Assembly: GCA_009927055.1 (NCBI GenBank)
Contig: RFNS01000301.1
Location: 1 to 49,357 of the forward strand
Direction: 5' to 3'
Origin: Alphaproteobacteria bacterium
GTDB taxonomy: Bacteria > Pseudomonadota > Alphaproteobacteria > UBA9219 > RFNS01
Length of the DNA: 49,357 bases
Both the position numbers and the translations under genes were made by a program. Positions 1 to 49,357 of the stretch are shown here, piece by piece (position 1 is the stretch's first letter; the number at the start of each line of letters is the position of its first letter). The notes under the pieces were generated by a model, which made no database searches, had not been told where the DNA came from, and saw only the letters and a list, made by a program, of their open reading frames with translations.

Positions 1-116
1 AAAGGTTGTGCGATTTCCTCATCTGTCATGCCCATGGCGTAATAATAGCTGCGATGCGGCGCGCTTTTGGCCCCCACAGAAACATGACGGCTTGGCAGTT
101 TAGATTTATCCCACAT
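1..116 (-). CDS. ilvD: Dihydroxy-acid dehydratase, N-terminal fragment cut by the window edge
   Basis: The minus-strand reading from the ATG at 116-114 gives 38 residues, beginning MWDKSKLPSRHVSVG and continuing with APHRSYYYAMGMTDEE. This is the characteristic N-terminus of IlvD/Edd-family dihydroxy-acid dehydratase, which makes the 2-keto acid precursors of valine and isoleucine using an Fe-S cluster. Only the start is visible; the Fe-S cysteines lie beyond the edge. It is divergent from the ATPase gene at 166 and close to ilvB-ilvH-ilvC, so most of the branched-chain pathway is clustered here. The identification rests on the conserved HRSYYYAMG segment. Confidence 0.85.
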   Translation of the reverse strand, partial: MWDKSKLPSRHVSVGAKSAPHRSYYYAMGMTDEEIAQP

Positions 117-165
117 GATGGCCCCTGCAGTTGGCGGTTAAAAAAGCTTGTGGCAGATTAACGCC

Positions 166-1020
166 ATGTTCAAAAGCAATCAATCATCGCTGCTGGAGAG
201 AATAGCAACCGCGCTTGAGCGCATGGCGCCCGCAAAGGCGGTGCTGCCGCCGTGGCATGCGGCCAGCGCCTTTGTGTGGCAGGCCGATGGTGTTTTGCAG
301 CCTGTGGCTTCTGTCAACGCGCTGCCGCTCGATTTGCTTTTGGGCATCGATCATCAAAAACAATCGCTGCTTCACAATACGCTGGCCTTTGCAGCCGGAA
401 AGCCGGCCAACAATGCGCTGCTGTGGGGCGCGCGCGGCACAGGAAAAAGCAGCCTGGTCAAGGCCGTTCAGCAGCATGTTTTTGTGCAGCATCAGCGGCC
501 TGTTGTGCTGGTTGACATTCACCGCGAGGATATTGGCACCCTGCCCCAGCTGCTGTCGATTATTCGCAAAACCCATACGCGCGTGATTATTTTTTGTGAT
601 GATCTTTCATTTAGCAAAGGCGATAGCAGCTATAAATCGCTGAAGGCCGTGCTGGAAGGCGGCGTAGAAGGCCGCCCCGATAACGCCGTGTTTTATGCCA
701 CCAGCAACCGCCGCCATTTATTATCGCGCGAGATGATTGAGAATGAACAATCGACCGCCATCATGCCAGGCGAGGCGGTGGAGGAAAATGTCTCTCTCTC
801 CGATCGTTTTGGCCTGTGGCTTGGGTTTCATCACCTTGATCAGGCCACTTATTTATCGATTGTTGAAAAATATGCGGCGCATGTTGGTGTGATGCTGCCC
901 GCCGAACAACTGCATGCCGAGGCGCTTGAATGGTCTGCCACCCGCGGGGCCAGATCGGGCCGTGTGGCGTGGCAGTTTATCACCGATTTGCAATCAAAAA
1001 CTTTGGTTGACCAACATTAA
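166..1020 (+). CDS. DUF815-family AAA+ ATPase
   Basis: This is an AAA+ ATPase of the DUF815 family, whose cellular role is not established. A Walker A motif (GARGTGKSS) follows the phrase NNALLWG. The family hallmarks ICDDLSF (as FCDDLSF, containing the Walker B acidic pair), YATSNRRHL (sensor 1 region) and SDRFGLWLGF follow in the expected order. The protein is 284 residues from the ATG at 166. A TTG in the same frame at 148 with a GGCGG 10 bases upstream would add six residues and cannot be excluded. It lies on the same strand as ilvB, 42 bases upstream of it, and is divergent from ilvD. No signal peptide or membrane segment is seen. Confidence 0.85.
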   Translation: MFKSNQSSLLERIATALERMAPAKAVLPPWHAASAFVWQADGVLQPVASVNALPLDLLLGIDHQKQSLLHNTLAFAAGKPANNALLWGARGTGKSSLVKAVQQHVFVQHQRPVVLVDIHREDIGTLPQLLSIIRKTHTRVIIFCDDLSFSKGDSSYKSLKAVLEGGVEGRPDNAVFYATSNRRHLLSREMIENEQSTAIMPGEAVEENVSLSDRFGLWLGFHHLDQATYLSIVEKYAAHVGVMLPAEQLHAEALEWSATRGARSGRVAWQFITDLQSKTLVDQH

Positions 1021-1062
1021 CCCTGACGGCTAAAGTGTTGTCTTGACACGAAAAGGTTCCCT

Positions 1063-2868
1063 TTGAGCACTGCCGCAAAAACCAACATTTCGCCCATGCC
1101 TGCCCCCTCTCTGTCGGGGGCCGAGATTGTTATTCGCGCCCTGCAAGATCAAGGGGTTGAGACAATTTTTGGTTATCCGGGCGGGGCCGTGCTGCCCATT
1201 TATGATGCGCTGTTCAAACAAAACAGCATTCAACACATTCTGGTGCGGCACGAGCAAGGGGCCGCCCATGCCGCCGAAGGCTATGCCCGATCGACCGGCA
1301 AGGTGGGGGTGCTGCTTGTCACCTCAGGCCCTGGGGCCACCAATACGGTCACCGGTTTGACCGATGCGCTGATGGACAGCATTCCGCTGGTGTGCATCAC
1401 GGGGCAGGTGCCCACATTTTTAATCGGTACCGATGCATTTCAAGAATGCGATACCACCGGCATCACCCGTCCCTGCACCAAGCATAATTTTTTGGTGAAA
1501 AACGTGGCCGATTTGCCGCGGATTATGCACGAAGCATTTGACATTGCCCGCACCGGCCGCCCCGGCCCTGTGGTGATTGATATCCCCAAAGATATTCAGT
1601 TCGCCGAAGCGCCTTATTTTGGCCCCGCACAAATTAAGCCGCGATACAAAAAAATTGCGGCCACGCCCAAAGCGCCAGAGAGCGCCGCCATCGAAAAAGC
1701 CTTGCATCTGATGACACACGCGGAACGACCCATTTTTTATACGGGTGGCGGGGTGATTAATGCGGGCGAAAAAGCCTCGGCCCTGCTTTCAAAACTGGTG
1801 CGGGCCACGGGTTTTCCATGCACCAGCACGCTGATGGGTCTTGGCGCCTATCCCACCGATGATCAGCAATTTCTGGGCATGCTGGGCATGCACGGCACCT
1901 ATGAAGCCAACATGGCCATGCACCAGTGCGATGTGATGATTAATGTGGGCGCGCGTTTTGATGATCGGGTCACAGGCAAGCTGAGCGAGTTCGCCCCCAA
2001 AGCCAAAAAAATCCACATCGATATTGACGCCAGCAGCATTAACAAAACCGTGCAGGCCGATGTGCCGATTGTGGCCGATGCCGCGCTGGCTTTGCAGGAA
2101 ATGCTGAACATCTGGCAGCAAAAAAACTATCATGCCCAACAGCCGGCGCTGCAAAAATGGTGGGGCCAGATTGGCGAATGGCGCGCGCGTGACAGCCTGC
2201 GATACAAACAATCAGACACCATTATCAAACCGCAATACGCGCTGCAGCGGCTGAACATTCATACACTCGATCGCGATGTTTTTTTCACCACCGAAGTGGG
2301 CCAGCATCAAATGTGGGCGGCCCAGTTCCTTACCTTCCGCAAACCCAACAGGTGGATGACATCAGGGGGCCTCGGCACCATGGGCTATGGCCTGCCGGCC
2401 GCCATTGGCGCGCAGCTGGCCCACCCCAACGCGACGGTAATTGATGTGGCCGGCGAAGCCAGCATTTTAATGAACATTCAGGAAATCTGCACCGCTGTGC
2501 AATATCGCCTGCCGGTGAAGGTGTTTATTTTGAACAATCAATGGATGGGCATGGTGCGCCAGTGGCAGGAGTTGATTCACGGCGGGCGCTATTCGCAAAG
2601 CTATACCGAGGCGCTGCCCGATTTTGTGAAACTGGCCGAAGCCTTTGGCGCCGTTGGCCTGCGCGCTGAAAAACCCTCGGATGTTGATGGCGTGATTGCC
2701 GAAATGCTGAACGTTTCTGATCGTCCCGCCATTGTCGATGTGTGTGTTGATCCTAAGGAAAATTGCTTCCCCATGATCCCCGGCGGCAAGGCCCATTATG
2801 AAATGATTTTGGGGCCCGATGATGAACCATCATCCTCCACCCCTGATGAAGGAAAAATGCTGGTGTAG
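1063..2868 (+). CDS. ilvB: Acetolactate synthase, large catalytic subunit
   Basis: Catalyses the ThDP-dependent condensation of pyruvate to acetolactate (or acetohydroxybutyrate), the first common step of valine, leucine and isoleucine synthesis. The N-terminal PYR domain shows FGYPGGAVLPIYD and the catalytic-Glu region RHEQGAAHAAEGYAR. SGPGATN and FQECDTTGITRP follow. The C-terminal PP domain has the ThDP/Mg motif as VAGEASILMN and then NNQWMGMVRQWQ. GEA in place of GDG is usual in several alphaproteobacterial enzymes. Length is 601 aa. The start is a TTG with an AAGG six bases upstream; an ATG at 1096 is an alternative. ilvH follows after two bases, so translation is probably coupled and the two subunits form one holoenzyme. 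Confidence 0.96.
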   Translation: MSTAAKTNISPMPAPSLSGAEIVIRALQDQGVETIFGYPGGAVLPIYDALFKQNSIQHILVRHEQGAAHAAEGYARSTGKVGVLLVTSGPGATNTVTGLTDALMDSIPLVCITGQVPTFLIGTDAFQECDTTGITRPCTKHNFLVKNVADLPRIMHEAFDIARTGRPGPVVIDIPKDIQFAEAPYFGPAQIKPRYKKIAATPKAPESAAIEKALHLMTHAERPIFYTGGGVINAGEKASALLSKLVRATGFPCTSTLMGLGAYPTDDQQFLGMLGMHGTYEANMAMHQCDVMINVGARFDDRVTGKLSEFAPKAKKIHIDIDASSINKTVQADVPIVADAALALQEMLNIWQQKNYHAQQPALQKWWGQIGEWRARDSLRYKQSDTIIKPQYALQRLNIHTLDRDVFFTTEVGQHQMWAAQFLTFRKPNRWMTSGGLGTMGYGLPAAIGAQLAHPNATVIDVAGEASILMNIQEICTAVQYRLPVKVFILNNQWMGMVRQWQELIHGGRYSQSYTEALPDFVKLAEAFGAVGLRAEKPSDVDGVIAEMLNVSDRPAIVDVCVDPKENCFPMIPGGKAHYEMILGPDDEPSSSTPDEGKMLV

Positions 2869-2870
2869 CC

Positions 2871-3377
2871 ATGCCCCAAACCGAACAACGTCATTGCTTT
2901 GCTGTTTTGGTGCATAACGAGCCCGGCATTTTGGCCCGCATTGCGGGGCTGTTTTCGGGGCGCGGCTATAACATTGATAGTCTGACGGTGTCTGAGGTTG
3001 ATGAGGAAGCCCATTCATCGCGCCTCAATATTGTAACACGCGGCACCGCGGCGGTGATTGAGCAAATCCGCGCCCAGTTGGGCCGCCTTATTCCTGTGCA
3101 GCGCGTGGCCGATTTGACCACGCAGGGCGATGTGATTGAACGCGATCTGGCCCTGTTAAAAGTATCTGTGACAGAACAAAACCGCGCCGCGATTATGAAG
3201 CATGCCGAACAATCGAAGGCGCACCCCGTTTATGTGGGCAAAAACACCATGATTTTTGAGCTGGCCGGCCACCCCGATGATATTGATACCCTGGTGGGCC
3301 TGCTGCGCCCCCTGGGCCTGATTGAAATTTCACGCACCGGCGTGGCCGCCATTGGCCGCGGTGATGAAACCCTTTAA
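2871..3377 (+). CDS. ilvH: Acetolactate synthase, small regulatory subunit
   Basis: Regulatory partner of IlvB, conferring stability and usually valine feedback inhibition. The 168 residues open with an ACT domain (about residues 7-80: HCFAVLVHNEPGILARIAGLFSGRGYNIDSLTV, read in two parts here), followed by the family C-terminal domain ending in the phrase LGLIEISRTGVAAIGRG. The ATG starts two bases after the ilvB stop codon, and ilvC begins 21 bases downstream, so the three genes form an operon. Length and domain order are normal. No anomaly was seen. Confidence 0.96.
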   Translation: MPQTEQRHCFAVLVHNEPGILARIAGLFSGRGYNIDSLTVSEVDEEAHSSRLNIVTRGTAAVIEQIRAQLGRLIPVQRVADLTTQGDVIERDLALLKVSVTEQNRAAIMKHAEQSKAHPVYVGKNTMIFELAGHPDDIDTLVGLLRPLGLIEISRTGVAAIGRGDETL

Positions 3378-3389
3378 CCCCACCTCTAG

Positions 3390-4783
<1,394 letters not shown>

Positions 4784-4892
4784 CTCAATACCCCGTCATT
4801 TTCTATGCCAGCCAGCATGCACCCGTCAAATACTTTCTGGCCCACAATGTGTGAAACTTGCAAGGCATGAACAGCAATGTTAGGAACGACAT

Positions 4893-5486
4893 ATGACTGA
4901 GACAAATCAGCCGTTTTCGGGCCAAAAACAGGCTATTTTCGGCCCTAAGGGAGAGCTGGTGCGCCGCTATGCCCGCGCCCTTTATGAAATGGCCCGTGAT
5001 GATGGCGCGTTGGAGGATATTCAGGCCCAAGCCGCCGTGCTGCTGGGGGCCATTCATCAGTCTGATGATTTTCAATATTTTTTGTCGTTCCCGCGCATCG
5101 CATCGTCAGAGCGTGAAAAGGCCTTGGCCGCTGTCGCCGAAAAAATATCGGCCCATCAGATATTCACAAATTTTTTGCGCCTTGTGGCCAGACAGCGCCG
5201 CACGCCCATTTTGGCTGATATTCTGCAATCGTTCCACAACACCTGCGCCGAGAAGCAGGGGCATCACGTGGCTCAGGTTGTTGCGGCCGCCCCGCTGTCT
5301 GATGAACAACAAAAAAAGCTTCAGCAGCTCATTCAGGCTCACACGGGCAAACATGTGCAGCTGTGCACAGAAATACGCCCCAGCTTGCTGGGTGGTTTGC
5401 AGGTTCGGTTGGGTTCATTGTTCATCGACAGTTCGGTGGATGGTCGTTTGCAACGCATGGCAAGGGCTTTGAAGGAGGCCGCATAA
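4893..5486 (+). CDS. atpH: ATP synthase F1 subunit delta
   Basis: OSCP/delta-family subunit, which joins the F1 head to the peripheral stalk of the ATP synthase. The 197-residue protein has the family helical N-terminal domain ([11 protein letters not shown] near residue 25), a central [10 protein letters not shown] segment, and the C-terminal signature [27 protein letters not shown]. The first 20 or so residues ([20 protein letters not shown]) are a short extension before the conserved core. AGGA at about 4881 precedes the ATG. atpA begins one base after its stop, as in standard alphaproteobacterial atpHAGDC operons, but here the operon stops after atpA. Confidence 0.95.
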
Positions 5487-5487
5487 A

Positions 5488-7017
5488 ATGGATATTCAGG
5501 TCAGCGAAATTACCAACATTCTGAAGCAGCAAGTGGCCGCCATGGCCAACAAGGCCGAGGTGAGCGAGATTGGCCAGGTGCTGAGCGTGGGCGATGGCGT
5601 GGCGCGCGTTTATGGCCTTGATAAAGTGCAAGCCGGCGAGATGGTCGAATTTCAAGATGGCACGCGCGGCATGGCCCTAAACCTTGAAACCGATAACGTC
5701 GGCATGGTGATTTTTGGGGATGACCGCAGCATCAAAGAAGGCGATTTGGTCAAACGCACGCAAACCATTACCGAAGTTCCGGTGGGCAAAGGCCTGCTGG
5801 GCCGCGTGGTCGATGCGCTGGGCAACCCTATTGATGGCAAAGGCCCGCTGAAAGATGTGGTGCGCAAACGGGTGGAGGTGAAAGCCCCCGGCATTATCCC
5901 CCGCAAATCGGTGCACGAGCCGATGCAGACAGGCCTGAAAGCCATTGATAGTCTGGTGCCCATTGGGCGCGGCCAGCGCGAACTGATTATTGGCGATCGC
6001 CAAACCGGCAAAACAGCGGTGGCGATTGATACATTCATCAACCAAAAAAATATCAACGCCAGCGGCAGTGATAAAGAAAAGCTTTTCTGCATTTACGTGG
6101 CCATTGGTCAAAAACGCAGCACGGTGGCCCACATTGTGAAGGCGTTGGAAGATGCCGGCGCCATGGAATATTCGATTGTGGTTGCCGCAACCGCCAGCGA
6201 ACCCGCGCCCATGCAGTTTTTGGCGCCCTACACCGGCTGCGCGATGGGCGAATTTTTCCGCGATAACGGCATGCACGCCCTGATTGTGTATGATGATCTT
6301 TCCAAACAGGCCGTTGCTTACCGCCAAATGTCGCTGCTGCTGCGCCGTCCCCCCGGCCGCGAGGCTTATCCGGGTGATGTGTTTTATCTGCACAGCCGCC
6401 TTCTGGAACGCGCGGCAAAGCTGAATGATGCGCATGGTGCCGGCTCACTCACCGCCCTTCCTGTCATTGAAACGCAGGCGGGCGATGTGTCGGCTTATAT
6501 TCCCACCAACGTTATCTCGATCACCGATGGCCAGATCTTTTTAGAAACGGGTTTGTTCTATAAGGGTATTCGTCCAGCCATTAACGTGGGTATTTCGGTC
6601 AGTCGTGTGGGTTCTGCCGCGCAAATCAAGGCCATGAAACAGGTGGCGGGCTCGATTAAGCTAGAACTGGCGCAATTCCGCGAAATGGAAGCCTTCAGCC
6701 AGTTTGCCAGCGATCTTGACCCCACAACCCAGCGTCTCCTCAACCGCGGCAGACGCCTGACCGAGTTGCTGAAGCAGCCCCAATACTCGCCCCTACCGGT
6801 AGAAGAACAAGTGTGCGTTATTTTTGCCGGCGTGCGCGGCTATCTGGATAAAATAGAGGTGAATAAGGTGACCGCGTTTGAGCAGGCACTGCTGAATGCG
6901 CTGCGCACCCGCGGGCAAGATATTTTACAGGCCATCCGCACCGATAAACAACTGAAGCCAGAGACAGAAGCCAAGCTGAAATCATTCCTTGAGGAAACGG
7001 TCAAAAGCTTCGCCTAA
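5488..7017 (+). CDS. atpA: ATP synthase F1 subunit alpha
   Basis: Non-catalytic nucleotide-binding subunit of the F1 hexamer. Walker A is GDRQTGKT at residues 169-176, the position also found in E. coli. The ATP synthase alpha/beta signature [14 protein letters not shown] follows near residue 360. The 509-residue length is normal, so the protein is intact. The next gene downstream is on the opposite strand and overlaps the atpA stop region by four bases (7014-7017). No trace of atpG, atpD or atpC is visible, so those subunits must be encoded elsewhere. Confidence 0.97.
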
Positions 7018-8855
7018 TCAGCCAGGGTTTGTCCTGCGCTGGCGCACACGGCCTTATTGATGGGTATGGCCTTCAGGCTATACACCAGCCGCAACCCATC
7101 GCCATAGATGCGATGCGATTGAATGTTTTTATCCTCGGCAAAGGCCGCGCCAAAATCGGCCAGGCCAACGCGTTCCACCACCGCGCTATCAAAACCAATG
7201 CACGCCAGCGCCTGCAATTGCATGGGCGGCGGCAGAGTGTTGAGCGATTTTATTCTTTCCCATTCCTGCGTGCCCTGCATCAGGCCGTAACTATACCGCC
7301 TCTCGCGCGACTGATCATACAAATATAATTTTGCCTGATGGTATGATTCCATATGGTTCATCGGGCGGGCTTCAGGGTATGGCATCAGCGGCAGGTTGGC
7401 CACGCGTTGCAGACCGCCATCATCCAGCGATGTCAGAACAGATTTGATGCTTTCGCGTTCCTGCGCAACATCTTGCGCTTTCGAAAAGCTATAGGCGGCA
7501 GGCAAATTCAGGCTTGGCAGCGCGCCATACATCACCGCCAGAAACACAAACCCATAAACATAAGGTTTTGAGGCGGGCCAGCGCCGCAGAATAAAATGTT
7601 GAATAACAAACGCCGCCACAATCCAGCACACGAAAAACAAATAAAACATCACGCGGCTTTGCGTGCGCATGATGGGGGTGACAAGCAGATTAAACAGATG
7701 CCCCACACCATAAACAGAAGCAAAAAGCACGCACGCCAAAATAATAAAAGCAGCCGCGCGGAGGAGAAGACTGCGTCGCTGCCCCGCAAATAAGAAGATA
7801 AGATGGCGCGAGCCCGCCGCACGACGCGCCCCCATGCCGGCCAAAAAAATGGGCACAACAAGGATAAGCCCCAACGAGCCAAGTACGCCGATATAGGTAT
7901 TGTTCCACCCTTCGGTCGATGGCGGCTGGGTCATAATGTATTGTTGAAAAAGTTCCTGCGCTCCGGGGGCATAGGGAATAAATAAATTGCCCAGCCGCAG
8001 GCCATACATCAGCTGTTCGTGAACGTGGCGTTGCGGCAAAGTGGCGCCTTGCTGGGCCGCCTCAACAAACGTTGGCGCCAGCAGCAGCAAATAAACGGCC
8101 ACGCTGAGAACAGTAAAAAGCATAAAATATTTTATCAGCATGGCATGCCTGCCAGGCAGCCTGAACAGCGCCACCAAAAACCCGCTGCCCACCACAATCA
8201 ATCCAAAAAAGAGCACATAAGCACTGCTGATGCCCAGCAGCACCGCCCCACAAAGGATGATGGCGGGGGCGGCCTTCAGCCTTGTGGCATGTTCACCCAC
8301 GCCACGCCGGAGGTATGATAAATAAATGGCAAGCCCCACAATAAACGGCACATGCGGCAGCAAACTGACCGCAGGATGAATGTGAAGTTGCGACAACACA
8401 AACAGGCATCCACCAAAACCCGCGGCCACGGCCAGTGATAAAAAAATGTTCAGACCAAGCCATCGGCCCACAAAAAACGCACCCAAAATATTTAACACCA
8501 CGCACCAATACATATAACTGTGGTAAAGTTGAAAAATATTCTGCGTGAATAAAGAAAGAAACCACACAAACAATCGCGGCATAAAGTCGGGGAAAGGAAA
8601 ACTGGAAAAATCGGCATAAGCCTGCGGAAAAGCCAGCTGTGCGTTGCTGTGCCAGCTTCCCTGCTGCACCAGCGCCTTGAACAGCATGGCCCATTGCGGA
8701 AAATCGCCACTTAAAAAATTCAATTCAGACCAGTTGAGATGCTGAAATCCCGGCAAAAAATAAGCATATGACAACACAAAAATCAGCAGCAACAAAAACT
8801 GCCACACAGGCAAGCGCATGCGCCGCGACCAGAGAGAAGACAAGGCGATTGTCAT
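7014..8855 (-). CDS. Large polytopic membrane protein of unknown function, GT-C-like architecture
   Basis: 613 residues. The first two thirds are a series of about ten to twelve hydrophobic helices (for example [34 protein letters not shown] and [18 protein letters not shown]). The last 150 or so residues are soluble, with phrases such as [29 protein letters not shown]. An acidic, aromatic first loop after helix 1 followed by many helices and a C-terminal soluble domain resembles GT-C glycosyltransferases or YfhO-like proteins, but I cannot point to a diagnostic catalytic motif. Its ATG overlaps the hflX stop (ATGA at 8852-8855), so it is probably the last gene of the dusB-to-hflX operon. Confidence 0.75.
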
Positions 8856-10174
8856 AACATAAATTCTTTCTCAAACCGCGACAGTTGATCGGTCGCAATG
8901 GCCACCTTCAATCTGATGCGTTTTTGCGTATCTTTTCTTTCCAGCACATGCGCGTGTTGATAAAGCCAGGCCATGGCTTTGCCTTGGTCTGTGGGCAGAG
9001 AAAATTCGGCCACCACCTCATCCTGCGCAAAATAAGAATCGATGAGGGAGAGGAGCGCCTGAACCCCCTCGCCCGTCAACGCAGACAGCGCCACCTGGCC
9101 CGCGCTTTTTCCTGCTGTTTCTGTGGTGTGGGCATCGTCCATGGGGTCGTGCACGTTTTTGGAAGGCTGCCTCAAATGGTTGCGCCGCTGAAGTGTAGAA
9201 AGCAGATCGACCTTATTCAACACCTCGCACAGGCGCTTGTCATCGGCGTTAATGCCAATATCGGCCAGCACTTTCATCACGTCTTCTTTTTGTTGCGTGG
9301 CTTCATCAGCCGAGGCATCGCGCACATGGAAGATCAAATCAGCTTCCTGCACTTCTTCCAGCGTGGCGCGAAACGCCTCGACCAATTGCGTTGGCAAATC
9401 GGCAATAAAACCAACCGTATCAGAAATCATCACCCGACGGCCAGAAGGCAGCGTGAGGCCGCGCAGCGATGGATCGAGCGTGGCGAACAGCATATCCTTC
9501 GCCAGCACCGCCGAGGAGGTGAGGCGATTGAAAAGCGTTGATTTCCCCGCGTTGGTATAGCCGACAAGCGCGATGGTCGGCATCTCATGCCGCTGGCGCT
9601 GACGCCGCTGCATGCCGCGTGTTTTCCGCACCTCGGCCAATTCTTTTTGAATTTTTTTGATGCGATTCAGAATAAGCCGGCGGTCAATCTCTAACTGCGT
9701 TTCGCCAGGGCCGCCCAAAAAACCAAAACCGCCGCGCTGCCGCTCAAGGTGGGTCCAGCTTTTCACAAGCCGCGATCGTTGATAATCAAGTGCCGCCAGC
9801 TCAACCTGCAATTGCCCCTCTCGCGTGCGGGCGCGTGCGCCAAAAATTTCTAAAATCAGGCCTGTTCTATCGATAACCTTGCATGCCCAATCATTCTCAA
9901 GGTTTCTTTGCTGAACCGGACTAAGCGCCGCATCGACAATGACCAACTGAACGTTTTTTTGCGCGCATAATGTTTTAATGGCATCGACCCACCCCTTGCC
10001 CAGCAGATGCGATGGGCGCGGTTTATTGATGCGCACCGATAAAAGATCAACCACCACCAAATCAATCGCCTCGGCCAGCGCTTTGGCTTCGGCCAGAGCG
10101 TGTTCAGGCTCGCGCCACTGCGATTTTCCCGGAATTTCTGGCCTGATGACAACAGCGGCGGTAACTTTTGCCAT
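8852..10174 (-). CDS. hflX: Ribosome-associated GTPase HflX
   Basis: GTPase that binds the 50S subunit and can split stalled ribosomes, especially after stress. In the 440-aa form starting at the ATG of 10174 (AAGGA immediately upstream), the N-terminal HflX domain covers about residues 1-190 and includes ERQRGGFGFLGGPGETQLE. The G domain follows: G1 GYTNAGKS (205-212), a G3 DTVGF and a G4 NKVDLL. A longer upstream frame exists but would run into hfq, and the SD supports the shorter start. hfq ends four bases upstream. The hfq-hflX pairing is conserved across proteobacteria and supports the assignment. Confidence 0.95.
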   Translation of the reverse strand: MAKVTAAVVIRPEIPGKSQWREPEHALAEAKALAEAIDLVVVDLLSVRINKPRPSHLLGKGWVDAIKTLCAQKNVQLVIVDAALSPVQQRNLENDWACKVIDRTGLILEIFGARARTREGQLQVELAALDYQRSRLVKSWTHLERQRGGFGFLGGPGETQLEIDRRLILNRIKKIQKELAEVRKTRGMQRRQRQRHEMPTIALVGYTNAGKSTLFNRLTSSAVLAKDMLFATLDPSLRGLTLPSGRRVMISDTVGFIADLPTQLVEAFRATLEEVQEADLIFHVRDASADEATQQKEDVMKVLADIGINADDKRLCEVLNKVDLLSTLQRRNHLRQPSKNVHDPMDDAHTTETAGKSAGQVALSALTGEGVQALLSLIDSYFAQDEVVAEFSLPTDQGKAMAWLYQHAHVLERKDTQKRIRLKVAIATDQLSRFEKEFML

Positions 10175-10178
10175 ATCC

Positions 10179-10418
10179 TTATTCGTCAACAGAAACGGCC
10201 GATGACGGCATGACGGTTGAAATGGCGTGCTTATAAACAAGCTGCACATGGCCTTCGCGCTGAAGGATGAGCGAGAAATTATCAAACGATGTGATGATGC
10301 CCTGAAGCTTGACGCCGTTGATGAGGAAAACAGTGACGCTGATTTTATCGCGGCGACAGTGGTTCAGGAATGCATCCTGAACATTGACGGGCTTATCGCA
10401 TTTCGGTTTGTCGTTCAT
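10179..10418 (-). CDS. hfq: RNA-binding protein Hfq
   Basis: Hexameric Sm-like chaperone that pairs small RNAs with mRNAs. The ATG at 10418 gives 79 residues. The Sm1 motif is seen as [22 protein letters not shown], with the conserved QDAFLN segment before it, and Sm2 includes the diagnostic YKHAIST. The start overlaps the stop of the upstream HAD gene (ATGA), so translation is probably coupled. An upstream in-frame extension of 26 residues exists but lacks family similarity. The C-terminal tail is very short (about ten residues after the Sm core), as is common in alphaproteobacteria. Confidence 0.96.
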
Positions 10419-11062
10419 GGCGCTTCTTTCAGAAATTGATGTTGCCAGACTTGGGTGAGTGCTGGCAAATCGGGCACGCGCAGGGCATCGGGCCACTCGG
10501 CCGCATCAAACGCGCCCACCATCACAGGCACAGCCCCGCTGGCGCGCGCAAAAACGCCATCGCCGGCCCTGTCGCCGACATAATAAATGCGTGCCTGTTG
10601 CGGCAGTAATAATTTTTCACGCATCCAGTCCATCATGGCGGTGTGGGGTTTATCGTGCGCGGCAACCCCGGCGCCCAGCAATGCCACAAAATAATCATCC
10701 CAACCCAAATGGCTGACTTCCTTGGTCAAAAAATGGTGCTGCTTGTTGCTGATAAGGCCGGTGCGAATGCCCGCCGATTTCAAGCGGCTTAAAATATCTT
10801 CTGCCCCCGCCATCGGTTGAAGAAAATTGAGATGGTGGACTGCAAACTGCTCATGAAAAATTTTTTTGGCTGTCTGCCAGTCATCGCCAAACCACTTGGG
10901 AAAACTATCGCGCACGCTGTAATAAGCCTGCTGATAACTGGTGGGCATATCCATCTCTGGCAGGCCATAAGTGCGGAAAGCGTGGTTCAACGCCTCCAAC
11001 ACCGCGCCCCAATTATCGGCCAGGGTCTGATCCCAATCAAAAAATATGGCGTCTGGTTTCAA
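10415..11062 (-). CDS. HAD-superfamily hydrolase, phosphoglycolate phosphatase-like
   Basis: Haloacid dehalogenase fold phosphatase of 215 residues. Motif I is [10 protein letters not shown], containing the nucleophile Asp9 and the acid/base Asp11. Motif II is GLISNK, and motif IV is YVGDRAGDG with the metal-binding acidic pair. The cap region between motifs I and II is helical (C1 cap), which fits the Gph/PGP type. The natural substrate cannot be read from sequence. It sits two bases downstream of ntrX and overlaps the start of hfq by four bases, so it is inserted in the ntrX-hfq interval of an otherwise conserved alphaproteobacterial cluster. Confidence 0.88.
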
Positions 11063-11064
11063 GC

Positions 11065-12498
11065 TTAGTTCACGTGCTCAGAGCCTTCGTGGGTGGCCAA
11101 GCCATTGCCGCCGTGCACACCCAAAAGTTTGAGCTTGCGATGAAGGGCCGAGCGTTCCATGCCCACAAAATTGGCCGTGCGCGAAATATTGCCGCCAAAG
11201 CGCGTAACCTGCGCCAGCAAATATTCACGTTCAAACATCTCACGCGCATCACGCAATGGCAGCGACATAATCTCGCCCCCCTTTTCCCAGCGCAGCACAT
11301 GCGGGGCGGCGTTGGTAATTTCTGGCGGCAGTTGATCGGCGCGGATCAACTCGCTGCTGTCGCCCGATGACATAATCAGCACCCATTCCATGGCGTTGCG
11401 CAGCTGACGCACATTGCCGGGCCAGCTGTAGGCCTGAAGCGCCGCCAGCGCATCTTCCCCCAGCTCACGCGGGGCCACACCCGCAATATCAGAGGCGCGT
11501 TGAAGAAAATATTTCGCCAGCATCGGAATATCATCGCGCCGCTCAGCAAGGCCAGGAATGGCGATGGGCACCACATTCAGGCGATAATACAAATCTTGCC
11601 GCAGGCGGCCAGCCTGCATTTCTTCCTCAGGGTCTTTGTTGGTAATGGCCACCACGCGCACATCGCATTCAACCTTTGTTTGGCCACCCACGCGCACGAA
11701 GGTCAGATCGTGCAGCACGCGCACAATTTTTCCCTGCGTTTCAAGCGGCATGTCGGCGATTTCATCCAGCACCAGCGTGCCGCCATTCGCTTGCTCAAAT
11801 AAACCGATTTTACGGTTGCTGCTGGCAGTTGCCTCTGCCCCAAATAATTCCTGTTCAAATTGATCGGCCCGCAGCGTGGCGCAATTCACCATCACAAAAG
11901 GGCCTTCGGCACGGCGCGATTTGGCATGCAGCATGCGTGCCGCCACTTCTTTGCCCGATCCCTGAGGCCCCAGCAGAAGAACGCGACTGCTGGTGGGGGC
12001 CGCCCGCCCGACCATCTGGATCACAGCGTTGATGGCATTAGACTTTCCCATCAGTTGGTTTTGGTCCCCCGCCCCTGTGCGCTTCAGCTCTATATTCTCG
12101 CGCCGTAGCCGAGAGGCTTCGAGCGCGCGCTGCACCATCAGCAGCAGGCGATCGGTCTTGAAAGGCTTCTCAATAAAATCGTAGGCGCCGCGCTTGATGG
12201 CCGCCACAGCGGTTTCAATGTTGCCATGGCCGCTGATCATCAGCACAGGCACATCGGCATAGTCGCGCATAATCACGTCTAAAATTTGCATGCCATCCAT
12301 GCGGCTGCCGTGCAGCCAGATATCGAGAATGACCAGACTGGGTTTTTTCGAGTTGATGGCCTGCAACGCATCATCGGCGTTAGAGGCTTCGCGACATTTA
12401 TATCCCTCGTCGCCCAGCACCTCGGTCATCAGCTTGCGGATATCCTGCTCGTCATCGACAACAAGGACATCGTGGCTGGAGACTTTTTCTTTGTTCAT
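11065..12498 (-). CDS. ntrX: Nitrogen-regulation-family response regulator NtrX
   Basis: DNA-binding response regulator paired with NtrY. The receiver domain (about 9-125) has the acidic pair at 15-16, the phospho-acceptor Asp59 and Lys111. The AAA+ domain has Walker A GPQGSGKE (177-184) and Walker B TLVLDEIAD (241-249). The C-terminal FIS-type helix-turn-helix is near residues 430-465 (ISRTANFVGMERSALHRKLK). The GAFTGA loop that contacts sigma-54 is replaced by GAEATASSNRK at about 220-230, so direct sigma-54 activation is unlikely. As far as I know this is common in alphaproteobacterial NtrX. The gene follows ntrY by 72 bases and precedes the HAD gene by two. Confidence 0.94.
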   Translation of the reverse strand: MNKEKVSSHDVLVVDDEQDIRKLMTEVLGDEGYKCREASNADDALQAINSKKPSLVILDIWLHGSRMDGMQILDVIMRDYADVPVLMISGHGNIETAVAAIKRGAYDFIEKPFKTDRLLLMVQRALEASRLRRENIELKRTGAGDQNQLMGKSNAINAVIQMVGRAAPTSSRVLLLGPQGSGKEVAARMLHAKSRRAEGPFVMVNCATLRADQFEQELFGAEATASSNRKIGLFEQANGGTLVLDEIADMPLETQGKIVRVLHDLTFVRVGGQTKVECDVRVVAITNKDPEEEMQAGRLRQDLYYRLNVVPIAIPGLAERRDDIPMLAKYFLQRASDIAGVAPRELGEDALAALQAYSWPGNVRQLRNAMEWVLIMSSGDSSELIRADQLPPEITNAAPHVLRWEKGGEIMSLPLRDAREMFEREYLLAQVTRFGGNISRTANFVGMERSALHRKLKLLGVHGGNGLATHEGSEHVN

Positions 12499-12570
12499 GC
12501 ATGCCTCGCGAAGGAAGAATCAAAAACCATTTTCATTATGACGAAAATATGACACATCGGCCAGCACTCT

Positions 12571-14790
12571 TTACGCCGCCGCCAGCATAGCATCATTGAA
12601 CCTGATTTCAACACGCGCGCCGCCCGAAGGATCATCGCCCAAAATCAACCGCCCTGAATGGTCTTCAACAATTTTTTTAACAATGGCCAGCCCAAGCCCC
12701 GTTCCTTTGGCGCGCGTGGTCACATAAGGTTCGGTCAGCCGCTCGCGATCTTCTTTCGGCAATCCTTTGCCGTTGTCAGATACGGTCAGCACAATTTCTT
12801 GTTGCGGCGTGTGTCGCAGCGACACAACAATCTGCCCCTGGGGTTGGGGCTGATCCTGCAGGCGGGCTTCGGTGGCCTCCATCGCGTTCTTGATCAGATT
12901 ATTCAAAACCTGGCTGATCTGCCCGCGATCGAGCGACATCATCACCGGCGTCTCTGGCATATCCAGCCGAATGGCAATGTGCGTGTTCGAGTGCGCGTAA
13001 AGCACCCCCACATCCTGGCACAGTTGGCGCAAATCGGCCGGCTGCATCATGGGCTGGGGCATGCGGGCAAAGGCCGAAAATTCTTCCACCATGCGGCGCA
13101 ACTCATCCACCTGACGCACAATCGTATCGGTCAGGCGCGTAAATGTTTCAGGATCGCTGGAAATTTCAGAAAGATATTTTCTGTTCAGGCGTTCCGCCGC
13201 CAGCTGAATGGGCGTGAGGGGATTTTTAATTTCATGCGCAATGCGCCGCGCCACATCGGCCCATGCGGCTTTTCGCTGGGCCGATTGCAGCTCTGATAAA
13301 TCATCCAGCGTCACCACATATCCGCGCAGTTCATGATCGGTCACATCGGCGGCCATGCGGATAAAAAATGTTTTGCCCAGCGACATTTCGTTATCCGATT
13401 TTTTTGTGACCTCGATTTGCGATTCACGCACACGCTGGGTGCGCGAAAGGCTGGCCGCCATTTCATGAATTTCAGGAAAAATATCGGCCACGGGGCGCCC
13501 CACCACTTTGTCGGCTTCGGGCAGACCCAAAAGCTGTAACGCCATCTGGTTGATCAGCGTAATATGGCCGCGTTGATCGACCCCCATCACGCCGGCGGGC
13601 ACCGACGAAAGCACGGCTTCGGTAAAGCGGCGACGGCGATCAATCAGGCGATTGGCGGCTACCAAATCTTCACGCTGGGTGTCCAGCTGTTCGGTCATGC
13701 GGTTAAAGGCGCGCCCCAGCAGCAGCAGCTCGTCATCCGTTTCGTCATCGGTGTTCAGGGGCACGCGGGCCGATAAATCGCCCCCGCGCACGCGCTCGGC
13801 CGCCGCCATCAACTCGCTAATGGGGCGCACAAGCCGCGAGGCAAAATTAAGCCCAAACCACACCGCCGCCATCAACAGCAATGCGGCGACAATTAAAAAA
13901 ATCATGGTGATGGTGATTTGCAAATCTGATCGGCGACCTTCTAGCTGAGAATACTGTCGTACCGCATCTTGCGTGGTGGCCATGTGCGCCAGCACCTGGG
14001 GTTCTACAAATCGGCCCACAAACAAATAGGTATCCGGATAGTTTTCAAGCCTGACAAGCGCGCGAATGCGCTCGGCATCGCTGCTGACCACCAGCACCAC
14101 ATCGCCTTGGTTGGCTTTGCCCACCAGCTCGGTCAACGGTTCAAAGCTGATGGCATAAGACCAGCGCGACCGCGCCACAATCCGCCCATCGCTGTCAAAC
14201 ACCACGGCTTCAGAAAGATTGCGGGCGTTCGCCTGCGCATCGATCAGCTGGTTCATCAGTTCGGGGTACAGTTTAAGGCGCACGGCTTCACGATCCAGAA
14301 TATTGGCCAAATCCAGCGCATCGGCACGAATGTTTTGCTGATGCTCCTTCATATAAGCCTCGGCCACTGCCAGCGATTCATTAATCGCCGTGCTGACCTT
14401 GTCTGAAAACCACGCCTGCACCCCAAAATAGAAAAAAAGCGCGGCAAACACCGCCACCACAAGAGATGACGCCACAAACAGCGCAAACACACTGACCAGC
14501 CGCACATGCAGGCGCGAGCCCGCTTTGTTCTGCCGCCTGATTTGGATCAGCTTCCATATTTTTGTGCCGGCCATCACCGTAATCAGCAACAGCAAAAATA
14601 CATCTAAAATCAGCAGCGCTGTCATAGCGCTGGCATCAAGCCTGAAGGGCAGAACATCGGCCAGCGCGGCATAGGTCACCATGGCCGCCGCAATCACCGC
14701 TGCCAGCAAAACCACGGTCAGGCGGCGATGAAATTTAACGCGCCGACCCCAGGCGGCAATTCGCGCAAAGGTTAGTTCGCCCGCCGCCAT
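12571..14790 (-). CDS. ntrY: Sensor histidine kinase NtrY
   Basis: Membrane histidine kinase of 739 residues that phosphorylates NtrX. Order of elements: three or four N-terminal membrane helices (for example VVLLAAVIAAAMVTYAALA and LLILDVFLLLLITVMAG), a periplasmic region, a further helix (ITMIFLIVAALLLMAAVWFG), HAMP (about 345-400), and PAS (around FTEAVLSSVPAGVMGVDQRG). The dimerisation helix carries the phosphorylated His519 (RRIAHEIKNPLTP). The ATPase domain follows with DNGKGLPKED and GTGLGLAIVKKI. Its start codon shares one base with the dusB stop (TGATG at 14792-14788). In most alphaproteobacteria ntrBC lies between dusB and ntrY; here it is missing. Confidence 0.95.
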   Translation of the reverse strand: MAAGELTFARIAAWGRRVKFHRRLTVVLLAAVIAAAMVTYAALADVLPFRLDASAMTALLILDVFLLLLITVMAGTKIWKLIQIRRQNKAGSRLHVRLVSVFALFVASSLVVAVFAALFFYFGVQAWFSDKVSTAINESLAVAEAYMKEHQQNIRADALDLANILDREAVRLKLYPELMNQLIDAQANARNLSEAVVFDSDGRIVARSRWSYAISFEPLTELVGKANQGDVVLVVSSDAERIRALVRLENYPDTYLFVGRFVEPQVLAHMATTQDAVRQYSQLEGRRSDLQITITMIFLIVAALLLMAAVWFGLNFASRLVRPISELMAAAERVRGGDLSARVPLNTDDETDDELLLLGRAFNRMTEQLDTQREDLVAANRLIDRRRRFTEAVLSSVPAGVMGVDQRGHITLINQMALQLLGLPEADKVVGRPVADIFPEIHEMAASLSRTQRVRESQIEVTKKSDNEMSLGKTFFIRMAADVTDHELRGYVVTLDDLSELQSAQRKAAWADVARRIAHEIKNPLTPIQLAAERLNRKYLSEISSDPETFTRLTDTIVRQVDELRRMVEEFSAFARMPQPMMQPADLRQLCQDVGVLYAHSNTHIAIRLDMPETPVMMSLDRGQISQVLNNLIKNAMEATEARLQDQPQPQGQIVVSLRHTPQQEIVLTVSDNGKGLPKEDRERLTEPYVTTRAKGTGLGLAIVKKIVEDHSGRLILGDDPSGGARVEIRFNDAMLAAA

Positions 14791-15794
14791 CAGGCCGACC
14801 CTGCCTGCAACTGCGGCTGATAAAATTCATGAATGGTGTTGATGACCTGCACAGGTTCAGACATTTGGTTGATGATCGCCCGAAACTCGGCCGAGCGCGG
14901 CAAACCCTTGGTGTACCAGCTGATGTGTTTGCGTGCGATTTTAATGCCCGTGCCCACACCATAATGCGCCATCATATCATCGACATGACGCAAAATCAGT
15001 TGCAGCTGCACGGCAAGGGGCGGCACATCGGGCACGGCTCCTGTGGCCAAAAATTCCATCACCTGACGCAAAAACCAAGGCCGGCCATAGGCACCACGCC
15101 CAATCATCACCCCATCGGCACCCGATTGCCCAAGCGCGTTTTTCACATCATCGATGCTGGTAATATCGCCGTTCACAATCACGGGCAGTGTCACCGCCTC
15201 TTTCACCTTGCGCACAAAGGCCCAATCGGCCTGACCTTCATAAAACTGACAGCGCGTGCGGCCATGAATGGTGATCATTTTTATGCCGCTGTTTTGGGCA
15301 ATGTTGGCAAGGCTGGGGGCGTTCAGGCTGTTGGCATCCCACCCCATGCGCATTTTCAGGGTTACGGGCACATTCACGGCGCGTGCGGTGGCTTCTAAAA
15401 TTTTGCTGGCCGTCACCTCGTCACGCATCAGGTGCGAGCCGGCATAGCCATTCACCACTTTTTTGGCCGGACAGCCAAAATTAATATCCACAATATTCGC
15501 GCCCATATCCACCGCCAGCTTGGCGGCTTCGGCCATGGGTTCTGGCTCGCATCCGGCCAACTGTATGGCCATGGGATATTCTTCGGGCGTATTTTTGGCC
15601 ATCAGCAGCGTTTTGCGATTTTCGCGGATCATGGCGGCGCTGGCAATCATTTCAGATACCACAAGACCCGCACCAAAGCTTTTCACCAACCGCCTGAAAG
15701 GCATATCGGTCACGCCCGACATGGGGGCCAGAATCACCGGACTTTCAAGTGTCACGTGATCCAGTTGAATGGGCTTTTGGGCCTGAAAACTCAT
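14790..15794 (-). CDS. dusB: tRNA-dihydrouridine synthase B
   Basis: Flavoprotein reducing uridines to dihydrouridine in tRNA. TIM-barrel FMN-binding motifs are present: [17 protein letters not shown] near the start, [18 protein letters not shown] with the catalytic Cys, [16 protein letters not shown] and [13 protein letters not shown]. The ATG at 15794 gives 334 aa, the usual length. An upstream TTG at 15833 would add 13 hydrophobic residues without family support. It is the first gene of the minus-strand operon, divergent from ispDF with 83 bases between the starts, so the shared intergenic region probably contains both promoters. This is the nifR3 position known from rhizobia and Rhodobacter. 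Confidence 0.95.
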
Positions 15795-15877
15795 GGCAAG
15801 AAAATAAAGGAAGGGGCCGATGAATGCAATCAATGCCTTTTGGTTGCGCTCTGGCGCTTAATCATTAATATGCCGGC

Positions 15878-17038
15878 ATGACTGTGACTTGCTTAATTGT
15901 TGCGGCCGGCAGTGGCGAGCGTTTTGGGGGCGACATCCCCAAACAATATCTCGATTTGGGGGGCATGCCCATTTTGCGCCGCAGCGTGCTGGCCTTTTTG
16001 CACCACCCGCTTATCAACGCGGTGCATGTCGTCTTTAACCCGAAACATGAGAAACTTTATCAGGCCGCGGTGGGCGATTTGCCCCTGCCCCCACCCACAA
16101 TCGGTGGCATCACGCGGCAAGATTCAGTGCGTTTAGGGCTGGAGGCGCTGGCCAGCCAACAAGGCCCACGGCATGTGCTGATCCACGATGCTGCAAGGCC
16201 GCTGATTGATGCCAACACCATTACCGACGTCTGCAAGGCGCTTGAGACGCACGCCGGGGCCATTGCCGCCAAACCGCTGGTGGATACACTGAAAAAAGCC
16301 GATGGCGCAACCATTGCCGCCACCATCGATCGCACCCATCTGTGGCAGGCACACACGCCGCAAGGGTTTCAATTCAACGCCCTTTATCAGGCGCATCAGA
16401 AAGCCAAGGGGCAGAATTTGACCGACGATGCCGCGGTGGCCGAAGCGGCAGGCTTGCCAGTGGCGCTGATCCCCTCTAACCCCGATAACATGAAAATTAC
16501 CAACCCCGATGATCTGGGCCGGGCGGCGCGTCTGCTGGGCCAGCCGCTGGATGATATCCGCACTGGTTTTGGGTTCGATGTTCATCGCCTTATTCCGGGC
16601 AATCTCATCACGCTGTGCGGGGTTGAAATTCCGCACAACCAAACGCTGGAAGGTCACAGCGATGCCGATGTGGCCCTGCATGCCGTGTGCGATGCTATTT
16701 TTGGCGCGCTGGGCGATGGCGATATCGGCATTCATTTCCCCAATACCGATCCGCAATGGCGCGGCAAGGCCAGTGGCCATTTTGTGCACTATGCCGTGGG
16801 CAAAGTGCGCGAGCGTGGCGGCGTGATAGCGCATGTTGATGTTACGTTGTTGTGCGAGCGCCCCAAAATAAGCGCCCACCGCCAGGCCATGTTGGCCAAG
16901 CTGGCCGAGCTGCTGGATGTGACGCCCGACCGCGTGGCCCTGAAAGCCACCACAACCGAACGCATGGGCTTTACCGGACGCGAAGAAGGCATTGCGGCCC
17001 AGGCCGTGGCCACCGTGCGCCTGCCCGTGGTGCGCTGA
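15878..17038 (+). CDS. ispDF: Bifunctional MEP cytidylyltransferase / MECDP synthase
   Basis: Fused enzyme of the non-mevalonate isoprenoid pathway. Residues 1 to about 225 are IspD, which makes CDP-methylerythritol: AAGSGERFGGDIPKQY near residues 8-23, then IHDAARPL, and THLWQAHTPQGF. Residues from about 229 to 386 are IspF, the cyclodiphosphate synthase. The metal ligands Asp234 and His236 sit in GFDVHRL, followed by EGHSDADVALHA, GDIGIHFPNTDPQW, and the C-terminal TTTERMGFTGREEGIAAQA. The fusion is characteristic of alphaproteobacteria. It is divergent from dusB and is followed 43 bases later by higB. Confidence 0.97.
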   Translation: MTVTCLIVAAGSGERFGGDIPKQYLDLGGMPILRRSVLAFLHHPLINAVHVVFNPKHEKLYQAAVGDLPLPPPTIGGITRQDSVRLGLEALASQQGPRHVLIHDAARPLIDANTITDVCKALETHAGAIAAKPLVDTLKKADGATIAATIDRTHLWQAHTPQGFQFNALYQAHQKAKGQNLTDDAAVAEAAGLPVALIPSNPDNMKITNPDDLGRAARLLGQPLDDIRTGFGFDVHRLIPGNLITLCGVEIPHNQTLEGHSDADVALHAVCDAIFGALGDGDIGIHFPNTDPQWRGKASGHFVHYAVGKVRERGGVIAHVDVTLLCERPKISAHRQAMLAKLAELLDVTPDRVALKATTTERMGFTGREEGIAAQAVATVRLPVVR

Positions 17039-17047
17039 TAATATTCC

Positions 17048-17076
17048 TTAACAATAGTATTGTACTGAGATATTAT
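17048..17076 (+). promoter_or_regulatory. higBA promoter with palindromic operator
   Basis: A -35 box TTAACA (17048-17053) and a -10 box TATTAT (17071-17076) are separated by exactly 17 bases. Between and overlapping them is a perfect inverted repeat, ACAATA-G-TATTGT (17051-17063), well placed for binding by the HigA antitoxin. The predicted transcription start (about 17083) falls on the higB ATG at 17082, so the transcript may be leaderless. The boxes and palindrome are seen directly; the operator and leaderless roles are inferred. Confidence 0.55.
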
Positions 17077-17081
17077 TGGCC

Positions 17082-17363
17082 ATGATCCGCTCGTTCAAGG
17101 ATAAACGCACAGCAGCTTTGTACGCGGGGATGGAAATAAAAAAGTTTGATAAACGGGTTCAGCAAAAGGCTTTTTCAAAACTCCAAGTTTTGGATTCAGC
17201 CATGCATCTGACCGATCTTTTGGTGCCGCCCGGTAACAGGCTTGAAGCGTTATCAGGCCGCAGGCGCGGGCAGCACAGCATTCGCGTGCATGATCAGTGG
17301 CGTCTTTGTTTTGTGTGGCGGAATGGCGGCGCCGATGATGTTGAACTTGTGGATTATCACTAG
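17082..17363 (+). CDS. higB: HigB/RelE-family toxin
   Basis: Predicted ribosome-dependent mRNA endonuclease of type II toxin-antitoxin systems. The 93 residues open with MIRSFKDKRTAALYAG, the HigB/plasmid-maintenance-killer N-terminus. Later come LVPPGNRLEALSGRRRGQHSIRV, HDQWRLCFVW and VELVDYH, all HigB family landmarks including the C-terminal His. The ATG at 17082 is preferred over a TTG six bases upstream because it matches the family start. No ribosome site is visible upstream, consistent with a leaderless message. higA follows after nine bases with a strong AGGAGG, so more antitoxin than toxin may be made. Confidence 0.9.
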   Translation: MIRSFKDKRTAALYAGMEIKKFDKRVQQKAFSKLQVLDSAMHLTDLLVPPGNRLEALSGRRRGQHSIRVHDQWRLCFVWRNGGADDVELVDYH

Positions 17364-17372
17364 GAGGGCAGA

Positions 17373-17738
17373 ATGACCATCTCTCATGACGATATCATGC
17401 TGGGGCGTGTTGATTTTTCAGGCCTTACGACCGGACGACGATTAAAACCTGTGACCGTGGGCCAGTTTATTCGTGACGAGTTGCTGAAACCGTTGGGCGT
17501 TTCACAATATCAGCTGGCCAAGGCGACGGGCCTCGGCCCCATGACAATCAGCGAAATTATTCGGGGCAAACGCCATGTGACCGCCACAACCGCTATTAAA
17601 CTGGGGTACTATTTTGGCATTAACCCGCAGTTTTTTATCAACATGCAGTCGCGTTATGATATGCTGAAAGCCATGTCGGGCAAGGCGGGAACCTTAGCCA
17701 AAAAAATTATCCCCTTCCATGCACAGACCGGAGCTTAG
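17373..17738 (+). CDS. higA: HigA-family antitoxin, XRE DNA-binding
   Basis: Antitoxin and likely repressor of higBA. A helix-turn-helix of the HigA type occupies about residues 30-85 (FIRDELLKPLGVSQYQLAKATGLGPMTISEIIRG, read in pieces), followed by GINPQFFINMQSRYDM, a signature of this antitoxin family. At 121 aa it is slightly longer than typical HigA because of an N-terminal extension of about 20 residues containing SGLTTGRRLKPVTVG. AGGAGG at 17362-17367 sits five bases before the ATG. The toxin-first order is the usual higBA order. Its stop lies four bases from the aspS stop on the other strand. Confidence 0.9.
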   Translation: MTISHDDIMLGRVDFSGLTTGRRLKPVTVGQFIRDELLKPLGVSQYQLAKATGLGPMTISEIIRGKRHVTATTAIKLGYYFGINPQFFINMQSRYDMLKAMSGKAGTLAKKIIPFHAQTGA

Positions 17739-17742
17739 GCGT

Positions 17743-19545
17743 TCAGCCTTTTTGTGGTGACGTTTTCAACTGAATATTCAACTCGCGCAGGCGTTCGGGC
17801 GGCACGGTGTTGGGGGCCTGCATCATCATATCCTCGGCCTGCTGGTTGAGGGGGAAGGCCACCACTTCACGAATATTGGGTTCATCGGCCAGCAGCATCA
17901 CAATCCGATCGATCCCTGGCGCACTGCCGCCATGAGGCGGAGCGCCCAGTTTGAATGCCGAAAGCAGGCCGCCAAAACGGCTTTCCAAATCGGCCGCGCT
18001 ATAGCCCGCAATCTCAAACGCCTTATACATAATTTCGGGCGAGTGGTTGCGAATAGCGCCCGATGATAACTCAACCCCATTGCACACAATATCGTACTGA
18101 TACGCTTTGATGCTCAGCGGATCTTTGGTCAACAGGGCCTCCAGCCCGCCCTGCGGCATGCTGAAAGGGTTGTGGCTGAAATCGATCTTCTTGCGCTCCT
18201 CATCCCATTCGTAAAACGGAAAATCGGTAATCCAGCAGAATTTGAAAATATTTTTCTCATACACATCCATTTCTTGGCCAATTTTGTTGCGCGCGGCGCC
18301 CGCCATTTTTGCACCAGCAGGCAGCTTATCGCACACAAAAAACACGGCATCGCCCGCTTCGGCCTTTGTCAGTTTTCTCAGCTCGTGCTGCGCGGCTTCG
18401 GGCACGAATTTGGCAATGGGGCCTTTGCCGCCATCGGCCTCAAACACAATATAGCCAAGGCCTGGCGCACCCTGCTCGCGCGCCCAATCGTTCAATTTAT
18501 CAAAGAAGCTGCGCGGCTTATCGCCCACTTTGGGCGCACGAATGCAACGCACTACCCCGCCCTGCTCAATCACTTGCTTAAACGCCTTAAATTCAACATC
18601 GGCGCGCTTAAAAACGTCGGTCACATCCACAATCACCAGCGGATTGCGTAAATCGGGCTTATCGCTGCCATAGGTCAGCATCGCTTCATCATAGGGAATG
18701 CGCACAAAAGGTGCGGGCGTAATGGCGGCGGGCGGCTGGCGCCTGAACCCTGCAAATTCGTGAAACACGCCGTGAAGCACAGGCTCTATCGCCGCAAAAA
18801 CATCTTCCTGCGTGACATAGCTCATTTCAAAATCGAGCTGATAAAACTCGCCAGGGCTTCTGTCGGCGCGGCTGTCTTCATCGCGGAAACATGGCGCGAT
18901 TTGAAAGTAACGATCGAACCCCGCAATCATCAACAGTTGCTTAAACTGTTGTGGCGCCTGCGGCAGGGCATAAAATTTTCCTGGATGCAGCCGGCTGGGC
19001 ACCAAAAAATCACGCGCACCTTCGGGGCTGCTGCTGGTGAGGATGGGGGTTTGATATTCCATAAACCCCTGGTCGATCATGCGGCGGCGGATGCTGGCAA
19101 TAACCTGACTGCGCAGCATCATGTTTTCGTGCAGGCGCTCGCGCCGCAAATCGAGAAAACGATAGCGCAGGCGGATATCCTCGCCCACTGGCGCATCGGC
19201 ATTCACCTGAAGCGGCAAAGGATCGGCCGCGCTGATGACCGAAAATTTTTCAATCTCAATTTCAATTTCACCGGTGGCCAGTTTGCTGTTTTGTGTTTCA
19301 TCGGGGCGGCGCACAACCTTGCCCACAACCGTCACAACGCTTTCGTTTTTGATGCTCTCCACCTGCGGCAGCAGGGGCGATTCACGATCGATCACGCATT
19401 GGGTGATGCCGTAATGATCGCGCACATCGATAAACAGCAGGCTGCCATGATCGCGCTTGCGGTGCACCCAGCCTGAGAGGGTGACATGTTGACCAATATG
19501 GCCCGCGCGCAGCTGGCCGCAGGTATGGGTGCGATAGGGGTGCAT
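17743..19545 (-). CDS. aspS: Aspartyl-tRNA synthetase
   Basis: Class IIb synthetase that charges tRNA-Asp. The 600-aa form starts at the ATG of 19545 ([14 protein letters not shown], the usual family start); longer frames to 19557 or 19563 add only a Cys-rich hexapeptide. The OB-fold anticodon domain covers residues 1 to about 115. Motif 2 reads [19 protein letters not shown], and motif 3 is [12 protein letters not shown]. The bacterial GAD insertion lies between motifs 2 and 3. Whether it is discriminating or also charges tRNA-Asn cannot be settled from this window. It is monocistronic here and convergent with higA. Confidence 0.96.
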
Positions 19546-19646
19546 ACAGCAAGCCATAGCCAAAAATTTTCAGCCTCGCAAATGATGTTGGGCTGCTTGA
19601 CATTCAATAGCAGGCCAAACATAAGTAACACGGAAGCAAGGAGAAA

Positions 19647-20042
19647 ATGATGTCAGAGGTAAAACCAGTTGACGTTGAAAAAGATGATAAATCGCTGGCA
19701 GAAATGCAAGAAGAAATTGAGAATTTCTTTTCTGGTTCTTATGATGCTGGACTTCAACACCCAGAATTATTCGCACTCTATGCAAAAATCATAACCCAGA
19801 GACATGGCTATATGGTTAGCGAAGCCATTGGTGTACATAGCAAACAATATGGTGATCTTGATTATCTGAAAGTCGATGGCGTGCTTGCGGAGATGATAAA
19901 ATGTATCGATGAATACTGTAAAGGCTACTCTTTGCGTGTTGCTTTCCATCAGGACGCTCCAAGTCTTATCTCTACCCGCATAGATCTTGTCAATGCGCGG
20001 TTGTCAATTGAACAATCCGTGGCAAACCTAACCCCTCCGTAA
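19647..20042 (+). CDS. Hypothetical acidic protein, 131 aa
   Basis: Not recognised. The frame starts at ATG 19647, with a second ATG at 19650 and a clear AAGGAG just upstream (19638-19643), so it is very likely translated. The N-terminal 30 residues are acidic and helical (VEKDDKSLAEMQEEIENFF). The middle is rich in Tyr and Ile, and there is no signal peptide or membrane helix. Base composition is lower in GC than its neighbours: 24 of 60 in the line 19741-19800. It is divergent from aspS and is followed 37 bases later by rnd. Its nature is unknown; acquisition by transfer is possible. Confidence 0.6.
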   Translation: MMSEVKPVDVEKDDKSLAEMQEEIENFFSGSYDAGLQHPELFALYAKIITQRHGYMVSEAIGVHSKQYGDLDYLKVDGVLAEMIKCIDEYCKGYSLRVAFHQDAPSLISTRIDLVNARLSIEQSVANLTPP

Positions 20043-20079
20043 TCATTTGAATGTGCCTGTTTTGGTGCTAGATTAGTTG

Positions 20080-21231
20080 ATGACCCTGATCACCACCACC
20101 CAGGCCTTGGCCGATTTTGCAGAAACCCTCAAGGGGGCGGCATTTATTACGGTCGATACCGAATTTTTGCGCGAGCGCACCTATTGGCCCAAACTGTGCC
20201 TGCTGCAGGTGGGCGGCCCCACCCACGCTGCCGCCATCGATCCTCTGGCACCTGGCATCGACCTTGGCCCCATTCTGGATGTCATATACGACCCCCACAT
20301 CTTAAAAGTTGTGCACGCGGGCCGGCAGGATGTTGAAATTTTTATTCAAATGACAGGCCGCATTCCAACCCCTCTTTTTGATACGCAAATTGCGGCGCAG
20401 GTGTGTGGCATGGGTGAATCGGCCAGTTATGAGCAGCTGGCCGGTAAATATGCGCATGCAAAAATTGATAAAAGCAGCCGCTTTACCGATTGGTCGCGCC
20501 GCCCGCTGACCGACAAGCAAATCACCTATGCGCTGGCCGATGTAACGCATCTGCGCGTTGTTTACGAAAAAATGCTGGCCGAGTTAGAGCGCCGAGACCG
20601 AAAAGATTGGATCGCCGAAGAAATGGCGGCGCTGCAAAATGACAAAGCTTATCTCATCAACCCTGAGGAGGTGTGGCAAAAGTTCAGAACCAACAGCAGC
20701 AAGCCGCAATATCTGCACATGCTGAAAGTGCTGGCAGCCTGGCGCGAGCGTTTGGCGCAACATGCCGATGTGCCGCGCGGGCGCATTATGCGCGATGAAA
20801 CGCTGATGGAAATTGCCCACCACGCGCCCACAAGCACCGAAGAACTTGGCAAAATGCGCGGGCTTTCAAACGGTTTCGCCGAAAGTGATAAGGGCAGGCA
20901 GCTTGTGCACATCATCAAGGATGCGCTGGCCGACCCTGTCGATGAAACATTGGCCGAAAAACCCAAGCGTCGCACCAACGGCACGCAGGCCGCGCTGGAA
21001 TTGTTGCGCGTGCTGCTGAAGCATGTGGCTGAAGATCATGATGTGGCGCCGCGCCTGATATGCAGCAGTGATGAGTTGGAAGAATTTGCCAGCGGACAAC
21101 ACACCGTGCCGCCCATCCCCCTGCCCTTTCTTGCCGGCTGGCGTTATAAAATATTCGGCGAGCAGGCCGAGCGCCTGATGCGCGGCGAATTATCACTGCG
21201 CCTGAACAAAGGACGTGTGGTGATTGGGTAA
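20080..21231 (+). CDS. rnd: Ribonuclease D
   Basis: 3'-5' exoribonuclease used in tRNA 3' maturation. DEDD-Y exonuclease residues are visible: DTEF (Exo I) in FITVDTEFLRERTYWPKLC, HAGRQDVEIF (Exo II), and YALADVTHLRVVY (Exo III). An HRDC domain follows from about residue 210 to 290 (LKVLAAWRERLAQHADVPRG, then MRGLSNGF). The C-terminal region matches the length of alphaproteobacterial RNase D. The ATG at 20080 gives 383 aa; a TTG three bases upstream is also in frame. It stands alone between an orphan gene and the convergent rpsD. Confidence 0.94.
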   Translation: MTLITTTQALADFAETLKGAAFITVDTEFLRERTYWPKLCLLQVGGPTHAAAIDPLAPGIDLGPILDVIYDPHILKVVHAGRQDVEIFIQMTGRIPTPLFDTQIAAQVCGMGESASYEQLAGKYAHAKIDKSSRFTDWSRRPLTDKQITYALADVTHLRVVYEKMLAELERRDRKDWIAEEMAALQNDKAYLINPEEVWQKFRTNSSKPQYLHMLKVLAAWRERLAQHADVPRGRIMRDETLMEIAHHAPTSTEELGKMRGLSNGFAESDKGRQLVHIIKDALADPVDETLAEKPKRRTNGTQAALELLRVLLKHVAEDHDVAPRLICSSDELEEFASGQHTVPPIPLPFLAGWRYKIFGEQAERLMRGELSLRLNKGRVVIG

Positions 21232-21277
21232 TGTTGCCATAACCCCGCCCCATCATACTGCAACACGGCGACAGATC

Positions 21278-21320
21278 AAAAAAAATTTGGCCCCATGGGT
21301 ATGCCTGTGGAAGCAGGCAT
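21278..21320 (-). terminator. Possible rpsD terminator hairpin
   Basis: A perfect 7-bp stem, ATGCCTG (21301-21307) and CAGGCAT (21314-21320) with a six-base loop, lies about 70 bases beyond the rpsD stop. Reading the minus strand, eight T residues follow (21285-21278), but 15 bases after the stem rather than directly. That spacing weakens a standard rho-independent reading; a second partial stem including CCCATGGG could bridge it. On the plus strand there is no T run after the stem, so it is unlikely to serve rnd. Confidence 0.3.
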
Positions 21321-21392
21321 CAGCCTTAGTTCAGAAAACCAGGCGAATCCTCACCAACATTGACCACGCGCAGCACCACAAGCCCAACCACA

Positions 21393-22007
21393 CTATCGGC
21401 TGTAATACTCGATGACCAGGTTAGGTTCCATTTTCACAGGATACGGCACATCGCCCAGCGCGGGGGCGCGCACAAACGTGCCTTTCATATCTTTGTGATC
21501 GACCTGAATATATTCGGGCACATCGCGTTCGGCCGTTTCGGTTGAAACCTGCACGGTGGCCATGGTTTTGGCCTTATCGCGCAGTGAAACCACATCGCCC
21601 TCTTTCACCTGATAGCTGGAGATGTTCACGCGCTTACCATTCACCATCACGTGACCGTGGTTGATAAGTTGGCGGGCCGAAAACATGGTGATGGCAAATT
21701 TCATGCGATACACCACCGCATCCAAACGGCGTTCAAGCAACTGAATAAGGTTTTCGGCGCTATCGCCCTTGCGACGCAGCGCTTCTTGATAATAGCGGCG
21801 GAACTGACGCTCGCCCATGTTGGCGTAGTAGCCCTTCAGGCGCTGTTTGGCTAACAGCTGCATCCCGAAATCCGAGACTTTGCCGCGGCGCTGGCCGTGC
21901 TGGCCGGGGCGCGCTTCGCGCTTGTTGATGGGGCTGCGTGGACGACCCCACAGGTTTACACCCAAACGGCGGTCGATTTTATGCTTGGCGGTCAAGCGTT
22001 TTGTCAT
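21393..22007 (-). CDS. rpsD: 30S ribosomal protein S4
   Basis: Primary 16S rRNA-binding assembly protein. The 204 residues show [21 protein letters not shown], the S4 signature region [33 protein letters not shown], and the C-terminal VIEYYSR. No zinc-binding cysteines are present (Cys-free S4). As often in alphaproteobacteria it is away from the main ribosomal protein operons. Its upstream region contains a strong hairpin and a tandem repeat (separate entries), a plausible place for autogenous or growth-rate control. Confidence 0.97.
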
Positions 22008-22028
22008 GGTTTTTCACCCATTTGTTGA

Positions 22029-22046
22029 GGTTGGCTTGTGCCAACC
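22029..22046 (-). promoter_or_regulatory. Leader hairpin upstream of rpsD
   Basis: A perfect 7-bp inverted repeat, GGTTGGC (22029-22035) and GCCAACC (22040-22046) with a four-base loop, lies 21 bases before the rpsD start on the minus strand. No T run follows in either direction, so it is not a terminator. If transcribed, it forms a stable stem just upstream of the ribosome-binding region. A regulatory role, for example binding of S4 itself, is inference. Confidence 0.45.
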
Positions 22047-22080
22047 GTTTGTTGTCCTGCAAAGCCAGAGGGGACAAAAG

Positions 22081-22114
22081 CCTGTAACAGATTGACACCT
22101 GAAACAGATTAACG
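22081..22114. repeat. Two-copy 17-bp tandem repeat upstream of rpsD
   Basis: CCTGTAACAGATTGACA (22081-22097) is followed directly by CCTGAAACAGATTAACG (22098-22114); 14 of 17 positions match. Each copy contains a CTG-N3-CAG dyad. Tandem dyads spaced 17 bp apart upstream of a gene could be paired protein-binding sites, or could simply be a small duplication. They lie 74 to 107 bases before the rpsD start codon. Confidence 0.5.
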
Positions 22115-22158
22115 CCCCAAGGCGGGAGAAGAAGCGGCAGACCAACGGCCAAGCCCTC

Positions 22159-22209
22159 TTACCCCACATCAGCGGGAATGGGCGTTTTTAGGGCAAATGT
22201 GGGGGGTAA
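22159..22209. other. Imperfect long inverted repeat between two minus-strand genes
   Basis: TTACCCCACAT (22159-22169) can pair with ATGTGGGGGGTAA (22197-22209), leaving two bulged G residues and a 27-base loop. It lies in the gap between the rpsD upstream region and the end of the orphan gene at 22228. No T run follows directly. It could be a transcript-end structure for the upstream gene, part of an rpsD leader, or chance. The pairing is seen; the role is unknown. Confidence 0.3.
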
Positions 22210-22227
22210 GTCAACGTGGTAATGGTT

Positions 22228-23139
22228 TCAAAACCAGCGGCCCAACAGAGAGCGCCTGCTGGGCGGACCTTGATTGGCTGGCGTCTCTGGCTGGTCCATC
22301 GTCATATGTTCAAGGACATGCGCCGGTTTCTGATGCTTGCGAAATTCATGAAAGACAATTGTCAATACATCCGTATACTTAATGATATGACCATCAGGCC
22401 CAATAATATCGGCTATACTGCCGGCATTCTCGCGACCTGCCATGGAAAAATGCGGCACTTTTAATGCGTCATGTCGCGTGACCGTTAAATTGTGCCAACA
22501 TTGATCAGCAACAAGAGATAACTTCGCACCTTCCCTAAACTGAAACGAGAAGGAATATGTCCAATCGTCGTGCTGCCCCTTTTCGCGATGATTTCTAACC
22601 GTCAAATCAAACTTCACAATGCTTTGTGTTAAATGCATATAACCTAAAGCATGACTGAAAACCCAGGGACGAATGTCACTATCAGTACATTCAGAAAATA
22701 TCCTATAGCCATGATCAACTAAATGTTCCTCAAAAAAGCTTTTTTTCATTTGATCATCAACTGTCAATTCTGTTCCAATGTTTCTGCCAAAAAGCACTTC
22801 ATAGAGTTTTTGGCAGAATGAAAAACTTGCAGAATCTATGCATACTCGCCTGCCTTCCATGATGTCTATCAATGCTTGAGTATCGTCTATGTCAGTGGGA
22901 TTAGGAACAGGTTTGGCTAACTCTGCCTGCAATTGTTCCTTAAAATATTTTGCCATGACTTCCATGAAGGCGCGATTCAGATCTTCTGGAGGTTCACTTT
23001 TTGCTTTTTCTGGCCTCCCCACCACACTGTCTAATACTCTGCCGACCCCACCTTGTTTTGATTGATCCGTCGTAACCACGGCTAAGGCGCGCATTAAAGT
23101 ACGTCGTGTTAAACGAAATTTTTCGTGAATGCCATCCAT
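22228..23139 (-). CDS. Hypothetical protein, about 303 aa, AT-rich
   Basis: Not recognised. From the ATG at 23139 the protein has 303 residues; a TTG at 23175 would add twelve. It has no signal peptide or membrane helix. The N-terminal 30 residues are basic (HEKFRLTRRTLMRALAVV). The middle is mixed (TQALIDIMEGRRVCIDSASF, LTVDDQMKKSFFEEHLVDHGYRIF), and a beta-rich stretch includes DWTYSFSFQFREGAKLSLV. The C-terminus is Pro-rich and ends in RRSLLGRWF. GC is low: 24 of 60 at 22621-22680 and 20 of 60 at 22741-22800, against 36 of 60 in zapE at 23401-23460. It starts 43 bases after the zapE stop. Horizontal acquisition is likely. Confidence 0.6.
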   Translation of the reverse strand: MDGIHEKFRLTRRTLMRALAVVTTDQSKQGGVGRVLDSVVGRPEKAKSEPPEDLNRAFMEVMAKYFKEQLQAELAKPVPNPTDIDDTQALIDIMEGRRVCIDSASFSFCQKLYEVLFGRNIGTELTVDDQMKKSFFEEHLVDHGYRIFSECTDSDIRPWVFSHALGYMHLTQSIVKFDLTVRNHREKGQHDDWTYSFSFQFREGAKLSLVADQCWHNLTVTRHDALKVPHFSMAGRENAGSIADIIGPDGHIIKYTDVLTIVFHEFRKHQKPAHVLEHMTMDQPETPANQGPPSRRSLLGRWF

Positions 23140-23182
23140 TGATCTTTGCTTAAACCACTGTGCCCTCTTGGTCAAATCTGTT

Positions 23183-24304
23183 TTACTTTCCCCACCCGCT
23201 TTTGTTCATTTCCACCAGTCGGCTGTGGGTGCGCTCGAAAATAAAGCCTTCTTTTTTATCGCCCTGATACAAATCATGGATGGGCACGGTGCTGCTGAGG
23301 ATCAGGTGCGTTTTGTGATCGTACAGCGCATCAATCAATGTCATAAAGCGCGTGGCCACGTTGCGTTCATCGGCCCCCATGGGGCGCACGCCCTGCAGCA
23401 GCACCGTATGAAAATGCCGCGCGATGGCCAGATAATCGCCAGCACCGCGCGGTTGTTCACACACATCGGCAAAATTGGTCAGCAGCACCCCCTGCGCCGT
23501 GTGGCCAAAAACCAGGGGGCGCCCCTGCACGCTTAAAATGGTGTTGGCGGGGGGGGCATTGGCTGTCAGCTCGGCGAACAATCTGTGCAGGTGTTCTGTT
23601 CCCTGCTCTCCCTGCCCTATTAAAAAATTTTCCTGCCCCTCTGCCTTGCCCAGCCTGTAATCATCGGGCGAGGTGAGCTCAATCACATTCATAAAACGGG
23701 GGATCATTCCTATAAACGGCTCGAACCGCGCGCGTTGCAGGCCGCCTTTATACAAATCGGCCGGCGCCACGTTGCTGGTGGCCACCACCACAATGCCCGC
23801 CTCCCACATTGCTTCAAACAGGCGCGATAAAATCATGGCATCGGCAATATCGTACACCTGAAATTCATCAAAACACAAAAGCCAATGTTTATCGGCCAGC
23901 GCCTTGGCCAGTTTGGGCAGTGGATCAATGCTTTTGTGGTGCTGATCGCGGTTATGCTCGCGCCAATCGTGCAGCCAGGCGTGCACTTCCTGCATGAATT
24001 GATGAAAATGCACCCGACGCTTGGCCACAACCGGCACATGGGCAAAAAACAAATCCATCAGCATGCTTTTGCCGCGACCCACCGGCCCAAAAATGTAAAG
24101 GCCTTTGGGCGGGGGGCTGGCGGCATCGCGCCCCAGCAGGTTTTGAACCCACGCATGCTGCTTCCACGCGGGTTTTTTCTGTGATCGCGCCAAATCATCG
24201 GCCAGCGCCTGAAGGCGGCCAGCCACCGCGGCCTGCCCCGCATCCTGCCGGAGCAACCCCTCAGCCACCCTGGCGGCGTAAATTTTGCTGATTTCGTTGG
24301 TCAT
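23183..24304 (-). CDS. zapE: Cell division ATPase ZapE (AFG1 family)
   Basis: AFG1/ZapE-type AAA ATPase, linked in E. coli to Z-ring behaviour under stress and in mitochondria to protein quality control. Walker A is GPVGRGKS at residues 73-80, followed by MLMDLFF. RRVHFHQFMQEVHAWLH is a family hallmark. Walker B is LCFDEFQVYDIADAM, with VVATSN as sensor 1 and ARHFHTVLLQGV later. Length is 373 aa, typical for the alphaproteobacterial branch. The start is at 24304, 25 bases from the divergent rodA start at 24330, so the two may share a compact divergent promoter region. Confidence 0.94.
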   Translation of the reverse strand: MTNEISKIYAARVAEGLLRQDAGQAAVAGRLQALADDLARSQKKPAWKQHAWVQNLLGRDAASPPPKGLYIFGPVGRGKSMLMDLFFAHVPVVAKRRVHFHQFMQEVHAWLHDWREHNRDQHHKSIDPLPKLAKALADKHWLLCFDEFQVYDIADAMILSRLFEAMWEAGIVVVATSNVAPADLYKGGLQRARFEPFIGMIPRFMNVIELTSPDDYRLGKAEGQENFLIGQGEQGTEHLHRLFAELTANAPPANTILSVQGRPLVFGHTAQGVLLTNFADVCEQPRGAGDYLAIARHFHTVLLQGVRPMGADERNVATRFMTLIDALYDHKTHLILSSTVPIHDLYQGDKKEGFIFERTHSRLVEMNKSGWGK

Positions 24305-24329
24305 CGATTCAGGCTATTCATGACACCAA

Positions 24330-25460
24330 ATGTTCGGTTCCGTCCAGAATCTCAGTTTCCCCGACAAACTCAACCGCCTCAGCTGGCCGCTGGTGGCTGT
24401 GGTGATGGTCACAGGGTTGGTGGGTGTGGTGCTGCTTTATTCGCTGGGCGGATTATCATTCGCGCCATGGGCGGGGCCGCAACTGGGCCGTCTGCTGGTT
24501 GGTTTTGCGCTGATGGTTTTGCTGGGCACCGTAGCTGTGCGCATTTTTTGGGAATATGCCTATTGGTTTTATCTGCTAACGCTGCTGCTGCTGCTGCTGG
24601 TCGAGGTGATGGGCCAAACAGGCATGGGCGCGCAACGCTGGCTGCAGCTGGGCGGCATGGTGGTGCAGCCAGCCGAGCTGATGAAGCTGGGCCTTATTCT
24701 GGCGCTGTCCCGATATTTTAATGATCTCCCGCACGATGACATTGGCAATGCGCTGAAGCTGATCCCCCCCCTGCTGCTGCTGGGCATGCCGGCCGCGCTG
24801 GTACTGATGCAACCCAACCTTGGCACCACACTGCTGCTGGTGGCCACGGCGGGCACTCTGTTTTGGCTGGCGGGCGTGAAGTGGTGGAAATTTGCGTTGC
24901 TGATTGTGCTGGCCGCCGCCGCCATGCCCGTGGCGTGGAGCCAGCTGCATGATTATCAGCGCCAAAGGGTGCTGACATTCCTAGACCCCGAGGCCGATCC
25001 GCTGGGCACCGGCTATAACATCGCGCAGGCCAAAATTGCGCTGGGGGCGGGTGGATTTTTTGGACGCGGCCTGGGTTCGGGCACGCAAAGCCAGCTCGAT
25101 TTTGTGCCCGAAATCCATACCGATTTTATTTTTGTTGTGCTGGCCGAGGAATTTGGCCTGCTGGGCACCTTTGCCCTGCTGCTGCTTTATGGAAGCCTCA
25201 TTCTTTATGGCTGGCTGCTGGCCAATAACTGTCGCAGCCATTTCTCGCGCCTTGTGGCCATGGGGATTTTGGCCAATTTCTTTTTCTCGGTCGCCATTAA
25301 TCTGGGCATGGTCAGCGGCCTGTTGCCTGTGGTGGGGCTGCCATTGCCGCTTGTTTCATATGGTGGCACGCAGCTGATCACCTTTATGATGGGCTTTGGA
25401 ATCCTTCTCAGCGTGGCCGCGCACCGTGAGCAACGATTGCATCAGAACAGCTTATTTTAA
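24330..25460 (+). CDS. rodA: Rod shape-determining peptidoglycan polymerase RodA
   Basis: SEDS-family glycosyltransferase that polymerises lipid II for elongation. The 376-aa protein has about ten membrane helices. Diagnostic segments are GAQRWLQLGG with PAELMKLGLIL, the LMQPNLGTT loop, and FLDPEADPLGTGYNIAQAKIALGAGGFFG containing the presumed catalytic Asp. FVPEIHTDFIFVVLAEEFGLLG and the C-terminal LPLPLVSYGG follow. HTDFIF and DPLGTGYN favour RodA over FtsW. The usual partners mreBCD and the PBP2 gene are not beside it; the divergent neighbour is zapE. Confidence 0.93.
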   Translation: MFGSVQNLSFPDKLNRLSWPLVAVVMVTGLVGVVLLYSLGGLSFAPWAGPQLGRLLVGFALMVLLGTVAVRIFWEYAYWFYLLTLLLLLLVEVMGQTGMGAQRWLQLGGMVVQPAELMKLGLILALSRYFNDLPHDDIGNALKLIPPLLLLGMPAALVLMQPNLGTTLLLVATAGTLFWLAGVKWWKFALLIVLAAAAMPVAWSQLHDYQRQRVLTFLDPEADPLGTGYNIAQAKIALGAGGFFGRGLGSGTQSQLDFVPEIHTDFIFVVLAEEFGLLGTFALLLLYGSLILYGWLLANNCRSHFSRLVAMGILANFFFSVAINLGMVSGLLPVVGLPLPLVSYGGTQLITFMMGFGILLSVAAHREQRLHQNSLF

Positions 25461-25610
25461 GCAATTTTATATCACCAAAATTGGGTAATCAATTATTTTC
25501 TTTGGCAAGGCATTCAAAATAATAGACTTTTTTTCCGATTTCGTTTTTTGCTTTCACGATTCAGGTGTATGTTGGTTTATGGAAAGTAACGCCCAACCGG
25601 CGAGGACGAC

Positions 25611-25820
25611 ATGAATATCAGTATGACACCCGCAACCTACGTTGCCCTTTGTGGCCTGGTGCTCGATGCCATGCAGAAGGACAGCGACGCTGCCCCTCTG
25701 CTGAAACAGGCTGCGGCTGAGCTGGCCGCGGCCATCTCTGGACAGCTTCCGGCCGAGTTGGCCAGCAACGCCCGCATGGTTGAAGCCCTTGAACGCACAG
25801 GCTGGCGCGACGCGGCATAA
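25611..25820 (+). CDS. Small hypothetical protein, 69 aa
   Basis: Not recognised. A 69-residue, alanine-rich, mainly helical protein (LCGLVLDAMQKDSDAAPLLKQ and LAAAISGQLPAELASNARMV), ending in GWRDAA. A ribosome site (GAGGA, 25600-25604) lies six bases before the ATG, and 150 bases of AT-rich intergenic DNA precede it. No membrane segment or cysteine pair is seen. The codon pattern resembles that of neighbouring genes, which supports a real gene. It might be a small regulatory or adaptor protein, but nothing indicates a partner. Confidence 0.55.
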   Translation: MNISMTPATYVALCGLVLDAMQKDSDAAPLLKQAAAELAAAISGQLPAELASNARMVEALERTGWRDAA

Positions 25821-25872
25821 TGCCTCGAATCTCTTGAATTAACCTTTGGGTTGTTTATGGTGCCTTTGTCTT

Positions 25873-26190
25873 ATGGCACCTTCGATGTTTGAAAATCTCA
25901 CCCTCTGGATACAACAACACCTCAACTGGATGGTCGCACTGGGCCTCTTGGGTCAGGGGCTTTTTACCATGCGGTTTGTGGCGCAATGGTTTGTGAGCGA
26001 GAAAGCCGGCAAAAGCATTGTGCCCGAAATTTTTTGGTATTTCAGTTTTGGGGGCGGCGTTATTTTGCTGACTTACGCCATCTGGCGGCAAGACCCTGTC
26101 TTTATTCTGGGGCAGGCGGCGGGCCTCCTCATCTATGCCCGCAACCTTTACTTCATCTGGCGCGATAAGTGGCGCGCGCGCCCCGCCTGA
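25873..26190 (+). CDS. Lipid A biosynthesis N-terminal domain (LAB_N) membrane protein
   Basis: Small membrane protein, 105 aa from the ATG at 25873 (an ATG at 25885 is also possible). It shows the full LAB_N pattern: LGQGLFTMRFVAQWFVSEKAGKS, then FWYFSFGGGVILLTYAIWR, then DPVFILGQAAGLLIYARNLYF. Three helices are predicted. The domain is found fused to or beside lipid A and polyprenyl-phosphate sugar-transfer enzymes; its exact activity is not established. Its stop overlaps the start of the glycosyltransferase (TGATG), and that gene in turn overlaps a PAP2 phosphatase, giving a three-gene translationally coupled operon. Confidence 0.88.
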   Translation: MAPSMFENLTLWIQQHLNWMVALGLLGQGLFTMRFVAQWFVSEKAGKSIVPEIFWYFSFGGGVILLTYAIWRQDPVFILGQAAGLLIYARNLYFIWRDKWRARPA

Positions 26191-27869
26191 TGCTGACCCT
26201 GAAACCATTTTGGTTGAGCCGCGACGAAAAAAAAATTAGCCTGCTGGGTTATGTGGCGCTGTGCATCATGGGCTGTGTTTTTTATTTTTCAGGGCTTGCC
26301 GCCATCCCCCCCATCGATCGCGATGAGCCGCGCTTCGCCCAGGCCACCAAGCAGATGGTAGAGAGTGGCGATTATGGCCGAATTTTTTTTCATCACGAGC
26401 CACGCCACCAAAAACCCATCGGCATTTACTGGATTCAATCTCTCTCGCTGAAAATTTTTGGGCCTGAACATCAGAACGATATTTGGGTTTACCGTCTCCC
26501 CTCGGCCCTCGCCGTTCTCATCACGGTTTTACTTATGGCGTGGTTTGTCGCTCGCCTCACATCACCCGCGGTGGGGTTGCTCGCAGCCCTCATCCTCGGC
26601 ACCAGTTTTATTGTGACGGTCGAGGCGCATTTGGCCAAAACCGATGCCGCGCTTCTGCTGTGCGTCACGCTGGCCCAACTATGTTTTCTTAAAATTTTTC
26701 TCACCCCCGACCATCAAAAAATTTCGCGCGCCTATCCTCTTGTGTTGTGGGCATCGCTTGGCGCCGGTTTTCTCATCAAAGGGCCGCTGGGAGTGATGAT
26801 CTTTGGCCTTACGGCCTTATCGTTATTGGTGTGCCGAAAAAAATTTCCACACCATTGTTGGTGGAAAAAAATCGGCCTTGCTTACGGGCCTATCATTTTT
26901 TTTCTCATCACACTGCCGTGGTTTATCAGCATCACCCTCAACACCGGCGGCGCGTTTTTACAACAATCAGCCGGCAACGATTTATTTGCCAAAATATGGC
27001 AGGGGCAAGGTTATGGCGGTGCATGGCCTGGCACGCACACACTGGCGCTCATGCTGACGTTCTGGCCCTGGTGGCCCATGCTGATTTTTCTGCCCGCCCT
27101 CAGGCATGATCTATCAAACCCCATTATTTTTTTCTGCCTGTCGTGGCTTCTGCCTTCGTGGCTGGTGTTTGAACTGACGTTCACAAAACTTTTGCACTAT
27201 ACCATGCCGCTTTTACCGGCGCTGAGCCTGCTGCTGGCAATCACGCTCGAAAAACTGCGGCATCATTCACAAATCAACGCTCCCAAACGCACGGCTGTTT
27301 CGTTCATTCTTCTGATCCTTTCATTCACCGCCTTTGCGGCCATATTGTGCTGGCTGTTTTATGACAGCACCCCCTTGGGCTTTATTGCGCTGTTGTGTGG
27401 CGTGTGTTTGGTCTTGTTGGTTGGCACAATCATACTGATGAAAAAAATTCATGCCGCTATCATTGTTGCGCCATGGCTCGCGGCATCTCTTGCCTATCCT
27501 GTTTTTTATCAGCACATCATCCCGCCCATAGAGGCCTTGCAAACATCATCCAAAATTCTGCACGCAACATCGGCATACCATGATTGCGATAACCACACAC
27601 TGGTAACATTGGGATATCGTGAGCCGAGCCTGATTTTCTTGAATGACGGACGTATTGACACCGCCACATCAGAAGAACTGGCGTTGCAGGCTATTGTTGC
27701 CAGCGAATGTCATACCTTTGTGCTGACCGATCGCTATTGGCTGAGTGCGGAAAATTATTTTGATAAAAAAGGCTATGCACTGCAGCTGGTTGATGCTTTT
27801 CAGGGCACAAATTATAACAAGCGCGAAACCACCATTTTCCGACTGGCGAAGGCCGTGCAAAAACCATGA
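26190..27869 (+). CDS. ArnT-like GT-C glycosyltransferase (GT83/PMT_2 type)
   Basis: Integral membrane glycosyltransferase expected to use a polyprenyl-phosphate-linked sugar in the periplasm. The 559-residue protein starts at ATG 26190, overlapping the previous stop. After the first helix comes PPIDRDEPRFAQATKQM with the acidic catalytic pair Asp45-Glu46, then HEPRHQKPIGIYWIQ, matching ArnT and its relatives. About eleven helices follow, then a soluble C-terminal domain (from about residue 440). The acceptor may be lipid A, as for ArnT, but the sugar cannot be inferred. The downstream PAP2 gene overlaps by four bases. Confidence 0.87.
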   Translation: MLTLKPFWLSRDEKKISLLGYVALCIMGCVFYFSGLAAIPPIDRDEPRFAQATKQMVESGDYGRIFFHHEPRHQKPIGIYWIQSLSLKIFGPEHQNDIWVYRLPSALAVLITVLLMAWFVARLTSPAVGLLAALILGTSFIVTVEAHLAKTDAALLLCVTLAQLCFLKIFLTPDHQKISRAYPLVLWASLGAGFLIKGPLGVMIFGLTALSLLVCRKKFPHHCWWKKIGLAYGPIIFFLITLPWFISITLNTGGAFLQQSAGNDLFAKIWQGQGYGGAWPGTHTLALMLTFWPWWPMLIFLPALRHDLSNPIIFFCLSWLLPSWLVFELTFTKLLHYTMPLLPALSLLLAITLEKLRHHSQINAPKRTAVSFILLILSFTAFAAILCWLFYDSTPLGFIALLCGVCLVLLVGTIILMKKIHAAIIVAPWLAASLAYPVFYQHIIPPIEALQTSSKILHATSAYHDCDNHTLVTLGYREPSLIFLNDGRIDTATSEELALQAIVASECHTFVLTDRYWLSAENYFDKKGYALQLVDAFQGTNYNKRETTIFRLAKAVQKP

Positions 27870-28507
27870 ATACACACACCGCCCCCGCCATTTTTATTAT
27901 TTCTGTCATCGTCCTGCTGTGCGTAATTTTTATCGATCAACCTCTGTCGCTTGCGTTGCGCGCACTTGAAGCTGACACGCCCGCTATCACCAATTTTTTT
28001 CGCACCATCACGCACATTGCAAAATCGTGGTGGATGTTGACAGGCCTCGCCATCATGGCCGCGGGTTTTTATGCCGCCTGGAAGGTGACGGGCAAGCGTG
28101 ATTATCAATCACTGGCGGTGCGTCTGCTTTTCATGTTCGCGTGCATTGCGGCGGCCGGGTTGATGACCGATGGTTTGAAAATTATTTTTGGGCGGGCGCG
28201 GCCCGTGTTGCTTGACCAAGAAAATATTTTTTCATTTGGATTGTTTGAATTCGCGTCGCGCTGGCATTCTTTCCCGTCGGGGCATGCCACCAATATTTTT
28301 GCGCTTGCCTTCTCGGCGCTCATGCTGCTGCGGCGTTACGCGCTGGTTGTGCTGGCGGCTGCCTGCTTTTTGGCCTCGGCGCGCGTTGTCATCCATGCTC
28401 ATTTTCTGGCCGATATTATGGCGGGCGCGCTTGTGGCGGGGCTGATGTGCTATGTCATTCACCGCATTTGTGTGGTGCGACAATGGCTGACATCCCCCCC
28501 CGCTTGA
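27866..28507 (+). CDS. PAP2-family membrane phosphatase
   Basis: Membrane-bound acid phosphatase acting on lipid phosphates. The three PAP2 motifs are present: K105 with RARP at 110-113 (LKIIFGRARP), PSGH at 137-140, and R173 with H179 and D183 (RVVIHAHFLAD). Six helices are predicted, with the active site on the periplasmic side. Candidate substrates are undecaprenyl diphosphate or the lipid A 1-phosphate (LpxE/LpxT-like). The overlap with the ArnT-like gene (ATGA) and the upstream LAB_N gene make a lipid A or carrier-lipid role more likely than a general one. Confidence 0.88.
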   Translation: MNTHTAPAIFIISVIVLLCVIFIDQPLSLALRALEADTPAITNFFRTITHIAKSWWMLTGLAIMAAGFYAAWKVTGKRDYQSLAVRLLFMFACIAAAGLMTDGLKIIFGRARPVLLDQENIFSFGLFEFASRWHSFPSGHATNIFALAFSALMLLRRYALVVLAAACFLASARVVIHAHFLADIMAGALVAGLMCYVIHRICVVRQWLTSPPA

Positions 28508-28535
28508 CCATTAAGGCGCGCCGTGCTGAAAATGG

Positions 28536-28547
28536 GGGATACATCCC
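28536..28547. promoter_or_regulatory. Short palindrome before the XRE gene
   Basis: GGGATACATCCC (28536-28547) is a pair of 5-bp arms around an AC centre, 21 bases before the start of the XRE regulator at 28569. A TTGACC (28504-28509) upstream could be a -35 box but has no good -10 partner. The position suits autoregulation; short palindromes of this size also occur by chance. Confidence 0.25.
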
Positions 28548-28568
28548 ACACATTCCCTCGAGGTTACG

Positions 28569-29018
28569 ATGGCCACCCGCGCAAAATGGATTATCACCCT
28601 TGAAAAGCTGATGGACGCCCAGGGCGTGACACCGCGCAGTCTCTCGCTGCAGGCGGGCCTGAATGAAACCGCCGTGCGCGATATTTTGATGGGTCGCGCC
28701 AAATTCCCGCGCTATGATACCTTAAAATCAATCGCCGATGTTTTGGGCACCACGCCCGCTTTTTTAATGGGCGATGACAAAACAAAGACAGATTTGGCTA
28801 AGGGAAAAATCCCTGATCCTGCCCAGCTGGAACTACTGACAGAAATTATTGCCCGCGCCAGCGAAGTGAATGGCGGCCTGAAGAAACAAGCACGCCCGAA
28901 AGAATTTGCGGCCAGCGTGATGGCGATTTACAAAAAACTTTTGGCCGATGGCGGAAAACAAGCCAGCAAAGATGTGGGCAAGCACGTGGTGCTGAAATTC
29001 AAAACACAAAAAAGGTAA
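28569..29018 (+). CDS. XRE-family transcriptional regulator
   Basis: 149 aa with a Cro/CI-type helix-turn-helix in the N-terminal half (about residues 10-70: LEKLMDAQGVTPRSLSLQAG, then NETAVRDILMGRAKFPRYDTL). The TLKSIADVLGTTPAFLMGD segment marks the end of the fold. The C-terminal half (LELLTEIIARASEVNGG to the end) is helical and lysine-rich, with no peptidase or cupin signature, so it is not a LexA/CI-like self-cleaving repressor. A GAGG lies five bases before the ATG. No toxin gene is next to it, so it seems to be a solitary regulator, possibly of its own gene or the tad genes downstream. Confidence 0.85.
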   Translation: MATRAKWIITLEKLMDAQGVTPRSLSLQAGLNETAVRDILMGRAKFPRYDTLKSIADVLGTTPAFLMGDDKTKTDLAKGKIPDPAQLELLTEIIARASEVNGGLKKQARPKEFAASVMAIYKKLLADGGKQASKDVGKHVVLKFKTQKR

Positions 29019-29125
29019 GACGCTTTTTGTTTTTCTTAATTTACCAAGTCTAACCCATTGAAATACAATAATAAAACTGCATTTTTTTGATGCGAAAAGT
29101 CGCGCATTCTGTTATAAATGCCGCT

Positions 29126-29148
29126 GAAAATTTTTTATTAAAATTTTC
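29126..29148. promoter_or_regulatory. Perfect 9-bp inverted repeat before the 29165 gene
   Basis: GAAAATTTT (29126-29134) and AAAATTTTC (29140-29148) form a perfect repeat with a 5-base spacer. It lies just after a TATAAA (29113-29118) and seven bases before the GAGGAG ribosome site of the next gene. An operator or a 5' leader stem that could hide the ribosome site are both possible. It is all A/T apart from the ends, so it is not a classic terminator. Confidence 0.4.
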
Positions 29149-29164
29149 ATGACGAGGAGAAGCC

Positions 29165-29530
29165 ATGCAAGACCACGGTGAAAAAATCGTGTCTCTGGCG
29201 CGCGAGATGCTGTCGCAAGCAGACCCATCGCCACGCGCGGCCAGCGAATGGGGCTGGAAGGGGTTGGCGCTGGCCGCCCTTTTGGGTGCCGCCAGCGCAG
29301 GTGCCGGATATTTAACGGGCGAGCTGTACAGACCCCTGAACAGGAACGAGCTGATTGAACTTCAGGCGCTGATCCACTATGCGGCCAAAATGCATCGCGT
29401 TCCCTCAGAGCGTATTGGCGAGGATTTATATGGCTATTTTAACATCTCGGCGCTGAACGAATTAAACTTTGGCATGATGGAAGAAACAAGAAATTATTTA
29501 TATCGGAAAATTAAAGCACCCGAACAATAA
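29165..29530 (+). CDS. Hypothetical protein with one membrane segment, 121 aa
   Basis: Not recognised. AGGAG (29156-29160) precedes the ATG with good spacing. A short polar N-terminus (about 30 residues) leads into a single hydrophobic, glycine-alanine-rich segment (GLALAALLGAASAGAGYL, about 33-50), followed by an alpha-helical soluble part with IHYAAKMHRVPSERIGEDLYGYF. The latter resembles short helical domains in phage and pilus-associated proteins, but I can name no family. It sits between the XRE regulator and the tad genes, each separated by 100 or more bases of AT-rich DNA, so it is probably transcribed on its own. Confidence 0.65.
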   Translation: MQDHGEKIVSLAREMLSQADPSPRAASEWGWKGLALAALLGAASAGAGYLTGELYRPLNRNELIELQALIHYAAKMHRVPSERIGEDLYGYFNISALNELNFGMMEETRNYLYRKIKAPEQ

Positions 29531-29593
29531 AAGCATTTCAAATTTATCGCTAACTTGCATGCATTTTAATATTAATACGCCTTCATCGTTAAA

Positions 29594-29621
29594 TTGGTCG
29601 AAGCCATTGTCGCCCTAATAT
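29594..29621 (+). promoter_or_regulatory. Candidate promoter of the tad gene cluster
   Basis: TTGGTC (29594-29599) and TAATAT (29616-29621) are 16 bases apart and 22 bases before the first tad start codon. The -10 lies in the second of two copies of TAATATTAAT (29567-29576 and 29616-29625), whose starts are 49 bases apart. A leader of about 15 bases would carry the GAGG ribosome site. No CtrA-type TTAA-N7-TTAA pair was found, although tad genes are CtrA-controlled in Caulobacter. Confidence 0.4.
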
Positions 29622-29642
29622 TAATCATTGCGACGAGGCATG

Positions 29643-30239
29643 ATGATCAACGGCTTTTCTATCCTGCACAGAATAAAAAAAACGCAGCGTGGTGCGACCG
29701 CTGTTGAATTTGGGCTTGTCTCGCCCGCCATCCTGCTTCTGATGTTTGGCGTTGCCGAATGTTCGCTGATGTACTTCACACAAAATCTGATGGAAAATGC
29801 CGCCTATAACGCCGCGCGCATGGGGAAGACAGGTTATCTTGATCCCACCATCACCGACCCCAACAAAGCCCGCGAAAAAGCGATTATCGATACCATCAAT
29901 AAATATGCCGGTTTTTACTTAGATATGACGAGCGTTAAACTGACATCGAAAGTTTATAAACAATTTGGCGATGCCGGCACAGGCGAACCTTATATTGATA
30001 GCAACAGCAACGGCGTGCGCGATGATGGAGAAAATTTCACCGATTTGAACAACAATAAACAATACGACAGTGACGTGGGCACCGCCGGTTATGGCAGTGA
30101 AAAAGATGTTGTGCTGTACACCATCGATTATCCATGGAAAATAGCCACGCCCATTCTGGCAAAAGTGATTGGCGCCCAGAATGATATTGTGCCGTTGCAG
30201 GCGCGCCTGGTGGTGAGAAATGAGCCGTATGGTCTTTAA
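29643..30239 (+). CDS. TadE-family pilus assembly protein with acidic Asp/Asn-rich insertion
   Basis: Minor pseudopilin-like protein of the Tad (tight adherence) system. The TadE signature RGATAVEFGLVSPAILLLMFG occupies about residues 16-36 and provides the inner-membrane helix with the conserved Glu. The rest is periplasmic. An unusual segment at about residues 119-144 has repeated Asp/Asn with DSNSNGVRDDGE and DLNNNKQYDSD, resembling EF-hand-like calcium-binding loops. The ATG at 29643 is preferred (ATG at 29640 and TTG at 29628 are in frame) because of its spacing from GAGG. The next gene overlaps by 20 bases. Confidence 0.82.
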   Translation: MINGFSILHRIKKTQRGATAVEFGLVSPAILLLMFGVAECSLMYFTQNLMENAAYNAARMGKTGYLDPTITDPNKAREKAIIDTINKYAGFYLDMTSVKLTSKVYKQFGDAGTGEPYIDSNSNGVRDDGENFTDLNNNKQYDSDVGTAGYGSEKDVVLYTIDYPWKIATPILAKVIGAQNDIVPLQARLVVRNEPYGL

Positions 30240-30804
30240 CACTCGCTCTCACCATTCACTGCGCGCGGGCGAACGCGGCGTTGCGGCCACCGAACTTGCG
30301 CTGGCCATTCCCATGCTCACCATTCTGCTTTTAGGGGGCATTGATCTGGCCCGATATATGATCGTGTGGCAGAAAATTGATCGGGCCGCCTACACCATTG
30401 CCGATATTGTGGCCCAGAGCGAGATGTCGCCCACCGCCTCTGAACTTAATCAGATATTGTTGGCGGCACAAAAGTTGGTCGAGCCCTATGTGTACACACC
30501 ACACGGCCGCGTGATTGTGTCGTCGGTTTATCGCGATGTCGGGTCAACTGTTCCTAAAATTCGCTGGCAATATACGCACAAAAATGGCGGTACACTCAGC
30601 CGATCAAGCAAGGTTGGCACGCTGAACAACGCAGCCACTCTGCCCACCATTTTAACAATGGCCGAAAAAGAAAACGTGATTGTGACCGAAATATTTTATG
30701 ATTATACCGCCGCCTACCCCGAAGATTTTTTGAAACCCGGCGAAATTTATAACGTGGCGTATTACAAACCGCGCCTCGGCGACCTGACAACAGCCCCGAA
30801 ATGA
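30220..30804 (+). CDS. TadE/TadF-like pilus assembly protein
   Basis: Second pseudopilin-like protein, 194 aa. The N-terminal signature RGVAATELALAIPMLTILLLGGIDLARYM (read in part) gives the conserved Glu followed by a single membrane helix at about residues 20-45. The remainder is a periplasmic domain beginning with KIDRAAYTIADIVAQSE, a pattern found in TadE/TadF/TadG relatives. The start at ATG 30220 lies inside the end of the previous gene, with GGTGAG upstream. The next gene, TadG-like, follows after seven bases. The secretion ATPase and platform genes (cpaF, tadB, tadC) and the major pilin are not in this window. Confidence 0.82.
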   Translation: MSRMVFNTRSHHSLRAGERGVAATELALAIPMLTILLLGGIDLARYMIVWQKIDRAAYTIADIVAQSEMSPTASELNQILLAAQKLVEPYVYTPHGRVIVSSVYRDVGSTVPKIRWQYTHKNGGTLSRSSKVGTLNNAATLPTILTMAEKENVIVTEIFYDYTAAYPEDFLKPGEIYNVAYYKPRLGDLTTAPK

Positions 30805-30811
30805 GGATGCC

Positions 30812-32203
30812 ATGACATTGCTTCGCATGCTGAAAAATTTTGGCGCCAATGAATCAGGTGCTGTTCTGCCTTTGCTGGGCATTGGCCTTGCGGCTGTGGT
30901 GGGCGTGGCCGGCCTGGGTGTTGATAGTGCGCGAAGCCAGATGGTGCAATCAAAACTAACTGCTGCCATCGATGCGGCTGGGCTGGCCGCGGGCGCCAAC
31001 ATCAGCACCACCAACGCAAAAGCGGAAGTTGAAAAATATGTTCATTCAAATTTTCCGCCCGCGTATCTGGGCGCAAAAATAACGTGGGTTGATGTTCAGG
31101 TTAGCACCGATAATTCAGTCATCAAAGTTTCGGCAACGGCCGATGTGCCCACAACGTTTATGAATGCTTTTGGATTTTCAAAACTTACTGTTGAGGCCAA
31201 CAACGAAATTAAACGCACCAACAAAGGTTTAGAACTGGCCATGGTGCTGGATAATACGGGCTCGATGTCTGATGACATGGACACCTTAAAATCGGCCGCC
31301 AATGAGCTGTTAAAATCGCTTTACGGCAGCAGGACATCGATCGATAACCTGTACATCGGGCTTGTGCCCTTTTCGCAAGGGGTGAATATCGGATCGCACC
31401 GCACCTCATGGATTGACACCGCCTACAAAGATAGCTTGCATTGGGGCCCCACCAGCTGGGGTGGATGCGTGATGGCGCGCGTGGCCTCGGGCCGCGATAA
31501 AACAGAAGACACGCCCGACAAAGAAAAATTCAAAGCTTATTACTGGCCCGATGATGATGATAACAATAACTGGATCACCAATGCAAAGAAAATCGATGAT
31601 CTGAAGGATGATGAATATGCCGGCAACATTGGTGCCACGATAGGCCCCAATAAAAATTGCCCAACAGAAATCACCCCTCTCACAAGAAATCGCGCCACCA
31701 TTGAAAGCGCCATTAGCGCCATGCAGGCGCGCGGCGTGACGCACATTAACGATGGCGCGGTGTGGGGGTGGTATATGCTTAGCCCCGATTGGCGTGATAA
31801 ATGGGGCGGCGAGATGGATACGCTGAAATTGCCGCTGAATTATGGTACAAAGCTGATGGTGAAAGCGATGGTCTTGATGACGGACGGCGATAACGTTATT
31901 AACGACGACGCGCGCGGATCGTATGGATATCTTTATGAAGGACTTCTGGGCACAACAGACAGAGGCACCGCCGAAAAGAGACTGGATGATCGCCTGAAAA
32001 CAGTGTGCAAAAATATGAAAAACAAAGGCGTTTTAATTTATGCTGTTGGCTTTGGCAGCATGAGTAACAGTACACTGAAAATGCTGCGCGACAATTGCGC
32101 CAGCCAACCCGATTATTATTTCCACGCCACGAACAAAGATGCTTTGACAACAGCCTTTAAGCAAATTGGCGACTCTCTGGCCAACTTGCGGGTAAGCCGA
32201 TAG
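30812..32203 (+). CDS. TadG-like pilus assembly protein with VWA domain
   Basis: Membrane-anchored protein of 463 residues. The N-terminal helix with GAVLPLLGIGLAAVVGVAGLG (about 17-37) is the Tad_N/TadG-type anchor, followed by VDSARSQMVQSKLTAAIDAAGLA. A von Willebrand A domain begins at about residue 140, with the metal-ion-dependent adhesion site DNTGSMS at 147-153, a second acidic site LMTDGDN and the late segment YAVGFG. Such proteins participate in surface adhesion or pilus anchoring. AGGA (30803-30806) precedes the ATG. Its stop codon directly abuts the tolA stop on the other strand (32203/32204), with no intergenic base. Confidence 0.88.
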   Translation: MTLLRMLKNFGANESGAVLPLLGIGLAAVVGVAGLGVDSARSQMVQSKLTAAIDAAGLAAGANISTTNAKAEVEKYVHSNFPPAYLGAKITWVDVQVSTDNSVIKVSATADVPTTFMNAFGFSKLTVEANNEIKRTNKGLELAMVLDNTGSMSDDMDTLKSAANELLKSLYGSRTSIDNLYIGLVPFSQGVNIGSHRTSWIDTAYKDSLHWGPTSWGGCVMARVASGRDKTEDTPDKEKFKAYYWPDDDDNNNWITNAKKIDDLKDDEYAGNIGATIGPNKNCPTEITPLTRNRATIESAISAMQARGVTHINDGAVWGWYMLSPDWRDKWGGEMDTLKLPLNYGTKLMVKAMVLMTDGDNVINDDARGSYGYLYEGLLGTTDRGTAEKRLDDRLKTVCKNMKNKGVLIYAVGFGSMSNSTLKMLRDNCASQPDYYFHATNKDALTTAFKQIGDSLANLRVSR

Positions 32204-32998
32204 TTACAGCACATCACGCGGGTCGAAGGTGAAATAAATGCGCTTCCAGCTTTCATATTTTTCGGGCGGAAGCTCTAGCGGTGTGCAGCGCGGGTGGCGC
32301 AGGGCGCGCATGGCACTCTCGGCCGCCGCGCGGAAAAATGGGTCAGACAGGCGAGCCTGATCCACCACCTCGGCGCGCATCACGGTGCGATCGGGGTTGA
32401 CGTCAATCACCACTTCCACAATCAACTGCTCGGCATAACGGGCGCCGGCCGGCACATTCCAGCACTGAGATATTTGCCGGCGCAGCAAATCTTCCTCGGT
32501 AATGGTCAACCGATCGGCCAACGTAGGCGCCGAAGGGGGCGTGGGCGCAGGGTTTTTGGCTGGTTTTTCATCTGGCTTCTGCGGCGTTGTTTCTTTTAAT
32601 TTGGCCACGTTTTTCAGCACACTTGTTAAATCCTGCTCGGGTGGTTTTTCCTCTTTCGGTTTTTCTTTTTTATCTTTCACACGCTTCAACAACTCGGCCA
32701 GCTCATCCACTTTTGGCTCGTTGCTTGGTTTGGGTGGTTCGGGTTTCGGCTCGGGCGGTTTGGGGGGCGCTGGTTGAGGTTTGGCGGGTTCGGGCTTGGG
32801 TTGTTCTACAGGCTTGGGGGGCTGTGGTTTTTCATCGCGCACTTTGGCGTTGGTGATGTCCGCAATCTCGGCAATCTCAATCGGAATAACGACAGGGGGT
32901 TTAGGCAAATCATTTTTATACCAGCGCGGCAAGCCAAAAATGAGGACAAGCAACGCCAGCGCATGAACCGCCGCCGAAAGGCCAAGGGCAAAACGCAT
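32204..32998 (-). CDS. tolA: Tol system periplasmic-spanning protein TolA
   Basis: Links the TolQR motor to TolB/Pal and outer-membrane partners. The 264 residues have a short N-terminus, one membrane helix (about 5-22: LGLSAAVHALALLVLIFG), a long Pro/Lys/Glu-rich spacer (about 50-160, with many PKP and KPE repeats), and a C-terminal TonB/TolA-like domain. That domain shows LLRRQISQCWNVPAGAR and MRALRHPRCTPLELP, including the two conserved Cys. tolR ends two bases upstream, so the two are coupled. In the usual order tolB would follow; here tolB is 4.6 kb away on the other side of ruvA. Confidence 0.92.
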   Translation of the reverse strand: MRFALGLSAAVHALALLVLIFGLPRWYKNDLPKPPVVIPIEIAEIADITNAKVRDEKPQPPKPVEQPKPEPAKPQPAPPKPPEPKPEPPKPSNEPKVDELAELLKRVKDKKEKPKEEKPPEQDLTSVLKNVAKLKETTPQKPDEKPAKNPAPTPPSAPTLADRLTITEEDLLRRQISQCWNVPAGARYAEQLIVEVVIDVNPDRTVMRAEVVDQARLSDPFFRAAAESAMRALRHPRCTPLELPPEKYESWKRIYFTFDPRDVL

Positions 32999-33000
32999 GG

Positions 33001-33444
33001 CTATTTCCCTGTCGGCAGCTCGGCCACCAAGGCAACTTTTTTATAGCCCGCCGATGACACCGCCCCCATCACCTCCATAATCCGGCCATAGGCCAGGCGC
33101 TGATCGCCCCGCACAAAAATGCGCGCATCGGGATTGGCGCCCACAATGGCCTGAAGGCGCGGCACCAGTTCTTCCAGTTTCAATTTTTTTTCCTGCAAAT
33201 ACACATCGCCATTGCGTGTGATGCTGATGACCAGCGGCTCTTTATCTTGGCTGGCCGATTTGGCCTGCGTGCGCGGCAGATCGACCGGCACAGACACCGT
33301 AAGCAGCGGCGCCGTGACCATAAACACAATCAGCAGCACCAGCATAACGTCGACCAGCGGGGTCACGTTAATTTCAGGATTACGCCGCCACGACCGCCGC
33401 GAGACACGACTGTGTGTTGACATGTTTTGTGATGCGCCGCCCAT
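33001..33444 (-). CDS. tolR: Tol-Pal proton-channel subunit TolR
   Basis: ExbD/TolR-family protein, 147 aa. A cytoplasmic Arg-rich N-terminus (SRVSRRSWRRNPEINVTPL) is followed by the single helix VDVMLVLLIVFMVTAPLL, with the essential proton-path Asp at residue 32. The periplasmic domain includes DLPRTQA and PLVISITRNGDVYL. AAGGG lies ahead of the ATG. Its usual upstream neighbour tolQ is separated from it here by a brnTA toxin-antitoxin module, 30 bases from the brnA stop, so tolR and tolA must be read through that module or from an internal promoter. Confidence 0.95.
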   Translation of the reverse strand: MGGASQNMSTHSRVSRRSWRRNPEINVTPLVDVMLVLLIVFMVTAPLLTVSVPVDLPRTQAKSASQDKEPLVISITRNGDVYLQEKKLKLEELVPRLQAIVGANPDARIFVRGDQRLAYGRIMEVMGAVSSAGYKKVALVAELPTGK

Positions 33445-33474
33445 GCTTTTTCCCTTCGTCGATCAATAATGGTC

Positions 33475-33765
33475 TTAGCCCTGAAGCGATTGCACAATCG
33501 CCTTTAATGTATCATCGATGCGTGTCTGCCACCCTGCCCCTCGCGCTTTATAAAAAGCAATCACTTCGGGCGAGAGGCGGATGCTGACCGCACGCTTGCC
33601 CGCCTGGCCTTTGGCCGCACGCTTGCGCCTGTAGGCGGCCACCAGCTGCGGCACCACCTCGTGCGCGGGACGCATGCGGGCAAGCTGCTTCTTGGTCATA
33701 GGCGGGCTATCAACCGAATCCCAGTCTTCCTGGCTGATCCAATCAGGCTTTTTGATTTTTTTCAT
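33475..33765 (-). CDS. brnA: BrnA-family antitoxin (module 1)
   Basis: Ribbon-helix-helix antitoxin, 96 aa. The N-terminal part (KKPDWISQEDWDSVDSPP) is typical of BrnA, and the C-terminal part (KRAVSIRLSPEVIAFYKARG, then GWQTRIDDTLKAIVQSL) is the RHH DNA-binding domain. A GAAAGGG lies before the ATG at 33765. The start overlaps the end of brnT by 23 bases, so translation is coupled. It is expected to neutralise the toxin and repress the shared promoter through the palindrome at 34018-34035. The module interrupts the tolQ-tolR junction. Confidence 0.9.
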   Translation of the reverse strand: MKKIKKPDWISQEDWDSVDSPPMTKKQLARMRPAHEVVPQLVAAYRRKRAAKGQAGKRAVSIRLSPEVIAFYKARGAGWQTRIDDTLKAIVQSLQG

Positions 33766-34018
33766 ACGCGGCCCTTTCTCGATCGTTCGCTTTTCTTAAA
33801 CTAATCAGCCGCACCGTATCGTCGCGGTGGGTGAATACAAGCTTCATTAAGCGTCCGCGAATATAACCAAGGGCTGTCTGTCGCTGCTCGCCATAATCGT
33901 GACGTTCATCAACCTCCAGCATCGCGGTGGCCCAATCAAAATCATCAGCCTCTTGGAAGCTGAGGCCATGTTTGGCCCAGTTCGCCATGTTTTTCTTGTC
34001 ATCCCACTCGCACCTCAT
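33743..34018 (-). CDS. brnT: BrnT-family toxin (module 1)
   Basis: RNase-like toxin of the BrnT family, 91 aa. Conserved features: CEWDDKKNMANWAKHGLSF at the start (WD..KN..N..KHG.SF), then DERHDYGEQRQTALGYIRGRL, and the C-terminal LISLRKANDRERAAYE, where Arg and Glu residues form the presumed active site. The ATG at 34018 is the innermost base triplet of a perfect palindrome, and no ribosome site is visible, suggesting a leaderless start. It is transcribed in the same direction as the surrounding tol genes, 41 bases after tolQ. It is clearly related to the second module's toxin at 36343. Confidence 0.9.
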   Translation of the reverse strand: MRCEWDDKKNMANWAKHGLSFQEADDFDWATAMLEVDERHDYGEQRQTALGYIRGRLMKLVFTHRDDTVRLISLRKANDRERAAYEKNQKA

Positions 34019-34050
34019 TTATGTATATACATAAAACAGAGGAAAGTCAA
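34018..34050 (-). promoter_or_regulatory. brnTA (module 1) promoter and palindromic operator
   Basis: On the minus strand, TTGACT (34050-34045) and TATACA (34027-34022) are separated by exactly 17 bases. A perfect 18-bp palindrome TTTATGTATATACATAAA (34018-34035) covers the -10 box and reaches the first base of the brnT start codon. This fits autoregulation by BrnA. The predicted transcription start is within a few bases of the ATG. It also offers a way for tolR-tolA to be transcribed from a promoter internal to the tol cluster. Confidence 0.6.
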
Positions 34051-34059
34051 GCCCTTTCA

Positions 34060-34800
34060 TCACGCCACCAGCTTCTGTTCTTCAAGGTTGCGCGACAGCA
34101 GCGATGAAAAATCGGCCGCGAAATTATCCAGCCGTTCGTTATATTTGCCCAGATCAGAGGCGAATTTGTTATAGGCCGCCGTGGCAGGAATAGCCGCCAC
34201 AAGACCAATGGCGGTGGCCAGCAACGCCTCGGCAATGCCGGGGGCCACAACAGCCAGCGATGTATTTTGCGCGGCGGCAATGCCAATAAAGCTGCGCATA
34301 ATGCCCCACACCGTGCCAAAGAGGCCAATAAACGGCGCGACCGACCCCACGCTGGCCAAAAACGTCATCCAGCTTTCAATCTGTGTCATCTCGCGGCCAA
34401 TGGTCACCTGCATCACCCTGTCGATGCGCGACAGCAGGTTGTTGCGGCCATTATGTGTGGCCAGCAAGCCCTTTTCAGCCGCCGATCGCCATTCCTTCAT
34501 GCCGGCCACAAACACGGCCTGCATCGGATCGTTCGGGCGTTTTGAAATTTTTTCGTACATTTGCTCCAGCGAGGCGCCCGACCAAAAACGATCTTCAAAA
34601 TACGTGGCGCGACGATTAAGCCGCGACATGCGCATCCACTTATCAAAAATGACGGCCCAGGTGATGACCGAAATGATGAGCAACCCAAAAATCACCGACT
34701 TGCCCACCAAATCGGCGTGCATGAACAGCCCCCACAGCGACATATCGGTGGCGGCCTGGCCGCCGGCCAGCTTAATGGCTTCGATGGTTGTTTCTTCCAT
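34060..34800 (-). CDS. tolQ: Tol-Pal motor subunit TolQ
   Basis: MotA/TolQ/ExbB-family inner-membrane protein, 246 aa. Helix 1 is VIFGLLIISVITWAVIFDKW near residues 35-55, followed by a cytoplasmic loop. The conserved block then reads MTFLASVGSVAPFIGLFGTVWGIM (helix 2), with APGIAEALLATAIGLVAAIPATAAYN (helix 3). With TolR it forms the proton-driven motor that energises TolA during cell constriction. ybgC ends nine bases upstream. Downstream it is followed not by tolR but by the brnTA module. Confidence 0.95.
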   Translation of the reverse strand: MEETTIEAIKLAGGQAATDMSLWGLFMHADLVGKSVIFGLLIISVITWAVIFDKWMRMSRLNRRATYFEDRFWSGASLEQMYEKISKRPNDPMQAVFVAGMKEWRSAAEKGLLATHNGRNNLLSRIDRVMQVTIGREMTQIESWMTFLASVGSVAPFIGLFGTVWGIMRSFIGIAAAQNTSLAVVAPGIAEALLATAIGLVAAIPATAAYNKFASDLGKYNERLDNFAADFSSLLSRNLEEQKLVA

Positions 34801-34809
34801 GGTCCCTCG

Positions 34810-35229
34810 TCATTGAGTGTTGATGATACTGTTTAACTTGTGCCTGAGTTGATCGGGCAAGCGCAAGACCTGTCCTGCCGCATTGAGGCTGACCAGATCG
34901 ACCGTACCCTCTGTCAACAACCTTGGCCCGCAAAAAACGTTTTGTGACATACCTATGGTTGCAGCACCCAATTTTGTCACCGTTGTGGCAATGGTCAGAT
35001 TGTCATCCAGCCGCGCGGGCGCCACATAATTGACCGACACATTTTTGACCACAAAAAAAACGCCATGCTGCTGCTGGCAAGATAGAATATCGGCCCCGCA
35101 TTCGCGCAGCATTTCGGTGCGTGCGCGCTCCATAAAGTTCAGATAACGGGCATAATAGACAACCCCGCCGGCATCGGTATCTTCATAATAGACACGAAGA
35201 TGATGCCAGAACTGCTTGAGATTACTCAT
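34810..35229 (-). CDS. ybgC: Acyl-CoA thioesterase YbgC (hotdog fold)
   Basis: 4-hydroxybenzoyl-CoA-type thioesterase conserved at the head of tol operons. The 139 residues contain the hallmark [20 protein letters not shown] with the catalytic Asp, then [28 protein letters not shown] follows. The ATG at 35229 overlaps the end of ruvB by eight bases; a TTG nine bases upstream is less likely. The order ruvB-ybgC-tolQ is the normal one and supports the assignment. The physiological substrate in this organism is not known. Confidence 0.93.
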
Positions 35230-36259
35230 TGTCTTCAACGCTAAGGCTCAACTGCACCGCGATATTGGGTGGTGGTGGCAGGCCTAGGTGCTTAAAGGCC
35301 CCTTCGGTTAACACCCTGCCGCGCGGCGTGCGCTGGATAAAGCCAATTTGCAGCAGAAAGGGTTCAATCACTTCTTCCAAAACATCGCGCTGCTCGGCCA
35401 GGGCCGCGGCCAGCGTTTCAACCCCCACGGGGCCGCCCGCAAAATGCTGGGCCATAAAGTGCATATAGCGCCTGTCTTGGGCATCCAGCCCCAGGGCGTC
35501 CACCTCCAGCGCGTTCAGGGCGCGATCGGCCAAGGGCGCTGTCACCTGCCCCTGCCCCTCAACCACCGCAAAATCGCGCACGCGGCGCAGCAAGCGCCCC
35601 GCAATGCGCGGCGTGCCACGGCTGCGACGGGCAATTTCGGCCGCACCATCATCGGTTAAATTCAACCCCAGCTTCTCAGACGCGCGCAGCACAATGGCCT
35701 GCAGCTCGGCCACCGTGTAAAACTGCAGGCGAAGCGGAATGCCAAAACGCTCACGCAGGGGGCGGGTAATCAGCCCCGCGCGCGTGGTGGCGCCAATTAA
35801 TGTAAACGGCGGCAGATCAATGCGCACGCTGCGGGCACCCGGCCCCTCGCCGATCACCAAATCCAACTGAAAATCTTCAAGCGCGGGATATAATATTTCC
35901 TCCACCGCCGGGTTCATGCGATGAATTTCATCGATAAACAAACAATCGCGCGGCTGCAGATTGGTCAGAATAGCGGCCAGATCACCCGCACGCGCCAACA
36001 CAGGCCCGCTGGTGGCCCTGAAATTCACGCCACATTCGCGCGCAACAATTTGGGCCAGCGTTGTTTTGCCAAGCCCCGGCGGCCCGTGCAGCAACACATG
36101 ATCGAGCGGACGGTTTTGCGCGCAGGCCGATTGAATAAAAACCTGCAAATTCTGTTTTAACGCCACCTGCCCCACAAAGTCGGCCAACCGCAGCGGCCGC
36201 AGGGCGGGGCCTTCGGCTTCTCCCTCATTCATGCTGACAAGACGGGCAGATTCGGCCAT
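35222..36259 (-). CDS. ruvB: Holliday junction branch migration helicase RuvB
   Basis: Hexameric AAA+ motor of the RuvAB complex. Residues from the ATG at 36259 (345 aa; an ATG directly before it and a GTG at 36271 are alternatives) show [12 protein letters not shown], Walker [14 protein letters not shown], Walker [16 protein letters not shown], the sensor IGATTRAG and the winged-helix end [20 protein letters not shown] six bases upstream supports 36259. ruvA, normally directly upstream and often overlapping, is separated by a 0.6-kb brnTA module on the other strand, so ruvB may need its own promoter. Confidence 0.95.
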
Positions 36260-36342
36260 CATCAACCCCACACATCGTGATTGGCCGTATTAGCCGCATG
36301 TTTGCCACGTTGATATTTGATCATCCACACATCCTGTATTAA

Positions 36343-36660
36343 GTGTCGATCACGCAACTTGGATGGGACGAAGCAAAAAATCTGCGCAATGCCCTGAAGC
36401 ATAGTGTAAACTTTCTGGCCATGAAGGATTTTGACTGGCACAGCGTTCTTGAATCGACCGATGATAGAAATAATTATGGAGAAACAAGATACACCGCCAT
36501 CGGTTACTTGAAGGACAGGCTGCATGTGTGTATTTATACCGAAAGAAAAGGTTTGAGGCGCATAATCAGCCTGAGAAAAGCCAACGCACGTGAGAGGAGG
36601 CTGTATGAAGAAAAAACCCAAAAAACGCGCGGCAAGCAAAAAAACCGCATTGACGAATAG
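36343..36660 (+). CDS. brnT: BrnT-family toxin (module 2)
   Basis: Paralogue of the module 1 toxin: GWDEAKNLRNALKHSVNF, DDRNNYGETRYTAIGYLKDRL and RIISLRKANARERRLYEE match position by position. At 105 aa it has a slightly longer lysine-rich C-terminus. The only plausible start is the GTG at 36343, because the codon immediately before it in frame is a stop (TAA). No ribosome site is visible; a TATTAA (36337-36342) abuts the GTG and could be a -10 box, but no convincing -35 is found. The module lies between ruvA and ruvB, antisense to both. Confidence 0.85.
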   Translation: MSITQLGWDEAKNLRNALKHSVNFLAMKDFDWHSVLESTDDRNNYGETRYTAIGYLKDRLHVCIYTERKGLRRIISLRKANARERRLYEEKTQKTRGKQKNRIDE

Positions 36661-36871
36661 TGTCATTGATTCTGAAAGTCCCGAACTCGATCGTGCATGG
36701 TTTTCGCGCGCTAAGCGCATGTCGCAAAAACGACGCGCTGCCGCCGTGGAGATGCCCGCACGATATATCCCCCTCGATTCCGACGTGCTGAAATTTTTTG
36801 AACGTGGCACAGGCAATGTCGCCTTGCGTGTGAATAAAACATTGCGCGCCATAATCGACGCTGTGAAATAA
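36605..36871 (+). CDS. brnA: BrnA-family antitoxin (module 2)
   Basis: 88-aa ribbon-helix-helix antitoxin. The N-terminus is strongly basic (MKKKPKKRAASKK), the middle has WFSRAKRMSQKRRAAAVEMP, and the C-terminal RHH region reads RYIPLDSDVLKFFERGTGN, then VALRVNKTLRAIIDAVK, comparable to module 1. GAGGAGG (36594-36600) lies four bases before the ATG; a GTG at 36590 in frame is less likely. It overlaps brnT by 56 bases, more than module 1. Its stop is seven bases from the convergent ruvA stop. Confidence 0.85.
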   Translation: MKKKPKKRAASKKTALTNSVIDSESPELDRAWFSRAKRMSQKRRAAAVEMPARYIPLDSDVLKFFERGTGNVALRVNKTLRAIIDAVK

Positions 36872-36878
36872 TCGGCGC

Positions 36879-37508
36879 TCATATCGTTTCCCCCGTCAAC
36901 CGCTTGAGGGATGATTTGATGATATCGCCGACAGCGGCTTCCTCGCCCAGATCGTGTTTAACACCTGCAGCGGCCTGCCACGCCGATGTGCGCGAGAAAC
37001 CCAGACGCTCCAGCGCCAAAATCGCATCGGCATAGACGCCCGCCATCTCATGGCTTGCCACAGGGGCGGCGGCGGCTGATGGCGAGGGCGAGAGTGAGCC
37101 CACAGCCATATTCGCCACTTTATCTTTTAATTCGGTCAGCAGGCGCGTGGCCAGCTTTGGCCCCACACCATCGGCCTGCGTTAAGCGCGCTTTATCTTGC
37201 GCCATGATGGCCATTTGAAGATCAACCGGCGAAAGCGCCGATAAAATACTCAACGCCACCCGCGCGCCCACGCCCTGCACGGTGGTCAGAATCTTAAACC
37301 ATTCATGCTCGGCCGCGCTGGCAAACCCAAAAAGATGAATGGCATCCTCGCGCACCACTGTTTCAATCAGCAGCGATGCCGGCTGCCCCACGCCCATCTG
37401 TCGCAGCGTGCGCGCGCTGGCCGAGACGCGATAGCCAACCCCCTGCACATCCACAATCAGATCATGCAGCCCCAGTGTATCGATGCGCCCTGTCAGTTTG
37501 CCAATCAT
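36879..37508 (-). CDS. ruvA: Holliday junction DNA-binding protein RuvA
   Basis: Tetrameric partner that targets RuvB to four-way junctions. The 209 residues start MIGKLTGRIDTLGLHDLIVDV, typical of RuvA, with the OB-fold domain I. Domain II contains two helix-hairpin-helix motifs (LTTVQGVGARVALSIL and LTQADGVGPKLATRLL). Domain III, which binds RuvB, is the C-terminal 45 residues (AILALERLGFSRTSAWQAAA). The linker is rich in Ser, Pro and Ala as usual. The start is 96 bases from the divergent tolB start. ruvC is not in the window. Confidence 0.95.
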   Translation of the reverse strand: MIGKLTGRIDTLGLHDLIVDVQGVGYRVSASARTLRQMGVGQPASLLIETVVREDAIHLFGFASAAEHEWFKILTTVQGVGARVALSILSALSPVDLQMAIMAQDKARLTQADGVGPKLATRLLTELKDKVANMAVGSLSPSPSAAAAPVASHEMAGVYADAILALERLGFSRTSAWQAAAGVKHDLGEEAAVGDIIKSSLKRLTGETI

Positions 37509-37604
37509 GATTCGATCTTATCGAACCACACCGCCCCCGCCAAACGTATCAAAAAATTTGAAACGCGCCACGATGTCGCCTAAGTTAACAGTCAAGGAAT
37601 CATC

Positions 37605-38909
37605 ATGCGCCTTCTGCTCTCACTCCTCTTTGTGGTTTTTGCGTTTCCGGCTTTGGCCGAGTTGCGGGTGGATATCACCCGCGGCGTTGTCGAACCCATC
37701 CCCATCGCCATTCCCGAATTTGCGGGCAGCAACGCCAAAAGTGCCCAGGTGGGGCGCGATCTTGTGCGCGTGATTGGCAATAACCTCACCCGCTCTGGCC
37801 TTTTCAGCACAATTGATCCACGCAGTTTTATTCAAGATGCTGAAAGCCTGCAAAATCAACCCCGCTTCCCCGATTGGCGGGTGCTGAATGCTCAGGCCCT
37901 GGTGGTGGGCAAGGTTGTGCCGCAATCTGATGGGCGTTTAAGGGTTGAATTCAGGCTGTGGGATGTGTTTGGCGAAAAGCAAATGGCCGGCCTTGCCTAT
38001 TTCACCACGCCGCAAAACTGGCGTCGCATTGCCCACATCATCAGCGATGCCATTTACAAACGCATTACCGGCGAAGATGGTTATTTTGATACGCGCATTG
38101 TCTATGTCTCTGAAACAGGCCCCGGCACCGCGCGTGTGAAACGCCTGGCCATTATGGATCAGGACGGCGAAAACCACCGGTTTTTAACCGATGGCCGCGC
38201 CATTGTGCTCACCCCGCGCTTTTCTCCCACCGCGCAAGAAATTACCTATATGGCCTATTATAATAACAAGCCGCGGGTTTATCTGTTTAACCTTGAAACT
38301 GGCCGACAAGAATTGCTGGGAAATTTCCCCAACATGACCTTCGCCCCGCGCTTCTCGCCCGATGGCAACAGGGTTGTTTTTTCACTGTCGAATGGTGCGG
38401 GCGGCAGCAACATCCACACCATGGATTTGCGCACACGCCAAACCAAGCGCGTGACCAACGACAGCAGCATCAGCACATCGCCCAGCTTTTCGCCCGATGG
38501 CAAGCGCATAACGTTTGAAAGCGATCGCGGCGGCAGCCAGCAGATTTATGTGATGGATTCTGGCGGCGGCAACGTGCAACGCATCAGCTTTGGCGATGGG
38601 CGATATTCAACGCCTGTGTGGTCGCCGCGCGGCGATCTCATCGCCTTTACCAAAATGCATCGCGGCAGTTTCTATATCGGCGTGATGCGGCCCGATGGCA
38701 GTGGCGAGCGTTTACTCAGCGAATCCTTCCACGTGGAAGGGCCAACCTGGGCGCCCAACGGCCGTGTGCTGATGTTCTTTAAGCAGCGCAGCACCTCACG
38801 CGGGGCCACATCGCGCATGTATTCGATCGACCTGACGGGCTATAACGAACGCGAAGTCCCCACACCGCTCGATGCCAGCGATCCTGCCTGGTCGCCCCTG
38901 TTGCCTTAA
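37605..38909 (+). CDS. tolB: Tol-Pal periplasmic protein TolB
   Basis: 434-residue periplasmic protein with a clear signal peptide ([18 protein letters not shown], cleavage before ELRVD). The N-terminal alpha/beta domain (about 20-165) is followed by a six-bladed propeller with repeated [26 protein letters not shown] and [10 protein letters not shown] motifs. It binds Pal and TolA. AAGGA lies seven bases before the ATG. It is on the opposite strand from tolQRA and lies on the far side of ruvA; pal, usually the next gene, is absent from the window. Confidence 0.95.
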
Positions 38910-38944
38910 AGGTCAGCGCTTATAAGAGATCGAGCGCAATAAAC

Positions 38945-39430
38945 TCAATACGCTCCGCAGCTGCTCATGCGGTCGATCCAGTGCTGGCTGGCAAAGGGGC
39001 GCTGGCCATTCGCCTTCAACCACTCGTTCTGGATGATATAGGCTTCATACTCTTTCGCATCGTTACAGGCGTATTTGCGCTTATTAAACATTTGAACGTG
39101 GTGCACCAACTCGTGCACAAGCAGGCTTAACTTTGTGGGGTCGGTGTGAGACCAATCATCATCACCCAAAATCACCGAACCCGGAATATAGAGCGCGCGC
39201 GCATCGGCATAACTGACACCCGCCATGTTCATGACCAGATCAAATCGATCGCGGCTGGCCATCACCACGGGCAACGATGGCGCCCGCGCGCCCATTCTTG
39301 CCTCGACCCATGAAAGAACCTGACGCACCAGCTTGGGATCAACCCGACGATCGGACGCTTCGGCCACATTACCAAAACTTGCCACCGTCATCATCAAAGC
39401 AAACAAACCCAAAAGAATTTTCTTGCTCAT
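38945..39430 (-). CDS. Small secreted HExxH protein, putative metallopeptidase
   Basis: 161 aa with a signal peptide (MSKKILLGLFALMMTVASFG, with cleavage probably after AEA at about residue 25). The zinc motif HELVH is in SLLVHELVHHVQMF, and an acidic EYEAYIIQNEWL about 20 residues later could supply the third ligand, as in gluzincins. Two Cys near the C-terminus (KYACND and MSSCGAY) may form a disulfide. The domain before the motif (SYADARALYIPGSVILGDDDW) resembles small bacterial DUF families with a lone HExxH, but I cannot name one with certainty. It is convergent with tolB. No other active-site elements are visible. Confidence 0.75.
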   Translation of the reverse strand: MSKKILLGLFALMMTVASFGNVAEASDRRVDPKLVRQVLSWVEARMGARAPSLPVVMASRDRFDLVMNMAGVSYADARALYIPGSVILGDDDWSHTDPTKLSLLVHELVHHVQMFNKRKYACNDAKEYEAYIIQNEWLKANGQRPFASQHWIDRMSSCGAY

Positions 39431-39608
39431 GCTTTCCCCCGAAATCGTTTCTCAATATGGGGAAAGTGTAGTGTTAACGTCTTGAACGGGTGCTTAAAGA
39501 TGTTTCGAGATTTTGAATTCTAAACATCGATCAAATTTTATCTAAAATTGATGGAAAACAGGTGCGAGGTTAGGTGGTAAAATAAAGTTTACCCTGTCTG
39601 CCATCTTC

Positions 39609-39634
39609 AAAAAAAGGGCCTAAAACGCGCCCTT
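39609..39634 (-). terminator. Rho-independent terminator overlapping the end of the 39620 gene
   Basis: On the minus strand AAGGGC (39634-39629) pairs with GCCCTT (39619-39614) across a nine-base loop, followed by T residues to 39609. The stop codon of the sugar transferase (39622-39620) lies inside the loop. Stem, loop and U-tract are as expected for an intrinsic terminator; the overlap with the stop codon is slightly unusual. Confidence 0.65.
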
Positions 39635-41044
39635 GCGGCCCAAAACAACGGGGATTGTTTTGGCAATGATGGCAATATCGTGCCACAGGCTCCAATTGCG
39701 CACATACCAGCTATCCAGCGCCACGCGCCGCTCAAAACTCAGCTGATTGCGGCCCGACACCTGCCAAAGGCCCGTAATACCCGGCTTCACGCGATGATAA
39801 TGCGCAATATCTTTTCCAAACCGCTCGGCCTCCACCACCATGGCGGGGCGCGGGCCCACCAAACTCATGTCCCCTTTGATCACATTCATCAGCTGCGGCA
39901 ATTCATCCAAACTTGTGCGCCTTAAAAAACGGCCAAGAGCCGTGACGCGCGGATCGTTTGAAAGTTTTCGATGCGTTTGCCAGCGCTCGGCCTCCTCGGC
40001 GTGCTGCGCCAAATAATCGGCCAGAATTTTTTCGCCATTCATCACCATGGTGCGGAATTTCAGGCAATCAAAAACTTTACCATCGGCCCCGATGCGCTGA
40101 TCACGATAAAGAGCCGGCCCGCCATCGCGCCTGATGAACACCGCCGTGATGATGAAAAATGGCAGCAGCACCGCCATGCCCAGCAGCGATGCTGACAAAT
40201 CAAACAAACGCTTAATCGCTTGCGGTACCGGTTCTTCCAGCCTGTTGACGCGCGACAGCAGCATGACATCGTGATTGAAAAAATAGGTGGGCTCCATGCC
40301 CAGCACCGGCAGGCCGCGCAGGGGCGGACAAATGGCAAACGGAATATCACCGCGCGTCAATTCGGTCATCGCGTGCTCGGTTTCTGATAGCGCCGCACCA
40401 TCCAGCGCGATCAACACAAAATCGGCCAAATGCCAATCGCAAAGGGTTTGCCAATCGCCCGCCTGTTTCAATTCGGGCAACAGTTGGGGCACTTCAGCCA
40501 CAATGGTGTACCCCAAACGGTGTTCCATATTCAGCGCAAACTTGGCTTCTTCGGCCGTCGCCCCCTGCCCCACCAACAAAGTGCGCACCTGCCAGCGCCC
40601 TTCTTTTTTCAGCATCCACCGCACCAAACTGCGATACACAAGAATAAACACCGCACCCATCAACCAGCCACTGATCAACCACAGTCGTGAAAAATCTTGC
40701 TTGCTGGCGAATTGCAAAAAGCTGTCAATCAGCATGCAAAACAGCATGGTGAAAATAACCTGCTCAGCCTCTGACCAGAATGTAAGGCGTTTGCGATAAT
40801 GCCCCTTGTGGCTGAACCACAGCACAGCCCCAATCATCATGCAGGCAAAAATAAGAAAACGGTCGGCGCCCAAATCATCGACACTGCGGCCCAAAAAGGC
40901 GGTGTTGATACCCGCCGCCACCGCCCACGCCGCCAGATACGAAAACAGCAGCGCGGTCATATCGGCGATTAAAAATAATCGCAAAATCTTTTTAGGATCG
41001 CGCCGCGAGATACTCGGCACTCTATCTGACTGTGGTTGCATCAT
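39620..41044 (-). CDS. Polyprenyl-phosphate sugar-1-phosphate transferase (exopolysaccharide priming enzyme)
   Basis: Priming transferase of the WcaJ/PssA family that attaches the first sugar-1-phosphate to undecaprenyl phosphate. The 474-aa protein has four N-terminal membrane helices (about 25-140), a nucleotide-binding-like domain (150-270) and a fifth helix (ASLLGMAVLLPFFIITAVF). The bacterial-sugar-transferase domain follows: DGGPALYRDQRIGADGKVFDCLKFRTM, RTSLDELPQLMNVIKGDMSLVGPRP and VKPGITGLWQVSGR. Sugar specificity cannot be read. ATG ATG start at 41044. The pyruvyl transferase gene ends 69 bases upstream on the same strand. Confidence 0.93.
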   Translation of the reverse strand: MMQPQSDRVPSISRRDPKKILRLFLIADMTALLFSYLAAWAVAAGINTAFLGRSVDDLGADRFLIFACMMIGAVLWFSHKGHYRKRLTFWSEAEQVIFTMLFCMLIDSFLQFASKQDFSRLWLISGWLMGAVFILVYRSLVRWMLKKEGRWQVRTLLVGQGATAEEAKFALNMEHRLGYTIVAEVPQLLPELKQAGDWQTLCDWHLADFVLIALDGAALSETEHAMTELTRGDIPFAICPPLRGLPVLGMEPTYFFNHDVMLLSRVNRLEEPVPQAIKRLFDLSASLLGMAVLLPFFIITAVFIRRDGGPALYRDQRIGADGKVFDCLKFRTMVMNGEKILADYLAQHAEEAERWQTHRKLSNDPRVTALGRFLRRTSLDELPQLMNVIKGDMSLVGPRPAMVVEAERFGKDIAHYHRVKPGITGLWQVSGRNQLSFERRVALDSWYVRNWSLWHDIAIIAKTIPVVLGRKGAF

Positions 41045-41113
41045 GCTTCAGAATTTATCCTATCTCCTGCTGCCATCGCCTGCGCAGGCTTGTCCATTTC
41101 TGGCGCAACTTGG

Positions 41114-42250
41114 TTACGAATTCTTTACCACACCGGCCGCGCCACTGGCTGTTTGCGCAATCAATTGCAGCAATGCCTGCTCTTTCTCTCTGATTTGGGG
41201 CATTCTCGCCTCAACCCGCTGCCAGAAAGGTTGAGGATCTTTAAGCGTTTCCAACGCCTGTGTGGCCACTCTGGCCACATCAAAATCGGCCACAGGATGC
41301 AACCACGGCATAAGATCTAAATCTTGATAGGCGCCATAGCCTTTGCGCTCATAACTCAAGTGAATGGCCGGAATGCCCTGCGTCATGGCCTGCAGCGCGC
41401 CGTGCAGACGCACCGAAATCATCACGCCTTTTTCGTTGGCAGCGGCCAAATCATCGAGCGTGCGGCAAGGCGTTTCCCACCCCAGCTGGCGGTAAAAATT
41501 CTCATCATTATTATTTCTTCCAAAACTTTGCGTAATCACTTCGGCTTGGGGCAGCGCGTGCCTTAAACGCTGCAGTTGCTGCCCATAGGCGTGACGCAGA
41601 TGTTTTTGGTGTATCGGCCGCGCGCTGAGAAAAATTTTTCCCTGCGGTGATGCTGATTGGCAACCCGCAAAATGTCTGGCCAGCTTCAAAATGGCCAGAT
41701 CAGGAAAGCGATGAATGTTTGTCAGACTGCTCAATTCATAGTGCGATAAATCATCGCGCACGCACACCACATCAATGTTCCCCAGTTTGTTTTTAATCAG
41801 CTGCCCCGCCACACCATACAACGGCCCCACACTTTGCGGCAGATAAATGGTGGGAATATTCTGCTGCGCCGCCCACAGCAGCTGGGGGAAATGCGCCGCC
41901 ATCATCTTGGCCGTGGCCACGGGGTTGCCTGTGCGCCAATAGGCACCCCCCACCGCCACAATCAATGTTATTTTATGGGCCAGCGCATCGAAGCGCGCAT
42001 AGGGGAATTTTCCCAGAACAGCTGAACACATGCCAAGCCCCACGGGCACAAGCTGGCTCAGTCTTTGACAACCGGCAGTGCCCGGCACCTGAAGGGTTTG
42101 CACATGATGTGCAAACGATGCCGCATCAAGGGCGGCCACCACAATCTCTCCCTCGGCTGGAAAAAGGCGGCGCAAAAGCGCCACGGTTTCATCAACCAGC
42201 AGGGCGTCGCCCAAATTCACCCGACTATAGGCATGCGTGACAAGGATCAT
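41114..42250 (-). CDS. Polysaccharide pyruvyl transferase family protein
   Basis: Predicted to add pyruvate ketals to a polysaccharide, or a related modification. The 378 residues show the family pattern: NLGDALLVDETVALLRRLFP near the start, VCVRDDLSHYEL, FPDLAI, and the signature MISVRLHGALQAMTQGIPAIHLSYERKG (read in two parts) in the C-terminal half. It is Rossmann-like and cytoplasmic, with no helices. It lies between the priming transferase and the divergent hydrolase gene, 24 bases before the latter's start. WcaK and CsaB are the nearest well-known relatives. The acceptor sugar is not inferable. Confidence 0.85.
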   Translation of the reverse strand: MILVTHAYSRVNLGDALLVDETVALLRRLFPAEGEIVVAALDAASFAHHVQTLQVPGTAGCQRLSQLVPVGLGMCSAVLGKFPYARFDALAHKITLIVAVGGAYWRTGNPVATAKMMAAHFPQLLWAAQQNIPTIYLPQSVGPLYGVAGQLIKNKLGNIDVVCVRDDLSHYELSSLTNIHRFPDLAILKLARHFAGCQSASPQGKIFLSARPIHQKHLRHAYGQQLQRLRHALPQAEVITQSFGRNNNDENFYRQLGWETPCRTLDDLAAANEKGVMISVRLHGALQAMTQGIPAIHLSYERKGYGAYQDLDLMPWLHPVADFDVARVATQALETLKDPQPFWQRVEARMPQIREKEQALLQLIAQTASGAAGVVKNS

Positions 42251-42274
42251 GCCTTTATGTTAACCGCAGAAGTG

Positions 42275-43648
42275 ATGCGTCTGACAAGTTTGCTGCTGTG
42301 CTGTGTGTTGGCCCTGCTTGCGCAGGGGGCGATGGCCAGCAATATGCCGGTAAAACCCACCTTGGCCCAGGCTTTGGGGCTGCACATTCAGCCTTATCGC
42401 ATAACGCCGGCGCAACTTGATCATCTTAAAAATCTTGGCGTCACGTGGGTTCGTCTGCCCATTGACTGGCCAATGGTTGAATCGCCCAAAGGGGTTTATA
42501 ATTTTCATCGCCCGCAAAAATGGTACGGACCAACCTTTACCATCCACAATGTGGTGAGCAATATTATTCAACGCGGGCTGAAAGTGGTTGTGGTTTTGGG
42601 CCACGGGCATGAATATCACACAGGGGCCCGACAACCCATTGATGTGCCGAATGTGGGGCGTGAAATGACAGCGCCCGCCCCCACCACGCCCGAGCAGCAG
42701 CATTTATTCGCGCAGTTTGCCGCCGCCACCGTGCGGCATTTGACCAACAGCTTTGGCAAGGAAAATTTTATCTGGACCATTTGGAACGAGCCGCACAGCG
42801 CACGCTTTTGGTTTCCCGTGCCCGATGTGCACGCCTATGCCCGCCTGCTTTCAACCACCTGCCGATCGATACGCGAGATTGACCCATTCGCCACCATTGT
42901 GGCGCCTGGCTTCAGCACCGATACGCCTCACGATTATGCCTTCTTCAAAAGTTTGCTGAATGTCGGTGTCGATCTTGATTGTCTCGATGCGTACAGCTGG
43001 CACCCCTATCGCCGCACATGGCCTGAGACGATGGCGGATGATTATCAAAAAATGCTTGGCCTTATTGCTCAGGTCGATGGGCCGCAAAAAATTCTGGTGG
43101 GCGAGATGGGGTATCCTGTTAAACGGCACACGCCCCCGCTTGCGCCCGACACAGGCCGGCTGGATGATACAGACATGCAGCAAGCCGCCCTTTTGGCCCG
43201 CACCGCCATCACCAACCACAGGCTTGGCATCCCCCTCACCATTTGGTTTGAGTGGCAAAACAGCGGTGATGATCTGAACATTGCCGAGCATAATTTTGGT
43301 CTGATTGACTCTGCCGAGCGGTATAAACCTGCCTTCACGGTTATGAAAAATCTTCTGGCACAGTTGGGCAGCGCCACACACTGGGCAACGGTTGATACCA
43401 CCTGCAAAACCGCCATCACCGCATTGCGCACACAATTGCCGGATGGCCGCATCAAAACCATCGCGTGGAGCAACAGCCGCCCCACCGGTGTTTTTATTCA
43501 CCTTTCATCCGCACAACCCCTGATAGATTTGCTGGGCAAACCCCACGCCACCAACCCCGAAACCCCTTTCATACTTCCTTTACTGCCCGTTGTGTTGACT
43601 ACAGAGCAAGGTCAACCCCTGCCCACCCTCTCGTGCCAGAAAACATGA
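42275..43648 (+). CDS. Secreted glycoside hydrolase of clan GH-A, PslG-like
   Basis: 457 aa with a signal peptide MRLTSLLLCCVLALLAQGAMA; an ATG at 42257 would add six residues. The barrel has NLGVTWVRLPIDWPMVE, the acid/base Glu172 in WTIWNEPHSARFW and the nucleophile Glu277 in ILVGEMGYPV, both catalytic carboxylates of retaining clan A enzymes. The pattern WNEP..FW.P...YA.LL and DP.A.IVAPG resembles PslG of Pseudomonas, an endoglycosidase tied to its exopolysaccharide locus. It probably trims or releases the polymer made by the surrounding genes. The next gene overlaps by four bases (ATGA). Confidence 0.85.
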   Translation: MRLTSLLLCCVLALLAQGAMASNMPVKPTLAQALGLHIQPYRITPAQLDHLKNLGVTWVRLPIDWPMVESPKGVYNFHRPQKWYGPTFTIHNVVSNIIQRGLKVVVVLGHGHEYHTGARQPIDVPNVGREMTAPAPTTPEQQHLFAQFAAATVRHLTNSFGKENFIWTIWNEPHSARFWFPVPDVHAYARLLSTTCRSIREIDPFATIVAPGFSTDTPHDYAFFKSLLNVGVDLDCLDAYSWHPYRRTWPETMADDYQKMLGLIAQVDGPQKILVGEMGYPVKRHTPPLAPDTGRLDDTDMQQAALLARTAITNHRLGIPLTIWFEWQNSGDDLNIAEHNFGLIDSAERYKPAFTVMKNLLAQLGSATHWATVDTTCKTAITALRTQLPDGRIKTIAWSNSRPTGVFIHLSSAQPLIDLLGKPHATNPETPFILPLLPVVLTTEQGQPLPTLSCQKT

Positions 43649-44691
43649 ACCTATCCACCACCACCGCCCCCAAAGAAATGGGGCAGGAATTTATCAGGAT
43701 CCATGGGGTTTTCTGGTGTGTGATTTATCTTGCGCTGTATTATCCGCTACGAAATTTTTTGCCCGAAAACACCCTGCGTGATGCCGAACTGATTGCAGAA
43801 TTGATGCAAAGCGGCACCGGCAGCCAATCGCAATCGTTCATCTATACCGCCGCACTGCTCGATGCCATTCCAGAATTCGCGCAAGATATTTTTGTGAATA
43901 TCATCGGGTGCACCACCATTCTGCTTATCACGCTCAACCTGCGGCGCGCGCTCTCTTTTTTCATCGCGCCGCTTATTGTGCTTCCGTTGATGGTCACCAA
44001 CATCATGAGCCCGACGAAAGAAACCATTGTGCTGATGATGGGGTTGATTATTTTTTTCACGGCCCACAAAAGCAATCATCCTGGCAAACTTCTGTTCACC
44101 ATCATTTTTCTTTACGGCGCCTATGGCGCAACCATTCGCATTTATTATCTCCTTATCCTTGCCCTGCTGTTGTGTTTTTATGTGTGGCCCAAGCTGCCCA
44201 TCATTGCCAAGGCTGTATTGCTGGCGGCGCTGGGGGTTGCGCTGCTGCTGCTTCCGCCTGAACTGTATGAAGCGCTGCAGGGCAGTCGCGATAAAGTGGC
44301 CACCTATTTCAGCACCACAAGCCAGCATATTGTGCGCACGTTTTTTGATAATCCTTTTCCGCCCGATAATTTTTGGCATTTTCTGCTGAATTATGGCAAC
44401 GCCGTGATGATTTTGAACATGCCGCTGATATTGTTCCAAACGTGGAAAGAATGGTTGCTGCTCATCAACGTGATTGTGTGGTGGTATCTCACCTTTGTGG
44501 GATTACAAAAACTGAAGGGCAATTTACTTATCCTCACGCAACTTTTTTTCTCTCACCTGCTTGTTTTACAGTTGTTCGAACCTGATCTGGGCAGTTATCT
44601 GCGCCACGCCAGCAGTGTGTTCATTTATCTTGTTCCGGCGTTGCTGGGCACCGAAAGTCGTTTGTGGGCCCGGCCCGCCGCCGCGTCATGA
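43645..44691 (+). CDS. Wzy-like polysaccharide polymerase candidate, polytopic membrane protein
   Basis: 348 aa with about nine hydrophobic helices (FWCVIYLALYYPL, LLITLNLRRALSFF, LLFTIIFLYGAYGATIRIYYL and others) and a periplasmic loop with LPPELYEALQGSRDKVATYF. It belongs to the loosely conserved EpsG/Wzy-type membrane proteins; no catalytic residues can be pinned down. Its position between a secreted hydrolase and a Wzx-like flippase, with ATGA overlaps on both sides, is the main support for polymerase function. Lack of sequence conservation is usual in this class. Confidence 0.6.
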   Translation: MNLSTTTAPKEMGQEFIRIHGVFWCVIYLALYYPLRNFLPENTLRDAELIAELMQSGTGSQSQSFIYTAALLDAIPEFAQDIFVNIIGCTTILLITLNLRRALSFFIAPLIVLPLMVTNIMSPTKETIVLMMGLIIFFTAHKSNHPGKLLFTIIFLYGAYGATIRIYYLLILALLLCFYVWPKLPIIAKAVLLAALGVALLLLPPELYEALQGSRDKVATYFSTTSQHIVRTFFDNPFPPDNFWHFLLNYGNAVMILNMPLILFQTWKEWLLLINVIVWWYLTFVGLQKLKGNLLILTQLFFSHLLVLQLFEPDLGSYLRHASSVFIYLVPALLGTESRLWARPAAAS

Positions 44692-45950
44692 TTGCTTCTA
44701 TCAACGTCATCATGCGCGGGCTCGCGCTTGTGGCCAAATTTGCGCTGCTGCTTTATCTCTCGCGCTATGTTGGCTTAGAGGCTGTGGGCATTTATGGTCT
44801 TATCCAAAGCGCGGCCGTGCTGGGCAGTCGTTTTCTGGGGTGGGGATTATATTTCGAGGCGAACCGCGCCCTTGTAGGAGAAACGCCCGACAAACAAGTG
44901 GATATCATCATCGCGCCACAGTGGGTGTATATGGGCGGATATGCGGTGTTTGTGCTGATCCTTGCGTTTTCATGGTCGCATTGGCCCGCTTCGTGGCATG
45001 TTGTTCTGCCTTACATTGTGCCGCTGATGCTGCTTAATCATCAGATTGTTGAACTCACGCAAGTGCTGCTGGCCAAACAACAAACTTTTCCTGCCAACCT
45101 TGCCATTTTTCTTAACAGCGGCTGGGCCTATGCCGCCGCGGCTGCCGGCCTGCTGTCGCCAGAATGGCGAACGTTGGATGTGACGCTGAATTGCTGGCTG
45201 GCCGGCGCCACCATGGCGGTGCTTGTGTGCCTCTTTGCGCTCAGAAAACTTCCGTTTTCTTTTGCCGCTTTGTTTCGGCCGCGCCTTGGGTGGCTTGCTC
45301 AGGCCTTTATCATCAGCGCGCCGTTGTATCTGGCTATGGTGGGGCAGCTGGTCAATCTTTTGGGCGACCGTTATGTGCTGGGTTTTGCGTTAAGCGCGCG
45401 TGAGGTTGGAATTTATGTGATGTTCTGGTCGTTCGGCAATGCCGTGCAGGTGCTGGTGCAAACGGGTCTGCTTCAACTCTCGCAACCGCAGCTGATTGCG
45501 CTTTATAAAAACAATCACTATGCCGCCTTCAAACTGCAGCTGCGCAAAATAACCTATCATGTTGTTCTGGTTTCGTCTGTTTATATGGTGCTGGCCGTTG
45601 TGTTGATTGAACCTGTGCTGCGGCTTGTGGGTCAAACTGAGGCGATCGCATTTGTGTCGTTATTTTATCTTCTGCTGCTATCATTTTTTTTGCGCCTTGT
45701 GGCCGAAGTGTGCCAGCAGGCGCTCTACGCCCTCAGGGCTGATCGCGCGCTGATCACCACCAATCTTTCTGCTGCGGTGGTGATGATTGTTGCCGCATGC
45801 ACAGGGGCCATCACGGGGCAACTGTTGGGGGCTGGGTGGGCGGTTGTGATGGCCGCTGCTTACCTGTTTGCCTCACAATATTATTCTCTCCGCCTCGCCA
45901 TAAAAACGTGGCGAGAAAAAAATTATCCATATAACGCTGCCAGCGCCTGA
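44688..45950 (+). CDS. Wzx-like polysaccharide flippase
   Basis: MOP-superfamily flippase of 420 aa with about twelve helices. The first contains IMRGLALVAKFALLLYLSRYVGLEAVGIYGLIQS (read in part), the pattern of PST/MurJ-like transporters, and later come ISAPLYLAMVGQLVNLLGDRYVLG and ILNSGWAYAAAAAGLLS-like segments. It would move the lipid-linked repeat unit across the inner membrane for polymerisation. The ATG at 44688 overlaps the preceding stop (ATGA). Its end overlaps the convergent glycosyltransferase by 28 bases. Confidence 0.82.
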   Translation: MIASINVIMRGLALVAKFALLLYLSRYVGLEAVGIYGLIQSAAVLGSRFLGWGLYFEANRALVGETPDKQVDIIIAPQWVYMGGYAVFVLILAFSWSHWPASWHVVLPYIVPLMLLNHQIVELTQVLLAKQQTFPANLAIFLNSGWAYAAAAAGLLSPEWRTLDVTLNCWLAGATMAVLVCLFALRKLPFSFAALFRPRLGWLAQAFIISAPLYLAMVGQLVNLLGDRYVLGFALSAREVGIYVMFWSFGNAVQVLVQTGLLQLSQPQLIALYKNNHYAAFKLQLRKITYHVVLVSSVYMVLAVVLIEPVLRLVGQTEAIAFVSLFYLLLLSFFLRLVAEVCQQALYALRADRALITTNLSAAVVMIVAACTGAITGQLLGAGWAVVMAAAYLFASQYYSLRLAIKTWREKNYPYNAASA

Positions 45951-46960
45951 CGCTGCACATCGGGCGAATAATTTTCTTGAAGCATGCGCTGGTTTTCGGT
46001 GCACACATCCCACCCCTCTCCATCACACAAATTCTTCAGCATTTCTGCGGCTTGCAAAGGCGTTTCAACACATCCGCGCAAACCAAGGGCACTGAGTGCC
46101 GTAATATCTCTCACAAAAATGGGCTTACCCATCATCGCCGCTTCTAGAATTGTGACCGGCAATGCCTCCCACGCGGCGGTGTGACAATAGACATCGGCCT
46201 CTATCATTTTTTCTAAAATCTCATCGCGCGATAACCAACCGCTAACCTGCACGCCGCTTTCGGCCAAATGTTTTTCCAGCGCCTCATCTCCACCGCCCAG
46301 CCATGTTAATTGAACGGGCAATTTTTTTTCGGCGCACCGCCGCGCCACAGCGGCGAAGAATGCCGGGTCTTTCACCGGCAGCACACGCCCCACCATCATC
46401 ACCCGCAGCGGCTGGCCGCTTTCTTTTTGCCACGGCTGTGAGGGGCGTACAAAGCGATGCGGCAACGTAATGGCGTTCGGCAGCAGATGCAGCGTGTTGA
46501 TCAACGAAACTTTTTTGGCGCATGCAACCTCATAAGGGCTAACCCCCGCAATGTGCTGCCCCAGCAAAGACAGCAGCATTTCTGCGGCAAAGTAGGCTGT
46601 GCGCTTGAATGGGCTGAAATCGAGGCTGTTAAAGGCATAGCCGTGCGGCGTGTAAATAATGCTGCGCCATGGCAACCCGGCCAGACGGCCATATCCGCCC
46701 GCAAACGATGAATGAAGATGCACAAAATCGGGCCGCCAATCATGATAAGTTTCTCTGATGGCGCGCACAGCCCCCCACAACGCCCGCGGAAGATTTTTTT
46801 GAAACGCGACAAACTGATGATAACTCACCCCTGGGTCAACCCCTTCGCGCGCGGCGGCCAGCAACGCGTGCTGATGCTGCGGGGCATGCATCATATATTG
46901 GGCGATTGCGGTGGCCACACCGCCCCCCAAGGCCTCGGTCACGTGAAGAATTTTTGCCAT
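45923..46960 (-). CDS. GT4-family glycosyltransferase
   Basis: Cytoplasmic GT-B fold transferase, 345 aa. The N-terminal domain has ILHVTEALGGGVATAI and PDFVHLHSSFAGGYGRLAG, IIYTPHGYAFN. The C-terminal domain shows VMMVGRVLPVKDP, LTWLGGGDE and the donor-site EALPVTILEAAMMGKPIF, including the E-x7-E-like pair. Only this one cytoplasmic sugar transferase is present in the locus apart from the priming enzyme, which implies a very short repeat unit or additional transferases elsewhere. It is convergent with the flippase and is preceded by the secreted HExxH gene on the same strand, 17 bases away. Confidence 0.88.
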   Translation of the reverse strand: MAKILHVTEALGGGVATAIAQYMMHAPQHQHALLAAAREGVDPGVSYHQFVAFQKNLPRALWGAVRAIRETYHDWRPDFVHLHSSFAGGYGRLAGLPWRSIIYTPHGYAFNSLDFSPFKRTAYFAAEMLLSLLGQHIAGVSPYEVACAKKVSLINTLHLLPNAITLPHRFVRPSQPWQKESGQPLRVMMVGRVLPVKDPAFFAAVARRCAEKKLPVQLTWLGGGDEALEKHLAESGVQVSGWLSRDEILEKMIEADVYCHTAAWEALPVTILEAAMMGKPIFVRDITALSALGLRGCVETPLQAAEMLKNLCDGEGWDVCTENQRMLQENYSPDVQRQALAALYG

Positions 46961-46977
46961 AAGGGAGAGGTTAAAGA

Positions 46978-47730
46978 CTATCGACTAACAATTTCTTGCT
47001 GCTGGTTCATTAAATTATCCAGCCACGCCTGGCCATAGCGCATTTTAAGAATTTGCGGAATTTGGCCATTGCAGCTGTACGTGACGCGGCGATATTCTTC
47101 GGGCGTATCGATCTGATCTTGAATGGCTGATCGCTCGGTTGTCAGCTCGGCCAACAGTTTTTCCAGCGCGGCATTGAGATAAGAGCTGATCTGCTGCTCA
47201 ACCGCCGCGCGGTTAGGCCCGCTGACAACCCGTATATTCGCCGCCACCTCTTTCCAATATTTTTTCACGCGCGGCATCACTTCCTGCAGATATTGCCTGT
47301 CGGCGTTCACGTGCTTCATTTCGTGCTTCAGCACTTCGTTATAACTGCAGCTGCGGCGGGGAAGGTCTTTCGCAATCAATACCTGCACATCATTAAACCC
47401 CACCTCAATTTCCAGATTGTTCAAATAGCCGCACACCCGCTTGCCGGGGGCAAACTGCAACGTCACATCCTGCCGCAGACGGCCCATCAACTTCGATGCT
47501 GTTAAGCCAAGCGGCGTATGCCCGTGCGAAACGCCATGCCCGCCGCCATTGCCGGCGTGATGAATGGCCTGCAACTCGGTCAGGGTTTTGCGATCATCAA
47601 AGGCGGGGGCGGCCAGCACGGGCACAATCCGAACCTCGGGCGATGAGCGCGGCAAACACCCTGCCCCTTGGGCCATAGCCGGCGCAGCGCACAACAAAAA
47701 TGCGGCGATGAAACAGGCAAGATTCTTCAA
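46978..47730 (-). CDS. Secreted HExxH protein with Cys-rich domain, putative metallopeptidase
   Basis: 250 aa with a signal peptide (MKNLACFIAAFLLCAAPAMA). A zinc-type motif HEMKH lies in YNEVLKHEMKHVNADRQYL. Four Cys in the mature protein (GCLP, RVCGYL, RSCSYN, TYSCNG) suggest two disulfides. The region after the motif is a long helical stretch (ISSYLNAALEKLLAELTTERS) ending in MRYGQAWLDNLMNQQQE. It resembles DUF922-type secreted Zn-dependent protease domains, but only weakly. A second, unrelated HExxH protein lies on the other side of the polysaccharide locus (38945). The substrate is unknown. Confidence 0.72.
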   Translation of the reverse strand: MKNLACFIAAFLLCAAPAMAQGAGCLPRSSPEVRIVPVLAAPAFDDRKTLTELQAIHHAGNGGGHGVSHGHTPLGLTASKLMGRLRQDVTLQFAPGKRVCGYLNNLEIEVGFNDVQVLIAKDLPRRSCSYNEVLKHEMKHVNADRQYLQEVMPRVKKYWKEVAANIRVVSGPNRAAVEQQISSYLNAALEKLLAELTTERSAIQDQIDTPEEYRRVTYSCNGQIPQILKMRYGQAWLDNLMNQQQEIVSR

Positions 47731-47856
47731 AAAAACTCCTTGAATTTCATCCTATCATAAACCACAGTTCTGGCTAAATTCCTAATAAATGCTTTGGGTG
47801 GGGTGGGAAGCAAACACAGTTTGTCTCAATCACGTGCAAAATCAACACCAAAACAG

Positions 47857-47963
47857 CGTCATCCCCGTCCCCACCTGCGCGAGGACAGGCTCCGGCGGGG
47901 ATCCATTCTTCCCCATGCACTTCTGGCTGGGCCATGGATTCCCGCTTTCGCGGGAATGACGCC
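47857..47963. repeat. Dispersed-type double-hairpin repeat element (REP/MITE-like)
   Basis: A 107-bp element bounded by GCGTCATCCCCG (47857-47868) and CGGGAATGACGC (47952-47963), inverted copies matching at 11 of 12 positions. The right half is a perfect hairpin ATTCCCGC-TTTC-GCGGGAAT (47939-47958). The left half pairs TCCCCG with CGGGGA around an inner CCTG/CAGG stem. The TCATTCCCGC...GCGGGAAT core matches a dispersed repeat family I know from many proteobacterial genomes. It lies in the 295-base gap between the secreted protein gene and tig; nothing else was seen in that gap. Confidence 0.7.
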
Positions 47964-48025
47964 AGTGTATGCGGCCGAGATGCTCTCAATGCACAAATGC
48001 ACAATCCTGCCCAACATCATCTCAG

Positions 48026-49357
48026 TTAATGGCTGTTTACCTTGTTGGCTTTGGTCAACTCGGCGCGCAAACCATCGGGCGATACCTGTTTTTCAGCGGG
48101 TTGAATATCTTTCAAAATACTCTCCACCACCTTCGATTCAAAAATGGGGGCTTGCAGCCTCTCAAGCGCCTGAGGATTTTTGGCATAAAAATCGAACACC
48201 ATTTTTTCTTGACCAGGAAAACGGCGCGCTTCACGCATGATCACCTGGCGCAGCTCCTGATCGGTCACCCTGATTTTGCGCTGCTGCCCAACCTCGGCCA
48301 GCAGCAAGCCCAGGCGAACCCGACGCACAGCCAGATTTTTATACTCTTTTTCCAGATCAGCATCCGATTTATTTTTGTCCGCCGCATCCACGCGGCCACG
48401 CTCTTTATCGACCTGATATTGCTGCCACAGCGCGCTAAATTCGCGCTTTTCCAACGTCGGCGGCAGGGCAAAATTGTGCTGGTTAATCAGCTGGTCAAAC
48501 AAATCGCGCTTCAGCAAATCATACGCCATGTCGGCATAATCGGCCTCAATTTGCTGGCGAATGGCGTCGCGCACCTTGTCCAAACTCTCAAAACCCATTT
48601 CCTTGGCCAGCGCATCATCCAATTTAATCTCGCCAAATTCCATCAGGTCTTTCACACTCACCTGAAAGGTTGCTTGTTTACCGGCCAGTTCGGCCGCGTG
48701 ATAATCTTCAGGAAAGGAGACATTCACCGTGCGTTCATCACCTTTTTTGGCGCCCAGCAGCTGATCTTCAAAGCCGGGGATGAACATATTACTGCCCAGC
48801 TCCAGCCGCTGGTTATCGCCCGACATGCCGGGGTGCGCCACCCCTTCGCTTTCGCCCTTAAAATCGATGACCAGAACATCGCCTTTTTTGCTGGCCCTGT
48901 CTTCTTTCACAAATTCTGGCCCATGAAGGCGCTTGGCCGACATCAGCAAGGCTTTTTCAACCTCATCGTCGGTCGCCTTGGCCACAAAGCGGGTCAGATT
49001 CAGTTTGGCAAAATCGGTGGTGCCAATGTCTGGCAACAGCTCGCACGACAGCGAATATTCAATATCCTTGGTAAAATCGGTGGTCAGCAGCTTCACTTCG
49101 GGCTGCATGGCGGGGCGCAATTTGCGATCTTCCAGCACCTTTTGAATGTTATCATTCACCGCGCGTTCCAGCACTTCGCCCTGAACCGCATCGCCATACT
49201 GCTGGCGCACCACATGCAAAGGGACCTTGCCCGGACGAAAACCGTTAAATTTGGCCGTTTTGGCAATTTCGGCCAGACGCGCGGTCATGGCGCTTTCCAG
49301 CGCGGCCTGCGGCAGCACAATTTTGAACTCACGAACCAGACCTTCGGCTTTTGTTTC
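48026..49357 (-). CDS. tig: Trigger factor (5' end beyond the window edge)
   Basis: Ribosome-bound chaperone and prolyl isomerase. The frame is open to the window edge (49357), reading ETKAEGLVREFKIVLPQAAL before the first GTG, so the true start is outside. The ribosome-docking signature FRPGKVP lies in TAKFNGFRPGKVPLHVV. The FKBP-like isomerase domain follows with DVLVIDFKGESEGVAHPG and GFEDQLLGAKKGDERTVNVSFPEDY, then the helical C-terminal arms. About 444 residues are visible. clpP-clpX often lies next to tig in bacteria, but here the downstream side is a repeat element and a secreted protein gene. Confidence 0.95.
   Translation of the reverse strand, partial: ETKAEGLVREFKIVLPQAALESAMTARLAEIAKTAKFNGFRPGKVPLHVVRQQYGDAVQGEVLERAVNDNIQKVLEDRKLRPAMQPEVKLLTTDFTKDIEYSLSCELLPDIGTTDFAKLNLTRFVAKATDDEVEKALLMSAKRLHGPEFVKEDRASKKGDVLVIDFKGESEGVAHPGMSGDNQRLELGSNMFIPGFEDQLLGAKKGDERTVNVSFPEDYHAAELAGKQATFQVSVKDLMEFGEIKLDDALAKEMGFESLDKVRDAIRQQIEADYADMAYDLLKRDLFDQLINQHNFALPPTLEKREFSALWQQYQVDKERGRVDAADKNKSDADLEKEYKNLAVRRVRLGLLLAEVGQQRKIRVTDQELRQVIMREARRFPGQEKMVFDFYAKNPQALERLQAPIFESKVVESILKDIQPAEKQVSPDGLRAELTKANKVNSH

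Follow-up and report, generated by a model that had tools for sequence, protein, structure and literature searches.

In the window, by which we mean the whole stretch of 49,357 nt that was analysed, a BrnT-BrnA toxin-antitoxin pair is inserted between tolQ and tolR, with tolQ, brnT-brnA and tolR all on one strand (Table 1). Both members of the pair match their Pfam families above the cut-off, which bears out the identity given to this module (module 1) in a first-pass annotation. The antitoxin gene follows directly 3' of the toxin gene and, judging from the coordinates, overlaps it by 23 nt. The brnA-tolR gap measures 30 nt, and 41 nt separate the tolQ stop codon, which lies 9 nt upstream of the -35 box, from brnT. 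The tolQ-tolR gap amounts to 615 nt here, whereas across the order it ranges from -22 to 119 nt in the 28 other genomes with a tolQ match (33 were searched, and 29, the window genome included, had such a match). The best tolQ match outside the window genome, L222 in genome G001, has the gap of 119 nt, the widest of the 28. A BrnT match is absent from all three genomes of the same family that were searched. Furthermore, a scan of the window lists no terminator-like site in either the tolQ-brnT or the brnA-tolR gap, hence transcriptional read-through into and out of the module is expected.

Table 1. Genes and predicted control elements at the tolQ-brnT-brnA-tolR locus (window positions).
Feature	Position	Strand	Evidence or remark
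tolQ, upstream neighbour	34060..34800	-	Pfam MotA_ExbB; orthologues across the order
-35 box TTGACT	34045..34050	-	sequence; TTGAC position non-random across brnT loci
perfect 18-bp palindrome TTTATGTATATACATAAA, likely BrnA operator	34018..34035	.	sequence; same place in relatives
alternative -10 box TATATA	34024..34029	-	15-bp spacer; 5 nt to ATG; score 6.4 vs 8.9 for TATACA
-10 box TATACA, inside the palindrome	34022..34027	-	17-bp spacer; score 8.9
brnT toxin gene	33743..34018	-	ATG start; Pfam PF04365, E 1.5e-23, 83.3 bits (cut-off 34.5)
expected transcription start from TATACA	34014..34016	-	6-8 nt downstream, within codons 1-2
AAAGGG, ribosome-site-like, 6 nt before the brnA ATG	33772..33777	-	sequence; outside the strict rule
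brnA antitoxin gene	33475..33765	-	Pfam PF14384, E 2.2e-21, 76.4 bits (cut-off 26.1)
tolR, downstream neighbour	33001..33444	-	Pfam ExbD

BrnT-BrnA is a type II toxin-antitoxin system in which the toxin is an RNase and BrnA binds DNA through a ribbon-helix-helix fold. By sequence, the solved structures nearest to the window BrnT are 7vd7 ('toxin') and 3u97 (BrnT), the latter with E 0.0056. A PDB sequence search with the window BrnA returned no match up to E 1, and its single-sequence model, with a mean pLDDT of 56, contains helices and no strand, being too poor for a fold call. The type II BrnT-BrnA system of Brucella abortus, whose toxin structure is 3U97, belongs to the same BrnT and BrnA families and has the toxin gene first, as in the window, yet the two BrnT proteins are of low sequence similarity.

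The genome holds four brnT matches in total. A second brnT-brnA pair occupies positions 36343-36871 on the plus strand, opposite to module 1, between genes that by eye are ruvB-like and ruvA-like; its BrnT is 48% identical to that of module 1, its BrnA reaches 16.9 bits, under the Pfam cut-off of 26.1, and the palindrome is absent from it. Two further matches, L013 (G000:C107) and L072 (G000:C105), have different upstream regions.

Upstream of module 1, the arrangement originally described can be read directly from the sequence, i.e. TTGACT and TATACA at a spacing of 17 bp on the minus strand, and a palindrome that spans the -10 box and ends on the start codon, its last base being the A of the brnT ATG. 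TATACA is followed by the three nucleotides TAA and then by the ATG at 34018-34016; since this TAA is an in-frame stop directly 5' of the ATG, no longer brnT start exists. The description of the promoter as near-consensus suits the -35 box (5/6) and does not suit TATACA (4/6, the final T missing), on account of which a generic promoter scan leaves this promoter unlisted. Scored with E. coli promoter frequencies, to which all promoter scores here are relative, it reaches a z of ~1.7 (100 shuffles) to 2.2 (60 shuffles). Also in line with the first-pass annotation, none of AGGA, GGAG, GAGG and AGGT occurs 5-15 nt before the ATG.

Transcription usually starts ~7 nt past the -10 box, and in leaderless genes the -10 box ends ~5-9 nt before the start codon. 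With TATACA, the best -10 candidate, this distance is 3 nt, so that standard initiation would fall at 34016-34014, in the first or second codon; a distance of 5 nt is reached only through the weaker -10 box with the 15-bp spacer. As judged from this geometry, a leaderless start of the window brnT appears doubtful. The palindrome could also form a hairpin in RNA that reads through from tolQ into brnT, yet structure there does not exceed that of shuffled sequences (z -0.73), and an RNA hairpin was rejected as an explanation.

Seven perfect palindromes of even length reach 14 bp or more in the window; this one is the longest, and it is the sole match to itself there at up to 3 mismatches; elsewhere in the genome there is one site, at 3 mismatches. 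Perfect palindromes of at least 18 bp are expected at a mean of 0.375 per window (maximum 2, 40 first-order simulations), hence the length alone is not decisive. For the 42-nt stretch from the end of tolQ to the A of the ATG, the chance of such a palindrome is ~1.5e-4 by shuffling. Its 16-bp core, TTATGTATATACATAA, was found in one of the 385 genomes of the class draw, which is the window genome. It also lies 5' of brnT at L057, whose genome is of the same order and was not part of that draw. L057 reads AGTTATGTATATACATAACTT-ATG, and L058, L019 and L061 have comparable layouts, which supports the overlap of operator, promoter and start that had been claimed for the window. The core takes the same position 5' of brnT in L057 and L058, with variant forms in L019, L302 and L304.

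These observations support the reading of the region as promoter and putative BrnA operator, which from the sequence we hold to be probable. We likewise consider it likely that the pair between tolQ and tolR forms an ordinary type II BrnT-BrnA module under autorepression. BrnA as a dimer, either by itself or together with BrnT, would bind the palindrome, cover the -10 box and the start region and thereby block RNA polymerase; upon degradation of BrnA the promoter would open, and brnT-brnA, probably together with tolR downstream, would be transcribed. In Brucella, the antitoxin is reported to bind its own promoter, with BrnA and the BrnTA complex both binding the brnTA promoter (PMC10714953), and the position of the window palindrome suggests the same here, which makes BrnA the natural candidate for its binder. 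The same source describes a BrnA-like antitoxin of Acidovorax citrulli which, with or without toxin, did not bind its promoter regions (PMC10714953).

The three BrnA segments nearest to that of the window (L057, L019 and L058) come with operator regions that match the window's in 14, 13 and 14 of 14 positions, 14 being the best value among the 58 loci whose BrnA segment could be parsed, where L302 and L304 tie at 13; BrnT identity of the three to the window is ordinary (0.45-0.50). Across 60 loci, and with BrnT controlled, operator and BrnA segment showed no covariation, as 396 and 448 of 1000 permutations were at least as high at the two identity limits used; a 58-locus version in which some segments were misregistered was also null (236/1000). 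In the corrected 60-locus comparison, L019 and L058 are again top among the matches listed, the agreement being limited to the window's neighbourhood. Operator-region palindromes of many different sequences occur in the family (z >=2 in 53 of 146 brnT loci, compiled as described below), as expected if every BrnA has its own operator.

The palindrome core is found with a promoter elsewhere too, in at least 129 matches (at least 117 in genomes and 12 in all in viruses, duplicates included), four of which lie before brnT; the spacing is 12 in 30 of the at least 129 pattern matches listed, duplicates again included. Nine genes, seven of them in cyanobacterial records, carry TTGAC-N12-TATGTATATACATA-N4-ATG, in which the core lies over the -10 box as in the window and 35 nt separate TTGAC from ATG as in the brnT genes with leaderless layout (see below). 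The DNA-binding protein is an unrelated one, both of the two genes tested belonging to the MarR family, and the likeness is apparently convergent. As a design, both the site and its arrangement seem to be convergent, so that the palindrome sequence by itself does not point to one binding protein. L105, L140 and similar loci carry this same pattern, a convergent operator-promoter with leaderless spacing. Among 13 viral pattern matches, tblastn with the window BrnT, a single-protein search that reaches close relatives only, found no relative.

That some other regulator binds the palindrome, or that its perfection is partly a product of chance in AT-rich DNA, is nevertheless very unlikely in our view. 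The same core 5' of MarR-family genes, the number of perfect 18-bp palindromes expected per window and the null result for global operator-BrnA covariation all speak in its favour, whereas relatives whose BrnA segments resemble the window's show the same position over the brnT -10 box and the probability within the gap itself is small, as given above.

The spacing of promoter and start codon was compared across 146 brnT 5' regions. They were collected among relatives and in a class-wide draw, with two extra loci that have the core-promoter pattern, and were kept after 19 others had been dropped (8 in which no start lay within 25 codons, 6 with late HMM matches and 5 duplicates); at L065 two near-identical neighbours are both counted. 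The nearest ATG or GTG, else TTG, before the conserved E-W-D was taken as the brnT start. The controls were 343 gene starts, each the first ATG of a long open frame in the same and the tolQ stretches, a set which is uncurated and may weaken the control. TTGAC stands exactly 35 nt before the start in 17 of the 146 loci, where 0.14 are expected per position and no -10 box is assumed, and at 34-36 nt in 26 loci vs five of the control starts (Fisher 1.7e-10). When TTGAC is held fixed in these 26 loci, the mean -10 score is maximal at a spacing of 17 bp, ~6 nt from the ATG. TTGAC-17-(-10)-6-ATG is what a leaderless promoter is expected to look like, and it is plausible from the spacing that part of the brnT family is laid out in this way. 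Thus, the leaderless start proposed in the first-pass annotation is supported for part of the family, by virtue of the TTGAC peak at 35 nt, but not well supported for the window, where -10 box and ATG are too close.

Among the rest of the 146, more loci fit the 35-nt rule with looser boxes, some have long leaders and many are without a clear promoter. Of 12 plasmid-borne relatives from named organisms, fetched out of 665 matching plasmid records, only two had a TTG-type box 34-35 nt from the start, and in neither was it an exact TTGAC; in L324 and L326, looser boxes can be seen by eye ~36 nt from the start. Altogether, what looked like a single odd site becomes a partial rule, in which operator-like palindromes surround the -10 box and the toxin genes have the layout that is expected of leaderless, autorepressed ones outside mycobacteria. 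The window is an example of the exception to this rule, a small but real geometric puzzle in an ordinary module.

Indeed, the window, with 32 nt from TTGAC to the start, is one of 12 among the 146 loci in which this distance is 27-33 nt. Averaged over these compressed loci, the -10 score is highest with a 17-bp spacer (+2.59, vs -0.41 at 15 bp), and taken singly, seven of them score best at this spacing. L302 and L304 read TTATTGTATATACATTAA-ATG and TTAATGTATATACATTAA-ATG, respectively, both at 31 nt; in L017 the sequence TACAAT stands one nucleotide 5' of the ATG, and in L003 the -10 box overlaps it. On average, the promoter of such loci thus seems to be ordinary and the start codon to be shifted towards it, and with the -10 box at 17 bp transcription would be expected to initiate within the start codon or beyond it. 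Compressed promoters would then either have an unusually close start or a different -10 box, or yield no translatable toxin. Read-through from upstream was rejected as a general rule for this class, as an open frame in the same direction dominates upstream of 10 of 18 compressed vs 25 of 38 leaderless loci (assigned to classes by their best promoter score, each having 250 nt or more of upstream sequence), i.e. without enrichment; just upstream of L003, L017 and L302 there is no co-directional open frame of at least 80 codons.

A ribosome site by a strict rule precedes 10 of 41 window genes, 24 of 146 brnT genes and 74 of the 343 uncurated controls (brnT vs controls, Fisher p 0.22). Since most genes are without one by this rule, its absence before brnT is weak evidence. 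At the 57 loci where both genes are callable, a strict site stands before brnA in 28 and before brnT in 13; the window brnA has no such site. Some members of the family would have a toxin start positioned for a leaderless mRNA, while brnA more often carries a ribosome site, an arrangement that might favour the antitoxin. Caulobacter is reported to have 375 leaderless mRNAs, with translation about equal to that of other mRNAs (PMC4117421), which counts against a leaderless start keeping the toxin low, and S. meliloti has 171 that begin with AUG (PMC3616915). In M. tuberculosis, 32 of 37 toxin-antitoxin pairs with a primary start site lie on leaderless mRNAs (PMC3898074); those modules belong to a different phylum and their start sites were measured, whereas the window offers sequence geometry, and one that is 3 nt off. 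A published report of brnT as leaderless was not found in the open-licence literature searched.

How the toxin transcript of the window starts can be read in different ways. A truly leaderless brnT, with RNA that would begin at A34018 by way of TATATA and the 15-bp spacer or of a very short discriminator, has somewhat less than an even chance. It is consistent with the TTGAC peak in the relatives, with an ATG start that has no ribosome site and an in-frame TAA directly 5' of it, and with leaderless mRNAs being common in Caulobacter (PMC4117421) and present in S. meliloti (PMC3616915). However, the window spacing is 32 and not 35 nt, the stronger TATACA leaves 3 nt, and the alternative box is weaker both by its own score and in the mean of the compressed loci at 15 bp. 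Alternatively, the start codon may lie 5' of the transcription start, such that the mRNA from the module's own promoter would be without the toxin AUG and would give BrnA only, full-length toxin being made through tolQ read-through. This we regard as unlikely, even though the expected start at 34016-34014, the 12 loci with TTGAC at 27-33 nt whose mean -10 score peaks at 17 bp, and a tolQ end 9 nt from the -35 box with no terminator listed in between all point that way; against it, just seven of those 12 score best individually at 17 bp, the three loci without a co-directional upstream frame argue that read-through is not general, and the promoter boxes are predictions, so that a start few nucleotides off would restore the AUG. 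What probability these two readings leave belongs to other 5' ends.

More improbable still is the wider proposal that in a minority of brnTA modules, the window's included, the promoter has slid onto the toxin start, whereby their own transcripts would serve the antitoxin only and the toxin would need transcription from upstream, here from tolQ. If true, the module would be wired to the tol operon, with read-through giving toxin and the local promoter giving antidote and tolR.

Three close BrnT relatives (L034, L008 and L014) have TTGAC and palindrome-like DNA with no ATG, GTG or TTG after the -10 box, the start-codon position being ATC, ACC and ACG, respectively, and a brnT relative in Xenorhabdus kozodoii (L113) has the same promoter-palindrome and no in-frame start within 25 codons. 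In three plasmid records, the annotated brnT start lies too far 5' of the one that fits the conserved N-terminus, by 120 nt in Komagataeibacter saccharivorans (L324), 159 nt in Sphingobium fuliginis (L329) and 48 nt in L330; gene callers may overlook starts with short leaders or none.
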